Shown here in pieces: positions 1 to 64,000 of a DNA stretch of 64,000 nt. A program made the position numbers and the translations under genes. The stretch covers positions 18,115 through 82,114 of the forward strand of contig JAJDNR010000026.1 of assembly GCA_022340565.1 (NCBI GenBank), in the 5' to 3' direction. Origin of the DNA: Desulfofustis sp. (GTDB lineage: Bacteria; Desulfobacterota; Desulfobulbia; Desulfobulbales; Desulfocapsaceae). Numbering within the stretch: the stretch's first letter is position 1; each line of letters opens with the position of its first letter. The notes below the pieces were generated by a model, which had not been told where the DNA came from, ran no database searches, and saw only the letters and a program-made list of their open reading frames with translations.

Positions 1-2
1 AC

Positions 3-293
3 GACGGGGTCGCGATCAACGTGGATGGCGGTTTCGCTGCCGCGTATTACAACCGCGGTCACTCTCTGGTGCAGACCCCCCATCAGCTGTATGGCATTAT
101 CCTGCCGACCCCGGACGAAATCAAAGAGGCCGAACGGAGGTTCGACTCCGCCCCGCTCGATATCGAACTGATCGACGAATTTCTGCACCCCAAGAAGGTC
201 AGAGACAGCCTTGAGGGCGAAAAACTGAGAATCGAGCGCGACCGGCTGATGGAACAGATCACTGCGCTGCAATCCGAACTTATCGATTCGTGA
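3..293 (+). CDS. C-terminal fragment of a fructose-1,6-bisphosphatase class III-like protein (gene starts upstream of window)
   Basis: Frame stays open to the window start ([37 protein letters not shown]...[28 protein letters not shown]). The VDGGF...AYY segment and C-terminal VRD...L..QI..L pattern resemble the class III FBPase C-terminus. It sits next to a GlpX-like gene. Confidence 0.5.
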
Positions 294-326
294 AGTCCGA
301 GAAAACACCAGACCCGCAGGTACAGT

Positions 327-1274
327 ATGGATACCAACTACGGAATGGAAATCGTCAGGGCGACCGAAATTTCCGCACTGACCGCCGCCAGAGAACAGGG
401 ACTCGGCGACTACATCAATATCCTCAATCATGCCCGGGATGCCATCAGCAAGACCTTGAACCGTTTGCATATAGACGGCTATCTGATCAACGATCGTTTC
501 AAGGGCCGAGAGGACATCGTCTGCCTCCCGGAAAAACTCGGCAGAGGCGGTCCCACCATGGACCTGATGGCAGTCGCGCTGGAGGCCCACCACTCTGCGG
601 CCAACGGCGGCAACAATGCCACCTCCTATGCGGTGATCGCTCCTAAAGGTGTTATCCAGACCGTCCCCAACCTGGGTATGTACAAGATCGTCGTCGGTCC
701 GGCAGTCGGCAATGTCGTCGATATCAACCAGCCGCCCAGCACCAATGTCAAACGGGTGGCGCGGGCATTGGGAAAATATACCGAAAACGTCACCGTCTGT
801 ATCCTCAACCAGGCAAGGCACAAACAGTTGATCAAGGAGGTCCGGCAAAGCGGTGCGCGCATCAAGCTGATCGAGGAAGGTGAAATCAGCGGGTGCCTGT
901 CGGCAATAACCGGGGAAAAGGCAGATATCTACCTGGGGTACGGTTACGCACCCGAATCGACCCTGGTGGCCGCGGCGATCAACTGTCTCGGGGGTTATTT
1001 TGAGGGCAAGATCGTGTACGAGAACGACCGCGACAAGCGCCAGGCCAAAGCCCACAAAATCAACAATTTCGAGAAAATTTTCCGGGCCCACGACCTGGTC
1101 CGCTCCAAAGAAGTAGCCGTTGCCGCAACCGGCATCACCGATGGTGAGTTTCTTGAGGGTGTCAGATTCACGTCAAACGGTGCGGTAACCAGCTCCTTTG
1201 TCGCCCGAGGTGAAACGAAGACCTATCGAAAGCTCGAAACCAGACATTTTTTCGATTTCAAACCGGTATTTTAA
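327..1274 (+). CDS. GlpX-like (class II fructose-1,6-bisphosphatase family) protein, catalytic motifs degenerate
   Basis: Colinear with E. coli GlpX as remembered: MEIVRATE..AL, NRLHIDGYLI, YKIVVGPAVGNVVDIN, VARALGKYTENVTVCIL..ARH, YGYAPESTLVAAAI, VAATGITDGEFLEGVR, SSFVARGETKTYR. Confidence 0.8.
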   Translation: MDTNYGMEIVRATEISALTAAREQGLGDYINILNHARDAISKTLNRLHIDGYLINDRFKGREDIVCLPEKLGRGGPTMDLMAVALEAHHSAANGGNNATSYAVIAPKGVIQTVPNLGMYKIVVGPAVGNVVDINQPPSTNVKRVARALGKYTENVTVCILNQARHKQLIKEVRQSGARIKLIEEGEISGCLSAITGEKADIYLGYGYAPESTLVAAAINCLGGYFEGKIVYENDRDKRQAKAHKINNFEKIFRAHDLVRSKEVAVAATGITDGEFLEGVRFTSNGAVTSSFVARGETKTYRKLETRHFFDFKPVF

Positions 1275-1547
1275 ACATCGGTCTTCAGACTCATGAGGTG
1301 CTCGCCACCACAGCGGCCTGGCAACGAGCTACTCTGAGAGAGCCCAACGCCCATCACCGCTGCGGTGCTCAGTCCTGTCAAAGCAACGGTCACCTGCCAC
1401 ACCAGCTTGGCAGACCCAGGATCGACAGTATCGAAATTGGTAAGCCGTTGCGAACGCGATTTGCTATTGCGCGTTCTCGTATTATTGTCCCTCAAACAGA
1501 TCTTTACTGGTATTATCTCCGCACAACGCAAACAGCTGGACATCTCC

Positions 1548-2378
1548 ATGCACCGTTTTTTTTCATTCGCGATCACCTGTGTTGTCGTATATCTGAGCGT
1601 TTTTCCGGGACAATCCGTGGCCGGACCGGTGATCGAGCGTATCCGCACCAACCAGGAACTGGTTCTGGGCACCCCGGGGGACTTCCCGCCTTTCAGCGTT
1701 ATATCAGAGTTGGGCGACCTGATTGGCTTCGACGTTTCCCTCGCCCGGGAACTGGCGAAATCAATGGGTGTCAACCTCCGTATCGAGCGGCTTCCATTTT
1801 CAGAGCTGATTTCCACGCTCAAGAGCGGACAGGTCGACATGATCATGTCCGGTCTCAGCGTTACGCCGAAACGTAACATGGATATCGCGTTTGTCGGGCC
1901 GTATGGTAATTCCGGGCAGGCCTTCATCGGCCAGAAGGAGATCATAGAATCACTCGGCGAACCGAAGGATCTGAACCGGGCAGATCTGAAAATCGGCGCG
2001 CTTCAGGATACCACCGCTGAATTGACCCTCAAGGCGCTGATGCCGCAGGCTGAGCCCGTTCTGACGAAAAGCCTCGATGAGTTACTGATCAAACTGCTCA
2101 GAGGCGAGATCGACGGACTCATTTCCGACTATCCTTACTGCAAGGTGGCAGAATATCGGTACAAAAGCCAGGGGCTGCTGGTCTATGACAAGATCTTGAG
2201 TTTCGAACAGCTCGGCATCGGGGTCCTCCCGGACGATCCGCTTTTTGTAAACCTGCTGACCAACTACCTGAACCTGCTCGTCGGTTCAGGAGCACTCAAG
2301 GCCATGCAGGAATACTGGTTCAAAAGCAGCGACTGGATCGTGGCCTTGCCCGATCTCACCATTTTCAAGGATTTTTGA
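1548..2378 (+). CDS. Extracellular solute-binding protein family 3 (amino-acid ABC-type periplasmic binding protein)
   Basis: Signal peptide MHRFFSFAITCVVVYLSVFPGQSVAG, then LVLGTPGDFPPFSV...GFDVSLARELAKSMGVNLRIERLPFSELISTLKSGQVDMIMSGLSVTPKR. ATG at 1548 preferred over the ORF-track start at 1365. Confidence 0.85.
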   Translation: MHRFFSFAITCVVVYLSVFPGQSVAGPVIERIRTNQELVLGTPGDFPPFSVISELGDLIGFDVSLARELAKSMGVNLRIERLPFSELISTLKSGQVDMIMSGLSVTPKRNMDIAFVGPYGNSGQAFIGQKEIIESLGEPKDLNRADLKIGALQDTTAELTLKALMPQAEPVLTKSLDELLIKLLRGEIDGLISDYPYCKVAEYRYKSQGLLVYDKILSFEQLGIGVLPDDPLFVNLLTNYLNLLVGSGALKAMQEYWFKSSDWIVALPDLTIFKDF

Positions 2379-3769
2379 TGCAGCCGGGAGACAAATCCAA
2401 CAGCGCAGCTCGTTCGCTGTTTCCAATGTTCGAGGACACCTTCAGGCGCGCGATGTCTCCCATCGAGGAATTTCTGCATCGGGAATCGACCTCGGGGATC
2501 CTGCTGATGGTCTGTGTCACTGTTGCGTTGGTCACCGCAAACAGTCCGCTCTATCCGGCCTACGATGCATTTTTGCATGCTGAATTGACGATCTCCACCC
2601 CCGTTTTCTCCATATCCCACTCTATCCATCACTGGATCAACGACGGGTTGATGGCGCTGTTCTTTTTTGTGATCGGGCTCGAGGTCAAACGGGAAATTCT
2701 GATCGGAGAACTCTCCAATCTCCGCCAGGCTGTCCTGCCGATAGGGGCAGCGATCGGAGGAATGGTCGTTCCCGCCGGGTGCTTCCTTCTTTTCAATCCT
2801 GCAGGAGACACGGCCGCCGGCTGGGGCATACCGATGGCGACCGATATCGCCTTTGCAGTCGGTATCATCGCCCTGCTGGGTTCGCGGGTACCGAGACCGC
2901 TGGTCGCCATGCTGCTGGCGCTGGCGATTGTCGATGATATCGGTGCGGTCCTGGTCATCGCGCTGTTCTACACCGATGCCATCCACACCGGTCCCCTGCT
3001 GTTCTCGGCACTGTGTCTGATTCTGCTGACCGCTGCCAATCTTGTGGGGATCAGAAGGCCCCTGCCGTATGCCATTCTGGGCATCATACTCTGGCTCGCG
3101 ATGATGGAATCGGGCATCCACGCGACCCTAGCCGGAGTTCTCGCGGCCTTTGCCGTGCCGGCCCGCTCCTCCAGCGACGCCCAACAGTTCTCCGCGGCCA
3201 TCACCTCTCTGGCTGCAGATTTCAGAGCTCAGATCAATATCGTGTCAGGACCGGGCCGGCTGAACGTTCTCAGGAACAGTCAGAAACAGGCGATCCTGCA
3301 GTCAATCGAAGACAGCGTGCACCATATGGAGAGCCCGCTGCAGCGCATGGAACACGGGCTTCATAGCTGGGTATCGTTTCTGATTATCCCGGTTTTTGCT
3401 CTGGCCAACGCCGGCATACCGATCGATTTCGGCCGTCTTGACGAGATCGTGACCCATCCGGTTACCATCGGCGTCCTGGTCGGTCTGCTTGCCGGCAAAG
3501 TGATCGGTGTCGCGCTCAGTTCATGGCTGATTGTAGCTTTCGGACTCAGTGATCTGCCGGAAGGGGTTACGTTTATGCAGATCATCGGGATCGGTTTCCT
3601 CGCGGGCATCGGTTTTACGATGTCGATATTCATCGCATCGCTTGGCTTCGCAGCACATCCTGATTACCTGCTCAACGCCAAAATCGGCATCGTGTTCGCT
3701 TCGGTCGCAGCAGGCCTTGCCGGATATTCATGGCTGCGAGGGTCCACCCGTGAGTCCGCTGTCCAGTGA
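2378..3769 (+). CDS. nhaA: Na+/H+ antiporter NhaA
   Basis: NhaA motifs: GLEVKREILIGELSNLRQAVLPIGAAIGGMVVPA, GWGIPMATDIAFAVGI, AIVDDIGAVLVIALFYT, GIGFTMSIFIASL. ATG overlaps the upstream stop (TGATG). Confidence 0.95.
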   Translation: MQPGDKSNSAARSLFPMFEDTFRRAMSPIEEFLHRESTSGILLMVCVTVALVTANSPLYPAYDAFLHAELTISTPVFSISHSIHHWINDGLMALFFFVIGLEVKREILIGELSNLRQAVLPIGAAIGGMVVPAGCFLLFNPAGDTAAGWGIPMATDIAFAVGIIALLGSRVPRPLVAMLLALAIVDDIGAVLVIALFYTDAIHTGPLLFSALCLILLTAANLVGIRRPLPYAILGIILWLAMMESGIHATLAGVLAAFAVPARSSSDAQQFSAAITSLAADFRAQINIVSGPGRLNVLRNSQKQAILQSIEDSVHHMESPLQRMEHGLHSWVSFLIIPVFALANAGIPIDFGRLDEIVTHPVTIGVLVGLLAGKVIGVALSSWLIVAFGLSDLPEGVTFMQIIGIGFLAGIGFTMSIFIASLGFAAHPDYLLNAKIGIVFASVAAGLAGYSWLRGSTRESAVQ

Positions 3770-3836
3770 TCGGCGTCGATGCCCTCGCGGCAGGCAGTGA
3801 CCGCACACCGATGAGAGCATCTTCAGAAATATTTTT

Positions 3837-3970
3837 TTCTTTCCGTAAATCGCCGTATTTACGAATTCGACCATATTTTTTATAATAATTTCAAATAAAT
3901 ATATACTTCCATTTTTTATGCACAATTTACAGAGAACGTGTTACGTTCACTATTTATTCGCGTATTCCCC
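3837..3970. other. AT-rich intergenic island with 7-bp inverted repeat CGTAAAT-N6-ATTTACG (3844..3863)
   Basis: Read directly; AT-rich against a GC-rich background, upstream of the pentapeptide lipoprotein-dnaE pair. Confidence 0.5.
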
Positions 3971-4004
3971 CTCCGTTCAGCACATGCCCGAGGAGTAAAT
4001 TCTT

Positions 4005-4925
4005 ATGCACAGACTATTCTGCCGGTTGCTGTTCTGTTCCCTCTTGGGCCTGTCCGGATGCGGTCCTGCAACGATCAACCAAGCAGTGAAGGATGAGCAG
4101 AGCCCCCTTGATTCGAGGCAGATCTTCGACATCGTTTCCGGCAACTCGCTGATCATGCTGGCCCCAAATTTCTCCGGCACCGTATACTTCGACGAGAATG
4201 GATTGCTTTCGGCGGTAGACAACCAGGACCAGCGCGATATCGGCACGTGGGATGTCAACGATCAAGACCAGCTCTGCATGAAATTCAAGCTCTGGTACTA
4301 TGGGGATACGAAATGTTATCGTGTGTTCAATGATGAACAGGAGGAGAAGCTTTCTTTCTTCACAACCAACGGGGCTGCCTATTATACCGCCGTGAGCGTC
4401 GCCGGTGACCCGGCGTCTCTTGCCTCCCGCCTCGGCACCTCCTCCTCGCCCCGTTCGGTCCGCAAGCAGTACTCCGACTCCGACAGCAGCGGGCGGACCA
4501 GTCCGTCATCACAACAAGCTGCATCGGCAGACAGGAGCGAGATCACCGTATCGCCCTCGACAAGCGATGACACCGAAAAGACGGTAAAGCGCCTGGCCGG
4601 GGACTGTCCCGGGTGCAAACTTGCCGGCCTCGACCTGAGAGAGACGTCTCTGATCAAAGCCAACCTGCAGGATGCCGACCTGTCGGGAGCCGATCTCCGT
4701 TATGCGAATCTGCGCCGGGCGAATCTCAAGGGTGCCAATCTCGAAGGGGCCAACCTTACCCACGCGAACCTGCCGGGAGCAGATCTGACCGGGGCCAACT
4801 TAAGAAACTGCGACCTGACGGGCGCCAACCTGCTGCTCGCCAATTTTACCGATGCAGATACGGCCGGGGCCAATTTCACCAACGCCAATCTTGAAAGAAT
4901 CATAGGATTGAACAGACAACAATGA
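4005..4925 (+). CDS. Pentapeptide-repeat lipoprotein
   Basis: Lipobox-like LLGLSGC at the N-terminus; C-terminus A(D/N)LxxAxL repeats (ANLQDADLSGADLRYANLRRANLKGANLEGANL...). Confidence 0.85.
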   Translation: MHRLFCRLLFCSLLGLSGCGPATINQAVKDEQSPLDSRQIFDIVSGNSLIMLAPNFSGTVYFDENGLLSAVDNQDQRDIGTWDVNDQDQLCMKFKLWYYGDTKCYRVFNDEQEEKLSFFTTNGAAYYTAVSVAGDPASLASRLGTSSSPRSVRKQYSDSDSSGRTSPSSQQAASADRSEITVSPSTSDDTEKTVKRLAGDCPGCKLAGLDLRETSLIKANLQDADLSGADLRYANLRRANLKGANLEGANLTHANLPGADLTGANLRNCDLTGANLLLANFTDADTAGANFTNANLERIIGLNRQQ

Positions 4926-7900
4926 GCGCAGGATTCGTTCATCTCCATGTCCATACCCAGCACAGTCTCCTCGATGGGGCGATTCAGGTTCCCGAACTGC
5001 TGAAGAAATGCAGCGAGTATCAGATGGACGCGGTGGCCGTCACCGACCACGGTGCAATGTACGGGGCGCTGGAATTTTTTGTTAAGGCGAAAAAGGCCGG
5101 TATCAAACCGATCGTCGGCTGCGAGTTCTATATCGCCCAGGGGAGCAGAACCGACAAATCCACCGGAGATGCTGGTGTGGCTTATCATCTGATACTTCTG
5201 GCGATGAACTATCAGGGCTACCGCCATCTGATGAAGCTTTCCAGCATTGCCCAGTTCGAGGGCTTTTACTACAAGCCCCGCATCGACAAAGAGGTCCTCA
5301 GACAATACAGCGGTGACCTCATCGCCCTCAGTGCCTGCCTGCACGGCGAGGTGCCCTGGCTCATATCCCATGACCGCTTCGACGAAGCGCGGGAGGCTGC
5401 CCGGGAAATGCAGGCATTGTTCGGTGACCGTTACTACTTCGAACTCCAGGAAAACGGCATCGACGAGCAGCAGGTCGTCAACCGGGGCCTGCTGAAACTC
5501 AGCAAAGAGCTCGGCATCAAGGTCCTGGCCACCAATGATTGCCATTATCTGAACAAGGAAGAAGCCCACGCCCATGAGGTGCTTCTCTGTATCCAGACCG
5601 GCAAGACCATCAACGACCCAAAGCGATTCAAATTCTCTTCGGATGATTTCTTCTTCAAGTCGCCGGACGAGATGAAGCGGACCTTCCATTACTGCCCCGA
5701 GGCGATTTCCAACACCGTCGAGGTGGCCGAACGCTGCAATCTCGATATCGAGTTTGGACGCTACCATTTCCCCAACTTCCCGCTCCCCGAGGGTGATACC
5801 CTGGAATCGATGTTCTCCCGCGCCTGCCATGAGGGTCTCAAGCAGCGCTTCGCGGCGATGCGCAGAAAAGGACCGCTGACACCGGAAGTTGAGAAGCAGT
5901 ACCGTGAACGACTGGACATGGAGATCGGGGTTATCAACGAAATGGGGTTTTCCGGCTACTTCCTGATCGTCGCCGACTTCATCAACTGGGCCAAAGACCA
6001 CGACATCCCGGTCGGTCCCGGCAGAGGTTCCGGTGCCGGCAGCCTTGCCGCCTACTGCATGTCAATTACCGATATCGATCCAATCCCCTACGGACTGATC
6101 TTCGAACGGTTTCTCAATATCGAAAGAAAATCGATGCCGGACTTCGATATCGATTTCTGCATGGAACGCCGCGGTGAAGTTCTCGACTATGTCCGCAGCA
6201 AATACGGCGGCAGCGAACACGTCGCCCAGATTATCACCTACGGCTCGATGAAGGCCCGGGGCGTTATCAGAGATGTCGGACGGGCTCTTGACATCCCGTT
6301 CGGCGAGGTCGACAGGATCGCCAAGCTGGTTCCCGAGGAATTGGGGATGACTATCGATAAGGCAATCAACCAGGAGCCGAAATTGCTCGAAGCTGCAGAC
6401 CTGGATCCGCGCATCGACGAACTTCTGAGGGTTTCGCGCACGCTCGAAGGTCTCGCCCGGCACACCTCGACCCACGCCGCGGGCGTCGTCGTGTCACCGG
6501 AACCGATAACCGAGTACCTGCCGGTTTGCAGGGGCAAGGAAAACGAGACGATTACCCAGTACGATATGAAGCACACCGAGATGACCGGACTCATCAAGTT
6601 CGATTTCCTGGGGCTGAAAACCCTGACGGTCATCAAAAAGGCGCTCGGTCACATTAAAATCGACTGCGGCAAGGATCTCGACATGTCAGCCATCGACATG
6701 GCCGATCAGAAAACCTACAAACTTCTGTGCAGCGGCAACTCGCTCGGCATCTTTCAGCTGGAAAGCAGCGGCATGCGTGAACTGCTGATGAAAATGGCGC
6801 CGGAGCAATTCAGCGATCTGATCGCCCTCGTTGCGCTCTACCGTCCGGGGCCGCTCGAGTCAGGCATGGTGGACACCTTCGTCAGCACCAAGCACGGCCA
6901 TCAGGAAGCCCACTACGTCCTGCCGCAGCTCGAACCGATCCTGGAGGAAACATACGGGGTTATCGTATACCAGGAGCAGGTCATGAAAATTGCCAACGTG
7001 CTGGCAAACTACTCGCTCGGCGATGCCGATATCCTCAGACGGGCCATGGGTAAAAAGATTCCCGAGGTCATGGAGGCCGAGAAAGAGAAGTTCATGGCAG
7101 GCGCCAGGGAAAATCGCATCGATCAGGACAAGGCCGCATATATCTTTGACCTGATGGCAAAATTCGCCGGGTACGGGTTCAACAAATCCCACTCCGCGGC
7201 CTATGCGCTGATCGCCTACCAGACCGCCTATCTCAAAGCCCACTACCCCGCCCAGTTCATGGCCGCACTGCTGTCATGCGACATGAACAATACCGACAAG
7301 GTTGTTGCCTACATCAACGAATGCCGGGAGCATCACATCGAAGTACTGCCTCCCGACATCAACGAAAGCGTGCAGGATTTCAGCGTCCACGAGGACCGTA
7401 TCCGTTTCGGTCTGGCCGCGGTCAAGAATGTCGGTGAGGCGGCATTGGCAAGCATCATCCGGGAACGCGAAGAAAACGGCAAATTTACGTCACTGGTGGA
7501 TTTCTGCAACCGGGTCCATTCGGCCAGCGTCAACAATCGGGTAATCGAGAGTCTGATCAAGTCGGGATCGTTCGATTCCCTCGGCTGCAGACGATCACAG
7601 CTGCTCGCCGTTCTGCCGAAAGCCATGGACCAGGCAAAAGCCTATCACCGTGACCGGATGAGCGGACAGATGTCGCTGCTCTCGCTTGCCGGAGGCTCAC
7701 CCGCAACCGCTGTCGCGAATATCGCCCTGCCCGATATCGAGGAGTGGCCGCAACGGGAAAAACTTATTTACGAGAAGGAGACGGTGGGATTTTACATAAC
7801 CGGGCATCCCCTGGAATCGGCCATCGATGAGATCAGGACGATTACCGATTCCGACATTGCCGGTCTGAGCAATTTCAACGACGGGCAGCCGGTGAGAATC

Positions 7901-8437
7901 GGCGGACTCATCCGCAACCTTCGCCAACTCAAATCAAAGCGCGGCGAGCCAATGGCCTTCGTGACCGTCGAGGATATCCTGGAAACCGTCGAAGTACTGG
8001 TTTTCCCGGAAGCCTACGCAGGCTGTTACCAGCTCTTGAACACCCCCGACCCGATCATCGTCAAAGGCACCATTCAGAAGAGCGACCAGGGAATCAAGAT
8101 CGTCGCCGATGACATCGATCTGCTGCCCGAGGCCCGGCTTAAATACACCGTCGCTGTCCACGCCAAGCTCAGGGCGGACACTATCAGCAGGCTGCGGCTC
8201 GAAGAACTCAAGGAAATCCTGTTCAACAACCACGGAGCCTGCCCTTTCTCGATCACCCTGCATTTTGCCGGCGAGGGTGAGGTGGATGTGGAGATCAACA
8301 AGGATTTCAGCGTCAGGCCCTGCCGGGAAATGACCGTCAGCGTCACCGAGCTGTTCGGCTACAACCCGCTCTCATTCGTGAAAAAGACCCTCGAACCGGC
8401 ACCCCGCAAGCGAAGCTACAAGCAGCAGACGAATTGA
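4922..8437 (+). CDS. dnaE: DNA polymerase III subunit alpha
   Basis: PHP domain HLHVHTQHSLLDGAI; GPGRGSGAGSLAAYC; PDFDIDFCMERR; RHTSTHAAGVVVS; 1171 aa. ATGA overlap with the upstream gene. Confidence 0.97.
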   Translation: MSAGFVHLHVHTQHSLLDGAIQVPELLKKCSEYQMDAVAVTDHGAMYGALEFFVKAKKAGIKPIVGCEFYIAQGSRTDKSTGDAGVAYHLILLAMNYQGYRHLMKLSSIAQFEGFYYKPRIDKEVLRQYSGDLIALSACLHGEVPWLISHDRFDEAREAAREMQALFGDRYYFELQENGIDEQQVVNRGLLKLSKELGIKVLATNDCHYLNKEEAHAHEVLLCIQTGKTINDPKRFKFSSDDFFFKSPDEMKRTFHYCPEAISNTVEVAERCNLDIEFGRYHFPNFPLPEGDTLESMFSRACHEGLKQRFAAMRRKGPLTPEVEKQYRERLDMEIGVINEMGFSGYFLIVADFINWAKDHDIPVGPGRGSGAGSLAAYCMSITDIDPIPYGLIFERFLNIERKSMPDFDIDFCMERRGEVLDYVRSKYGGSEHVAQIITYGSMKARGVIRDVGRALDIPFGEVDRIAKLVPEELGMTIDKAINQEPKLLEAADLDPRIDELLRVSRTLEGLARHTSTHAAGVVVSPEPITEYLPVCRGKENETITQYDMKHTEMTGLIKFDFLGLKTLTVIKKALGHIKIDCGKDLDMSAIDMADQKTYKLLCSGNSLGIFQLESSGMRELLMKMAPEQFSDLIALVALYRPGPLESGMVDTFVSTKHGHQEAHYVLPQLEPILEETYGVIVYQEQVMKIANVLANYSLGDADILRRAMGKKIPEVMEAEKEKFMAGARENRIDQDKAAYIFDLMAKFAGYGFNKSHSAAYALIAYQTAYLKAHYPAQFMAALLSCDMNNTDKVVAYINECREHHIEVLPPDINESVQDFSVHEDRIRFGLAAVKNVGEAALASIIREREENGKFTSLVDFCNRVHSASVNNRVIESLIKSGSFDSLGCRRSQLLAVLPKAMDQAKAYHRDRMSGQMSLLSLAGGSPATAVANIALPDIEEWPQREKLIYEKETVGFYITGHPLESAIDEIRTITDSDIAGLSNFNDGQPVRIGGLIRNLRQLKSKRGEPMAFVTVEDILETVEVLVFPEAYAGCYQLLNTPDPIIVKGTIQKSDQGIKIVADDIDLLPEARLKYTVAVHAKLRADTISRLRLEELKEILFNNHGACPFSITLHFAGEGEVDVEINKDFSVRPCREMTVSVTELFGYNPLSFVKKTLEPAPRKRSYKQQTN

Positions 8438-8542
8438 GATTAAACTGTTGCTCAGAGGAGTTGAATGCGTTGCTCCATTTCTTGAAAAGCAGAAACCACT
8501 GACATAAGACAAGTTCGGGGAAGGAAGCGGACGCAGGTGGCA

Positions 8543-8708
8543 GCAGTGGCGCCGTGTTTCAGACTGCATCGCGGAGGCCAGCCGGGGCGGTGAACATGGT
8601 TTGCTACGGGCCGGAGGCGTAGGCAGCGAAGCTGCCGTATCCCGGAGCAATGTTCACCGTCACGGCGAACAGGCCGCAGAGCCGCAGGCTGAAATATGGC
8701 GCCACTGC
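8543..8708 (+). ncRNA. Putative structured RNA or palindromic element: 166-nt nested hairpin
   Basis: Outer arms 8543..8562 (GCAGTGGCGCCGTGTTTCAG) and 8689..8708 (CTGAAATATGGCGCCACTGC) pair over 20 nt with two G.U wobbles. Inner arms GGTGAACAT (8589..8597) and ATGTTCACC (8650..8658). Apical hairpin GGCAGC-GAA-GCTGCC (8622..8636). Confidence 0.5.
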
Positions 8709-8761
8709 GTATCCCGGATCTGTTTCTATCTTTAATCGATACTGATCGCGCCGGTGTCAGG

Positions 8762-10174
8762 CTACAGGATAAACCGGCTCAAGTCCTGGTCCTCGGCGAT
8801 ATTCTGCAGCTGGCTGCGGACGTAGGCGGCGCTGATAACGAACCGCTGGTCGTCGGTTTCAGATGCATCGAACGACAGATTGTCGAGCACCCGCTCCATC
8901 ACCGTGTGCAGTCTGCGGGCGCCGATTTCCTCGGTGTTCTCGTTCACATGGACGGCGATCCGGGCCATTTCCTCGATGGCGTCATCCTCGAAGACGAGCT
9001 CGATGCCCTCGGTCTCCATCAGTGCGATATACTGCTTGGTGAGCGCATTCTCCGGTTCGGTGAGGATGCGCACGAACTCCTCCATGCCCAGCGAATCGAG
9101 TTCCACCCGGATCGGGAAACGACCCTGCAGTTCAGGTACCAGATCTGACGGTTTGGAAACGTAAAACGCGCCGGAGGCGATGAACAGGATGTGATCGGTT
9201 TTCACCATACCGTGTTTGGTGTTTACCGTCGTACCCTCGACGATCGGCAGCAGATCCCGCTGAACCCCTTCTCGCGACACGTCGGGCCCGTGGGTGCCGT
9301 GTCTCGATGCGATCTTGTCGATTTCGTCAAGAAAGATGATACCCGACTCCTCGGTCCGTTTCAGCGCCTCTTTCATGACCTTGTCCATATCGATGAGCCG
9401 CTCCATCTCCTGCTGCTTGAGCGCCTCCATCGCATCGGGTATCTTCAGTTTGCGCTCTTTCTTCTTGCGCGGAAACATCTTGCTGAAGGCATCCTGAAGA
9501 TTGGACTGCATGTCCTCGAGCCCGGACGTCGTCATGATTTCGACCATCGGCATCGACTTGGGTTCATCGAGGGTCAGTTCCACCTCACGCTCGTTGAATT
9601 TACCGTCCCTCAGCATCTGTCTGAGTTTTTCACGGGTCGAGGACTCGTGTTCTCGGGCCGCTGGGACGCCGGCCCCTTTCTGGTTTACCAGCGTAAAGGA
9701 CCCATTGCCTTCCGGCCCGGAACTGGATAGCGGGCTCGACTTCCCCGGACCCGGGGGGAGCAGCAGATCGAGGATTTTGTCCTCGGCCTGTGCCTCGGCG
9801 ATGCCCCGTAGCCGCTGCTTCTCCTCGGACTTGACCATGCCGATGGCGATTTCGACCAGATCCCTGATCATCGACTCGACATCACGTCCGACATAACCGA
9901 CTTCGGTGAATTTCGACGCTTCCACCTTCAGGAACGGCGACTCTGCAAGGATTGCCAGGCGCCGTGCGATCTCCGTCTTGCCGACGCCGGTGGGTCCGAT
10001 CATGATGATATTCTTCGGTGCAATTTCCTCCCTGAGCGGGGACGAAACCTGGCGCCTGCGCCAGCGGTTGCGCAGGGCAATGGCCACCGAGCGCTTGGCG
10101 TCTTTCTGACCGACGATGAATTTATCGAGAGCGGCAACCGTCTCCCGCGGAGTTAACGACTGTATCTTTTTCAT
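8762..10174 (-). CDS. hslU: ATP-dependent protease ATPase subunit HslU
   Basis: [34 protein letters not shown]; Walker [25 protein letters not shown]; next to hslV. Confidence 0.97.
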
Positions 10175-10701
10175 AGTTTTTCAAAAACGGCTGACTGGTT
10201 GGTAAATACACAGATAGATCCGGCAATCTCCATCGCGGTTCGGCAGATCTCTTCGGCTTCAAGGTCGCTCTTACGGACCAGTGCAAGGGCCGCGGCGTGG
10301 GCATACGGCCCGCCCGAGCCGATTGCGAGGACTCCGGAATCCGGCTCGATCACGTCCCCATTCCCGGAGATGAGCAGCGAGTGGTCCCTGTCGACAGCAA
10401 TAAGCATGGCTTCCAGCCGTCGCAGCATGCGGTCGGTGCGCCAGTCCTTGGCAAGTTCAACTGCCGAACGCATCAGATTTCCATTGTACTGCTCGAGTTT
10501 CGCCTCAAATTTGTCGAACAGCGTAAAGGCATCGGCAGTGGCGCCTGCGAATCCGCAGATAACCTGATCGTGATAGAGTCGGCGAACTTTCCTGGCATTA
10601 TGCTTGATCACGGTGTTTCCCAGCGACACCTGCCCGTCCCCGGCCACAACCACTTGACCCTTGTGCCGCACCGATAAAATCGTCGTCGATCGGATTTTCA
10701 T
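10171..10701 (-). CDS. hslV: ATP-dependent protease peptidase subunit HslV
   Basis: [61 protein letters not shown]. Start at M11 of the ORF-track product. Confidence 0.95.
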
Positions 10702-10751
10702 CCTCAAAACTCCTGCTTCGTGCCTGGGCACGTTCCCTGTGCTTATGTATC

Positions 10752-11675
10752 TTAACGCTTCGTGTTAGTCAGCGGGTGCGCTCTATCGTAAATCTCGGTT
10801 ATGTGATCGAGGGTGAGATGGGTATATTTCTGCGTGGTGGACAGGCTCGCATGACCAAGCAGTTCCTGGACTGATCGCAGATCCGCACCCATTTCCAGAA
10901 GATGGGTCGCAAACGAGTGGCGCAGCGCATGCGGGGTCACCGGAATCTGGATGCCCGCACGCTGGCCGTAGAATGCGACGAACCGTTCGATACTCCGGGT
11001 GGTGAGTCTTCCGCCACGATGATTGATGAACAGTGCCCGGTCGTCGATCTTTCTGCCTTTTTCGATAGCGGCGAGGATCAGGTGCGACCGTTCACCCCGC
11101 TGATATCTGGTTATCGCCTCGATGGCCGGTCCGCCCACAGGCACCAGCCGTTCCTTGTTTCCTTTGCCCCTCACCCTAAGCATTTCCGAACTCAAATCAA
11201 GATCGTCAAGATCGGTCGAAACCAGTTCTGCAACGCGGATTCCGGTTGAATAGAGCATTTCCAGAATGGCCCGGTCTCGATGTTTGAAGCGATCCTGATC
11301 CATTGGTGCATCGAGCAGCAGAAAGGTCTGGTCGACGGTCAGAAACCCGGGGATACGTTTGCCGATCTTCGGTCCAGCTATGCCGCTGAGCGGGTCATGA
11401 CCGACAATCCGCTCACGCTGCATGAACTTGATGAATGAGCGCAGTGCCGAAAGTTTCCGGGCTACCGTCGCCGCCTCGTTTATCCCGTGCAGGCTCCTGA
11501 TGTAGCTTCGCACATGTGCGGGTTCGATCTGCTCCACCCCGTCAAGGTTATTATTACAGCTCTGAAATTCGAGCAGATCGTGACGATAGCCGGATACGGT
11601 ATGACTCGAATAGCCTTTTTCGTTTTCCAGCCAGCTGCAGAACAGCGCTATTGCCTCCGTCAGATTCATCCGCAA
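10752..11675 (-). CDS. xerC: Tyrosine recombinase XerC
   Basis: Tyrosine recombinase catalytic pattern [48 protein letters not shown]; typical xerC-hslV-hslU order. Confidence 0.92.
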
Positions 11676-11827
11676 ATCATTCCGCTTTCTCTTTCCGGCA
11701 CGTGCCGCCGATAATCAGCGCTTGCACACAGCGCTGATCGTGTGGTATTCAGCGTCCAGTATAATCAGCCACCACTGTTTTTCAATCTGACCGGTGCATT
11801 AACCGTTATCCCCTGCTTCCTCTCGCC

Positions 11828-12061
11828 ATGGCCAAAAAAACCTTTGAATCAGCCCTTTCCAGACTCGAGCAGATAACCGAAGAACTCGAGCAAGGCGATC
11901 TCAGTCTCGAAGACAGTCTGAAAAAATTCGACGAGGGTATTCAACTTACCGAGTTCTGTAATGCAAAGCTGACCGAAGCCAGAGCGCGGGTTGAGATTCT
12001 GCTCGAAAAAAACGGTAAGCTCGAGGCCGAACCGTTCGAGGAAGTCGACCCGGATGATTAA
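11828..12061 (+). CDS. xseB: Exodeoxyribonuclease VII small subunit
   Basis: [48 protein letters not shown]; upstream of ispA. Confidence 0.93.
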
Positions 12062-12944
12062 AGAGTACCTGCAGGCCAGAAGGACACTGGTCGAAAACCG
12101 GCTCGAAGCACTGATGTTCCGGGTCGACGGGCCCTTCAAGGATATCATCGAAGCGATGCGCTACAGCCTATTCGCGGGTGGCAAACGGATCCGCCCGATT
12201 CTCTGCGTAGCGGCAGCCGAAGCGATCACCAGTGATGCAGAACTGCTGGACGAAATTCTCGACATCGGCTGCGCGATCGAATGCATCCATACGTACTCAC
12301 TGATCCATGACGATCTGCCAGCCATGGACGACGACACCCTCAGACGCGGCAAGCCAACCAACCATGTGCTGTTCGGCGAAGCCACAGCGATTCTCGCCGG
12401 CGACGGGTTACTCACCTTTGCCTTCGAACTGCTCTCTTCCCCTGCCGAGAAGATCGGTCCAGCGGCCCGCCTCCGGATCATCAACCTCGTTGCCCATGCA
12501 GCGGGCCCCGAGGGCATGGTGGGAGGCCAAGCACTCGACATTGCGGGGGAAAACACTGATTACCCGTTCACACATCTGAAGACCATTCATAGCAGCAAAA
12601 CCGGCGCACTGATCAAAGCCTCGATCGGAGCCGGCGCCATCGGCGCCGGTGCCGACCGGCGCCAGCTGGACGATCTGGTTCATTACGGCGCGGCCATCGG
12701 CCTGGCTTTTCAGATCGTCGACGATCTGCTCGATGCGACATCGACAACCGAAATCCTTGGAAAATCGGCCGGCTCCGATAAGGTAAGGGGCAAAGCCACC
12801 TACCCCGGCTATTTCGGCATCGAGGAAACCAGAAATCGAGCCCGCAGCGCAGTGCGGGAAGCCACCGATGCCCTGAGTGGTTTCGGCAGCGAAGCGCTGC
12901 AACTCAGAGAGCTTGCCGAATACATCCAGCAGCGCACCTATTGA
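12054..12944 (+). CDS. ispA: Geranyl/farnesyl diphosphate synthase (polyprenyl synthetase)
   Basis: [17 protein letters not shown]; first Asp-rich motif [17 protein letters not shown]; second [12 protein letters not shown] at 12054 overlaps xseB. Confidence 0.93.
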
Positions 12945-13041
12945 CGATGCTGCTCAAGGTTGTCCGATAGTGGTTCTCATTCACATTTTCTTTTACTGAA
13001 ATCGATAATTGATTATGGTATAGCGAACCGACAAAACTTCA

Positions 13042-14961
13042 GTGTGGCATGATTGCATGTTTTTACCATCAGCGACCACCAGCGGACCGAGCCGTCTGCT
13101 GGACAGCATAGACAGTCCCGTAGATCTCAGAAAACTCAAACGCGGTGAACTCCCCGGCTTGGCACGGGAAATCCGCGCGCTGCTGATCGACTCGGTAGCG
13201 AAAACCGGAGGACATCTCGGCCCGAGCCTCGGCGTCGTCGAACTTACCCTGGCGCTTCACTACGTTTTCAACACCCCTGTGGACAAGCTTATCTGGGACG
13301 TGGGACACCAGAGCTATGCCCACAAGATCATCACCGGACGCCGACAGCGCTTCCATACGCTGAGACAGTATCAGGGGATCAGCGGCTTTCCGAAAACCGC
13401 GGAAAGCGAATACGACACCTTTGAAACCGGACATTCTTCGACGTCGATTTCCGCAGCGCTGGGAATAGCCCTGGGCAAAGATATCAAAAACGATCCGGCC
13501 AAGGCAATCGCGGTCATCGGCGACGGATCGATGACTGCTGGAATGGCCTTCGAAGCGCTGAACCAGGCAGGTCATATCAACAAGGATCTGATTGTCGTGC
13601 TCAACGACAACGAAATGTCGATATCGCCAAATGTCGGTGCCCTGTCCAGTTTTCTCAGCCGTAAGCTGACCGGACGAACGATGCGCCGCCTCAAGGACCA
13701 TCTGGTGGAGCGGCTTGGACAGTTGTCAAATGTTGGAGAAAATATTCTCACCGTTTTAAAGAAGAGCGAGGACAGTTTCAAGAGCTTCTTCACCCCGGGC
13801 ATGCTGTTCGAAGCATTGAAATTCGACTATGTCGGCCCGCTCAACGGTCATAATCTGGATGAGTTGATAGACACCTTCGAAACCGTTCGGGACACCCAGG
13901 TGGGGCCGATTCTGATCCACGTGCTTACCACCAAGGGCAAGGGCTATGAACCCGCCGAAAACAACCCGGGAACCTTTCACGGCGTAGGTCCGTTCAAGTC
14001 CGATACCGGCAGCCTCATTCCCGGGAACGGACCGGTATCCTATACCAAAGTGTTCGGCAAGACTCTGGTCGAGATCGGCAGATCCAATGACAAAGTGGTT
14101 GCCATATCTGCAGCAATGGCCGAGGGCACAGGCATGACGGACTTCGCCAAGGCTTACCCCGACCGCTTTTTCGATGTTGGCATCGCCGAACAACATGCCG
14201 TTACCTTTGCCGCCGGTCTGGCCACGGAAGGGCTGCACCCTGTCGTTGCGATCTACTCGACATTTTTCCAGCGCGCCTATGACCAGATCATCCACGATGT
14301 CTGCATTACCGGTTTACCAGTGACGCTGGCGATAGACCGGGCCGGCGTGGTGGGCGCCGACGGTCCGACCCATCACGGCGTTTTCGACCTGTCGTTCCTG
14401 CGGGTCATCCCCAATCTGGTATTCATGGCCCCCAAGGACGAGGAAGAGCTGCGGCACATGCTCTATACCGCGATCCTTCACCAGGGTCCGTCAGCGCTCA
14501 GGTACCCCCGAGGAAGCGGTGAAAATGTAGAACTTTCAAAGTCGTTGAAAAACCTAGAAATTGGCCGCGGAGAACTGCTCAGAAACGGTGAAGATATCCT
14601 GCTGCTGCCGGTCGGCAACCGGGTTCATCCGGCACTGCGGGCAGCCAGCGGGCTGCAGAAGCTCGGCATCGACGCGGCAGTTATCAACCCCCGCTTCATC
14701 AAACCGCTCGACATGGAACTGATCTGCGACTGGGCGTCTGCTACCGGTCGAGTGATAACCATCGAGGACAATGTCAGGCAGGGCGGTTTCGGCAGCAGTA
14801 TCCTGGAGTTGTTCAGCCGCTGCGGCCTCTGTGTCAAAACGAGCCTGCTCGCCCACCCGGACCGGTTCGTCGAGCACGGCCCGCAGAAGACCCTGTGGCG
14901 CAACAGTTCAATCAACTCGGTGGCGATTACCGAGGCGGCGATCCAGCTGATGAATCGATAA
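13042..14961 (+). CDS. dxs: 1-deoxy-D-xylulose-5-phosphate synthase
   Basis: GGHLGPSLGVVELTLALHYVF, WDVGHQSYAHKIITGR, GDGSMTAGMAFEALNQAG, DRAGVVGADGPTHHG. Start may be ATG 13057 rather than GTG 13042. Confidence 0.96.
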   Translation: MWHDCMFLPSATTSGPSRLLDSIDSPVDLRKLKRGELPGLAREIRALLIDSVAKTGGHLGPSLGVVELTLALHYVFNTPVDKLIWDVGHQSYAHKIITGRRQRFHTLRQYQGISGFPKTAESEYDTFETGHSSTSISAALGIALGKDIKNDPAKAIAVIGDGSMTAGMAFEALNQAGHINKDLIVVLNDNEMSISPNVGALSSFLSRKLTGRTMRRLKDHLVERLGQLSNVGENILTVLKKSEDSFKSFFTPGMLFEALKFDYVGPLNGHNLDELIDTFETVRDTQVGPILIHVLTTKGKGYEPAENNPGTFHGVGPFKSDTGSLIPGNGPVSYTKVFGKTLVEIGRSNDKVVAISAAMAEGTGMTDFAKAYPDRFFDVGIAEQHAVTFAAGLATEGLHPVVAIYSTFFQRAYDQIIHDVCITGLPVTLAIDRAGVVGADGPTHHGVFDLSFLRVIPNLVFMAPKDEEELRHMLYTAILHQGPSALRYPRGSGENVELSKSLKNLEIGRGELLRNGEDILLLPVGNRVHPALRAASGLQKLGIDAAVINPRFIKPLDMELICDWASATGRVITIEDNVRQGGFGSSILELFSRCGLCVKTSLLAHPDRFVEHGPQKTLWRNSSINSVAITEAAIQLMNR

Positions 14962-15005
14962 ACGACGGTGCCTGCAAACACCCTGCGTCCGCCCTGCACA
15001 TTCCG

Positions 15006-16016
15006 TCACACCTTGAAATAGTCCTTATACCAGGTGACAAACTGATCGATGCCGAATTCCAGGGTGGTACTGGGCCGATACTCCAGATCCCTGACCAGAT
15101 CCTCCACATCGGCATAGGTCGCCGGCACGTCGCCGGGCTGCATATCGAGCATATTCTTTCTGGCCTTGACGCCCAGGCGGTCCTCGAGTACCTCGATATA
15201 GCGGAGCAGCTTTTCCTTGTTGTTGTTGCCGATGTTGTACACCCGGTACGGACAGTAGGAAGTGGCAGGATCAGGGGCGTCGCCGGACCAGTTCCGGTCC
15301 GGTTCGGGGATTTTGAAGATGACCCGGCACACGCCTTCGACGATGTCGTCGATATAGGTGAAGTCACGTTCCATATTGCCGTGGTTGAAGACGTTGATCG
15401 GTTCACCGGCAAGCATCGCTCTGGTAAAGAGGAACAGCGCCATGTCCGGCCTTCCCCAGGGGCCGTAAACGGTGAAAAATCTTAAGCCGGTGGTGGGGAG
15501 CCTGAACAGGTGGCTGTAGGTGTGGGCCATCAGTTCATTGGCTTTTTTGGACGCAGCATAAAGCGACACCGGATGATCCACGTTGTCGTGCACCGAAAAC
15601 GGCATGGAGGTGTTGGCGCCGTAGACTGAACTCGATGATGCATAGACCAGGTGTTTGACTCCAGTGTGGCGGCAGCCTTCCAGAACGTTGACGAAACCGA
15701 CCAGGTTCGTGTCGACGTAGGAATGAGGATTGATCAGAGAATATCGGACGCCGGCCTGGGCGGCGAGATTGACCACCGCATCGAACGAGTAGCGCTGAAA
15801 CAGCCGCTCCATGGCGACCCGGTCGCTCAGATCGATATTCTCGTGCACGAACCGTTCCCCTTCGGCAAGTGCAGCCATGCGGTCGATCTTGAGCCGGGGG
15901 TCATAGTAGTCGTTGATATTGTCGAGCCCGACCACCCGGATCCCCTGGGCCGTCAGCCGGCCGGTCAGATGAGCCCCGATAAAGCCCGCGGCTCCGGTCA
16001 CCAGAATCGTTTTCAT
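15006..16016 (-). CDS. NAD-dependent epimerase/dehydratase, UDP-glucuronate 4-epimerase-like
   Basis: TGAAGFIGAHL, GLDNINDYYDPRLK, NLAAQAGVRYSL, YASSSSVYG, YAASKKANE. Confidence 0.9.
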   Translation of the reverse strand: MKTILVTGAAGFIGAHLTGRLTAQGIRVVGLDNINDYYDPRLKIDRMAALAEGERFVHENIDLSDRVAMERLFQRYSFDAVVNLAAQAGVRYSLINPHSYVDTNLVGFVNVLEGCRHTGVKHLVYASSSSVYGANTSMPFSVHDNVDHPVSLYAASKKANELMAHTYSHLFRLPTTGLRFFTVYGPWGRPDMALFLFTRAMLAGEPINVFNHGNMERDFTYIDDIVEGVCRVIFKIPEPDRNWSGDAPDPATSYCPYRVYNIGNNNKEKLLRYIEVLEDRLGVKARKNMLDMQPGDVPATYADVEDLVRDLEYRPSTTLEFGIDQFVTWYKDYFKV

Positions 16017-16037
16017 CTCATCTTATTCCTGATACAT

Positions 16038-16069
16038 AAAAACTCCCCTGATACGGCGACCAGGGGAGT
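16038..16069 (-). terminator. Rho-independent terminator downstream of the class II aldolase gene
   Basis: Minus strand: ACTCCCCTG-GTCGCCGTAT-CAGGGGAGT followed by a T run. Confidence 0.8.
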
Positions 16070-16099
16070 CGAATTGGTTCATGGAGGGCCGGCAGCAGA

Positions 16100-17371
16100 T
16101 TAATCGTCGAAATCCCCTTCGGGCCCTTTGTCGACATCGAGGGTCTTGGCCCGTTCGATGATTTTCTCTTTCGTCCAGTCTTCCGGCTTCTCGATGCTCG
16201 TTGCGGTGGTGCCGATGTCGTGCGATCCTGCTTCGACGAGCAGTTCCATGGCCAGCGGAGCCGTGTCTTCAGCGTTGAACACGTCGACGAGCATCGAATA
16301 GGTGAACTCCTCCACCCGTTTCACCATACGCGCCCGTACATCAGCCGGCTGTGCCATCAACCAGTTGTCCACCGGCAGGTTGAGATTTTTGTAGTTCCCA
16401 CCTTTCCATCCCTTTGCATCGGCATAAGCAGCCATCCGCGCCCATACCTCTTCGCTGACGCCTTCCCCCGCAACCTTGATGAATCTGCCGTCACGGTCGG
16501 TAATGGCATTGCCGTAATCGTTGACCTCGACCCCCCAGGAAACCATCTGCAGCGCGGTCGCCACATTGGCCTTGGTGGTGTTGGTCTGCGATACGATGGC
16601 CCGCAGCCTGTCCGAGTTGTTGCCTGAGGTACCGTGCTGGGCGCCAGACACGCGGTACGGTTCGAGACTCTTGTGGATGGCGGCGGTAAGTTCCACCTGG
16701 ATACCTTCACCGCTCGCCTCGATACCGTGAGCGGAGCCGTTGTTCAGCGCGATCCAGTCGGGGAATATTCCATGGGCATTGAGCCCCTTGATCAGAAACC
16801 CGGCATCATCAACCGTCGACAGCCCCTCGTTTCCCTTGATCTCGCCGACCTCGGTTTCGAGCCCGGACCAGCCGGGAATGTACTGGTTCAGTTCGATATT
16901 GGCAAGCAGGTTCAGATCGTCCTGCATATGTGACGCATCGACTGCAATCGACGTGATGCCGGCGTCGAACATCGACGGGATCTCGATTCTCGCCGCCTCG
17001 ATGTCATCATCAGATTTGAGGCCGTAATGATCGGCATGAACCGCAACCGGGATGGTGATTCCCAGCTGGTTGCAAGCTCCATCCACGAGACGGGCGATGT
17101 TCCAGAAATTGACCGGGCAGTAATTCGATTCGGATTTGGCGATCTCGACGATCAATGCGGCATTGGCCCGCTGAGCAGCGAGAAGCGCCCCCTGGATCAC
17201 GAAAAAGTTTCTTCCGTTTGCGGCCATGGTCATCGCCCTGGTCTTCTTGCGCATGGCTTGGTCTATGACCTTGCCGCTGACCAGCAGTGCTCTGGAATTG
17301 GGAAACAGCAGTTTTACCGTCGGCGGCCGGCCCACCGCAAGGGCCCTGTCGAACAATCCTTGATCGCTCAT
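16100..17371 (-). CDS. Class II fructose-bisphosphate aldolase family protein (divergent, 423 aa)
   Basis: VAVHADHYG, MFDAGITSIAVDASH, ETEVGEIKG, LNNGSAHG, SGAQHGTSGNNSDRL. Confidence 0.75.
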   Translation of the reverse strand: MSDQGLFDRALAVGRPPTVKLLFPNSRALLVSGKVIDQAMRKKTRAMTMAANGRNFFVIQGALLAAQRANAALIVEIAKSESNYCPVNFWNIARLVDGACNQLGITIPVAVHADHYGLKSDDDIEAARIEIPSMFDAGITSIAVDASHMQDDLNLLANIELNQYIPGWSGLETEVGEIKGNEGLSTVDDAGFLIKGLNAHGIFPDWIALNNGSAHGIEASGEGIQVELTAAIHKSLEPYRVSGAQHGTSGNNSDRLRAIVSQTNTTKANVATALQMVSWGVEVNDYGNAITDRDGRFIKVAGEGVSEEVWARMAAYADAKGWKGGNYKNLNLPVDNWLMAQPADVRARMVKRVEEFTYSMLVDVFNAEDTAPLAMELLVEAGSHDIGTTATSIEKPEDWTKEKIIERAKTLDVDKGPEGDFDD

Positions 17372-17536
17372 GATCCTCCTCTTCTCTTATCTGTTGGGTG
17401 AGAGCCCGGGCAGCGTCCCGGCTCCGTCTGTTACGGCTGTGTTCGAAATGAACAGAACGATAATGACTTCCGACCTCTGCAGCACTCTCTCAATCTATAA
17501 TGCACACCGGAAGAGAAATCCAGTAACGGTCCGGGC

Positions 17537-18303
17537 TTACCCATCGGTTTTCACGCTGAAGCCAGAAAACGGCCTTCGCCCGAAAAACCACACGGCCAGG
17601 ACGCTCACCTCATAGAGTACCAGCAGCGGGATTCCCATCATCATCTGATTGACGATGTCGGGTGTCGGTGTCAGGATTGCGGCGACGATGAAATTGATCA
17701 GGATCGCATATTTCCGATTCCGGTTCAGAAACGATACCGAAACCAGCCCGGCCTTGGCGAGAAACACCATTGCCACCGGCATCTCGAAAATCACACCGAA
17801 GGCGATAAGCAACCTGAGCGCCAGCGAGAAATATTCGCTGACGGCCGGCAGCGAAGTCAGAAATTCGTTGTTGTATCCGACCAGGAACTTGAATGCGGGA
17901 GGAAACACGAGAAAATAACCGAAGGCGGTACCGGACACGAAGAAGATGGTCGAGATCAACGTAAACGGCAGGATGACCCTGCGCTCATGCCGATATAAAC
18001 CGGGCGCTACGAACCGCCAGATCTGGTAGAAAATAACCGGGCTGGCCAGAATGATACCGCAGACCAGGGCGAGCTTCAGATAAAAAAAAACCCCTCCTGG
18101 TAGGACGTGAAAATCAGGCTGGTTCCGTCCGGAAGCACTTTGGTGAGCGGTTTGAAGAACCAGGTGCCGATCGGTCTGATCACTGCATAACTGGCGCAAA
18201 ATCCGGCAAAAACAGCAACGAACGAGTAGATGAGACAGCTCCGCAACTCCCTGAGATGTTCGGTCAGCGGCTGGTCTTCAAAGCTGTCGTGGTGGGTGGT
18301 CAT
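17537..18303 (-). pseudogene. tatC: Twin-arginine translocase subunit TatC, reading frame interrupted at a T9 homopolymer (18082..18090)
   Basis: N-terminal ORF: MTTHHDSFEDQPLTEHLRELRSCLIYSF...TSYQEGFFFI*. The rest is in the other frame: FFYLKLALVCGIILASPVIFYQIWRFVAPGLYRHERR...AAILTPTPDIVNQ. A -1 shift rejoins them as YQEGFFFYLKLAL. Could be a pseudogene, recoding or a sequencing error. Confidence 0.85.
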
Positions 18304-18570
18304 GTGGACTGGGGGCAGGTTGAATTTGGCGATTTCACGCACAGGCTTGCTTACCATTTGATTGTCGTTTTTGCAATACCTAGCTCGGCCTTCGATGAAA
18401 ACAGGCGTGCCGCACCGCACTTGAAAACGTACCGGCACCGGTCGTTGCAGGACAAGTTTTTTCGCCCACCTCGGTCAGAAAGTACCTAAGATAATTGAAT
18501 TCTTGTAAGTTATTGGGATAGAATAGGGTAACTTTGACAAACCATTACACACCTTTTCCGGGCATAAACC

Positions 18571-19941
18571 ATGACCACGATCCTGATTGTCGATGACGAG
18601 AAGAGTATGAGGGATTTTCTCAATATCCTGCTCACCAAGGAAGGCTATGAAGTCGTTACGGCCGCCGATGGAGAACAGGCCCTGGCCGTTCTCGAGCAGA
18701 CCCCTGTGGACCTGGTTGTCAGCGATATCAGAATGCCCGGTATTGACGGGCTGGAACTGCTCTCGACGATAAAGGAACGCTCTGAGGACATTCCGTTTGT
18801 GATGATAACCGCGTTCGCATCCCCCAACGACGCGGTACGGGCGATGAAGGATGGTGCCTACGACTACATATCGAAACCGTTCAATGTCGATGAAATCAAA
18901 TCGGTCATCTACACGGCCACCAGCCGGAGCGACTCCACCATAAAGCCGCAGCAGGCTGCGGAGCTGTTCCCGGAGATTATCGGCAGAAGCAAGGAGATGC
19001 TGAAGATCTTCGATTTGATCAAACGCATTGCTCCAACTCCAGCAAACGTTCTCATTTATGGAGAATCAGGCACCGGCAAGGAACTCGTTGCCCAGGCAAT
19101 TCACCGGGGCAGTAGCGTGCATGCCAACCCCTTCGTACCGATCACCTGCAGCGCCATTCCCGAAGAACTCATGGAGAGCGAACTCTTCGGCCATGTCAAA
19201 GGATCATTTACCGGAGCCATCTCAGATAAATCCGGATTGTTCAAGGAGGCCGACACCGGCACCGCCTTCCTCGACGAAATCGGGGAATTGACCCCGATCA
19301 TCCAGACCAAGCTTCTGCGGGTTCTCCAGGAACGTGAGATCAAACCGGTCGGCGGCACCAAGCATATTCCGATCAATGTTCGGATCATCGCCGCAACCAA
19401 CCGGATTCTCGAGGAGGAGATCCAGGCGGGCCGGTTTCGGGAGGATCTGTTTTATCGACTGGCGGTCGTTCCGATCAGAGTGCCGTCGCTGAGAGAGCGT
19501 AAAAGCGATATTCCGCAGCTCGTCGAACACTTCCTGAAAAAATATTCGACACTGCTCGGCAAGCAGATCACCGAAATATCGTCATACGCCCTCGAGGTGC
19601 TCATGGACTATGACTTTCCGGGCAACGTCAGGGAACTCGAGAATATCATCGAACGCGGGGTGGCCCTGGAGTCATCGAGCATCATTCTGCCGGAAAACCT
19701 GTCACTCACAGGTTCTTTGAAACGGCGCAGGAAGGACGACGATGACGGTGCTGCTTTTATAGCCGTCGAAGACGAGCAGGAACTGTATGACCGGGGGCTC
19801 GACCAGGTCGTCGCCGACCTGGAGAAACGACTGATCATGCACGCGCTCGAACGCTGTGGAAACTCCAAGACCAAGGCCGCCGACCTGTTGAAAGTCAGCT
19901 TCAGATCACTTCGCTACAAGACCAAAAAATACGACCTGTAA
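18571..19941 (+). CDS. Sigma54-dependent response regulator, NtrC/PilR family
   Basis: Receiver domain ILIVDDEKSMRDFLNILL..VVSDIRMPGIDGLELL; AAA+ GESGTGKELVAQAIH, GAFTGA-type ESELFGHVKGSFTGA; C-terminal Fis-type HTH. Confidence 0.93.
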   Translation: MTTILIVDDEKSMRDFLNILLTKEGYEVVTAADGEQALAVLEQTPVDLVVSDIRMPGIDGLELLSTIKERSEDIPFVMITAFASPNDAVRAMKDGAYDYISKPFNVDEIKSVIYTATSRSDSTIKPQQAAELFPEIIGRSKEMLKIFDLIKRIAPTPANVLIYGESGTGKELVAQAIHRGSSVHANPFVPITCSAIPEELMESELFGHVKGSFTGAISDKSGLFKEADTGTAFLDEIGELTPIIQTKLLRVLQEREIKPVGGTKHIPINVRIIAATNRILEEEIQAGRFREDLFYRLAVVPIRVPSLRERKSDIPQLVEHFLKKYSTLLGKQITEISSYALEVLMDYDFPGNVRELENIIERGVALESSSIILPENLSLTGSLKRRRKDDDDGAAFIAVEDEQELYDRGLDQVVADLEKRLIMHALERCGNSKTKAADLLKVSFRSLRYKTKKYDL

Positions 19942-19944
19942 TTC

Positions 19945-21663
19945 ATGAAATTTTTCAGGTTTCCCGAATCTCAGTTTCACCCCACGTCACTGGACGAACT
20001 GCTCAAGCGGCAGCTCTTCTGGCTGATGCTGCTGCGCATCATCCTCTACACCCTCATCGCTTTAATCTGCTTCATCCTGCTCGACGACCGGTTCGAGGCC
20101 ATCATCATGCCGCCGTCGCTGCTGGTGCTGTTCACCCTCATCGTATACCTCTCGACCATCGTTTCCTCTTTTGCTCTGCTTCACACGGCAGGTCAATATC
20201 GGCATTTCGGCTTCATCCAGACCCTGTTCGACGTCATCTTCGCGTCGATGCTCATCTTCCTGACCGGCGGCTCCAATTCCAATTTTACCTCCGTCTATTT
20301 CTTTCCGATCATTTCCGGGGGATTACTCATCCCCCTCAAGGGAGGCCTGATCGGCGCGGCCGCCTCCACGCTCTGTTATGCGGTTATTCTCGGCCTCGAG
20401 CATATATCCTTTCTGCCCGATTACGTACTCCTTTCAGAAATTTTTAAACCTACAGCAATATTCAATAATATCCATTCCTTCGCGACCAAAGGATTATCAT
20501 TTTTCCTGGCGGCTTTCATCAGCGCGCTGTTCGGAACGATGCTCCGCTCCACCACCCGGGAGTTGTCCACCACCCGGCATGATTTCGACCGTCTCTCGCT
20601 TCTGTATAAACGGATTTTCGACAACATCGGCACCGGCATCCTGACCATCGATCGTGATGGGATGATCATTTCCGCCAACAACGCGACCCAGCCGATTACC
20701 GGCCTGCCGCCCGAGGAAATCATCGGACAACTGCTCGGAACCGTTTTCCCGGGAATCGATCTGGACAGCAGATCCGAACGTAACGTCTGTGATTTCGAGC
20801 GCGCCGACAGGCAGCCGATCAGGCTTGGCTATGCGCTGACCCCACTGCATGGCTCTCTGAACAACAGCAGAGCGGACAACCACCTCGCAGAAGACGATCT
20901 CACCATCATCACCCTCAAGGATATCGGGGAAATCGAACGGCTGGAGAACCAGATGAGACAGGCGGAAAAGCTTGCGGCAATCGGCATGATGAGCGCCTCT
21001 ATCGCCCATGAATTCAGAAACCCGCTGGCGGCGATCTCAGGCTCAGCCCAGGTTCTGGCCGAAGAGTTCGGTAAGGCAAGCACCGCCCAGCCGCAGAATT
21101 ACGACTTGACCAAGATCATTCTCCGAGAATCCGACCGGTTGGCCGATACCATCACCGAGTTTCTCAAATTTGCACGCCCCGAAAACCTCAAGCGCGAATG
21201 GTTCATGCTCGATTCATGCATCAGGGACATACTCCAAGTGTGCCGCGCAGGACAGAATTGGCCTGCAAGCTGCCGCGTCAAGGTGGAGGTGAAGCCGCAA
21301 TTTCGTATTTGGGGTGACGAGAAACAGCTGTTCGGCGTGATCAGCCAGCTCATCCAGAACGCACTGTCTTTCTGCCCCAGGGGAAAAGAACAGATAGAAA
21401 TCAGGGCGGCGGCCCTTTCTATTGACGGCAAACCGGTGAATCTAATCAAGATCAGCGACAACGGAACCGGCATCGCGGCCGCTGACCGGCGCAAGATATT
21501 CGAGCCGTTCTACACGACCCGCCCGGACGGCACCGGACTCGGGCTCGCCATCGCCCATCAGGTGGTCGATGCGCACAACGGATCGATTGCCGTCGACAGA
21601 GCAGAACTCGGAGGAGCCTGCTTCACGCTGATCCTGCCGGCCCTGCCTGAAAATGGTCAGTGA
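19945..21663 (+). CDS. Membrane sensor histidine kinase with PAS domain, PilS-like
   Basis: N-terminal TM helices, PAS region (RIFDNIGTGILTIDRDGMIISAN), H-box SIAHEFRNPLAAISGSAQVL, N/G boxes QNALSF, DNGTGI, GTGLGLAIAHQVVDAHNGSI. Directly follows the response regulator. Confidence 0.92.
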   Translation: MKFFRFPESQFHPTSLDELLKRQLFWLMLLRIILYTLIALICFILLDDRFEAIIMPPSLLVLFTLIVYLSTIVSSFALLHTAGQYRHFGFIQTLFDVIFASMLIFLTGGSNSNFTSVYFFPIISGGLLIPLKGGLIGAAASTLCYAVILGLEHISFLPDYVLLSEIFKPTAIFNNIHSFATKGLSFFLAAFISALFGTMLRSTTRELSTTRHDFDRLSLLYKRIFDNIGTGILTIDRDGMIISANNATQPITGLPPEEIIGQLLGTVFPGIDLDSRSERNVCDFERADRQPIRLGYALTPLHGSLNNSRADNHLAEDDLTIITLKDIGEIERLENQMRQAEKLAAIGMMSASIAHEFRNPLAAISGSAQVLAEEFGKASTAQPQNYDLTKIILRESDRLADTITEFLKFARPENLKREWFMLDSCIRDILQVCRAGQNWPASCRVKVEVKPQFRIWGDEKQLFGVISQLIQNALSFCPRGKEQIEIRAAALSIDGKPVNLIKISDNGTGIAAADRRKIFEPFYTTRPDGTGLGLAIAHQVVDAHNGSIAVDRAELGGACFTLILPALPENGQ

Positions 21664-21668
21664 AACGG

Positions 21669-22943
21669 CTATTCGTCCTCTTTCCAGACCCGGGCCCCGA
21701 GCCCGTTCAGCTTTCCACTCAAATTCTCGTAGCCGCGTTCGAGATGATAGATGCGAGAGATTTCCGTACGGCCTGAGGCGGCAAGACCGGCAATTACCAG
21801 TGAAGAACTGGCCCGCAGATCGGTCGCCATCACCCGGGCTCCGCTCAGCCCCGTAGGACCGTTGCCGGTCACCACGGCCGAATTGCCTTCGGTCTTGATC
21901 CTCGCCCCCAACCTTCGTAATTCGGCGACATGCATGAAGCGATTTTCAAAGATTGTTTCCTTGATTACGCAGGTTCCGTTGCAGAGGCTCATCAGTGCCA
22001 TGAACTGAGCCTGCAGATCAGTCGGATAGCCGGGGTACACCATGGTCTTGATGTCTACTCCCTTGAGCCGGGCTCGCCGCTGGGGATCCATTTCCACGGT
22101 AATGGAGCTGTCTCCGGAAGTTATCCCGACCCCTGACTCGGAAAGTTTATCGAGCAGGGCGGGAAGGTGCTTCGGCTGGCAGTCGGTAACCGTCGTCCTG
22201 CCTCCGGCCGCAGCTACTGCAATCAGGTAGGTTCCGGTCTCTATCCGGTCTGGGATGATCTCGGTCTGCGCCGCACGCAGCCGGGCAACGCCGGTGACGG
22301 TGATCTCATCGCCGCCTCTGCCCTCGATATCCGCTCCCATTTTACGCAGCATGTCAATGAGATTGGAGATTTCCGGTTCCCGCGCCGCGTTTTTGATGAT
22401 GGTCGTGCCGCGGGCCAGAACCGCCGCCATCATAAGGTTCTCAGTCGCCGTCACTGAAGGGATGTCGAGATGTACCGTGGCGCCATGCATGGTGCCGTCA
22501 TGTTCAGCCGACACATAGCCGTGCTCGAGCGCACAGTGCACACCGAAACGCTCGAACCCCTGGATATGGAAATTGATCGGCCGCTCCCCGATGGCGCAGC
22601 CTCCCGGCATGGACACCCTCGCCTTTCCGAGCCGTGCGATGAGCGGCCCGAGAACCAGGACCGAGGCCCGCATGGTTTTGACCAGATCATAGGAAACCTC
22701 TGCATAGTCGACCTCGGTGCAGTCGATCGTGAGGGTGCTGCCATCGCGTTTCCAAACGGCTCCCAGTTCGCTAAGCAGTTTGAGCATAGTGCGGGTATCG
22801 CGGAGGTCGGGCACGTTGGTCAGCACATGGATACCCGGCGCCAGCAGTGTCGCGGCAATCAGCGGCAGCGCCGCGTTTTTCGCGCCGCTGATTCTGACTT
22901 CGCCGACCAACGGTCTGCCCCCTTCTATGATCAGTTTTTCCAT
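21669..22943 (-). CDS. murA: UDP-N-acetylglucosamine 1-carboxyvinyltransferase
   Basis: [27 protein letters not shown]; active-site loop [36 protein letters not shown]. Confidence 0.96.
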
Positions 22944-22955
22944 AGCTTCCTGTTG

Positions 22956-23849
22956 TTAATTATTGAAGGTTCTGCGAATATGGACGATTCGGTCGCGTCC
23001 CGCGTAATCCTTAAGGACCTCAACCGATTGATAGAGCGTTCTGGATGGGCAACCAGCGAATATATTCCTGGCATTCTCACCCTGATCATGACCGATTTCC
23101 ATGAAAAATTCCCCCCCCGGTTTCAACAGCAAGGGAAGTGTTCCTGCGATCCGTCTGATCACTTCAAGCCCGTCTTCCCCGCCATCGAGAGCGACATGAG
23201 GTTCGTACCATGCGACCTCCGGTTCAAGCTTCTCGACGATCTCGCTGTGTCTGACATAGGGCGGATTGGCGGCAATCAGATCGAAACGGGATTGAGCAGC
23301 CAGACCATCGGCAAGATCGGACTGAACGACGCTCACCTTATCAGCCACCCCCAGCCGCTGGCAATTCATTTTGCATACCCGCAGCGCCGCATGCGATATA
23401 TCGGCAGCAATCACCGGCCAGCCCGTTTCCATCGCCACAATGATGGCGATTACTCCGCTGCCGCAGCAGAGGTCGAGACAGAGGCTTGGTTCGCCTGCCT
23501 TCCGTTTTGTCCGCAGGGCGGTTTCGACCAGGAATTCCGTCTCCGGTCTCGGTATCAGCACATCGGGCGAAACCATGAAGGACCGCGACCAGAATTCCCG
23601 CTCGCCGATAATGTAGGCAACCGGTTCACGCCTCTGACGCCGAGCGATCATGTCGATGAACAGGTCCTGCTGAGATCCGGTGATTCGTTGGGCTCCGGCA
23701 AGATACAGTTCAGTTCTCGATTTGTCGAGACAGTGGCCGAGCAGCAATTCGGCATCGACGCGGGCTGTTTCGATTCCGTATCCTTCCAGCAGGGTGACGG
23801 CCGCCTGCAGGAGACCGGAAATGCATGCGTCTTCAGTCACCAGATTCAT
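22956..23849 (-). CDS. prmC: Peptide chain release factor N(5)-glutamine methyltransferase
   Basis: Catalytic NPPYVRHSE; EREFWSRSFMVSPDVLIPRPETEFLVE; adjacent to prfA. Confidence 0.94.
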   Translation of the reverse strand: MNLVTEDACISGLLQAAVTLLEGYGIETARVDAELLLGHCLDKSRTELYLAGAQRITGSQQDLFIDMIARRQRREPVAYIIGEREFWSRSFMVSPDVLIPRPETEFLVETALRTKRKAGEPSLCLDLCCGSGVIAIIVAMETGWPVIAADISHAALRVCKMNCQRLGVADKVSVVQSDLADGLAAQSRFDLIAANPPYVRHSEIVEKLEPEVAWYEPHVALDGGEDGLEVIRRIAGTLPLLLKPGGEFFMEIGHDQGENARNIFAGCPSRTLYQSVEVLKDYAGRDRIVHIRRTFNN

Positions 23850-23866
23850 GCCCGACTTCTGTGATA

Positions 23867-24937
23867 TTACTTGATCTGCTTTAGCTTCTGTTCCTGGTCG
23901 TGAATGGTCAGCGGAACGATCACATCGTCGAGTTTACCGTTCATGATGGTTTCGAGCTTGTAGAGGGTGAGATTGATTCGATGGTCGGTGAGGCGTCCCT
24001 GCGGGAAATTGTAGGTCCTGATGCGCTCGCTGCGGTCTCCACTGCCGACCTGGCTCTTTCGATCCTGCGAGATCTGGTCGTGCTGCTCCTGCTCGAGTTT
24101 GTCGAGCAACCGGGCTCGAAGGACGGTCAGGGCCTTGGCCTTATTTTTGTGTTGCGACTTCTCATCCTGGCAGGTTACCACCAGTCCGGTCGGCAGATGG
24201 GTGATGCGGACCGCGGAATCGGTGGTGTTGACACTCTGCCCGCCAGGTCCGGATGAGCGATAGACATCGATTTTGAGCTCGTTCATGTCAATGTCGACAT
24301 CAACTTCATCAGCTTCGGGGAGGACTGCCACCGTCACCGCCGAGGTGTGCACCCGTCCCTGGGCCTCGGTCTCGGGAACACGCTGCACGCGATGCACCCC
24401 ACGTTCGAACTTCAGTTTCGAGTAGACCTGCTCGCCGCTGATCATCGCGATCAGTTCCTTGAATCCGCCGATTCCGAGCGGGCTCGAAGACATGATCTCG
24501 ACCCGCCAATGCATCGACTCCGCATAGCGGCAGTACATTCTGAACAGGTCCGCGACAAACAGGGCCGCTTCGTCGCCACCGGTTCCCGCGCGTATCTCCA
24601 GAAAAATATTCTTGTCGTCATTGGGATCCCGGGGCAGCAGAAACAGCTGGACGTCGCTTTCCAGAGACTTCCGTTTCTGAAGTAGTTCCTCCAGTTCCAG
24701 TTCGGCGAGTTCCCGCAGTTCCGGGTCCTCCTTCTCATCCTGAATCAGCGACCGGTTGTCCCGTATCTGTCGATCGACAGACCTGAGCGCCCGGATCATT
24801 TCAGCGAGGCGTGACAGATGGGCGTGCTCCTTTACCACCCGCTGATACTCCTGCTGATTATTGATCAGCGCCGGGTCGGAAAGGCGTCCTTCCAGGTCGG
24901 AAAGTTTATCGTCGAGGTCGGTGAATCGATTTAACAT
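23867..24937 (-). CDS. prfA: Peptide chain release factor 1
   Basis: [71 protein letters not shown]. Start at MLNRFTDLD. Confidence 0.96.
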
Positions 24938-24962
24938 GAGGCATCCGGGTGAAACGACCGCG

Positions 24963-25006
24963 GCCAAAAAGAAAAGTCCACAGCAATGAACCCATTACTG
25001 CGGACT
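24963..25006 (-). terminator. Rho-independent terminator downstream of rpmE
   Basis: Minus strand: AGTCCGCAGTAATG-GGTT-CATTGCTGTGGACT followed by TTTCTTTTT. Confidence 0.7.
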
Positions 25007-25055
25007 ATAAAACCGGCCCCTCCCGCATGACGCGGCAAACGACCGGTTTTCGACC

Positions 25056-25277
25056 TTATGCGTTTTCCTTCGATTCGTAATGTTGTGCGTACCGTTTGCG
25101 GAATTTTTCGATACGGCCGGCAGTATCCACCAGCTTCTGCTTACCGGTGAAAAACGGATGGCAGGCGGAGCAGATCTCCACCTTCAGTTCCGGCAGGATC
25201 GATCCGATCTCGAACGTGCTCCCGCACGCACATGTTGCTGTAATAATGTTATATTTTGGATGAATATCGTTTTTCAT
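25056..25277 (-). CDS. rpmE: 50S ribosomal protein L31 (zinc-ligand, CxC/CxxC form)
   Basis: [26 protein letters not shown]...[31 protein letters not shown]. Confidence 0.95.
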
Positions 25278-25411
25278 AGTATTCGTGCACCTCCGTTGTC
25301 GATCTCGCTTCGATATGATTTAACAGGAAAAAAGAAATTAATATATCATTTATTGCTATTCATGCAAGGGAAATCAGCCAGAGCGACTGTTCAGATGAAC
25401 CCTCGGCTGCC

Positions 25412-26662
25412 CTATCCATTCATCGAATCGAGAAAATCCTGGTTGGTTTTCTGCCCCTTCAGTTTATCAATCAAAAACTCCATGCCGTCGGCAGGGTTCA
25501 TCGACGAGAGCAGTTTCCTGAGGATCCAGATCCGGTTTAGCACATCCTCCCTGAGCAGCAGATCCTCCTTTCTGGTTCCGGACCGTTTGATATCGATGGC
25601 GGGGAAAATTCGTTTGTCCGCCATCTTGCGGTCGAGGATGAGTTCCATGTTGCCGGTTCCCTTGAACTCCTCGAAGATGACTTCATCCATCTTCGACCCG
25701 GTTTCAATCAGCGCTGTGGCCAGGATGCTCAGGCTGCCGCCCTCTTCGATGTTTCTCGCTGCGCCGAAGAAGCGTTTCGGCCGGTGCAGCGCATTGGCCT
25801 CGACGCCTCCGGAGAGAATCTTGCCGCTGGCGGGAGTCACCGTGTTGTATGCCCTGGCCAGACGGGTGATGGAATCGAGCAGGATGACCACATCTTTTTT
25901 ATGTTCCACCAGTCGCTTCGCCTTCTCGATGACCATTTCCGCCACCTGGATGTGTCGCTGGGGCGGCTCGTCGAAGGTCGAACTTACCACCTCCGCCGCT
26001 TTTACGGTGCGCTGCATCTCGGTGACCTCCTCCGGCCGTTCGTCTATCAACAGCACGATCAGGTACACCTCCTTGTGATTACGGGCAATCGAGTTGGCAA
26101 TCTTCTGCATCAGCACCGTTTTACCGGTACGGGGAGGCGCCACCAGCAGACCCCGCTGCCCTTTGCCGATCGGAGCGAACATATCCATGATGCGCATTGA
26201 GAAGTTGTCAGGCTGCCATTCCAGGTTGAATTTTTCATCAGGATGCAATGGTGTCAGGTTGCCGAACAAGGTTTTCTGCTTTGACGCTTCAGGCGGATCG
26301 AAGTTGACACTTTCAACCTTGAGCAGGGCGAAATACCGTTCGTTCTCCTTGGGAGCTCGAACAAGCCCATCAACCACATCGCCGGTGCGCAGATTCAGCC
26401 TCCGGATCTGGGAGGGCGACACATAGATGTCATCGGGACCCGGCAGATAGTTGTAATCGGGGGCGCGCAGAAAGCCAAAACCATCAGGCAGGATCTCAAG
26501 GACGCCGTTGCCGCGCAATTTGCCTTCTTTGTCGGACTGGGCCTGGAGGATCGCAAAAATCAGTTCCTGTTTGCGCATGGAACTGAAACCTTCGACCTTC
26601 AATTCCCTGGCCAACTGCACCAGTTCATCAATCTTCTTGAGCTTGAGCTCTGCGAGATTCAT
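25412..26662 (-). CDS. rho: Transcription termination factor Rho
   Basis: [80 protein letters not shown]. Confidence 0.97.
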
Positions 26663-26952
26663 CGCACACCTTCTCCTTGAAAATAAATCTGGGGTTTCTC
26701 GTCACGTGCAGTCCGTTAAACCGATGTTTCTCACCGACCGAGCTACCGGCTTGAAAATAAACGGCATTCCACTAACGAAGAGAAAAAAATTACATTAAAA
26801 GTTTGATATTACGGATGGTGATATGGTCAGAATTATCGATTTATCGTCAGCGGTTTCGCGATTGAATGATTGCCTGTTACGTCTGTTCAATTTGGAAAAG
26901 TTCGGGAAAGCGATGATCGTCTCAGGCGGGGGCTCCTGCTGAACCTGATTCT

Positions 26953-26981
26953 CTTATACGTGCTCTTCCTGAGGGTGTCAA
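26953..26981 (-). promoter_or_regulatory. Sigma70-type promoter for rho (TTGACA-N17-TATAAG)
   Basis: Minus strand TTGACA (26981..26976), 17-bp spacer, TATAAG (26958..26953), about 290 bp upstream of the rho ATG. Confidence 0.75.
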
Positions 26982-27006
26982 GTATTTTAGGCCGCTTTTA
27001 TTGTTT

Positions 27007-27609
27007 TCATAGCCGTACCGAAAGTTCGGTGATCATGTGAGCCACCTTCGCCAGCTGCCTCTCGAACTGTGCCGGATCGCCATCGTTATCGATTGTCCAG
27101 TCTGAACGACGTGCCTTTTCGGCGAGGTCCATCTGCGCCGCGACGATTCGTTCCGCGTCTTCCCGGCTCACCAGATCTCTTTGAACGATACGGCTGATTG
27201 CCGTTTCGAGTGACGCAACAACGCATACAACCCGGTCGAAATCTGACTCCCAACCGGATTCGAAAAGCAGCGGCACCTCGGCGATCACCACCGAGCCTTT
27301 CGAGCTCATACGGCTGATACTACCGATCCGATCGCGAACGAGGGGATGAAGAATCGCCTCAAGCTGGCGCCGCCCGCTCTCAACTGAAAAGACATGGCCA
27401 CGCAGCATCGGCCGATCGATATTGCCGTCTTCATCGAGAAACCGATCACCGAATCGTTGGACGAATTGCCTATACCCCTCACGACCCTTGCCCATCAGCT
27501 CCCGGCATAGATCATCGCTGTTTATATACCGAGCCGTCAGCAGTTCGCTCAATCTTCGGGCAACCGTGGTCTTACCGCATCCAACACCTCCGGTTACCCC
27601 GATCAGCAT
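27007..27609 (-). CDS. coaE: Dephospho-CoA kinase
   Basis: MLIGVTGGVGCGKTTVARRL; VVIAEVPLLFESGWE; VVCVVASLETAISRIVQRD. Confidence 0.94.
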   Translation of the reverse strand: MLIGVTGGVGCGKTTVARRLSELLTARYINSDDLCRELMGKGREGYRQFVQRFGDRFLDEDGNIDRPMLRGHVFSVESGRRQLEAILHPLVRDRIGSISRMSSKGSVVIAEVPLLFESGWESDFDRVVCVVASLETAISRIVQRDLVSREDAERIVAAQMDLAEKARRSDWTIDNDGDPAQFERQLAKVAHMITELSVRL

Positions 27610-28538
27610 CGACCTTCCTCAAGCTCATCGAGAATCGCCTGAAAATCTTTCGGCAGTCCGGCTTCAGCCTGAACCAGCTGGCCCGTTTCCGGATGATGGA
27701 AACGAAGCCTCCAGGAATGCAGCAACTGCCTTGGAAATCTCGAGTTGTCGCGACGCCCCCCGTAAACCCGGTCTCCGGCCACAGGGAACCCGAGATCGGC
27801 CATGTGCACCCGGATCTGATGGGTTCTGCCGGTTTCTATGGAAACCTCCACGAGAGTATGGCGATCATACGTCTTCAGGCGTTTCCAGACGCTCACCGCA
27901 TACCTGCCGCTCTGTTCCCGTATTGCCATTTTCTGTCGGTTCACCGGATGCCGGCCGATGGGGGCAACGATTCTTCCGCCGGGATCGTCTGGTCTGCCGT
28001 GAATCAGCGCCAGATAAGATTTGTCCACCGTCCGATCCTTGAACTGTTTCATCAGATGCGCATGGGCCTGCGGGGTACGCGCGACGATCATGACTCCCGA
28101 GGTATCCTTGTCGAGCCGGTGAACGATGCCGGGCCGATCATCGGTGCCTACCCCATGCAGGTCACGATACCTGTGGAGCAGTCCGTGCACGAGCGTATGC
28201 GCTTTGTTTCCGCTTCCCGGATGGACCACCAGTCCCGCAGGCTTCGCCAGCACAAGGAACGATTTCTCTTCGATCAGTACCGTGAAATCAATGTCCTGCG
28301 GCTCCAGGTCCGGCTGATCAACCGCATGCTCGATCGAACCGCTGACTGTGTCACCTGCTTTGAGCCGATAGCCGGGCTTTTCCGGTTCACCGTTCACGGT
28401 AATTGATGCGGCCTTGATTGCTGCAGTTATCCGTGAACGTGAAAGACCACCAAGATTTCTGGCCAGAAACTGATCGAGTCGCACGTCGCGACAATGGTCT
28501 TCAATTACGAAGGTGAAGAACTGTGCGTCAGTGTTCAT
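27603..28538 (-). CDS. Ribosomal large subunit pseudouridine synthase, RluA/RluD family
   Basis: S4-like N-terminus RLDQFLARNL..LSRSRITAAI; catalytic GIVHRLDKDTSGVMIVART; SIETGRTHQIRVHMADLGFPVAGD. Confidence 0.92.
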   Translation of the reverse strand: MNTDAQFFTFVIEDHCRDVRLDQFLARNLGGLSRSRITAAIKAASITVNGEPEKPGYRLKAGDTVSGSIEHAVDQPDLEPQDIDFTVLIEEKSFLVLAKPAGLVVHPGSGNKAHTLVHGLLHRYRDLHGVGTDDRPGIVHRLDKDTSGVMIVARTPQAHAHLMKQFKDRTVDKSYLALIHGRPDDPGGRIVAPIGRHPVNRQKMAIREQSGRYAVSVWKRLKTYDRHTLVEVSIETGRTHQIRVHMADLGFPVAGDRVYGGRRDNSRFPRQLLHSWRLRFHHPETGQLVQAEAGLPKDFQAILDELEEGRC

Positions 28539-28594
28539 TCAAGGCTTTTCCATACAGCCTTTGAGTCACTTGATGATAGGGCGGAAATGGGGTG

Positions 28595-29074
28595 CTAGGA
28601 AAAAATCTTTTCGATTTTCTTGCTTATTTTTTCTTCTTCAACATTCTGGGCGATAGACAGTTCGGTGACCAGCAATCCTTTCGCCGTATCGAGCATCTTC
28701 CGTTCACCGTAGGAAAGGTCTTTATCGACGCTGAGCAGAAAGAGATCCCGCAACACGGCCGCTACTTCGAAAATCGACCCGGTCTTGATTTTTTCCATGT
28801 ATTCACGGTAGCGCCGGTTCCAGGTCTGGGAATCGATCTCTATCGCCCGGTCCTTGAGGATATTCAACACCTCGCTCGCCTGCTTCTTGTTCACGATGGC
28901 CCTGAGCCCTACGTTCTCGCTGCTGGAGGTGGGAATCATGATGGTCATGGAATTACCGATGATCTCTAGTACATAAAACGTTTCATCCATTCCGGCGACC
29001 TGCTGGGTCTCGATCGCCTTGATGACGCCGACTCCATGAGCCGGATACACTGCCATGTCTCCTTCGGCAAACAC
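28595..29074 (-). CDS. CarD family transcriptional regulator
   Basis: FAEGDMAVYPAHGVGVIKAIETQQVAG..FYVLEI..NSMTIMIPTSSSENVGLR. Confidence 0.92.
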   Translation of the reverse strand: MFAEGDMAVYPAHGVGVIKAIETQQVAGMDETFYVLEIIGNSMTIMIPTSSSENVGLRAIVNKKQASEVLNILKDRAIEIDSQTWNRRYREYMEKIKTGSIFEVAAVLRDLFLLSVDKDLSYGERKMLDTAKGLLVTELSIAQNVEEEKISKKIEKIFS

Positions 29075-29519
29075 TACAGTCTCCTTGAAAAATTAATGAT
29101 TCACAACCAGGAAATGACGCGACTGTCATTACCACAGCCGCTCAACGGCTCTCACACCGGCATTGATTGGAGAATCGGTCCGGTCCGGTGCAAGCCTGTC
29201 TGTTGATGAGTCTGACCGGTGTCGTACATCCAATAATATAACACACAATCAGACGGAATTCTCGGTTTTTTAAATTCCCGGCTGCGGCCTTCAGCGTTCG
29301 TATCCTTTCCTCTGTGCCCATTCGAGTGAATTCCTGGCAAACCTATGGTGCTGCCGACCGCTCTCATCATGAAGACCATGCAGAACCGCATGAGTTCAAG
29401 ACGCCGCCCCGACATGGCGGCAGCAAAAGACCGGCATAGTCGCTCTGTGCATAGGCGCCACAGCGGGTCGCGCAGCGTGATGGGATGATATGGAGTTGTC
29501 GGGTCGTGCTCAGAAGGAA

Positions 29520-30113
29520 CTACCTGATCGAATTAATATGGGTCTGCGCCCTGGCCATGTCCCCGCCGAAAAACCAGTCCAGGCCCTGACTGATCTCGTC
29601 GAAGCGCGATTCGACCTCCTCCCGCTGCTGAGGCAGAAAGGGAGCAAGGACGTAGCTGTCAACTGCCATCTGTTCGGGAGTGCCGCCGCTCCCTGGTCTG
29701 CCGACACCGATCTTCAATCGATAAAAATCGGGAGTCGCCAGTTCTGAAGTGATTGACCTGATCCCGTTATGACCGCCTGAACCGCCCCCCCGTATCAGTT
29801 TGATGCGGCCGATCGCCATGTCTATGTCATCGTGCACGACGAGGATGTTGCCGGGCTCGATGGCGTAATAATTCACAAACGAGGCGACCGCCCGGCCGCT
29901 CCGATTCATGAATGTCTGCGGCTTGAGCAGGCTGATCCTCATCCGCCCCGCGCGGATTTCGGCAGACAGGCACTGATGCCTGTCTGCCGAAAACGACAGG
30001 GCCTGCCGACTGGCCATCCAGTCGAGAAAGATGAAGCCCACATTATGTCTGCTCAACTCATATTTGCTCCCGGGATTTCCGAGACCGAACAGAGCGAACT
30101 GCTCATCGCCCAT
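29520..30113 (-). CDS. pth: Peptidyl-tRNA hydrolase
   Basis: FGLGNPGSKYELSRHNVGF; KPQTFMNRSGRAV; VVHDDIDMAIGRIKLIRGGGSGGHNGIRSI. Confidence 0.95.
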   Translation of the reverse strand: MGDEQFALFGLGNPGSKYELSRHNVGFIFLDWMASRQALSFSADRHQCLSAEIRAGRMRISLLKPQTFMNRSGRAVASFVNYYAIEPGNILVVHDDIDMAIGRIKLIRGGGSGGHNGIRSITSELATPDFYRLKIGVGRPGSGGTPEQMAVDSYVLAPFLPQQREEVESRFDEISQGLDWFFGGDMARAQTHINSIR

Positions 30114-30140
30114 AGGCGCCAATCCATCGTATATCGAAAT

Positions 30141-30173
30141 GAAAAATCCGGAAAAGATCAGGTCTTTTCCGGA
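30141..30173 (-). terminator. Rho-independent terminator downstream of rplY
   Basis: Minus strand TCCGGAAAAGA-CCTGA-TCTTTTCCGGA followed by TTTTTC. Confidence 0.75.
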
Positions 30174-30216
30174 CTCATCTCAACCCTCCGGGACGTTCGT
30201 CCCCGGGCCACACGTG

Positions 30217-30771
30217 TTACGGTGCAACGATCGACACGCAGACCATCCCGGCGTCGCTGACCAGGGTCACGCCGTCCGGCAGTTCGATCTGTCCTGCAGT
30301 GATCTGGTCGCCGATCCCCAGGCCGGAGATAGTTACCCTGCATTCGTTCGGAATATCCAGCGGTTTGCCCTGCAGAACAACGGCGGTTTTGTCGATTCGC
30401 TTGAGGCCGCCTCGATCTTCCCCTTTAGCCTTGCCGCTGTAAACAATTGGCACGGTGAACTGGAGCGATTTCTGCAAGTCGATCTCGAGGAAGTCGGCAT
30501 GGAAGAGGGTGTCCCTGGCCGGGTCGGTCTGAATTTCCTTCACCAGCACACTTTTTTCCGTACCATTATCTATTTTCAGATTGATTACCGCATTGCGGCC
30601 CTGAATGTCGATCAGTTCCTGGTAGAGGACTTTGGTCTCAAATTCGAGCGGGAGCGCTTCACCGCCGCCGCTGTAGACCACCGCCGGGGTCTTGCCTTCA
30701 GCCCGCATCCTTCTTATCGGTCCCTTACCGAATATGTCCCTGACTGAGGTGGCAATTTCTTTCGTTATCAT
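30217..30771 (-). CDS. rplY: 50S ribosomal protein L25/general stress protein Ctc
   Basis: RRMRAEGKTPAVVYSGGGEALPLEFE; HADFLEIDLQKSLQFTVPIVYSGKAKG; between prs and pth. Confidence 0.92.
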   Translation of the reverse strand: MITKEIATSVRDIFGKGPIRRMRAEGKTPAVVYSGGGEALPLEFETKVLYQELIDIQGRNAVINLKIDNGTEKSVLVKEIQTDPARDTLFHADFLEIDLQKSLQFTVPIVYSGKAKGEDRGGLKRIDKTAVVLQGKPLDIPNECRVTISGLGIGDQITAGQIELPDGVTLVSDAGMVCVSIVAP

Positions 30772-30843
30772 ACTTTCTCCTTGAGCCAGATTGAAGAATC
30801 AGCTGGCTGTTCGTTCCATGTGCACATGGAATTGTTCGTGTGG

Positions 30844-31782
30844 TTATACAAAAAGAGAGCTTACAGAATCCTCGTTATGAATCCGCTTGATTGCTTCCGC
30901 CAACAGCGTGGAAACGGACAGCACCTGTATTTTTCCGCAGTTTCGGGCGTTTTCCTGAAGCGGTATGGTGTTGGTGACGACCAGCGATTTTATCGGCGAT
31001 GCATTGAGCCTGTCGACAGCCGGCCCCGAAAGCACCGGATGAGAGCAGCATGCATGCACCTCTCTGGCGCCATGATCAAGAAGCGTCTGGGCTCCGTTGC
31101 ACAGCGTGCCAGCGGTATCGACCATATCGTCCATCAGTATGGTGACCTTGTCGGTTACGTCGCCGATCACGTGCATCGCCTCGCTTTGATTGGGCTTGTC
31201 CCTGCGCTTGTCTATGATTGCCAGGCCGCAGTTCAGCCGTTTTGCAAAGGCCCTGGTCCGCTCGACACCGCCGGCATCCGGCGACACCATGATAAAGTCC
31301 TCGAAATGTTCTCTAATGTGGTCGATCAATACCGGCGCTGCATAGAGATGATCCACGGGAATATTGAAAAAACCCTGAATCTGACCGGCATGCAGATCCA
31401 TGCATAAAACCCTGCGCACGCCGACCACCATCAGCATTTCGGCAACGACCTTTGCCGAAATCGGCACCCGCGGTGCCACCTTCCGATCCTGTCTCGCATA
31501 GCCGTAGTAGGGCAGCACCGCCGTAATGCGTCTGGCCGATGCCCTGCGCATGGCGTCCGCCATAATTACCAGTTCCATCAGATGATCGTTTACCGGGGTA
31601 CAGGTGGGCTGAATGATGAAGGAGTCCGTTCCCCGGACATTCTCCCTGATCTCTATGAAAATTTCCCCGTCGCTGAACTTGCGAACATCTGCCCTGGACA
31701 CGCCGATTCCAAGGTAATCGGCTATTTCTTCGGCCATCGGGTAGTTCGCGTTGCCGGAAAAGATTTTCATAACATTTCCCAT
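30844..31782 (-). CDS. prs: Ribose-phosphate pyrophosphokinase
   Basis: [83 protein letters not shown]. Start possibly M5. Confidence 0.96.
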
Positions 31783-31816
31783 AATGGTCGCCTCTTCAGT
31801 GTCGAAATTACGCGTC

Positions 31817-31892
31817 TGGCTGGGGTGCTAGGACTCGAACCTAGGAATGCCGGGATCAAAACCCGGTGCCTTTGCCACTTGGCTACACCCCA
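31817..31892 (-). tRNA. tRNA-Gln (anticodon TTG), 3' CCA encoded
   Basis: Minus strand TGGGGTGTAGCCAAGTGGCAAAGGCACCGGGTTTTGATCCCGGCATTCCTAGGTTCGAGTCCTAGCACCCCAGCCA folds as a cloverleaf; anticodon loop TTTTGAT gives TTG. Confidence 0.95.
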
Positions 31893-32755
31893 TCAAGCGC
31901 CTTCGCCGATATGATACGAAATTCTTCCTCGCCGTACTGGTATTTTAATCTCGCCAAGGCATCTCCGGCCATTTTACCGTCTTCAAACAGGCCAAACACG
32001 GTTGGCCCGCTGCCCGACATCAATGTTCCCGAAGCGCCCTCCTGCAGCAGTCGTTTTTTTATCTGGCCGATAACGGGATAATGCGCGCCGGTAACCTGTT
32101 CCAGATCGTTGTGCAGGTCGGCGGCAGAGAACGATCCGAATTCGCTGTTTCGAGAACCCCAAAGATTAAAATTATTGTCCTCTTTTGTCAATCTATAATT
32201 CTCATAGACCCATGTGGTGTTGACCTTGAATCCAGGATTGACAAGGACGTAATGATACCTGTCAAGGCTCTCGGTTTCTTTCAATCTGTCTCCGATCCCG
32301 GTTGCAATAACCGCCACATGGTCTGAGATCAGAAACGGCACATCTGCTCCGAGTTCCCGGCCGATATCCAACAATTCCTGATTCGCCAGCGGATCGCCGA
32401 GCATCCTGCTCAATGCCTTCAGAACGGCTGCCGCATCGCTGCTGCCGCCTCCAAGCCCGGCTCCGACCGGAATGATTTTGGTAAGTCTGATTCGTAATCC
32501 GTAGGCAGATCCTTCCCTGCAGCATTCAAAAAATCTTCTTGCCGCCCTTACCGCCAGATTCGAATCATTCCCCGGGATTTCCCGGCTGTCGGAGAAAAAC
32601 TCGACAGATCCGGTGTCGGTCAACTCCAGTTCCAGCAAGTCAAACAGATCGATCTTCTGCATGCGGGTGACGAGTTCGTGATATCCATCGGCTCGTTTCC
32701 CGGTAATGCGCAGACTCAGGTTGATTTTTGCCGGTGCCTTGACGCGGTATGACAT
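31883..32755 (-). CDS. ispE: 4-(cytidine 5'-diphospho)-2-C-methyl-D-erythritol kinase
   Basis: VKAPAKINLSLRITGKRADGYHEL; GAGLGGGSSDAAAVL; GTLMSGSGPTVFGLF. Stop overlaps the tRNA 5' end. Confidence 0.95.
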   Translation of the reverse strand: MSYRVKAPAKINLSLRITGKRADGYHELVTRMQKIDLFDLLELELTDTGSVEFFSDSREIPGNDSNLAVRAARRFFECCREGSAYGLRIRLTKIIPVGAGLGGGSSDAAAVLKALSRMLGDPLANQELLDIGRELGADVPFLISDHVAVIATGIGDRLKETESLDRYHYVLVNPGFKVNTTWVYENYRLTKEDNNFNLWGSRNSEFGSFSAADLHNDLEQVTGAHYPVIGQIKKRLLQEGASGTLMSGSGPTVFGLFEDGKMAGDALARLKYQYGEEEFRIISAKALDGV

Positions 32756-32802
32756 GATCGGTGCCGATCCTGGCCGCCCTGCGAAAACCTGCAGTGGTGC
32801 GG

Positions 32803-33147
32803 TTATTTCTTCACCGCCCTGACGAAGCGCATCTTGACGTCGTAGATGATATTTCTCATCAGCTCCGATTCCTCGCCGGTCAGGTTGCCTTTGGTTTTCT
32901 GATCCAGGACCACCAGCGTATCGATGGCATGCCGGGCCAGATCCAGATTGACCACCTTCTGCCCGGTTTCAGGATCAGGCAGCTCGCCGAGATGAAAGAG
33001 CACCGATGTGTTCAATGACATCACGAAGGTGGAAAACGTCACTTCCGGCATAACGCACTTTCCCTGCATGTCCGGAACCTTCCCCTCGCCGCATACATTA
33101 TTGTTCATATCTTCATTCATCCGTCTATCCTCTTCGGAGTTCCTCAT
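32803..33147 (-). CDS. DUF1844 domain protein
   Basis: TFSTFVMSLNTSVLFHLGELPDPETGQKVVNLDLARHAIDTLVVLDQKTKGNLTGEES matches the DUF1844 pattern. Confidence 0.85.
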   Translation of the reverse strand: MRNSEEDRRMNEDMNNNVCGEGKVPDMQGKCVMPEVTFSTFVMSLNTSVLFHLGELPDPETGQKVVNLDLARHAIDTLVVLDQKTKGNLTGEESELMRNIIYDVKMRFVRAVKK

Positions 33148-33172
33148 GACTGCTGGGACTGCCAGTGGTCGC

Positions 33173-34759
33173 CTAGAGATCGAAACTCTGGGCGCCGTTG
33201 ATATTTTCGATCGCCCGCACCCGCTCGAGAATCTCTTTGGAAATCAACTGGTCCGTTCCCAGGAAAATGATATTCTGTCTGCTCTCCGCCTCTCGACCGA
33301 CCGTCATCCGTGAAATATTGATGCCGCTTCTCCCCAACTCGGTTCCAAGCGCACCGATAACTCCTGGTATGTCGTTGTTATAGACTAACAACATCGGCCC
33401 GGAGGGCAAGGCCTCCAGTCTGAAATTATTGAGTCGCACGAGACGCGGTTCGCTTTTTCCGAACACGGTTCCGACCAGCTCATTCTCGCCCTCTACGGTG
33501 GATACCTTGACCACCAGGGTATTGATGAAGTCGGATGCCTGGTCAGTGCGGGATTCGACGACTTTTATGCCCCGGTCCCGGGCGATGATCGGAGCGTTGA
33601 CATAATTTACCGCATCCTTGAGAATGGGCGTGAACAAACCTTTCAAGAAGGCAACGGTAATCGACTTCGTGTCAAGATCGGCAAGTCCTCCCCCATATTC
33701 GATCGATATTTCCTGAACGCCGCCGCTGGCGAGCTGCATATGCATGTTGCCGAGCATTTCGCCAAGGGTGATATAGGGGCCCACCTGGGCAAGCACATCG
33801 TCGCTGACAGAAGGCATGTTGACGGCGTTGGTGACCGTGCCTTTCTTCAAATAGTCAGCCATCTGCTCGGCGATGGCGATCGCCACATTTTCCTGGGCTT
33901 CACTGGTCGAGGCACCGAGATGAGGGGTGCAGATAAAATTATCCAGCCCGAGTAACGGACAGTTCTCGACGGAGACCGGCTCCTTGGCGAACACATCGAG
34001 CGCCGCGCCGCCGATCCTGTTTGCTTTCAGCGCCTCGAACAGAGCCGCTTCATCGCAGACCCCGCCGCGGGCGCAGTTTACGAAAATTCCATCCGGCTTC
34101 ATGTTGTCGAAAAATTCGGTGGAGACCAGGTTTCTGGTTTCCTTGGTCAATGGTACGTGCACCGAAATAACGTCGCTGCGTCCGGCAAGCTCCACCAGGT
34201 CGACGAGTTCTACACCGAGCTTTTCTGCGACCTCTTTCGGCATGTGCGGGTCGTAGGCGATGGTTTTCATCCTCAGTCCCTGTGCCCTGCTCGCTGCAAT
34301 ACGGCCAATCCGGCCGATACCGATAACCCCGAAGGTCTTGCCGGTCAGCTCATGGCCCATGAATCTCTTCTTCTCCCACTTCCCTGCTTTCATTGAGGCG
34401 GTTGCCTGGGGTATATTGCGTGACAGGGCCATCATCATCGAAATGGCAAGTTCGGCGGTAGTGGTGGCGTTGCCGTCCGGGGCGTTCATTACGATCACGC
34501 CCTTCTGGCTTGCTGCGGGAATATCCACGTTGTCAAGACCGATGCCGGCCCTGCCGATCACTTTAAGTTTGCCGGCAGACTCGAGTAGATCCGCCGTTAC
34601 CTTGGTGGCGCTGCGGATAACCAGTCCATCATATTCTCCGATCTCCGCCTTGATCGCATCGGGACTCATCCCCGTTTTGACATCGACATCAAAACCGGCT
34701 TTTCTCAGAATATCCACACCTGTCTGGGCAAGATTGTCACTGACTAGAACTCTCATCAA
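33173..34759 (-). CDS. serA: D-3-phosphoglycerate dehydrogenase (with ACT domain)
   Basis: VLVSDNLAQTGVDILRKAG; GKTFGVIGIGRIGRIAASRAQGL; NCARGGVCDEAAL; TPHLGASTSEAQ; C-terminal ACT domain DIPGVIGALGTELGRSGINISRMTVGR. Confidence 0.95.
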   Translation of the reverse strand: MMRVLVSDNLAQTGVDILRKAGFDVDVKTGMSPDAIKAEIGEYDGLVIRSATKVTADLLESAGKLKVIGRAGIGLDNVDIPAASQKGVIVMNAPDGNATTTAELAISMMMALSRNIPQATASMKAGKWEKKRFMGHELTGKTFGVIGIGRIGRIAASRAQGLRMKTIAYDPHMPKEVAEKLGVELVDLVELAGRSDVISVHVPLTKETRNLVSTEFFDNMKPDGIFVNCARGGVCDEAALFEALKANRIGGAALDVFAKEPVSVENCPLLGLDNFICTPHLGASTSEAQENVAIAIAEQMADYLKKGTVTNAVNMPSVSDDVLAQVGPYITLGEMLGNMHMQLASGGVQEISIEYGGGLADLDTKSITVAFLKGLFTPILKDAVNYVNAPIIARDRGIKVVESRTDQASDFINTLVVKVSTVEGENELVGTVFGKSEPRLVRLNNFRLEALPSGPMLLVYNNDIPGVIGALGTELGRSGINISRMTVGREAESRQNIIFLGTDQLISKEILERVRAIENINGAQSFDL

Positions 34760-35079
34760 AACTCCTCAGCTCCTCTGATAAGCGATGGTTATTGCGAACC
34801 TGCATGACGGTGAAGGTTTCCACGGAAATCCAGACCAGCCTGAAACCTCAGGCCCCTCCATGTTAAAAATAGCGCAGTATACTTTCTCGATCCGAAGAGA
34901 ACAAGCGCAAATAACCAGCCGCAGCCTCAAATCAAGTTGAATTATGGCCGCCGAAACGATATAAAAGCAGCGTATTGTGGGCCTTGATAAAAATCGAGGC
35001 TGGCTATCCTTTTTTGCCGTATCATGCTTATCTTTGTGAGCCAGATAAAAACGCTACGCAACCCCAGGAAAGAAAGGTT

Positions 35080-36558
35080 ATGCACGAGACCAGACTGCGA
35101 TTCCCTCCGAGCCCGACCGGGTACCTTCACATCGGCGGAGCGAGAACCGCCCTTTACAACTGGCTATACGCCAAAAAGACCGGCGGCAAACTGGTGCTGC
35201 GCATCGAGGATACCGATGCCGACCGCTCAAGCGAAGATTCGATTCAGGGTATCATAGACGGCCTGAACTGGCTCGGCATCGACTGGGACGAAGGACCCTA
35301 TTTCCAGACCGAATTCAGCCACGAGCATCGAGCTGCCGCAGCCAGGCTCGTTCGGCACGGCAAGGCCTACCATTGCTTCTGCTCCAAAGAGGAACTCGAA
35401 CGCAAGCGGGAGGCCGCTCTCAAAGCCAAAACCGCTGTCGGCTACGACGGCACCTGCAGACATCTGGGGGAGGCCGAAATCACCGCCAGGCATGAGCGGG
35501 GGATACCGTCGGTGATCCGCTTCAAGGTCCCTGAACGGCATGGCAAGCTCGGTTATGACGATGAAGTGCTCGGGCGGATCGAAAGCGACTACGAGGAAAT
35601 CGACGACTTCGTGATCGTCCGCTCCAACGGCAACCCGCTCTACCTGCTGTGCAACGTCGTCGACGATATCCGCGACCGCATCACCCATGTGGTCAGGGGA
35701 CAGGATCACATGACCAATACGATCAAGCAGCTGCTGCTCTACGAGGCCCTCGGTGCGCCGGTTCCGGTATTCGCCCACATGCCCTTGACCCTCGACACCA
35801 AAAAAGCGAAAATCTCCAAACGCAGCCACGGCGAGATTGTCGCCGTCCAGTTCTACCGCGACAACGGGTTCATCCCGTGGGCGTTCAATAATTTCCTGGT
35901 GCTGCTCGGCTGGTCCCCCGGCGATGATCGTGAGATCTTCTCCAAAGAGGAGTTGATCGAGGCGTTCAGCCTGGACCGCATCAACAAGTCGGCCTCGATC
36001 TTCAATTACCGCAAAGACGATCCGAAATTCTTCACCGACCCCAAGGCGATTGCAATAAACGAACACTATCTGCGGACCATGGACGTCGAGGCGCTGGCGC
36101 CGATGGTGAAAGACGTGCTGGTCAAGGAACAGTTGTGGGACGACAGCTATGAAGGGGAGCGGAAGCAATGGTTTCTACAGACCATCGAGCTGATCCGCTC
36201 CAGGTTCCACGTCCTCACCGATTTTACAACGATGGGCCGAGCCTACTTTTCAGACGATTTTCAGATCGAAGAGAAGCCGCTGACCAAAAATCTGCTTAAA
36301 TTTCCGGAACTCCAGACCCTGCTCCCCGAGCTTGCAGAACGGTATGCCCTGCTCTCCGATTTTTCACTCGAGCAAACCGAACGGCTTGCACGTGAGTGCG
36401 CTGAACGCGCGGGGGTCAAGCCCGGGGTGATTATCAATGGGATGCGAACGGTCGTCACCGGCCAGCTGGCCGGACCTTCCCTGTTCGAAATTCTGATCAC
36501 AATCGGTCAGCAGAAGGTGGTGGAGCGGTTGTGCAGAACTCCTCAATTTTACGTGTAA
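35080..36558 (+). CDS. gltX: Glutamyl-tRNA synthetase
   Basis: RLRFPPSPTGYLHIGGARTALYNWLYA; KISKRSHGE (KMSKS-like). Start at 35080 (MHETRLRF). Confidence 0.95.
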   Translation: MHETRLRFPPSPTGYLHIGGARTALYNWLYAKKTGGKLVLRIEDTDADRSSEDSIQGIIDGLNWLGIDWDEGPYFQTEFSHEHRAAAARLVRHGKAYHCFCSKEELERKREAALKAKTAVGYDGTCRHLGEAEITARHERGIPSVIRFKVPERHGKLGYDDEVLGRIESDYEEIDDFVIVRSNGNPLYLLCNVVDDIRDRITHVVRGQDHMTNTIKQLLLYEALGAPVPVFAHMPLTLDTKKAKISKRSHGEIVAVQFYRDNGFIPWAFNNFLVLLGWSPGDDREIFSKEELIEAFSLDRINKSASIFNYRKDDPKFFTDPKAIAINEHYLRTMDVEALAPMVKDVLVKEQLWDDSYEGERKQWFLQTIELIRSRFHVLTDFTTMGRAYFSDDFQIEEKPLTKNLLKFPELQTLLPELAERYALLSDFSLEQTERLARECAERAGVKPGVIINGMRTVVTGQLAGPSLFEILITIGQQKVVERLCRTPQFYV

Positions 36559-36567
36559 GGGTTGACC

Positions 36568-38289
36568 ATGACGAGCGAACCACAGAACACTCCGGACCAA
36601 CGCCCGCTGGATTTCATCAGGCAGATCGTCAAGCAAGACCAGCGCACCGGCAAGCACCTGGTACCGATAACCCGCTTTCCCCCGGAGCCCAACGGTTTTC
36701 TGCATATCGGCCATGCCAAATCGATCTGTCTCAACTTCGGCATCAGCAATGAATTCAACGGTACCTGCCACCTGCGGTTCGACGACACCAACCCGAGCAA
36801 GGAGGAGGAGGCGTATGTAGAATCTATCAAGACCGACGTCAAGTGGCTTGGCTTCGACTGGGGCGAGCATCTTTACTTCGCCTCCGACTACTTCGATAAA
36901 CTCTACAATTTCGCCGAACAGCTCATCGACAAGGGCAAGGCCTATGTCTGTGATCTGACCCCGGACCAAATCCGCCAATATCGGGGGACCTTGACCGAAC
37001 CCGGTACGGACAGTCCGTACCGCAACCGTACGGCAGCCGAAAACCTTGAATTGTTCAGGAAGATGAAAGCGGGAGCCTTTCCCGACGGCAGCAGGGTACT
37101 GCGCGCCAAGATCGACATGAGTTCTCCGGCGATTATCATGCGCGACCCGGTAATTTACCGTATTCTGCGGTCCACCCACCACCGCACCGGCGACACCTGG
37201 TGCATCTACCCGATGTATGATTTCACCCACTGTCTGTCCGACATGCTCGAGAAGATTACCCATTCACTCTGCACCCTCGAGTTCCAGGATAACCGCATGC
37301 TCTACGACTGGGTGCTCGATACCCTGGAAACCCCCTGTCATCCGCGCCAGATCGAGTTCGCCCGGCTCAATCTGACCTACACGGTGATGTCCAAACGTAA
37401 ATTGCTTCAGCTGGTAAACGAGAAATATGTCGACGGCTGGGACGATCCGCGGATGCTGACCATATCAGGCCTGAGACGGCGGGGCTATACGCCGCGGTCG
37501 ATCAGGAATTTCTGCGCGCAGATCGGCATCGGCAAAAAAGAGAGCCTCATCGATATGGGAATCCTTGAAAACGCCGTCAGGGAGGATCTCAACGAAACCG
37601 CAGCACGGGTGATGGGGGTTCTCGACCCGCTCAAGGTGATCATCGATAACTATCCCGCTGACCGCAGTGAAACGCTGACCGCGCAGAATCATCCCCAGAA
37701 GCCGGAATTCGGCACCCGCGAACTGCTGTTCAGTCGAGAACTCTATATCGAACGAAGCGATTTCATGGAAGATCCGCCCCGCAAATTCTTCCGTCTCGGT
37801 CCCGGCAGGGAAGTACGTCTGCGCTACGGTTACTACATCACCTGCACCTCGTATGAAACCGACGACACAGGCCGGGTAACCGCCCTGCACTGCAGCTACG
37901 ATCCCGAGACCAGGGGGGGCTCCTCAGCTGACGGCAGAAAGGTGAAAGGTACGATCCACTGGGTGTCGGCCGCTCATGCGATCGACGGCGAGGTCTGCCT
38001 CTACGACCGCCTGTTCGACGTCGAGCACCCCGATGGAGACAGGGAAAACGACTTCAAAACCCACATCAATCCCGACTCGAAACAGGTTCTCACCGGCTGC
38101 AAGCTCGAACCGTCCCTTGCCCACCTCGAACCGGGCAGCCAGGTTCAGTTCGAGCGCCAGGGGTACTTCTGTCTCGATGCGACTCTCAGCACTCCGGGAA
38201 GACCCGTATTCAACCGGGTCGTGACGCTTCGGGATTCGTGGGAGAAGCAGGCCGCGCCGGTTCAGACGAAGAGTTTGAAGCAGAAATAG
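36568..38289 (+). CDS. glnS: Glutaminyl-tRNA synthetase
   Basis: [58 protein letters not shown]-terminal anticodon-binding domain. Confidence 0.96.
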
Positions 38290-38615
38290 AGAACCAGCAG
38301 CGCCGCCACACCTGCCATGGCCGACAGGAGCCTGATGACCGTCGGCGAAAATCTCGACCGTGATACAGAGGCGCTGCTCAGGTTCAAAGCGGCCAGCCGC
38401 TCCACCTGTTCCTGAACAGTGAGCCTTACGTCTTTTTTGGCCGCCTCCGCCTCTCTATTTGTTTCACCATCGTCTCGGAAAGCGGTCCCAGCAGACGCGT
38501 CCCCATCGTCAAGCGGCGCTGTGGAGAGCACGTTGTCCGACATCCGGTGACGATCCGATCCCTTTTCAACCATTCGTGCACCAACGCCCGTTTTTTCGAT
38601 ACCTTCAGAGTTCAT
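38262..38615 (-). CDS. Hypothetical small protein with C-terminal transmembrane helix
   Basis: Polar N-terminus, C-terminal [28 protein letters not shown]; same strand and immediately downstream of the GGT gene; 28-bp convergent overlap with glnS. Confidence 0.5.
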
Positions 38616-40142
38616 CTACTCGACAACCTCGACGCTTCCCCCCCGCCTCGGATCTCCTGCTCCGCCCTCCCCCGGAATCACCGCATGAACGCCGCCGAAA
38701 TAGACGTCTCGGCATTCCCAGCAGTTGAGTTCAACCGAACGGCGGAGTATGTCGAGCGCCGTTTTTTCAAAACCGGGCTCGACCTGCACGACGCTGCCGT
38801 CCCAATGCAGACGCGGGGCCTCCACCGCCTCCTTGAGATTTCTGTTGAAGTCGACGATCTGATTGAGAACCTGACTGATCGCCGTCCTGATGCGCTTCGA
38901 GCCGCCGCTGCCGATCACCAGCGAAACGGCGCCGTCTTTGATGAGCAGCGACGGTGACATCATCGAACCGACCCGCTGTCCGGGAGGGCTCGAGTGGAAT
39001 CCGCCGGGATGAAGATCATCTTCACCCATCATGTTGTTGAGCATGATCCCGGTTCCCGGAGCAAAATATCCAGAGCCTTCGCCGTTGGAGCAGGTCATGG
39101 AAGCGCAGTTGCCCTCTTTATCGGCGATGCTGATATGGGTGGTTCCTCTGCTGAAGATGCGCAGTTGTTGAACCGATCGATCGTGGTCACCGTCGGCCCA
39201 GAAACGCTCGAGCTGTTTCCCGCTGGTTATCCCGGACTCCCGGATTTTTTCTACCTCCTGCATCAGTGCCACGGTTCTGCACAGATGCTTGCCATCGCCC
39301 CAGCCTCCTCGATAAGGCCCCGCTTTTTCAAGCAGACCGATGGAGAGCCCGATCAAAGCACCCCCGACGGAGGGCTCGGGAGCCGTCAGCAGTTCATGCC
39401 CCCGGTAGGAGATCTTCAACGGCGACCGCTCGATCACCCGGTATGAAGCCAGATCGGTGCTGCTGAGCAGCCCGCCGGCCTCACCCATATCGCGATCTAT
39501 GGCAGCGGCGATCTCTCCGGCATAGAAGTTCGCCCCGCCGTCGGCGGCAATCTCCTCGAGGAACTCTGCGCCGAGCGGGTTTTCAAGAAGTTCTCCGCCC
39601 TTCTTGTAGACCCCGCCGGGTTCGTAGAGCGCTCGCCCCTGCTCATGAAGCGTCATGATCGGATAGAGCAGACCGAGAAAAACACCCTGCTGTTCATTGA
39701 TGAGGTGGCACCGTGCCAGTTCTTTCGCCGGGGCGATAACCTCGGCCAGGTTCATCCTGCCGAGGCGCCGCTGGGTATGGATCAGGCCTTTGAGGGTGCC
39801 GGGAACGGCAACGGAGCCGCAGCCGATATTGAAATCCTGGGTGGATCCGGAAAACTGCACCGTCACCGGGAAGAAATCTCCGACCGCAGACACATCAGCT
39901 CTGCCAAGCCCCGGCGTATCGACAAAAAAATCGAAGAACAGTTCCTGGCCGAACCGGGCGCTGTGACCAATCAGCAGTCCCCCGCCCCCGAGACTGTTCA
40001 GGGACGGCTCCACCACGGCCGATGCAAAGCCGGCAGCCACGACCGCGTCGAACGCGTTGCCCCCTTCCCTGAGAACATCCGCCGCAGTAGCGCTCACCAG
40101 ACTGTGTCCGGAGGCAACGATCGATCTGGAATATCTGCTCAT
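38616..40142 (-). CDS. Gamma-glutamyltransferase family protein
   Basis: GGNAFDAVVAAGFASAVVEPSLNSLGGGG; nucleophile region GTTHISIADKEGNCASMTCSNGEGSGYFAPGTGIMLNNMM; GSGGSKRIRTAI. Confidence 0.9.
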   Translation of the reverse strand: MSRYSRSIVASGHSLVSATAADVLREGGNAFDAVVAAGFASAVVEPSLNSLGGGGLLIGHSARFGQELFFDFFVDTPGLGRADVSAVGDFFPVTVQFSGSTQDFNIGCGSVAVPGTLKGLIHTQRRLGRMNLAEVIAPAKELARCHLINEQQGVFLGLLYPIMTLHEQGRALYEPGGVYKKGGELLENPLGAEFLEEIAADGGANFYAGEIAAAIDRDMGEAGGLLSSTDLASYRVIERSPLKISYRGHELLTAPEPSVGGALIGLSIGLLEKAGPYRGGWGDGKHLCRTVALMQEVEKIRESGITSGKQLERFWADGDHDRSVQQLRIFSRGTTHISIADKEGNCASMTCSNGEGSGYFAPGTGIMLNNMMGEDDLHPGGFHSSPPGQRVGSMMSPSLLIKDGAVSLVIGSGGSKRIRTAISQVLNQIVDFNRNLKEAVEAPRLHWDGSVVQVEPGFEKTALDILRRSVELNCWECRDVYFGGVHAVIPGEGGAGDPRRGGSVEVVE

Positions 40143-41251
40143 TGCCAGAAGTCTTCGTGGATATCTCGCACGACTGCGGCAAAGTCGCCTGAACGCCGGT
40201 AAATGTGCCGCATCCGATCGGCTCCCGTGCCACCTGAAATAACCGTATCAAGCTGGTTCAGATACCGATCTGAACCGAGTCGGGCAGCATAAGCCTTGAG
40301 TTTTCGTTTCAGCACCATCGCCGCAAGCCGGTACTGCATCGCGTGCGCCCCGAGAATTCCCGCGGGATCAATGAATCTGCCTTCAAGGCCATGTCGAGCA
40401 GCCTGCCACTTGTTTGCCTTCAGCAGAAAGCTGCTCATCGGTCCGGCGGCTTCGCCTTCTTCCGCCAGCCAGGCAACGCAGCTCTGGATCATGGCAACGA
40501 GAGCGAGAATCTCGGTGAATCTGACCGGGAGGTCGCAGATCCGTATTTCCAGGGTCCCCAATTCCGGATTCGGCCGGGCATCAAGCCACAAATCCCTGAA
40601 CCCCTCGATAATGCCATGGCTTGCCAGTTCCTGTATCACTTCGTCAAAATGAGCCCAATCCCTGAAGTGTTCGTAGATCCCGGCCAGCGGCAGGACTTCA
40701 AACAGTTTCGTTCGATAGGACATCAGACCGGTGTCGATGGACTGATAAAACGGGGATGAACATGACAGAACGAGAAAAATCGGCAAAAATGGCTGTATCA
40801 GATTGCAGACCTTGATAGCGCTGTCGCCATCGGGCAGGCCGACATGAACGTGCAGCCCCTGTGAGATGAATCTCCGGCCGACGATCTGCAGTTCCTCCAT
40901 GATCCTTTCATATCGGTTATTCTCGGTGAGTTCCTGGTCGACACCACGGGCAAAGGGGTGCAGGCTGGCGGCGTAAAGCAGGAAATCATTCGCTTCGGCA
41001 AGTTCCTCGGCAAGCGCAATGGTCTGCAGCAAGTCATTCTCAACGTCACGGACATTGGTGCAGATCCCGGTCCGGATCTCAAGGATGGATTTGATGAATT
41101 CGAGCGACAATCGCGGTCGCAGAATGTTCGGTGCCTGCTCGAACAGCATCGGGCCAAAGGGCACCAGTCTGAATTCGGCCCTGTCGAGAATCTGAAATTC
41201 GATTTCCACTCCCAGCGTGTATGAACTGTTCGATGCGAAATCCATGACCAT
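40139..41251 (-). CDS. GCS2-type glutamate-cysteine ligase family (carboxylate-amine ligase, YbdK-like)
   Basis: TLGVEIEFQILD; LEIRTGIC; ISQGLHVHVGLPD; LGTLEIRICDLP; 4-bp overlap with the GGT gene. Confidence 0.85.
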   Translation of the reverse strand: MVMDFASNSSYTLGVEIEFQILDRAEFRLVPFGPMLFEQAPNILRPRLSLEFIKSILEIRTGICTNVRDVENDLLQTIALAEELAEANDFLLYAASLHPFARGVDQELTENNRYERIMEELQIVGRRFISQGLHVHVGLPDGDSAIKVCNLIQPFLPIFLVLSCSSPFYQSIDTGLMSYRTKLFEVLPLAGIYEHFRDWAHFDEVIQELASHGIIEGFRDLWLDARPNPELGTLEIRICDLPVRFTEILALVAMIQSCVAWLAEEGEAAGPMSSFLLKANKWQAARHGLEGRFIDPAGILGAHAMQYRLAAMVLKRKLKAYAARLGSDRYLNQLDTVISGGTGADRMRHIYRRSGDFAAVVRDIHEDFWQ

Positions 41252-41270
41252 CTACGCTGAAACTGTGAGT

Positions 41271-42464
41271 TTACCGCCGATACGCGTCGAGCCAGTGGTA
41301 CGCTGCCATGGCCAGCCAGGATGCTCCGACTTTCAGACAGTTTTCGTCAAAATCGAAGGTGGCGCTGTGGGCAGGCCCGGCACCGCCTGGCAACATCGCC
41401 CCGAACCGGACCATGCAGCCCTCGATATACTGCTGGTAAAAGGAGAAATCTTCGCCTCCGAGGCTCGGATACCCTTGGCAAGTGACGCCGTCCTCGCCTA
41501 CCACTTGAGCTGCCGCCCGACGGGCTATGGCGGTTGCTTGCGGTCCGTTTATCACAGCCGGAAGCCCCTGGTCGAAGACGATGTCCGCGCGAAGGTCATA
41601 CATGGTTGAAATCGACTGGACCACCCGTTTCAACCCCCAGATAGTCTTCTCTCTGGTCATCTCGTCGGTTGACCTGACGGTTCCCTTCAGAACGGCCTGG
41701 GCGGCAATGATATTGTGCGCGTTGCCGGCCTGGAAACTGCCGATGGTGATCACCTCCGACTTGTTCGGATCCACTTCCCGCGAAACCAGCGTCTGGATGA
41801 TCATGACCAGGCTCGATGCCGCCACGATCGAGTCAGTCCCCTCATGCGGGCGGGCTGCGTGCCCACCACGGCCGTTCAAGGTGATGGTGAAAGGATCGGC
41901 GAAGGCGCAGATCAACCCCTCGTCGACGATGATCATGCCGGTTCTATAGTGAGTGTCGATGTGGCCGCCGAATATGGCCTGCACACCATCCAGGATTCCT
42001 TCGCGGATCAACTGCGCTGCACCGTTTCCGTGTTCTTCTGCAGGCTGGAATATCAGTCTCACGCCACCCGGCAGCGATGGTCCGTTTTTCAGCAGCGCAG
42101 CGGCTCCCAGAAGCATCGCCACGTGTCCGTCATGTCCGCAGGCATGCATGATGCCGTGCTGCTCCGACGCAAAGGGCAGGCCGGTTCCCTCGGTAATCGG
42201 CAGTGCGTCCATATCCGCCCGCAGGCCGACACAACCGCCAGTTCCGCACCCGCCTATGTGCGCGGCGATGCCGGTTCCGCCGTAGCCGCCGGTAAACTCG
42301 ATGCCGAGCGATTGCAGTTGCTCCTTGATAAACTCCGAACAGCGATGCTCGTCATAGGAGGTTTCCGGATGTTTGTGGATATGTCTGCGCACTCCCACCA
42401 TCCACTGCTCCAGTTCTTCACTGACAGGGAACAATGGCTGGTTTTGGTTTCCCGAATTACTCAA
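41271..42464 (-). CDS. M20 family metallopeptidase/amidohydrolase
   Basis: RRHIHKHPETSYDEH; GLRADMDALPITEGTGLPFAS; HACGHDGHVAMLLGAA; FQPAEEHGNGA; GGEDFSFY. Confidence 0.92.
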   Translation of the reverse strand: MSNSGNQNQPLFPVSEELEQWMVGVRRHIHKHPETSYDEHRCSEFIKEQLQSLGIEFTGGYGGTGIAAHIGGCGTGGCVGLRADMDALPITEGTGLPFASEQHGIMHACGHDGHVAMLLGAAALLKNGPSLPGGVRLIFQPAEEHGNGAAQLIREGILDGVQAIFGGHIDTHYRTGMIIVDEGLICAFADPFTITLNGRGGHAARPHEGTDSIVAASSLVMIIQTLVSREVDPNKSEVITIGSFQAGNAHNIIAAQAVLKGTVRSTDEMTREKTIWGLKRVVQSISTMYDLRADIVFDQGLPAVINGPQATAIARRAAAQVVGEDGVTCQGYPSLGGEDFSFYQQYIEGCMVRFGAMLPGGAGPAHSATFDFDENCLKVGASWLAMAAYHWLDAYRR

Positions 42465-42966
42465 TTCTTATCGCTCCAATTCTCTTCTCAGCGGAATCTT
42501 CGTCTTCCTCCGGGAAATCTCTGTCTTCAGCGACGATCTGATCTTCATGCGGTTCATGCTCCCACCGTCCATCCGCATCGTGATTTTCATCCTGGTATTC
42601 TTCGTATTCTTCTATTTCAGGTTCTTGATGGGTGTCCTCTTCCTGGAACTGATCGTCCCGCTGGTATGCTGCAGGTTCCAGCGGTTCTTCCCAGGTATCT
42701 GGTTTTTCCATCTCCTCTTCATCCGGGTGGGTTTGGTCTTGCTCATCTCCGGGCAACTCACCATAGGTTGCGGGCACCTGCCCCAACGGCTGTCTGAAAA
42801 AGCAGATGATGCCGTTTTGCACCTCGATTACCGAAACCAGTTCCCATCCCGATTGTCCGAACCGATTGAGCTGTTCCTCTATTTCCGCCTCGTCGAGAAA
42901 CGGTCCACCGAGCAACCCCTCTTTTTTCAAGGCAAAATGAACGGATTTATAGCCCCATCTCATCAC
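42457..42966 (-). CDS. DUF4177-like domain protein with long acidic C-terminal tail
   Basis: MRWGYKSVHFALKKEGLLGGPFLDEAEIEEQLNRFGQSGWELVSVIEVQNG..ICFFRQP, then an Asp/Glu-rich tail. Confidence 0.65.
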   Translation of the reverse strand: MMRWGYKSVHFALKKEGLLGGPFLDEAEIEEQLNRFGQSGWELVSVIEVQNGIICFFRQPLGQVPATYGELPGDEQDQTHPDEEEMEKPDTWEEPLEPAAYQRDDQFQEEDTHQEPEIEEYEEYQDENHDADGRWEHEPHEDQIVAEDRDFPEEDEDSAEKRIGAIRIE

Positions 42967-43019
42967 TCACTCCATCTCCCTCACGAGCCGCCGGTTTTGT
43001 CCTGATTGTTCTATATACC

Positions 43020-44885
43020 CTACTGTTTTTTGAACATGTCATTGACAAAAGTCCCCTCGTAACGAGTACCGTCGGCCAGTTTCAAAACACCGTAGCCATT
43101 TCTCCTGCCTTCGGTAAACTCTCCGACATAGGTGGAACCGTCACTGGCTGTGAGTGTCCCCTTGCCATCGGGTAAATCGTTCTTGAACATGCCTTCATAG
43201 ACCGAACCGTCCGTATAATTCATTTTGCCCTTGCCATGGAAACTGCCGTACCTGAAATGGCCTTTGTAACGACTGCCGTCGGCGAACTGATATTCTCCGA
43301 CCCCGTCGAACAGGTCGTTCTTGAACTCACCGACGTAGGCAGTTCCGTCAGGGTAGACGAATCTCCCGTCGCCGTCCCGTTTGCCCATCAGATACCAGCC
43401 GGTATATTGCCGGCCGTCTGCAAAGGTGTAGGTCCCCTTGCCGTTGAACGAACCGAGCTCGAATTCTCCCTCGTAGACGTCACCGTTGGCAAATTCGAGG
43501 GTTCCCTTGCCGTGCTTCAAGCCGTCTTTGACCTGTCCCGTATACCTGCTCTTGTCGGGAAAGACAAAAACGATTTCGCCGTTCATGGGCTGATCCCCTT
43601 TCTTGCCCTGCCAGATGACGCCGTCCGCATACACCAGACTGGCACCCTGCGGGGTATCACCATGTCCGCTTTTACCGGTCTGGACGCTTGCAGACGGTAA
43701 CTCTGCAGACGACACCGCTCTTTCCGGTTCGGCAGTTTCGGGACTCCGGTCTTGTGCAGGTCCCCCGAGGCTCGATTCAACGATCGGTGCAGCCTCTGCG
43801 GTTCCGGCTGCGGCCGCCACGCCCACCGGCTCGGGTGCCTGAGGTGCAGCCGGAGTCGTTGTTCCGATAGCTGCTTCGTCGACCGGAACAACCGGAGAGC
43901 CGTCCGCGAACTCACCTTTGAACACCCGCCCGTCGCTGTACTCCATCTTACCTTTACCGTGAAGCTTGCCGTCCTGGAAGTCTCCGGTATATACAGAGCC
44001 GTCGGAGTAGTGATAGATGCCCTTGCCGTGCATCTGCCCGGCCCGGAAATCTCCTTCGTAGCGGCTTCCGTCTTCAAATACCATGGTACCTTTCCCCTCG
44101 GCAAGGCCCCCCGCAAACCCGCCGGTGTATACCGAGCCGTTGGCATACCGCATCTCGCCGTGGCCGTTGAACAGGTCGTTCTTGAATTCACCGGTGTAGG
44201 TGTTTCCGTCGCTGTAGCTCAGCGTACCCAGGCCCGAGAACTGATCGGATTGGAATTCACCTTCGTATATGTCGCCGTTCGGCAATTCCCATTTCCCGAA
44301 CCCCTCTTTGATATCGTCCTTCAACTCGCCGCGGTATATCGATCCATCAGGGTACGACCGTACACCGGTACCGTGGGGTCTGCCATTGCTGAACATCCCC
44401 TCGTACCAGCTGCCGTCCGCATAGAGCAGGCGGCCGCTGCCGTCGATCATATTATTGCGGAATTCGCCCTTGTATTCCCGGCCGTCGGGGAAAAACAGTA
44501 CACCTTTACCATGGAAACGGCCGAGCCTGAACTCTCCCCGATACCTCGTCCCGTCAGCGCCTACCAGGTAGCCTTGCCCTTCGATAACGCCATCTCTGAA
44601 TTCCCCCTCGTAGCGGCGGCCGTCGCTGCCGGTGAGGGTGCCCCTCCCGGAGATCTTTCCCCGCTGGAAGGTACCGCTGTAAACCGTGCCGTCCGGATAG
44701 GTCAGTGTTCCCGTTCCATTGGCCGTACCGTCCATAAAGCTGCCGCTGTATCTTTTCCCGTCATCCGACACATAGGTCCCGACGCCCTGCACGCAATCGC
44801 CTTCCACACACCCGGACCAGGCAGCAGCGGGTAATATTAGACTTGCCATCAGAATCAGACCGCCGGTTCTCATCTTCCTACTCAT
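43020..44885 (-). CDS. Exported MORN-repeat protein
   Basis: Signal peptide MRKMRTGGLILMASLILPAAAWSG-like (MSRKMRTGGLILMASLILPAAAWSG), about 13 repeats of 23 aa (GxGxxxYxDGxxYxGxFxxx), an Ala/Pro-rich linker, then about 9 more. Confidence 0.92.
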   Translation of the reverse strand: MSRKMRTGGLILMASLILPAAAWSGCVEGDCVQGVGTYVSDDGKRYSGSFMDGTANGTGTLTYPDGTVYSGTFQRGKISGRGTLTGSDGRRYEGEFRDGVIEGQGYLVGADGTRYRGEFRLGRFHGKGVLFFPDGREYKGEFRNNMIDGSGRLLYADGSWYEGMFSNGRPHGTGVRSYPDGSIYRGELKDDIKEGFGKWELPNGDIYEGEFQSDQFSGLGTLSYSDGNTYTGEFKNDLFNGHGEMRYANGSVYTGGFAGGLAEGKGTMVFEDGSRYEGDFRAGQMHGKGIYHYSDGSVYTGDFQDGKLHGKGKMEYSDGRVFKGEFADGSPVVPVDEAAIGTTTPAAPQAPEPVGVAAAAGTAEAAPIVESSLGGPAQDRSPETAEPERAVSSAELPSASVQTGKSGHGDTPQGASLVYADGVIWQGKKGDQPMNGEIVFVFPDKSRYTGQVKDGLKHGKGTLEFANGDVYEGEFELGSFNGKGTYTFADGRQYTGWYLMGKRDGDGRFVYPDGTAYVGEFKNDLFDGVGEYQFADGSRYKGHFRYGSFHGKGKMNYTDGSVYEGMFKNDLPDGKGTLTASDGSTYVGEFTEGRRNGYGVLKLADGTRYEGTFVNDMFKKQ

Positions 44886-45130
44886 AGACTCACCACGCCG
44901 TTTCGATTAATCTCGCCAATGAATTTCGTACCTGTTCGATTGTACCAGATGTACTGGCGTTTTATCAGCCTGCCGATCGATCAACCTGACCCCTCGGTGT
45001 CGATGCCGTCACCGCATACCCTGTCAGTCTTACCCGAGAACCTTCGCAGACGGCCTTGAAGAAGCATCCGCCCATCCCCGCGCATGAATGTCACGTGTCC
45101 GCCTGCTTCCAGCGGTACGGGCAGATCATG

Positions 45131-46096
45131 TCAATCGCCTTTGAGCGGCCTGGGTGTTGCAAGCAAACCGGTAACACGGACTAATACATAAATCACCAGA
45201 AGGGAAAATACCAGTCTTCCCCACAGAATACCTCCGAGTTTCGCCCCCAGCGCCATCATTATCATGGTGTCTTCTATAAGCCCGTGGCTCAGAGACATCA
45301 GCGCCAGCGAGTTGAAAATCTCCCGAGAATCCATGGATCCTTCTGTGGTTTCCCTTATAATCAGCGCTCCGCCGTAGACGATGCCGAGGAGCATACCGAC
45401 CACCGTCACCGGAGCGGCGCGATGGCTCATACCCAGCCACGGCAACACCGGTTTGAGCAGATTCTCGCACAGCCTGATGACACCGAGTGCCCTGAGCACG
45501 CGCATCGCCAGCAGGACAGCAAAAATAACCAGACATACCATAAAGATATTGAAGCACTGGTTCAACGCCCACTGCGCGAGGGACTGGTGTTCGGGAGTCT
45601 GCCTGAATATGGTCGCTGCAGGATACTGCCAGATTGAAAAACGATTGCAGATAGCATGGAGTAACATACCATAACCGAGCGCTCCGAACACCCGGATCGC
45701 AGCCATCGGCAAAAAACCTGCGCCGGCTTTTCGGGTGATGGACTGTTCAATCGGCAGCGAATGCGCGATCAATATGAGCGAACAGAGTACCGTCAGGTCC
45801 GCCGCGGTGAGGGTGAGCGAGGGTACCAGCGCAGCCAGTACGCCGATGCCGCCGTACGGTGTCGTCAGCAGAGCGGTGGCCCAGACCAGTCCGAGTTCCC
45901 CGGGCAGTCCAACCAGTTTCATGACCGGTTCGAGGATGATGCCGATATAGTGTATACAGCCGAGTTCTTCGAGGATTTTGGTGAAGATGATTGCCGGCAC
46001 GGCCACCTTGAGCAATCCAAAACTGATGCTCGCGCTCTCTTTCAAATGATTCCCTAAGAAAAGCGCGGCCCTCACCGCCTGGGACTGAAGGTTCAT
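45131..46096 (-). CDS. Nucleoside-recognition (Gate) domain membrane protein, SpmA/SpmB-like
   Basis: Multi-TM; LLTTPYGGIGVLAALVPSL, AHSLPIEQSITRKAGA, SLSHGLIEDTMIMMALGAKL. Start at M62 of the ORF-track product. Confidence 0.75.
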   Translation of the reverse strand: MNLQSQAVRAALFLGNHLKESASISFGLLKVAVPAIIFTKILEELGCIHYIGIILEPVMKLVGLPGELGLVWATALLTTPYGGIGVLAALVPSLTLTAADLTVLCSLILIAHSLPIEQSITRKAGAGFLPMAAIRVFGALGYGMLLHAICNRFSIWQYPAATIFRQTPEHQSLAQWALNQCFNIFMVCLVIFAVLLAMRVLRALGVIRLCENLLKPVLPWLGMSHRAAPVTVVGMLLGIVYGGALIIRETTEGSMDSREIFNSLALMSLSHGLIEDTMIMMALGAKLGGILWGRLVFSLLVIYVLVRVTGLLATPRPLKGD

Positions 46097-46131
46097 ATGG
46101 GAGGGAGACAAGCAGCGAGGTTCACTGGATC

Positions 46132-46626
46132 TTACCCCTGAAGTTTGGGATAATCGAAACGAAGAAGCCTGCCGTTCCCGCGACAAATCTGTTTCCAGTC
46201 GTCGACGGGAATTTCCATCAGCACGACCCCGCAGGTGGGGATATTGCCCAGGTCCTCGCCGCAGAGCCATTCGGCGCAATCAGTCAGACCGTAATTGTGA
46301 CCTACGACGCACAGCACCGTGACCGTCGGCTGCACCGACCGAATAACCTCAAGCAGAGGTTCACGAGAAAAGGTATAAAGCGACTCGATGAGGACAAGCT
46401 CCTGTTTGTCGAAGCCCAGCCGATCTCCGATACCCCGTGCGGTTTTGCGGGCCCGCCTGGCAGTGCTGGAGATGATCAGCTCCGGCCGCGGGGTATAGGA
46501 AGCCAGCCTCCGAGCCATGATCGGAATATCGCGCTTGCCGCGTTTGTTCAAAGGCCGGTCGTGATCGGTCAACCGGGGATCTGCCCAGCTCGACTTGGCA
46601 TGCCGAATAAGATAGAGAACCTTCAT
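46132..46626 (-). CDS. SixA-like histidine phosphatase
   Basis: LYLIRHAKSSWADPRLTDHDRPLNKRGKRDIPIMARRL; ELIISSTARRARKTA; VVGHNYGLTDCAEWL. Confidence 0.9.
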   Translation of the reverse strand: MKVLYLIRHAKSSWADPRLTDHDRPLNKRGKRDIPIMARRLASYTPRPELIISSTARRARKTARGIGDRLGFDKQELVLIESLYTFSREPLLEVIRSVQPTVTVLCVVGHNYGLTDCAEWLCGEDLGNIPTCGVVLMEIPVDDWKQICRGNGRLLRFDYPKLQG

Positions 46627-47369
46627 CTGGACAATCTTCGCTCGATGATCTCCTGCCACAGCAGATCATAGGCATGGGCTGCCGCCGAAGTTCGGGGGTT
46701 CGCTCCCACCGGACGCCGATGGATTCCCATCTTCTCGATTTCCGCCAAAAACGGTATGTAGGTCTGCACGAATATCGGGTAGTCACGATATTTGTTCATG
46801 ATCGACGTATGCATCAGCTTGCGCCGCTCGACCATCGAGAAAAACGCCACAATCTTTTTCTTTTTCGCTTCTACTTTCTTTACAAGTTTCAACAGCTGCT
46901 CAAGCGCCAGCAGCGACAGGGTAGTCGGCACAACGGGAACAGCCACGCAATCAGCGGCGGTGAGGATGTTTTCAGAGAGCACCGTGACATTGGGGGGACA
47001 ATCGAGGATCAGGTAGTCATATTCGTCTTCAAGGGGGGCCAGAAGCCTGGACAACACGATCCTGTTCTTCTTCCGGTCCTTATCGTTGATTGCAATATCG
47101 AGATTACGAAATGAGAAATGGGCGGGCAGCAGATCCAGACCGTCGTAATCGGTTCCCCTGATATAATCATAAAACGCACCGCTGAGCAGTTTCGAGCGGT
47201 TGAACTTCTTCTTCGGTTTGACCCGGTAATAAAACGATGCGGCACCCTGGGAATCCATATCGCACAGCAGCACGCGTCCCCCCCCCTGCGCGGCGCTATA
47301 GGCGAGGTTCACCGAAGTGGCGGTTTTACCCACCCCGCCCTTGGCGCTGTAGACCGCGACGATCTTCAT
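46623..47369 (-). CDS. ParA/MinD-family ATPase (no adjacent ParB)
   Basis: Deviant Walker A YSAKGGVGKTATSVNLAYSAA; CDMDSQGAASFYYRV; YLILDCPPNVTVLSENILTAAD; VPVVPTTLSLLALEQL. Confidence 0.93.
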   Translation of the reverse strand: MKIVAVYSAKGGVGKTATSVNLAYSAAQGGGRVLLCDMDSQGAASFYYRVKPKKKFNRSKLLSGAFYDYIRGTDYDGLDLLPAHFSFRNLDIAINDKDRKKNRIVLSRLLAPLEDEYDYLILDCPPNVTVLSENILTAADCVAVPVVPTTLSLLALEQLLKLVKKVEAKKKKIVAFFSMVERRKLMHTSIMNKYRDYPIFVQTYIPFLAEIEKMGIHRRPVGANPRTSAAAHAYDLLWQEIIERRLSR

Positions 47370-48952
47370 CGATCGGCTCCATCGGACCGTGCATCCGCCC
47401 AGACCATATCGCTCAACATCGCCTCGATCGGTGTGCTGGAAACCTGCTCATAGGTCGATGCGAACTGGTTCCTGACCTGCATCTTTTTCGCATCGAGCAC
47501 TGTAATCAAGCCCCCAAGGGCAGCTGCCAGTCTGATGGTCTTGAGCGATCTCCCGCGCAGTAAATCGAGTCTGCCGTTCAGCAGCCTCAGCTGAACCGAA
47601 AGGTCGTTAAATTCGCCGAGGTTGTTCTGGAGCATTTTCATCTGCTTGACAATGACCGTCATGTTCGACTCGTCATAAAAACTCTTGAAAAATTCAAGCA
47701 GGTACCTGAACTTTTTGCCTTGTATTCTAAGCCGATGGATCTTCTCATCGGTACTGGCATCGGTTATCGCATTTCCGCTTCTGATATATTTTCTGCATCG
47801 CTTGACGATCATCGCATCGGCGCATGTTTTGCACGAGCCGAGCAACTGGCCGTTGTAGAGCCTGCCCTCCTTATCGTTCAGAAATCGCCGCCAGTCTTCA
47901 ACCAGCGACTGGTACCTCGGCGATCTCAAATGCGAGTGCAATCGCTTCAATTCCTCGATCCGTTTTTCCCGGAGTTCGTCGAAGAACAGCTGAAGTCCTG
48001 GCCGCAGTGTCGGAGGCAGCATATTTAGGTAGTCGTTTTTGGTGAGCAGATATACGTCGATATCGCGAACCGGTCCGGTGACAGTACCGAGCCATTTGAA
48101 CTCGTTTTCGAAATGACCGGTCACGGTGGCGGGCAGGATCTTTTTGAAAAGATCGATCAGGGAACGGGTACGGCGAACCGCTATGCGGAAATCATGGAGA
48201 AACTCCGAATCAATGTCAGCCACGATCCCCTCGAGATTTCTCTCCATATCCGCCAGCAGGTGCAGGCAGATGATCGAAACCGCATCGCCGATGCTGATGG
48301 TCCGCTCGAGGCCGATGTCGAATTTGCCTCCGTAACCGCCTGGAACCCGTCCCGATCGCTTCAGGATGCGTGTCGTCTCACTGTGCCTGCCGACCTTGCG
48401 CAATCCCAGGTCGAGGCAGTGCTGCACGATGTTGCGAAAGGATGTATCATACCCTCTGATCTCTTCGACGACGATAGTCTCCAACGGATTGTGTTCATCG
48501 CCGTCGTCCCTCACCAGCTGCTGCAGACCGATCCTCGCCACGGTCTTGCGTTCATCGTTCATGACCCTGAACAGATCGACCATGGACAGAGTCGATATCA
48601 CCGGGCTTAAGGCCCGCATGTCGATGCAGTCCCTGAGCTGATTCTGCAGTTCACCGACCGGGATATCCCACCAGAAATACCTGCTTCTCTTTCTTCCTGC
48701 CACCGACGCAATCCGCCTGCCCCTGGTGCTCTGCAGTATCAGGCGGCTTCCGCAGCGATAAAGAATCAGCTTGCGGCGATAGAGGCGCCAGTCGAAGGTG
48801 TCGTAATAACTCCGCTTTTCGACCTTGCTGCCGGTGCCCTCGACGAGGAACTGGTCGTCGAGCCGCTTGAGTAGCGCCTCGAAGCGGCCAGTGCGTGCGA
48901 GTTTGAAAAATGCCGAATCAGGCTGCTTGATCTCAGGACCGGTAGTCCGCAT
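47366..48952 (-). CDS. CHAD domain protein with N-terminal CYTH-like region
   Basis: CYTH-like SYYDTFDWRLYRRKLILYR; CHAD-type HDFRIAVRRTRSLIDLFKK, FEWLGTVTGPVRDIDVYL-like, IHRLRIQGKKFRYLLEFFKSFY, LQNNLGEFNDLSVQLRLL. Confidence 0.9.
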   Translation of the reverse strand: MRTTGPEIKQPDSAFFKLARTGRFEALLKRLDDQFLVEGTGSKVEKRSYYDTFDWRLYRRKLILYRCGSRLILQSTRGRRIASVAGRKRSRYFWWDIPVGELQNQLRDCIDMRALSPVISTLSMVDLFRVMNDERKTVARIGLQQLVRDDGDEHNPLETIVVEEIRGYDTSFRNIVQHCLDLGLRKVGRHSETTRILKRSGRVPGGYGGKFDIGLERTISIGDAVSIICLHLLADMERNLEGIVADIDSEFLHDFRIAVRRTRSLIDLFKKILPATVTGHFENEFKWLGTVTGPVRDIDVYLLTKNDYLNMLPPTLRPGLQLFFDELREKRIEELKRLHSHLRSPRYQSLVEDWRRFLNDKEGRLYNGQLLGSCKTCADAMIVKRCRKYIRSGNAITDASTDEKIHRLRIQGKKFRYLLEFFKSFYDESNMTVIVKQMKMLQNNLGEFNDLSVQLRLLNGRLDLLRGRSLKTIRLAAALGGLITVLDAKKMQVRNQFASTYEQVSSTPIEAMLSDMVWADARSDGADR

Positions 48953-50117
48953 TTATCTTTACATAATCAATAGAAAAATCACAGGTATACACTTCTTCGC
49001 ATCCGGTTCCGTCTTTCAAGTCGATAATTACCGTGAAAAATCTCTGTTTCAAGACTTCGGTCGCCCTGCGTTCCGCCTCGCTTCCAAGGGTAACGCCGTT
49101 TTTCACGAGAAGCGCATCGCCAAAGGCGATATCCACGTGATCCGGGTTGAATCTCACGCCCGAGCGTCCCATTGCCGCGATGATTCTACCCCAGTTGGCG
49201 TCTTCCCCGAAAAAGGCTGTCTTTACCAGGTTCGAATTGGCCACGGTGCGCGCCACCTGTTCCGCCTCCTCATTCTCCCTGGCGCCGCAGACCCGTATGG
49301 TGATGCACTTGGTGGCTCCTTCCCCGTCTTCAACGACCTTCAGGGCAAGATCCTTGAGGAGCAGCTCCAGGGTATCTTCGAAGCTGCGGTAATCTTCGTG
49401 CTCCTCGTCCTCGATCCACGGGTTCCCTGCCGCGCCGCTGGCCATGACCAGCACCATGTCGTTGGTGCTGGTATCGCCGTCGACGGTGATCCGGTTGAAC
49501 GTTCGCGACACCGAATTCTTGAGCGCGCGTTTCAGTTCCGGCGCGCTGATCTGCGCGTCGGTCAACACAAAGGCAAGCATGGTTGCCATATTCGGCATGA
49601 TCATGCCCGAACCCTTTGCCATGGCCATGAAATTCACTACCTTACCGCCGATTTCAACCGATGCGGCGACCGTTTTTTTGACCGTATCGGTGGTCATGAT
49701 CGCCTCGGCTACCTGATCGAAATGATCAGGCGAAAGGTTTTCCACGAGCCCGGACATGCTGCGTTCGAACGCAGCCATGTCCAAGGGCAGACCGATGACC
49801 CCGGTTGAGGACACCAGCACCAGTTCCTCATCAATGCCCAGCGCTTCCGCCGCCATCCTGGAGGCTTTCCGGGCGGCGACCATGCCCGCTTCACCGGTGC
49901 AGGCATTGGCATTGCCACTGTTGATCAGCACTGCCTGGCAGCGTCCCTGCTTGAGCCGCTCGGAACTCAGCACCACCGGAGCCGCTTTGATCTGGTTGGT
50001 GGTAAATACGCCCGCCGCCACCACCGGTGTCCGGCTATAGATCAATCCAAGATCGAGTCGATCGGCGTATTTGATACCTGCAGCCACCGCAGACAAAGAA
50101 AAATCTTTTATAATCAT
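48933..50117 (-). CDS. argJ: Bifunctional glutamate N-acetyltransferase/amino-acid acetyltransferase
   Basis: NSGNANACTGEAGM; SSTGVIGLPLDM; cleavage region MPNMATMLAFVLTDA; INRITVDGDTSTNDM-like (FNRITVDGDTSTNDMVLVMASG). Confidence 0.95.
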   Translation of the reverse strand: MIIKDFSLSAVAAGIKYADRLDLGLIYSRTPVVAAGVFTTNQIKAAPVVLSSERLKQGRCQAVLINSGNANACTGEAGMVAARKASRMAAEALGIDEELVLVSSTGVIGLPLDMAAFERSMSGLVENLSPDHFDQVAEAIMTTDTVKKTVAASVEIGGKVVNFMAMAKGSGMIMPNMATMLAFVLTDAQISAPELKRALKNSVSRTFNRITVDGDTSTNDMVLVMASGAAGNPWIEDEEHEDYRSFEDTLELLLKDLALKVVEDGEGATKCITIRVCGARENEEAEQVARTVANSNLVKTAFFGEDANWGRIIAAMGRSGVRFNPDHVDIAFGDALLVKNGVTLGSEAERRATEVLKQRFFTVIIDLKDGTGCEEVYTCDFSIDYVKINADYRS

Positions 50118-50444
50118 ATTGAAATCCACTATATTCATGAGTCGGACAGCAGGAAAACCGATGGTTCTGTCTATGATCAAGACATAAAGGCAATCCGCGC
50201 AGACCCGGAAACGACGGTCGAGGTGCAGGCGTCTCGTCTACCGGAGGCCGGATGAGCATTAGATTTCCAGGGTACCTCTGGTGCGTACAGATCGATAAAA
50301 CGCTGTCAAATCTTCCCTTAACATTGTCATTGTTATACCCAATGCAACGGACTCAGACAATATAATAGCACGCAGGTAACGAACGATGTTCAACGACATC
50401 GAATATTTGACCGGACTCTGCCCGTCCATCCGCGCGGCATCGGA

Positions 50445-51953
50445 GTGATGACAGAAGAGTCCGCCCACTGGATCTTCAGCGTCTATCCGACCCTGGTGCT
50501 GCTTGCCGATCTAACCGTGCGTATCGGTCTTTCGATCCGCGTGATCATGCGCAAGCGCCCGTACGGCATCACCTTTGCGTGGCTGTTTGTGATCCTGCTG
50601 TTTCCGTTTGCCGGAGCGATATTCTACCTGTTTTTCGGCGAAAACCGCATCTCGGACAAACGCGCCGCCCGGGCTCGGCAGAGTCAGGACCACTATCAGT
50701 ACTGGCTGAACTCACTGAAGAACCGCTCCCCGGTCAAATGGGACGAAAAGGCCGATACTTGTCTGCCGCTCCACAATCAGGCCGAAAAATTGATCGGGAT
50801 TCCGGCGCTTGCCGGTAATCACCTGGAACTGATAGACACCCCCGAGGAAATTCTCCAGGCCATCGTTGACGATATTCGCGGGGCCAAGTCAACCTGTCAC
50901 CTGCAGTTTTACATCTGGCAGGAAGGAGGTATGGTCAGCGAAATCGAAAATGCGCTGCTCGAAGTCGCCGGCCGGGGGGTGACCTGCCGCATTCTGCTCG
51001 ATTCAATCGGCAGCAGCGAATTTCTCAAGGGACAGCGGGCAAAAACCCTGATGGATGCGGGTATCATGATCCAGGCATCGCTTCCCGCCGGAATCATAAA
51101 AACGCTGTTCGCCCGGATCGACATCCGCAACCACCGCAAAATCGTCGTGATCGATGGAGAAATCGCCTATACCGGCAGCCAGAATATGGTGGACCCCAAA
51201 TATTTCAAACAGGAATCGGGGATCGGTGAATGGGTCGACGTTATGGTGCGGATAACCGGGCCGGTGGTCGAGTCGCTGGCCGGCACTTTCGTCAGCGACT
51301 GGTACCTCGAATCAGATGATCAGCAGGCTACAGCTCTCGACATCGGCTCAACCATACACGATATTACCAGGCGGACCGACGTACACCAGATCGAAAGAAC
51401 CGGAGACACGCCCGTCCAGCTGGTTCCCTCGGGCCCCGGCCTGGTTCCCGATGCGATCCACTCGCTGCTGCTGACCACCATCTATTCCGCCCGTGATGAA
51501 CTGGTGCTGACCACCCCCTATTTCGTCCCCGACGAATCGCTGCTGACCGCCCTGAAATCGGCCGCTCAACGAAGGGTTAACGTAACAGTGATCCTGCCCC
51601 AAAGAAACGATTCGAAGCTGATTCACTACGCGAGCCAGGCCCACTTTTTCGAACTGGCCAGATCGGGGGTCCGCATCATGCAGTTCCGGGGCGGCCTGCT
51701 CCACTCCAAAACGATCACGGTGGACCGTGAATTCTGCCTGTTCGGCTCGGTGAACCTCGACATGCGAAGTTTCTGGCTCAATTTCGAAGCCACGCTTTTC
51801 ATCTACGATCGCCTGTTTGCCGACAAAATACGAACCCTCCAGGCCCGCTACGAGGATCAGTCAGAGGAAATCGATGTGCATCTGTTTGAGCGCCGGCCGG
51901 TTATCAATCGCTTCATGGAAAATCTGGCGCTGCTGCTCGGGCCGCTGCTCTGA
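50445..51953 (+). CDS. cls: Cardiolipin synthase (two PLD domains)
   Basis: Two N-terminal TM segments; HKD motifs RNHRKIVVIDGEIAYTGSQN and GGLLHSKTITVDREFCLFGSVNLDMRSF. Confidence 0.92.
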   Translation: MMTEESAHWIFSVYPTLVLLADLTVRIGLSIRVIMRKRPYGITFAWLFVILLFPFAGAIFYLFFGENRISDKRAARARQSQDHYQYWLNSLKNRSPVKWDEKADTCLPLHNQAEKLIGIPALAGNHLELIDTPEEILQAIVDDIRGAKSTCHLQFYIWQEGGMVSEIENALLEVAGRGVTCRILLDSIGSSEFLKGQRAKTLMDAGIMIQASLPAGIIKTLFARIDIRNHRKIVVIDGEIAYTGSQNMVDPKYFKQESGIGEWVDVMVRITGPVVESLAGTFVSDWYLESDDQQATALDIGSTIHDITRRTDVHQIERTGDTPVQLVPSGPGLVPDAIHSLLLTTIYSARDELVLTTPYFVPDESLLTALKSAAQRRVNVTVILPQRNDSKLIHYASQAHFFELARSGVRIMQFRGGLLHSKTITVDREFCLFGSVNLDMRSFWLNFEATLFIYDRLFADKIRTLQARYEDQSEEIDVHLFERRPVINRFMENLALLLGPLL

Positions 51954-51957
51954 GATC

Positions 51958-52701
51958 ATGAAGATACTGCTGCTGTCCGATATCCACGCAAATTTTCCGG
52001 CCCTCGATGCACTCGGCCGTCAGTTTCCGCTCGATTCATTCGACCTCATCCTCAACGGCGGCGACTCTCTGGTCTACGGCCCGTTTCCCAATCAAACCAT
52101 AGACTGGCTGCGCAACCACCGGGCCATCTCGATCCTCGGCAACACCGACCGCCATGTAATCACGCTGCTCGACGGAAAAACCTTTAAAAAACCTCGCGCC
52201 CCGGATAAACGCATCATGTATGGCTGGACCGCTGCGGAACTGACCACCGAAAACCGTTCCTGGCTGCTGCAGCAGCCTCATACCCGGCTTATACCGCTGA
52301 ACGGAGATAGCAACACGGATGCTGATGTTTCGGAAGTTCTGCACATGTGTCACGGCAGCCCGGCTGATGCCGATGAATTTCTGTTTCCCGATACACCGGC
52401 GGACCGGTTCAGGGAACTGACCCGGCTCGCCGAGGGGAGGCTGGTTACCGTCGGTCACAGTCATACGCAGTTTCACACGGTCGTGTCCGGAGTGCATTTC
52501 ATCAATCCCGGCAGTGTCGGCAGAATGTTCGACGGCCGGGTGAGCGGAGCCTGCGGGGTCATCTGTATAAACCGGGGAAAAATAGAAGTGGAACTGCACC
52601 GGGTACCCTATCCGGTCGACATCGTTGCCGAGGAGATCCTGCGGTTGCGCCTGCCGTCCATATATGCGGAAATGTTTGTCAGGGGCATGAAACTCAATTA
52701 A
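51958..52701 (+). CDS. Metallophosphoesterase, YfcE/MJ0936-like
   Basis: MKILLLSDIHANFPALDAL; NGGDSLVYGPFP; LGNTDRHV; CHGSPADADEF; VGHSHTQFHTVVSGVHFINPGSVG. Confidence 0.9.
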   Translation: MKILLLSDIHANFPALDALGRQFPLDSFDLILNGGDSLVYGPFPNQTIDWLRNHRAISILGNTDRHVITLLDGKTFKKPRAPDKRIMYGWTAAELTTENRSWLLQQPHTRLIPLNGDSNTDADVSEVLHMCHGSPADADEFLFPDTPADRFRELTRLAEGRLVTVGHSHTQFHTVVSGVHFINPGSVGRMFDGRVSGACGVICINRGKIEVELHRVPYPVDIVAEEILRLRLPSIYAEMFVRGMKLN

Positions 52702-52790
52702 GATTGCGTTTGCCCACCCCCCTTTGTTACAGTTCGCTTAATCATCGGTCTTGACCGTCAACTTCTCAAATAAAATCATGGAGCCGGGTG

Positions 52791-53702
52791 ATGGGAGACA
52801 ACGGAAACGGTAAGAAAGACAAGAAACCAAAGGCCGAAAAGGTCAAACTCCAGGAGCTGACCGCCCTCAGCAATATCGACTCCGTGGAGGACAAGGACAA
52901 GACCGCCATCTGGATAAAGAACTGGCACCTTGCCTATGAATTCGAGCTGAGACGGCTGCAGGTCGAATTGATGAAACTGCAGAAATCGATGAAGGCGAAC
53001 GGCATGCGGCTGCTGCTCATTTTCGAAGGACGCGACGCCGCCGGCAAGGGGGGCACGATCAAACGCTTCATCGCCCACCTCAACCCCCGCTACACCCGCG
53101 TCGTGGCGCTGATCAAGCCCAACGAAACGGAACAGACACAATGGTACTTCCAGCGCTACATCAGTCACCTCCCGTCCGCCGGGGAAATCGTTTTCTTCGA
53201 CCGGAGCTGGTACAACCGGGCCATGGTCGAACCGGTGATGGGATTCTGCACCGACGTGCAGAACAAACGCTTCCTCAAGGACGTTCCGCTGCTCGAGGAG
53301 TTGATCGTCAAGGACGGCATCAAGCTGTTCAAGTTCTACTACTCGGTTTCAAAGAATATCCAGAAAGAACGGTTTGAATCGCGGCGCGAGGACCCATTGA
53401 AACAGTACAAACTTTCACCGGTCGACAACCTCGCCCAGAAATACTGGGATCAATACTCGCTGAGAAAATTTCAGATGCTCCAGGAAACCAACCGCACGAT
53501 CGCGCCGTGGACCATCATCAGATCCGATAACAAGAAGATGGCCCGCATCAACTGCATCAGGTTTGTGCTGAGCCAGCTCGATTATGAAGGGAAACTGCCC
53601 GACAAGGAATTGAAACCCGATCCGGAAATCGTCGTATCCGGCATCGACGAACTGAGGCACATGGAAGAAAATCTGATGCAGCCGGATAAGCTGTACGGCT
53701 GA
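52791..53702 (+). CDS. ppk2: Polyphosphate kinase 2
   Basis: Walker A FEGRDAAGKGGTIKRFIAHLNPR; TQWYFQRYISHLPSAGEIVFFDRSWYNRAMVEPVMGFC; DPLKQYKLSPVD. Confidence 0.95.
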   Translation: MGDNGNGKKDKKPKAEKVKLQELTALSNIDSVEDKDKTAIWIKNWHLAYEFELRRLQVELMKLQKSMKANGMRLLLIFEGRDAAGKGGTIKRFIAHLNPRYTRVVALIKPNETEQTQWYFQRYISHLPSAGEIVFFDRSWYNRAMVEPVMGFCTDVQNKRFLKDVPLLEELIVKDGIKLFKFYYSVSKNIQKERFESRREDPLKQYKLSPVDNLAQKYWDQYSLRKFQMLQETNRTIAPWTIIRSDNKKMARINCIRFVLSQLDYEGKLPDKELKPDPEIVVSGIDELRHMEENLMQPDKLYG

Positions 53703-53753
53703 TCACCTCGATGGCCTAGGTTCAGGAGCCAGCCGCAGCACTGTCCCCTGAAC

Positions 53754-56303
53754 TCAATTGAGTCTTCCGCAGCACTTCTTGTATTTCTTTCCCGAACCGC
53801 ATGGACAGGGAGCGTTTCTGCCGATCTTGTCGCCTTCCCGTTTGATCGGCTCCTGCCCTTTGGCTTCCTCGCCGGCGGCCCCCTTGTTCAACCGCATCTC
53901 CTGCTCCTGGCGCCTCCGCCGCTCCTCTTGCATCCGCTCGACCTCGTCTTCCTGGACGAGGCGGACATGCATGAGGGTTTTTACGGTCTGCAGCTTGACC
54001 GTCTCGATCATGGTCATGAACAGGTCGAATGCTTCCTTCTTGTATTCGTTGAGCGGATTCTTCTGGCCATACCCGCGCAGCCCGATCCCCTCCTTGAGAT
54101 GGTCCATGTTGAGCAGGTGTTCTTTCCAGTGGCTGTCGACGATCTGCAGCAGAATGAGCCGTTCGATCTGGCGCTGATTGTCGGCTCCGTTTCGCTCTTC
54201 CTGGGCAAGACGCGCCTGCTCGGCTATTTCAGCAATTGCCTCGTGCAGGCTGTCCGCTTTGAACTCCTTTTTCCGCTCGTCGCTCCACTGCGGTTTGATG
54301 CCGAATATCTCGGCAACCTGCTGCTCGCAGCTCTGCCAGTCCCATTCCGGTGCCTCGACTCGTTCCTGGGCGGTTTCACCGACGATGTCGTCGATCAGAT
54401 CCTCGGTCATGTCAGCGAGCACCTGCTGCAGGTTGCTGCCTTCGAGAACCTGGCGGCGCTGCTGGTAGATAACTTCGCGCTGAGTGTTCATCACGTCGTC
54501 ATACTCGAGCAAGTGTTTGCGGATATCGAAGTGATGACCTTCGACCTTGCGCTGGGCGTTCTCAATGGCGCGGGTGATCATCGCATGTTCAATCGGTTCA
54601 TCCTCTTCCATGCCGAGTTTTTCCATGATCCCGGAAATTCTGCCCGATCCGAAAATGCGCAGCAGGTCGTCTTCGAGCGACAGATAAAATCGCGAAGAGC
54701 CCGGATCGCCCTGACGGCCTGACCGGCCGCGCAGCTGATTGTCGATGCGTCTCGACTCGTGACGGGACGTGCCCAGGATATGAAGCCCGCCGACCTCGAT
54801 GACGCCCTCGCCGAGTTTGATGTCGGTCCCGCGTCCGGCCATGTTGGTGGCGATGGTTACCCGGCCCAGCTGACCGGCCTGGGCGATGATCTCGGCCTCC
54901 CGCTCATGATGTTTGGCGTTGAGCACGTCATGAGGGATCTTCTCCCTTTTCAGCATCTGCGAGATCTTCTCGGAAACGTCGATCGATATCGTTCCCACCA
55001 GCACCGGCTGTCCGGCCTGATGCTTCTCCTTGATCTCATTGATCACCGCACGGTATTTGGCCTTCTCGTTCTTGTAGATGACATCGGCAAAGTCCTTGCG
55101 GATCATTTCCTTGTGGGTGGGCAGCACCACCACGTCGAGATCATAGATTTTCTTGAATTCCGGCGCCTCGGTATCAGCCGTTCCGGTCATGCCGGCGAGT
55201 TTGTCGTACATCCTGAAATAATTCTGGAAGGTGATCGAGGCCAGAGTCTGGTTCTCCCGTTCGATCTTCACATGCTCCTTGGCCTCAAGCGCCTGGTGCA
55301 GCCCGTCGCTGTAGCGTCGCCCTTCCATGGTCCTGCCGGTGAACTCGTCGACGATGACGACCTGTCCGTTTCTGACGATATAATCGACATCCTTCTTGAA
55401 CAGCACATGTGCCTTCAGCGACTGGTTGAGGTGATGCAGATATTCGATATTGCGCGGGTCGTAAAGGTTGTCGATGCCGAGCAGCTGCTCCCCGAGTGCG
55501 ATTCCCTCCTCGTTCAGCGACACCTGTCGGCCCTTTTCGTCCACCAGAAAGTGATCATCCCGCTTGAAGTGTTTCATGATCCGGTTGACGTTGTCATACA
55601 GCTCAGTCGACATGTCCGCCGGGCCGGAAATGATCAGCGGTGTCCGTGCTTCATCGATGAGGATCGAGTCCACTTCGTCGACGATGCCGAAATTGAACCC
55701 GCGCTGGCAGAAATCGGCCAGCTGGAATTTCATGTTGTCGCGGAGGTAGTCGAACCCGAATTCATTGTTGGTGCCGTAAGTCACATCGGCGCGATAGGCC
55801 TGCTGCCGCTCGGCGTCGCCCATGTCATGCACGATCCTGCCGACCTCCAGGCCGAGGGAACGGTACACCTGTCCCATCCATTCGGCGTCACGGGTGGCCA
55901 GGTAATCGTTCACGGTGACCACATGGACCCCTTTGCCGGCCAGCGCGTTGAGATAGACCGCCAGGGTCGAGGTCAGGGTCTTGCCCTCACCGGTCTTCAT
56001 TTCGGCGATGCACCCCTGATGCAGCACCACGCCGCCGATCAGCTGGACATCGAAATGACGCTCGCCGAGGATTCGCCTGGACGCCTCCCTCATCACCGCA
56101 AAGGTCTCGGGAATCAGGTCGTCGAGCGGTTCCCCGTTGCCGACCCGCTCCCGGAACGTCACTGTCTTTGCCGCAAGCTCCTGGTCATCGAGTTTCTGAA
56201 TTTCCGGCTCCAGTTCGTTGGTTCGGTTGACCAGTGGCTGGATCTGCTTGAGAACCCGGTCGTTTTTGCTGCCGAAGACTTTGGTTAATACTTTTCCTAT
56301 CAT
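53754..56303 (-). CDS. secA: Preprotein translocase subunit SecA
   Basis: [60 protein letters not shown]-terminal Zn motif [21 protein letters not shown]. Confidence 0.98.
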
Positions 56304-56422
56304 GGTGTGCAGGTATAGAGGTGATGAATAAAAAGGAGCATGACGACCGCCACACTAAACACAATCGGTCCGTTTGGCAATACTCGGCTCCGATCAGGCC
56401 CGGTCTGATACCGTCTCTGCTG

Positions 56423-56875
56423 TCAGCATCGATATCGCAATGCTTCCTCGTCGCAGTCAGGGAACATCGAGCAGTTAATGCAGTCCGCCCAGATCTTGTG
56501 CGGCAGCTCGCGCTTGTCGATGTCCACAAAACCGAGCTTTCTGAAAAACCCGGGCTGGTATGAGAGGGTGAAGATATCAGTTATCCCGAAGTCCTGAGCC
56601 TCCTGGAGACAGGTTCTCACGAGTCCCGACCCGACCCCCTTGCGCTGTCCCTCTTCCGCCACTGCCAGCGAACGGATTTCCGCCAGGTTCTCCCAGCAGA
56701 TATGCAGAGCACAGACGCCGACGATAGCCCGGTTTTCCTCGAACACCACAAAATCTCGCAGATGATCGTACAGCGAGCTGATCGATCTGGCCAGCAGCTG
56801 CTGCTGATCGGCGAATCCCTTCAACAGCTTATGGATATGCCGGATATCGTCCATTCGGGCTTTTCGTATCATGGT
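56423..56875 (-). CDS. GNAT N-acetyltransferase, ArgA-like short N-acetylglutamate synthase
   Basis: MIRKARMDDIRHIHKLLKGFADQQQLLARSISSLYDHLRDF; VCALHICWENLAEIRSLAVAEEGQRKGVGSGLV; HKIWADCINCSMFPDCDEEAL. Confidence 0.8.
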   Translation of the reverse strand, partial: TMIRKARMDDIRHIHKLLKGFADQQQLLARSISSLYDHLRDFVVFEENRAIVGVCALHICWENLAEIRSLAVAEEGQRKGVGSGLVRTCLQEAQDFGITDIFTLSYQPGFFRKLGFVDIDKRELPHKIWADCINCSMFPDCDEEALRYRC

Positions 56876-56925
56876 CGAGCCTGTCACCGGGGGATGCGTC
56901 CCGGCCTCTTGTAGGAAAGCTGGTA

Positions 56926-57165
56926 TCAGGGCTTTATTTTTTTTGTTTCGTCCAGGTGAATAACCGGCTGTTCCAGCCCCACACTGCCGGCCTTAAACCC
57001 GGTGACGACCGGATCGGTGGGTTTGAGAAGAGACTGGCCGGTCCAGACTCCGAACAGAAACATCCACAGAAAGATACAGAAGCAGACAATGGCGATCGAG
57101 CCGATCCCGCCGCGGGTCAATTCGAACCTGACCGCGGTTTTCTTGCGCTTTTTCTGGGCTGCCAT
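56926..57165 (-). CDS. Hypothetical small single-pass membrane protein
   Basis: One TM helix (GSIAIVCFCIFLWMFLFGVWTGQSLL), 2 bp downstream of argS stop on the same strand. Confidence 0.6.
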   Translation of the reverse strand: MAAQKKRKKTAVRFELTRGGIGSIAIVCFCIFLWMFLFGVWTGQSLLKPTDPVVTGFKAGSVGLEQPVIHLDETKKIKP

Positions 57166-57166
57166 A

Positions 57167-58825
57167 TTACATGGTTTGCGGAGCGGTCAGTCCCAGGATG
57201 GTCAGTCCGTTGCCGAACACTTTCCTGAGTTCGGCTACCAAACAGAGTCTGCTTTGACTGAGCGCCGCATGGTCTGAAATAACCTTGTGCCTGTTATAAT
57301 AGCTGTGAAACTGCCCGGCAAGCTCCATCAGATAAAAAATTACCCGATATGGTTCATGATCGAGCGCCGCGCTCTCGATAAGTGTCGGAAAAGCACCCAT
57401 CAGCTTGAGCAGAGCCATCTCTTCCGGTTCCGTCAGCAACCTCAGGTCGGCATCGCCGCAGGCGACGATTTCCACCTCCTTTTCCGTGGCCTGGCGGAGA
57501 ATTGAGCAGGCGCGGGCATGGGCGTACTGTACGTAGTAGACCGGATTTTCCTGACTCTCCCGGGTGGCCAGATCGAGGTCGAACTCGAGCTGGCTGTCGG
57601 GCTTACGCATCATGAAAAAAAAGCGCGCCGCATCAGTCCCGACCTCGTCGAGCAGTTCGTCGACGGTCACGAACGTGGCTTTACGGGTAGACATTTTCAC
57701 CTGTTTGCCGTCCCTCATGAGGGTCACGAACTGGTGCAGAATCACCTTTATTTTGGAGGGATCATACCCCAGGGCCTCAACACCGGCCATCACATCGGGA
57801 ACGGTGGCGATGTGGTCGGACCCGAAGATATCGATCAACAGCTCGAATCCGCGCTTGAACTTTTCCCGGTGATAAGCGATATCGGGCAGCCGGTAGGTGG
57901 GCTCTCCGCTGCTCTTGATGATGACCCGGTCCTTTTCCTGCCCGAATTCAGTCGTCTTGAACCAGGTTGCATGGTCCTTTTCGTACACCAGCCCCTTGCT
58001 CTTCAATTCCTGCACGACCGAGTCGATGTACCCGTTTTCATAGAGCGACCGCTCGTTGTAATAGTTGTCGAATCGGATGTCCATGCGCTCGAGGGTCGAG
58101 GAGATATCCTCGAAGATGGTCTGTTCGGCCATCTTCTTAAACGGCTCCACCGATTCGCGCTCCACCAGATCCTCCCCGTATTGGTCGACGAGTTTACGGC
58201 CGATATCGTAGATATATTCTCCCTGATAACCGTCTTCCGGGAAGGTGAACGGTCTGCCGAGCAGTTCCAGGTAGCGTGCCCGCGCCGATTCGCCCAGTAC
58301 CCGCATCTGGCGGCCGGCGTCATTGTAGTAGTATTCCCGGTAGACGTCATGACCGGTGGCTTCGAGCAGCCGGGCGATGGCATCGCCAAGTATGGCCTGG
58401 CGGCCGTGACCGACCGACAGCGGGCCGGTCGGGTTGGCGCTGACGAACTCGACCATTACCCGTTTTCCCGCACCGACCGTCGATCTGCCGAAATCAGGTC
58501 CGCTTTTTTCAATAATTTTTAATAGTTGCTGCCAGACTTCTGTCTTGATGGTCAGATTTACGAAACCGGGTCCGGCGATTTCAACCGTGTCGACGAGTTC
58601 CCGCTCCTGCTCCAGGATCTCCCTGACCTTGGCAGCGATCTGACGCGGATTTTTCTTCTCGATCCCTGCCAGCACCAGCGCGATATTGGTTGAAAAGTCC
58701 CCCTGGTTCTCGTGCTTCGGAATCTCCACCGTAAATTTTCCTGCGCCTCCGGCCGACCAGAGTCCCTGACGTACTCCGACCTGAAAGCAGGCGTCGACTA
58801 GCTCTTTTACCCGTGTGCGAATCAT
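57167..58825 (-). CDS. argS: Arginyl-tRNA synthetase
   Basis: VEFVSANPTGPLSVGHGRQAILGDAIARLLEATGHDVYREYYYNDAGRQM; MSTRKATFVTVDELLDEVG. Confidence 0.97.
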   Translation of the reverse strand: MIRTRVKELVDACFQVGVRQGLWSAGGAGKFTVEIPKHENQGDFSTNIALVLAGIEKKNPRQIAAKVREILEQERELVDTVEIAGPGFVNLTIKTEVWQQLLKIIEKSGPDFGRSTVGAGKRVMVEFVSANPTGPLSVGHGRQAILGDAIARLLEATGHDVYREYYYNDAGRQMRVLGESARARYLELLGRPFTFPEDGYQGEYIYDIGRKLVDQYGEDLVERESVEPFKKMAEQTIFEDISSTLERMDIRFDNYYNERSLYENGYIDSVVQELKSKGLVYEKDHATWFKTTEFGQEKDRVIIKSSGEPTYRLPDIAYHREKFKRGFELLIDIFGSDHIATVPDVMAGVEALGYDPSKIKVILHQFVTLMRDGKQVKMSTRKATFVTVDELLDEVGTDAARFFFMMRKPDSQLEFDLDLATRESQENPVYYVQYAHARACSILRQATEKEVEIVACGDADLRLLTEPEEMALLKLMGAFPTLIESAALDHEPYRVIFYLMELAGQFHSYYNRHKVISDHAALSQSRLCLVAELRKVFGNGLTILGLTAPQTM

Positions 58826-58828
58826 ATG

Positions 58829-59941
58829 TTAAATGAATTCTCTCGTATTGTTGTTGCCGATCGCGCAGAGCAGTTCGTAACTTATCGTATCGCACCATCC
58901 GCCGATTTCATCCGCATCGATCGTTTCCGCTCCCTGTGTCCCCATCAACACCACCTCGTCCCCCGCCTGCACCCCTTCAATGTCGGTGACATCAGCCATA
59001 CACATATTCATGCAGATCCGCCCCCTGATCGGCGCCCGCGATCCTTTGATCAGCACGCTGGCGCGGTTCGACAGCGTCCTGAAATATCCGTCGCTGTATC
59101 CGACCGGTATGACGGCAAGCCGGGTTTCGCGGTCGGTGACGAAGGTGTGACCGTAACTGACCCCGGTCCCGGAAGCGACCTCGTTGATCTGCAGGACTCT
59201 CGACACGAACTTCATTGCCGGTTTCAGCCCTCCAGCCCGGTCCGCAAACCGTCCCCGGGACCCGTCCGGATAATAACCGAATAGTGAAATTCCCGCTCGC
59301 ACCATGCCTCCATGGGCGTTGCCATGGTAGAGAATTCCACCGGAATTGCAAAGTGAAGAGCGCATGGTGTCGTGGTACCCCTCGACCCTGATGATCTGCT
59401 CGAACTGCTTGAGTACTATCGCTGAACTGGCGGAATTCGGCTCATCGCTGCTCGGATAATGACTGATAACGCCGTGTACCGTGAGATTCAGGTCACGGCA
59501 ATAGCTGAACAGCTCGGTTGCCTCGCGCACCTTGAAGCCGAGACGGCTCATGCCGCAGTCGAACTTCAGAAAGAGCGGCAGGTGAACCTGGGCCGCAGAC
59601 TGCATCCGGCTGATCCGTTCAAGATCATCCCTGCGAAACACCACCGGAGTCAGGTTGTGCGTCAACAGGTAGTCACGCTCTGCATAATCGAATCCCATGA
59701 ATACGATGATCTCGTCTTGGCACCCGGAATCTCGGAGTTCCACTCCCTCCGAGAGTTCGGCGACACCGAACGAGCGGCAGCCGTTCTCCCGAAAGATCTT
59801 CGCCGACTCAACCATCGAATGCCCGTACCCGTCGCTTTTCACCATCGCCATCATTCGGGCTGAGGGTGCTCGGCGGCAGAGAAACCGGTAGTTGTGAGCC
59901 AGCGCGTCGGTATCGATAATTGTTTTATTGTATGGGTTCAT
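58829..59941 (-). CDS. alr: Alanine racemase
   Basis: IDTDALAHNYRFL; MMAMVKSDGYGHSMV; CGMSRLGF; SYGHTFVTDRETRLAVIPVGYSDGYFR; GRICMNMCMADVT. Confidence 0.95.
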   Translation of the reverse strand: MNPYNKTIIDTDALAHNYRFLCRRAPSARMMAMVKSDGYGHSMVESAKIFRENGCRSFGVAELSEGVELRDSGCQDEIIVFMGFDYAERDYLLTHNLTPVVFRRDDLERISRMQSAAQVHLPLFLKFDCGMSRLGFKVREATELFSYCRDLNLTVHGVISHYPSSDEPNSASSAIVLKQFEQIIRVEGYHDTMRSSLCNSGGILYHGNAHGGMVRAGISLFGYYPDGSRGRFADRAGGLKPAMKFVSRVLQINEVASGTGVSYGHTFVTDRETRLAVIPVGYSDGYFRTLSNRASVLIKGSRAPIRGRICMNMCMADVTDIEGVQAGDEVVLMGTQGAETIDADEIGGWCDTISYELLCAIGNNNTREFI

Positions 59942-59956
59942 TGAGCCTGGTTATTA

Positions 59957-60394
59957 TCAGGGCATCTTGCAGGTAAACCATGCCTTCCAGCTGAATCGGC
60001 TGGATCTGATCAAGGCCCAGCCTATCGTCACGCAGACGACCCCGACAATATAAGCAGGAATCGTGCTGTTGCGCACCAGCAGTCCCAGAAGCATCATCGC
60101 GATGACAAGCATCCAGGTCTTCCATGAATACACGGCGCCGATACAGGTGTTGTCGGCAAAATGCCTGATCCGCTCAACCCCCCGCTCGGCCGACCGGTCA
60201 AGAACATATCGCGATTTCAGCCAGCCAAGCAGAATTGCCGCAAATATCAGCAGCAGCTGTTGGTCTTTCATCAGGTAGCCGATACCGCGCTGGATCAGAA
60301 ACAGACCGATGATCGTCCACAGCAGCGCCGCACACAACAGATGTGTCCTGGGAGAGACGCCAGGCTTCAGGTTCATGAACCAGCGGGTCATTGA
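59957..60394 (-). CDS. Hypothetical integral membrane protein
   Basis: Several hydrophobic segments (LLCAALLWTIIGLFLI, LLLIFAAILLGWL, WMLVIAMMLLGLLV, IVGVVCVTIGWALI); fills the gap between ferredoxin and alr. Confidence 0.6.
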   Translation of the reverse strand, partial: SMTRWFMNLKPGVSPRTHLLCAALLWTIIGLFLIQRGIGYLMKDQQLLLIFAAILLGWLKSRYVLDRSAERGVERIRHFADNTCIGAVYSWKTWMLVIAMMLLGLLVRNSTIPAYIVGVVCVTIGWALIRSSRFSWKAWFTCKMP

Positions 60395-60408
60395 CATCAC
60401 GGCAGAGC

Positions 60409-60450
60409 AAAAAAAAGATAAGCCCACCACCCTTGCCGGGTGATGGGCTT
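60409..60450 (-). terminator. Rho-independent terminator downstream of the ferredoxin gene
   Basis: Minus strand AAGCCCATCACCC-GGCAA-GGGTGGTGGGCTT followed by a T run. Confidence 0.85.
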
Positions 60451-60474
60451 AAAAAATGATGTAAGATTATATAA

Positions 60475-60660
60475 TTACATTTCAGTGACGGTAATTGCTC
60501 CCTCCGGGCATACCTCGACACAGGTCTCGCAACCGAGACACTCGTCGGCATCCACCGGCTCAGCCTTGCCGTCTACCATCTCAAATACCTGTGCAGGACA
60601 TGCTGCTACACATTCTTCGTCACCGGAACATTTGTCCTTGTCTACTACTACCTCAAACAT
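60475..60660 (-). CDS. Small di-cluster ferredoxin with CxxDxxCxxxCP and CxxCxxCxxxCP motifs
   Basis: MFEVVVDKDKCSGDEECVAACPAQVFEMVDGKAEPVDADECLGCETCVEVCPEGAITVTEM; RBS GGAGG upstream. Confidence 0.93.
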   Translation of the reverse strand: MFEVVVDKDKCSGDEECVAACPAQVFEMVDGKAEPVDADECLGCETCVEVCPEGAITVTEM

Positions 60661-60689
60661 TATACACCTCCGTATGGGAATTGAATTAA

Positions 60690-60710
60690 CTAAACATTAC
60701 AAATGTTTAG
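60690..60710. promoter_or_regulatory. Perfect inverted repeat CTAAACATT-ACA-AATGTTTAG upstream of the ferredoxin gene (candidate operator)
   Basis: 9-bp arms with 3-bp spacer, 30 bp upstream of the ATG. A second weaker repeat AAAACAT...ATGTTTT lies at 60719..60746. Confidence 0.55.
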
Positions 60711-61024
60711 CAAGCCTTAAAACATGGTCGAATGCACTGATGTTTTGTGTAAATATCCACTTAATGTACGACAAATTTTTTGTCAAGGAAAAACGCGATG
60801 CCACAACGTATCATTTGGTGATTTATCATCGCTTCCCGTATCAATTAAATAACAAATTGAAATTACCCAATTAAATTCTACAGGGGGAAAAAGGCGGATC
60901 GTGGCTTCGCAGCATGACTCATTCCGAGACCCCACTGAGCCACTGAGTGTTGCATATCTTCTATTAATCCTTAGTTTCTGTGATCACCGGCTTTCAGAGC
61001 CAATGAGGATCAGCAAGGAAAACC

Positions 61025-61372
61025 ATGACTGACGATAACAGCAGCAAAGATAAGGAACTTGAGGTACGCGAACGGGCCATGATCGAGGCGATCATCGAAG
61101 GCAGCCCTGACGCCATAGGTGTGGTGGTGGTCCGCCTCGACTGTGGTTGCCGGAAAATGGCGGCGGTATCGGAACAGGGCGAACCGGCCTCCAAGGTGAT
61201 CATGTATCGCGACTTTGCCGAATCGATCTGCGACACCTGCAAGGACGACCAGGGTTCCTACCTGAGGGTGATAAAACAGTTCATTCACTGGTCCGAGCCG
61301 GTTCCCGAGGCCTCGGTGCAGCAACGGATCCAGGCCAAGGTTTTTGGAACCGGACCGGGAACCACTCACTGA
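61025..61372 (+). CDS. Hypothetical protein with CxC/CxxC pattern
   Basis: MTDDNSSKDKELEVRERAMIEAIIEGSPDAIGVVVVRLDCGCRKMAAVS...ESICDTCKDDQG. Reading frame fills the gap convergent with the cbiA-like gene. Confidence 0.6.
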   Translation: MTDDNSSKDKELEVRERAMIEAIIEGSPDAIGVVVVRLDCGCRKMAAVSEQGEPASKVIMYRDFAESICDTCKDDQGSYLRVIKQFIHWSEPVPEASVQQRIQAKVFGTGPGTTH

Positions 61373-62779
61373 TCAGCCGCTCAAGCCGTTCAGCCGGTAT
61401 TTACGGCAGCGCTGCACGAAAAACTCCGCCCATTCGGGTGTTCCTTCCGCATGTACGTGGGTATACAGTGCCAGTACCTGATATTTCGACAACCCGTCAT
61501 AGCCGTCCATAAATCCGGTTCCGCGCTCCATTTTCAGCGTCAATTCGCTGCGGCGGCCGCCCCAGTCGAGGATGGTCGAATACCTGAATTCATGGCCTTT
61601 TCCCTGAAACCCCACCGGATAGAACGGATTCTCTTGTTCGACGGTAAAGATCGAGTATCCATGCGCCTGAGGCTTCTGCTTCATGCCGAACGTCACATCG
61701 AACAGACCCACCAGAGGGTAGCGGGTATCTTCAATAACCAGTTCTTTACCGAGATAGATCAGACCGCCACATTCCGCGTAGATAGGCAGCCCGTTCTCAG
61801 CTTCTGATTTCACCGACGTGCGAAAACCCTCGTTTTCTCCCAGCCGCTGCGCACTCGTTTCCGGGAATCCCCCGCCAATGTATAGACCGTCGAGTTTAGG
61901 CAGTCGCTTGTCTTCGAGCGCGTTGATCGATACCAGTCGGGCCCCGGCCCGCTCGAGTGCCTTGAGGTTGTCCGGGTAGTAAAACTGAAAGGCGACATCC
62001 TGGATGACTCCGACGGTTACGCAGACCCGCCCCTCCTGGAGGCTGCCGGAAGCCTCTGTCGGATCTGGTGAATCCGGCGCCGCCACAGGAGTCGCGACGC
62101 GCTCCACGGCGTCGACATCGACATTTTCGGAGACTATGCGGGCCAGGAATTCGAGGGCTTCGGACCTACCCCGGTACTCCTGATACGGGATCATCCCGAG
62201 ATGCCGCATCGGGAAAATATCGTGGGTCAGGCGCGGCATCGCCCCGAGAACCTTGACGTTGGTATAGTGCTCAACCGCGTCGACGATAATCCTCTGCTGC
62301 CGTCTTGTGGCCACCTGGTTGAGAATCACTCCGCCGATTGCCAGTCTCTTTTCGAACTGCGTGCAACCGAGAACCAGGGAGGCGACCGTTCTCGTCATCT
62401 TCGTGCAGTTGACCACGAGGATAACCGGCACGTTCAGCAGCATCGCCAGTTCCGCGGTGGAATATCCGCCCAGCGCGGTGACCCCGTCGTAAAGGCCCCG
62501 GTTGCCCTCGACGAGGCCGATATCCGCTCCTGCCAGATTACGGTGAAACGAGCGTTTGATCCGTTCTTCCGTCATCAGATAGGGATCAAGATTATAGCAG
62601 TCACGCCCGGCGCCGTTCTGCAGCCAGCCGGCGTCTATATAGTCGGGTCCCTTTTTGAACGGAGCGACCGTCTTTCCCCTGCCCCGCCAGTATGCGGCCA
62701 GTCCGACCGATACCACACTTTTTCCCGAACCCCCTGACAGGCCGGCGATCACAAGCGCTTTTGCTGGTTCTTCAATCAT
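61373..62779 (-). CDS. Cobyrinate a,c-diamide synthase family amidotransferase (CbiA/CobB/DsrN-like)
   Basis: ALVIAGLSGGSGKSVVSVGLAAYW, FKKGPDYIDAGWLQ, VEGNRGLYDG, class I GATase-like YIGGGFPE...YAECGGLIYLGKEL. Confidence 0.88.
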   Translation of the reverse strand: MIEEPAKALVIAGLSGGSGKSVVSVGLAAYWRGRGKTVAPFKKGPDYIDAGWLQNGAGRDCYNLDPYLMTEERIKRSFHRNLAGADIGLVEGNRGLYDGVTALGGYSTAELAMLLNVPVILVVNCTKMTRTVASLVLGCTQFEKRLAIGGVILNQVATRRQQRIIVDAVEHYTNVKVLGAMPRLTHDIFPMRHLGMIPYQEYRGRSEALEFLARIVSENVDVDAVERVATPVAAPDSPDPTEASGSLQEGRVCVTVGVIQDVAFQFYYPDNLKALERAGARLVSINALEDKRLPKLDGLYIGGGFPETSAQRLGENEGFRTSVKSEAENGLPIYAECGGLIYLGKELVIEDTRYPLVGLFDVTFGMKQKPQAHGYSIFTVEQENPFYPVGFQGKGHEFRYSTILDWGGRRSELTLKMERGTGFMDGYDGLSKYQVLALYTHVHAEGTPEWAEFFVQRCRKYRLNGLSG

Positions 62780-63449
62780 CGTGATGAGTGTCTCGTCCGT
62801 GGTATCTCCACGCCGTTCGGTATAATTCGTTCAATGCCCGGTCGACTTCGATCCGATATCGTTCGATCCCGTCTCGGTCAAGGCCGCCGGGAATGTCGAT
62901 CGGCTTACCGTAGAAAAAATCGATCCGGGAAAACAGTGTCGGTATGCAGGTGCGGTCCCACGACTTGAACGTGAACGACCGCGACGCCGACCAGGCAATG
63001 GGTAAAACCGGCGCCCCAGACTTTGAAGCAAGCAGAATGGAACCGGCCTGAACCACCAGCGGCGGCCCCTGGGATCCGTCCCCCACCATGCCGACATGGC
63101 TGCCGTTGTCGAGGCAATGCAGCAGCTCCTTCAAGGCCAGCATTCCCCTGCGGTTGCTCGATCCGCGCACCGTTTCGAAATTCAGACAGCGGGCCAGCCG
63201 GGCGATGTACTCGCCGTCCTCGCTGGCACTGACCAGCACCGCCGCGCGATACTTTCTGAGATGATAAAACACGTACACCAAGCTGTAGTGCCAGAACAGC
63301 GCCACGGCGCATTTGGCCTGTTCCGCTTTCCTGCGATGCTCGGTGCCGTGTTCGTTAATCCGGCAGGTCGCGAACCATCCTCTAAGGAGCACCGAGATCA
63401 CCAACGGGACTACCCGGATCGAGCATCGGTAGAGGACGCCGCGCTTCAT
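62772..63449 (-). CDS. DUF374 lysophospholipid acyltransferase family protein
   Basis: ALFWHYSLVYVFYH; VSASEDGEYIARLARCLNFETVRGSSNRRGMLALKELL; GMVGDGSQGPPLVVQAGSILLASKSGAPVLPI. Confidence 0.85.
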   Translation of the reverse strand: MKRGVLYRCSIRVVPLVISVLLRGWFATCRINEHGTEHRRKAEQAKCAVALFWHYSLVYVFYHLRKYRAAVLVSASEDGEYIARLARCLNFETVRGSSNRRGMLALKELLHCLDNGSHVGMVGDGSQGPPLVVQAGSILLASKSGAPVLPIAWSASRSFTFKSWDRTCIPTLFSRIDFFYGKPIDIPGGLDRDGIERYRIEVDRALNELYRTAWRYHGRDTHHDD

Positions 63450-64000
63450 CCGATCTCGATCTCCAGTTTTCTCAAGGCCTTGATCTTGTCCCTGAGCACC
63501 GCCGCTTCTTCAAAAGCCAGCTCCCGGGCCGCCTGATTCATCTCGGCTTCCAGTCTGCCGATCTCGTTTTCGAGTTCCCGTAACGATCCATAAAATCCCT
63601 GGTCCTCGGCGCTGGCCTGGGGTGCGGTCTGCGATTCTCCAAAATCATAGCCGGCCTGTCTGAGATACTGGTGGATCGTATCCTTGACCGCCGACTGGAC
63701 CGTGACCGGGGTGATGTCGTGCGCTTCGTTATAGGCCTGCTGTTTTTCCCGTCGGCGGCTGGTCTCGTCGAAGGTGCGCTGCATCGATCCGGTTATCTCG
63801 TCCGCATACATGATCACCGTCCCCGCCGCATTGCGGGCAGCCCGACCGCAGGTCTGGATCAACGACCGTTCCGAGCGCAGGAACCCCTCCTTGTCGGCAT
63901 CGAGAACGGCAACCAGCGATACCTCGGGGATATCGAGCCCTTCCCTGAGCAGATTGATGCCGATGAGCACATTGAACTCGCCGTTCCTGAGATCCCGCAC
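63446..64000 (-). CDS. uvrB: Excinuclease ABC subunit B, C-terminal part (gene continues past window end)
   Basis: LRNGEFNVLIGINLLREGLDIPEVSLVAVLDADKEGFLRSERSLIQTCGRAARNAAGTVIMYAD; C-terminal UVR motif LEAEMNQAARELAFEEAAVLRDKI. Confidence 0.97.
   Translation of the reverse strand: MRDLRNGEFNVLIGINLLREGLDIPEVSLVAVLDADKEGFLRSERSLIQTCGRAARNAAGTVIMYADEITGSMQRTFDETSRRREKQQAYNEAHDITPVTVQSAVKDTIHQYLRQAGYDFGESQTAPQASAEDQGFYGSLRELENEIGRLEAEMNQAARELAFEEAAVLRDKIKALRKLEIEIG

Follow-up and report, generated by a model that had tools for sequence, protein, structure and literature searches.

A probable MITE-like family of mobile hairpins, with a fold probably selected on the plus strand, in the dnaE-hslU gap of a Desulfofustis genome

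The window analysed here, a stretch of 64,000 nucleotides from a Desulfofustis sp. genome, carries dnaE (4922-8437, plus strand) and hslU (8762-10174, minus strand), and the 324-bp gap between them holds a nested hairpin. A preliminary description, made from the letters alone, had placed it at 8543-8708 with 20-nt arms, and we found the stem as described: 8543-8562 pairs with 8689-8708 through 18 Watson-Crick pairs and two pairs that are G.U on the plus strand. The second stem and the apical hairpin (GGTGAACAT at 8589, ATGTTCACC at 8650, GGCAGCGAAGCTGCC at 8622) were also verified, as were both positions, 8637 and 8709, of the 10-bp direct repeat GTATCCCGGA. This repeat is mostly a local feature, the outer position usually reading GTTTCCCGGA in other full-length copies of the element. 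The plus strand of 8543-8708 folds with a minimum free energy of -100.8 kcal/mol (z -7.7) and the minus strand with -89.2 kcal/mol (z -6.7); neither value was beaten or equalled by any shuffle. Rfam, searched at curated and permissive thresholds, gave no family at its cut-off, in line with the earlier failure to recognise an RNA family; sub-threshold eukaryotic matches, far under the cut-off, were set aside. We saw no sigma-70-like promoter at the window locus, and neither a terminator call nor a U tract after the GC-rich stem, as an intrinsic terminator would have. Two congeners, G003 and G001, have 59 and 90 bp between dnaE and hslU and no hairpin there, and thus the longer gap of the window holds an insertion.

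The hairpin is one of many, spread over a few related bacteria of sulfate-reducer type. A BLAST-type search returned about 20 dispersed matches in the own genome; nine, lying on both strands, span the full length with 93-100% identity. A covariance model made from 22 copies detected 27. Across 93 genomes of the same family (the own genome and 92 others), the model matched eight others, with 24, 18, 10, 8, 7, 5, 5 and 1 matches, and had no match in 84; these counts run slightly high, a few matches being opposite-strand shadows of one palindrome. A scan of named genomes gave homologues in Desulfofustis glycolicus, uncultured Desulfofustis and Desulfobulbaceae MAGs, while matches in Azospirillum and Terrimicrobiaceae were dropped, being without matching core or arms when read. 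The plasmids and phages searched gave no match. We took 25 viral-contig matches to the core 16-mer as chance, none being left once the partner strand was demanded.

What the copies share is a core, in which 5'-CTGCATCGCGGAGGCC pairs with 5'-GGCC-GNAGAGCM-GCAG. Two internal loops interrupt it: in one, ATCGCGGA stands opposite GNAGAGCM, and in the other, which is asymmetric, a single base (A/C) faces GAWMA. The two loops are almost unchanged in our alignment of 22 copies (A1) and largely preserved in 45 copies of other genomes. The outer 21-bp arms are nearly wholly different between lineages and still pair without gaps; in the other genomes we counted 34 distinct arm types. The element is longer than 166 nt, flanks on either side being common to other copies. 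Two main hairpin types occur in the own genome, A (that of the window) and B, which often stand head to head in composites of about 540-590 bp end to end with imperfect terminal inverted repeats. Several own-genome copies (L002, L007, L009, L010, L019, L020, L021) also have, nested or adjoining, another small hairpin repeat that is not related to the first (GAATTAAGGGGACA..TACTTAATT / AATTAAGTA..TGTCCCCTTAATTC), as if the two had common insertion hot spots. In the genome G025, Desulfofustis-type copies (L033 and L036 flanks) terminate differently, in ATGAAAATC(A/G)G / GATTTTCAT, and some of them adjoin a second partial copy, which suggests tandem insertion.

Comparison with the composites L004, L006 and L008 places a deletion junction of hairpin B and the spacer at 8530/8531 of the window (Table 1). 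In the window copy what is left of B, its outer end, directly abuts the inner flank of hairpin A, which makes this copy a deletion derivative, with remnants only of terminal inverted repeats. It is an old, truncated copy that has lost its partner hairpin, and it is probably no longer mobile.

Table 1. Parts of the hairpin element in the dnaE-hslU gap, in window positions.
Feature	Position	Strand	Basis
Probably the original composite's left terminus (terminal inverted repeat), now decayed; exact end uncertain	8478..8512	+	Weak likeness to B-side outer ends of other copies, read by hand
GTTCGGGGAAGGAAGCGG, remaining outer end of hairpin B, itself lost here	8513..8530	+	Identical sequence beside intact B hairpins in L004, L005, L006, L008
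ACGCAGGTGGCA, inner flank of hairpin A	8531..8542	+	Comparison with composite copies L004, L006, L008
Hairpin A, conserved structured unit, 166 nt	8543..8708	+	Folds; alignment A1 and pair counts
Outer helix, 5' arm	8543..8563	+	Pairing kept although letters vary by lineage; two-sided changes in 19 of 25 outer-helix pairs
Core 5' strand CTGCATCGCGGAGGCC, near-invariant loop ATCGCGGA	8564..8579	+	Alignment A1, copies in other genomes
Inner helix 5' strand, partner 8650-8666	8581..8597	+	Fold and pair counts
Apical hairpin GGCAGC-GAA-GCTGCC	8622..8636	+	Fold and sequence
Inner helix 3' strand	8650..8666	+	Fold and pair counts
Core 3' strand GAACAGGCCGCAGAGCCGCAG, loops GAACA and GCAGAGCC	8667..8687	+	Alignment A1, copies in other genomes
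Outer helix, 3' arm	8688..8708	+	Fold and pair counts
Right outer end, in the window copy diverged from the consensus GTTTCCCGGATCTGAATCAGATATCTGC-TATTGATGG; exact end uncertain	8709..8746	+	Right ends of copies aligned

Compensatory changes, proposed earlier as a check on the fold, are abundant in the family. Across A1, 94% of the cells pair, and 28 of the 46 pairs have changed on both sides with pairing kept. None of 500 shuffles reached any of five measures, and sliding the register lowered pairing to 32-45%, so that covariation beyond chance, as asked of a structured ncRNA, was found under both controls. The preliminary description had read a plus-strand molecule from its two wobble pairs, a weak basis that the family-wide counts strengthen. 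Among imperfect pairs, counted by lineage and column on the core plus strand, G.U outnumbers A.C by 41 to 6, and by 86 to 28 in independent genomes. Arm composition alone predicts a ratio of about 1.4 to 1, and the excess is partly, not wholly, compositional. In the 27 columns holding both G-C and A-U, the intermediate is G.U at 16 and A.C at 2. This excess argues that a single plus strand probably folds and is selected; since a G.T wobble in DNA leaves the same trace as G.U in RNA, the molecule would be either RNA or single-stranded DNA.

Long palindromes are homogenised by template-switch repair of quasi-palindromes, and the arms could owe their complementarity to such repair during replication alone, in a passive palindromic MITE with neither strand functional. 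Several copies have a hairpin centre inverted relative to the ends (L006:1501-1666, L300, L303, L304, L307), evidence of arm-to-arm recombination inside the palindrome of the sort expected of long palindromes; this and the terminal features of the G009 units described below agree with a passive element. But strand-symmetric repair does not predict the G.U bias or its G.U intermediates, and the asymmetric internal loops are preserved across genera, though homogenisation should erase them. We regard a purely passive palindrome as unlikely.

The gene context of the copies, taken from a simple codon-usage gene caller, places 77 of them: 32 in convergent gaps, 35 in tandem gaps, 10 in divergent gaps and none within genes. 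Convergent gaps make up 41 of the 139 gaps in those loci, the elements' own gaps counted in, and the 32 copies found there lend some support to an element recruited where convergent genes end, either as a 3' UTR or as a bidirectional terminator. Avoidance of promoters accounts equally well for this distribution, however, the hairpin has no U tract or terminator call, and the tandem-gap copies show no sense bias (15 sense, 20 antisense). We thus give very little credence to such an element, and the elaborate dnaE 3' UTR proposed earlier falls with it. We rejected a single-copy RNA gene on the approximately 27 own-genome copies and their context. A trans-acting structured ncRNA family, spread by duplication, transcribed from the plus strand and acting via a core-binding protein, would explain the covariation, the plus-strand wobble and the near-invariant loops; yet we saw neither promoter nor terminator at the window locus, the tens of scattered copies keep no orientation relative to genes, and units of G009 have terminal repeats and target-site duplications, which makes it distinctly unlikely. 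Orientation and the missing promoter and terminator do not fit a dedicated RNA gene any better than a 3' UTR element, and covariation and strand bias do not by themselves show transcription.

The clearest signature of mobility comes from G009, a genome from a neighbouring genus that is assembled as a single contig. Here 23 units, 242-271 bp long and in most cases 264 bp, enclose the hairpin between imperfect terminal inverted repeats GGTTCATCCG..GCGTAC. Delimited after comparison with ISL3 elements, the units end in GG...CC and are flanked by 8-bp target-site duplications (TSDs), perfect in 6 of 23 (chance 0%) and matching at 7 or more of 8 positions in 14 of 23 (chance 2.6%); flank matching exceeds chance at width 8 only. 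The terminal pattern of these units occurs in 54 of the 93 family genomes, versus 2 for the reversed control. Genomes from two other genera of the family contain complete insertion sequences (IS) with GGTTCATCCG ends, G160 (L336:540-1853, 1314 bp) and G031 (L337:569-1821, 1253 bp). They are flanked by perfect 8-bp TSDs, TGATTTTT and ATAAATAG; the ORF of the G160 element matches PF01610 (DDE_Tnp_ISL3) with an E-value of 1.8e-78, and the G031 element also has an ISL3 match. In G009 itself we saw no intact IS with GGTTCATCCG ends. The terminal repeats and 8-bp TSDs of G009 indicate that the hairpin there is carried by ISL3-type MITEs. MITEs of 226-274 bp with ISL3-type ends and without the hairpin core were also observed in several genera (L339, L340, L341, L342, L343), and ISL3-type transposition thus does not require the hairpin.

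In the own genome the mover is less clear. The composite ends, TTTCCATCAA..., are not clearly ISL3-like, a TSD search around six composites found none, and no autonomous copy was found within these composites or the G009 units. The own genome, 94% complete, yielded no ISL3 transposase and no Y1 transposase (PF01797); its mover may have gone unrecognised, been lost, or be encoded in the missing 6%. An ORF in L297, presumably of IS630 type, belongs to no unit. A strand-specific hairpin with a mismatched core, set head to head in pairs within the own-genome composites, is also what a REP/REPIN-like element moved as single-stranded DNA by a Y1 (RAYT) transposase would look like. The lack of that transposase in the own genome, the absence of the hairpin core beside the 13 Y1 loci of relatives that we inspected, the 8-bp TSDs of G009 and a unit much longer than a REP leave this explanation scarcely any credence.

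Set against the usual features of MITEs, the family is short, non-coding, dispersed and multicopy; its terminal inverted repeats are clear in G009 and imperfect in the own-genome composites; and it has TSDs on the evidence of G009. As to an ISL3 origin the picture is divided: the ends agree with those of the G160 and G031 IS in G009 and do not in the own genome. The preliminary description had left three readings side by side. The palindromic mobile repeat stands, together with the plus-strand inference; the 3' UTR and the ncRNA gene are not supported, many copies and TSDs (the latter in a relative) being what it had itself named as marks of a mobile repeat rather than an RNA gene.

We therefore consider it probable that the hairpin belongs to a mobile family that is non-autonomous and MITE-like and whose hairpin is selected as a folded plus strand, the window copy being a former composite. 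The signature of transposition belongs to G009, and elsewhere movement would be expected by extension. A DDE transposase acting in trans would recognise the ends and move the unit, and insertions would be tolerated between genes only. The molecule that folds could be plus-strand read-through RNA, or DNA that becomes single-stranded during replication or transposition, and the fold would most likely protect or mark the element's nucleic acid via a putative protein bound to both internal loops. As for the window copy, it may have entered between dnaE and hslU as a B-spacer-A composite, with hairpin B and the spacer deleted afterwards. A bolder reading, which we hold to be unlikely, takes the hairpin itself as the conserved replicating unit, a structured RNA module or folded single-stranded DNA intermediate that recurs across genera within different transposon ends and requires its strand-specific fold to spread. 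If true, it would be an RNA- or ssDNA-dependent hitchhiker, for example with a partner protein on both loops, and not a plain MITE.

Bacterial MITEs are usually viewed as passive, no more than the ends left behind by an insertion sequence since lost. In this family the interior has strong covariation, a strand preference and near-invariant loops common to several genera, and the terminal repeats vary from genus to genus. Two questions thus become directly testable: whether selection can act on a mobile repeat through its nucleic-acid fold, and whether covariation alone ought to count as evidence for an RNA gene.

Among known systems, the ISL3 IS of G160 and G031 have the terminal repeats and 8-bp TSDs of the G009 units; ISL3 IS and the other MITEs with such ends lack the conserved hairpin core, and the own-genome ends differ from theirs. 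REP/REPIN sequences, like the family, are imperfect hairpins with strand specificity, and many stand in inverted pairs; REP units, however, measure 20-40 bp and carry a GTAG or CGTC tag (PMC3733652), and their RAYT partner is absent where we searched (the own genome and the copies in relatives), and we do not class the family with them. Reports on Geobacter metallireducens and G. bemidjiensis describe many multicopy palindromic intergenic families (PMC2700814, PMC2996986); likened by description rather than by sequence, the hairpin family may already have been described among Geobacter-type palindromic sequences. Correia/NEMIS and ERIC are small mobile units whose long stem-loop transcripts can affect adjacent mRNAs (PMC2229807). 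They have TA ends, whereas those of the hairpin family are GGTTCATCCG (G009) and TTTCCATCAA (own genome). YPAL/RU-2, the Yersinia palindromic sequences, are about 168 bp long with TSDs of 3 to 26 bp (PMC2229807) and are like the hairpin family in size, a single long stem-loop, intergenic dispersal, target duplications, a composition that is not A+T-rich and the lack of TA ends (PMC2229807). This likeness is one of description, for which reason we do not assign the family to YPAL, and the two differ in taxon and in TSD, 3-26 bp versus 8 bp throughout in G009; the hairpin family also shows strand asymmetry and composites of paired hairpins. On these comparisons, it appears to resemble YPAL/RU-2, NEMIS and ERIC in its behaviour (PMC2229807; MITE review PMC10969869).
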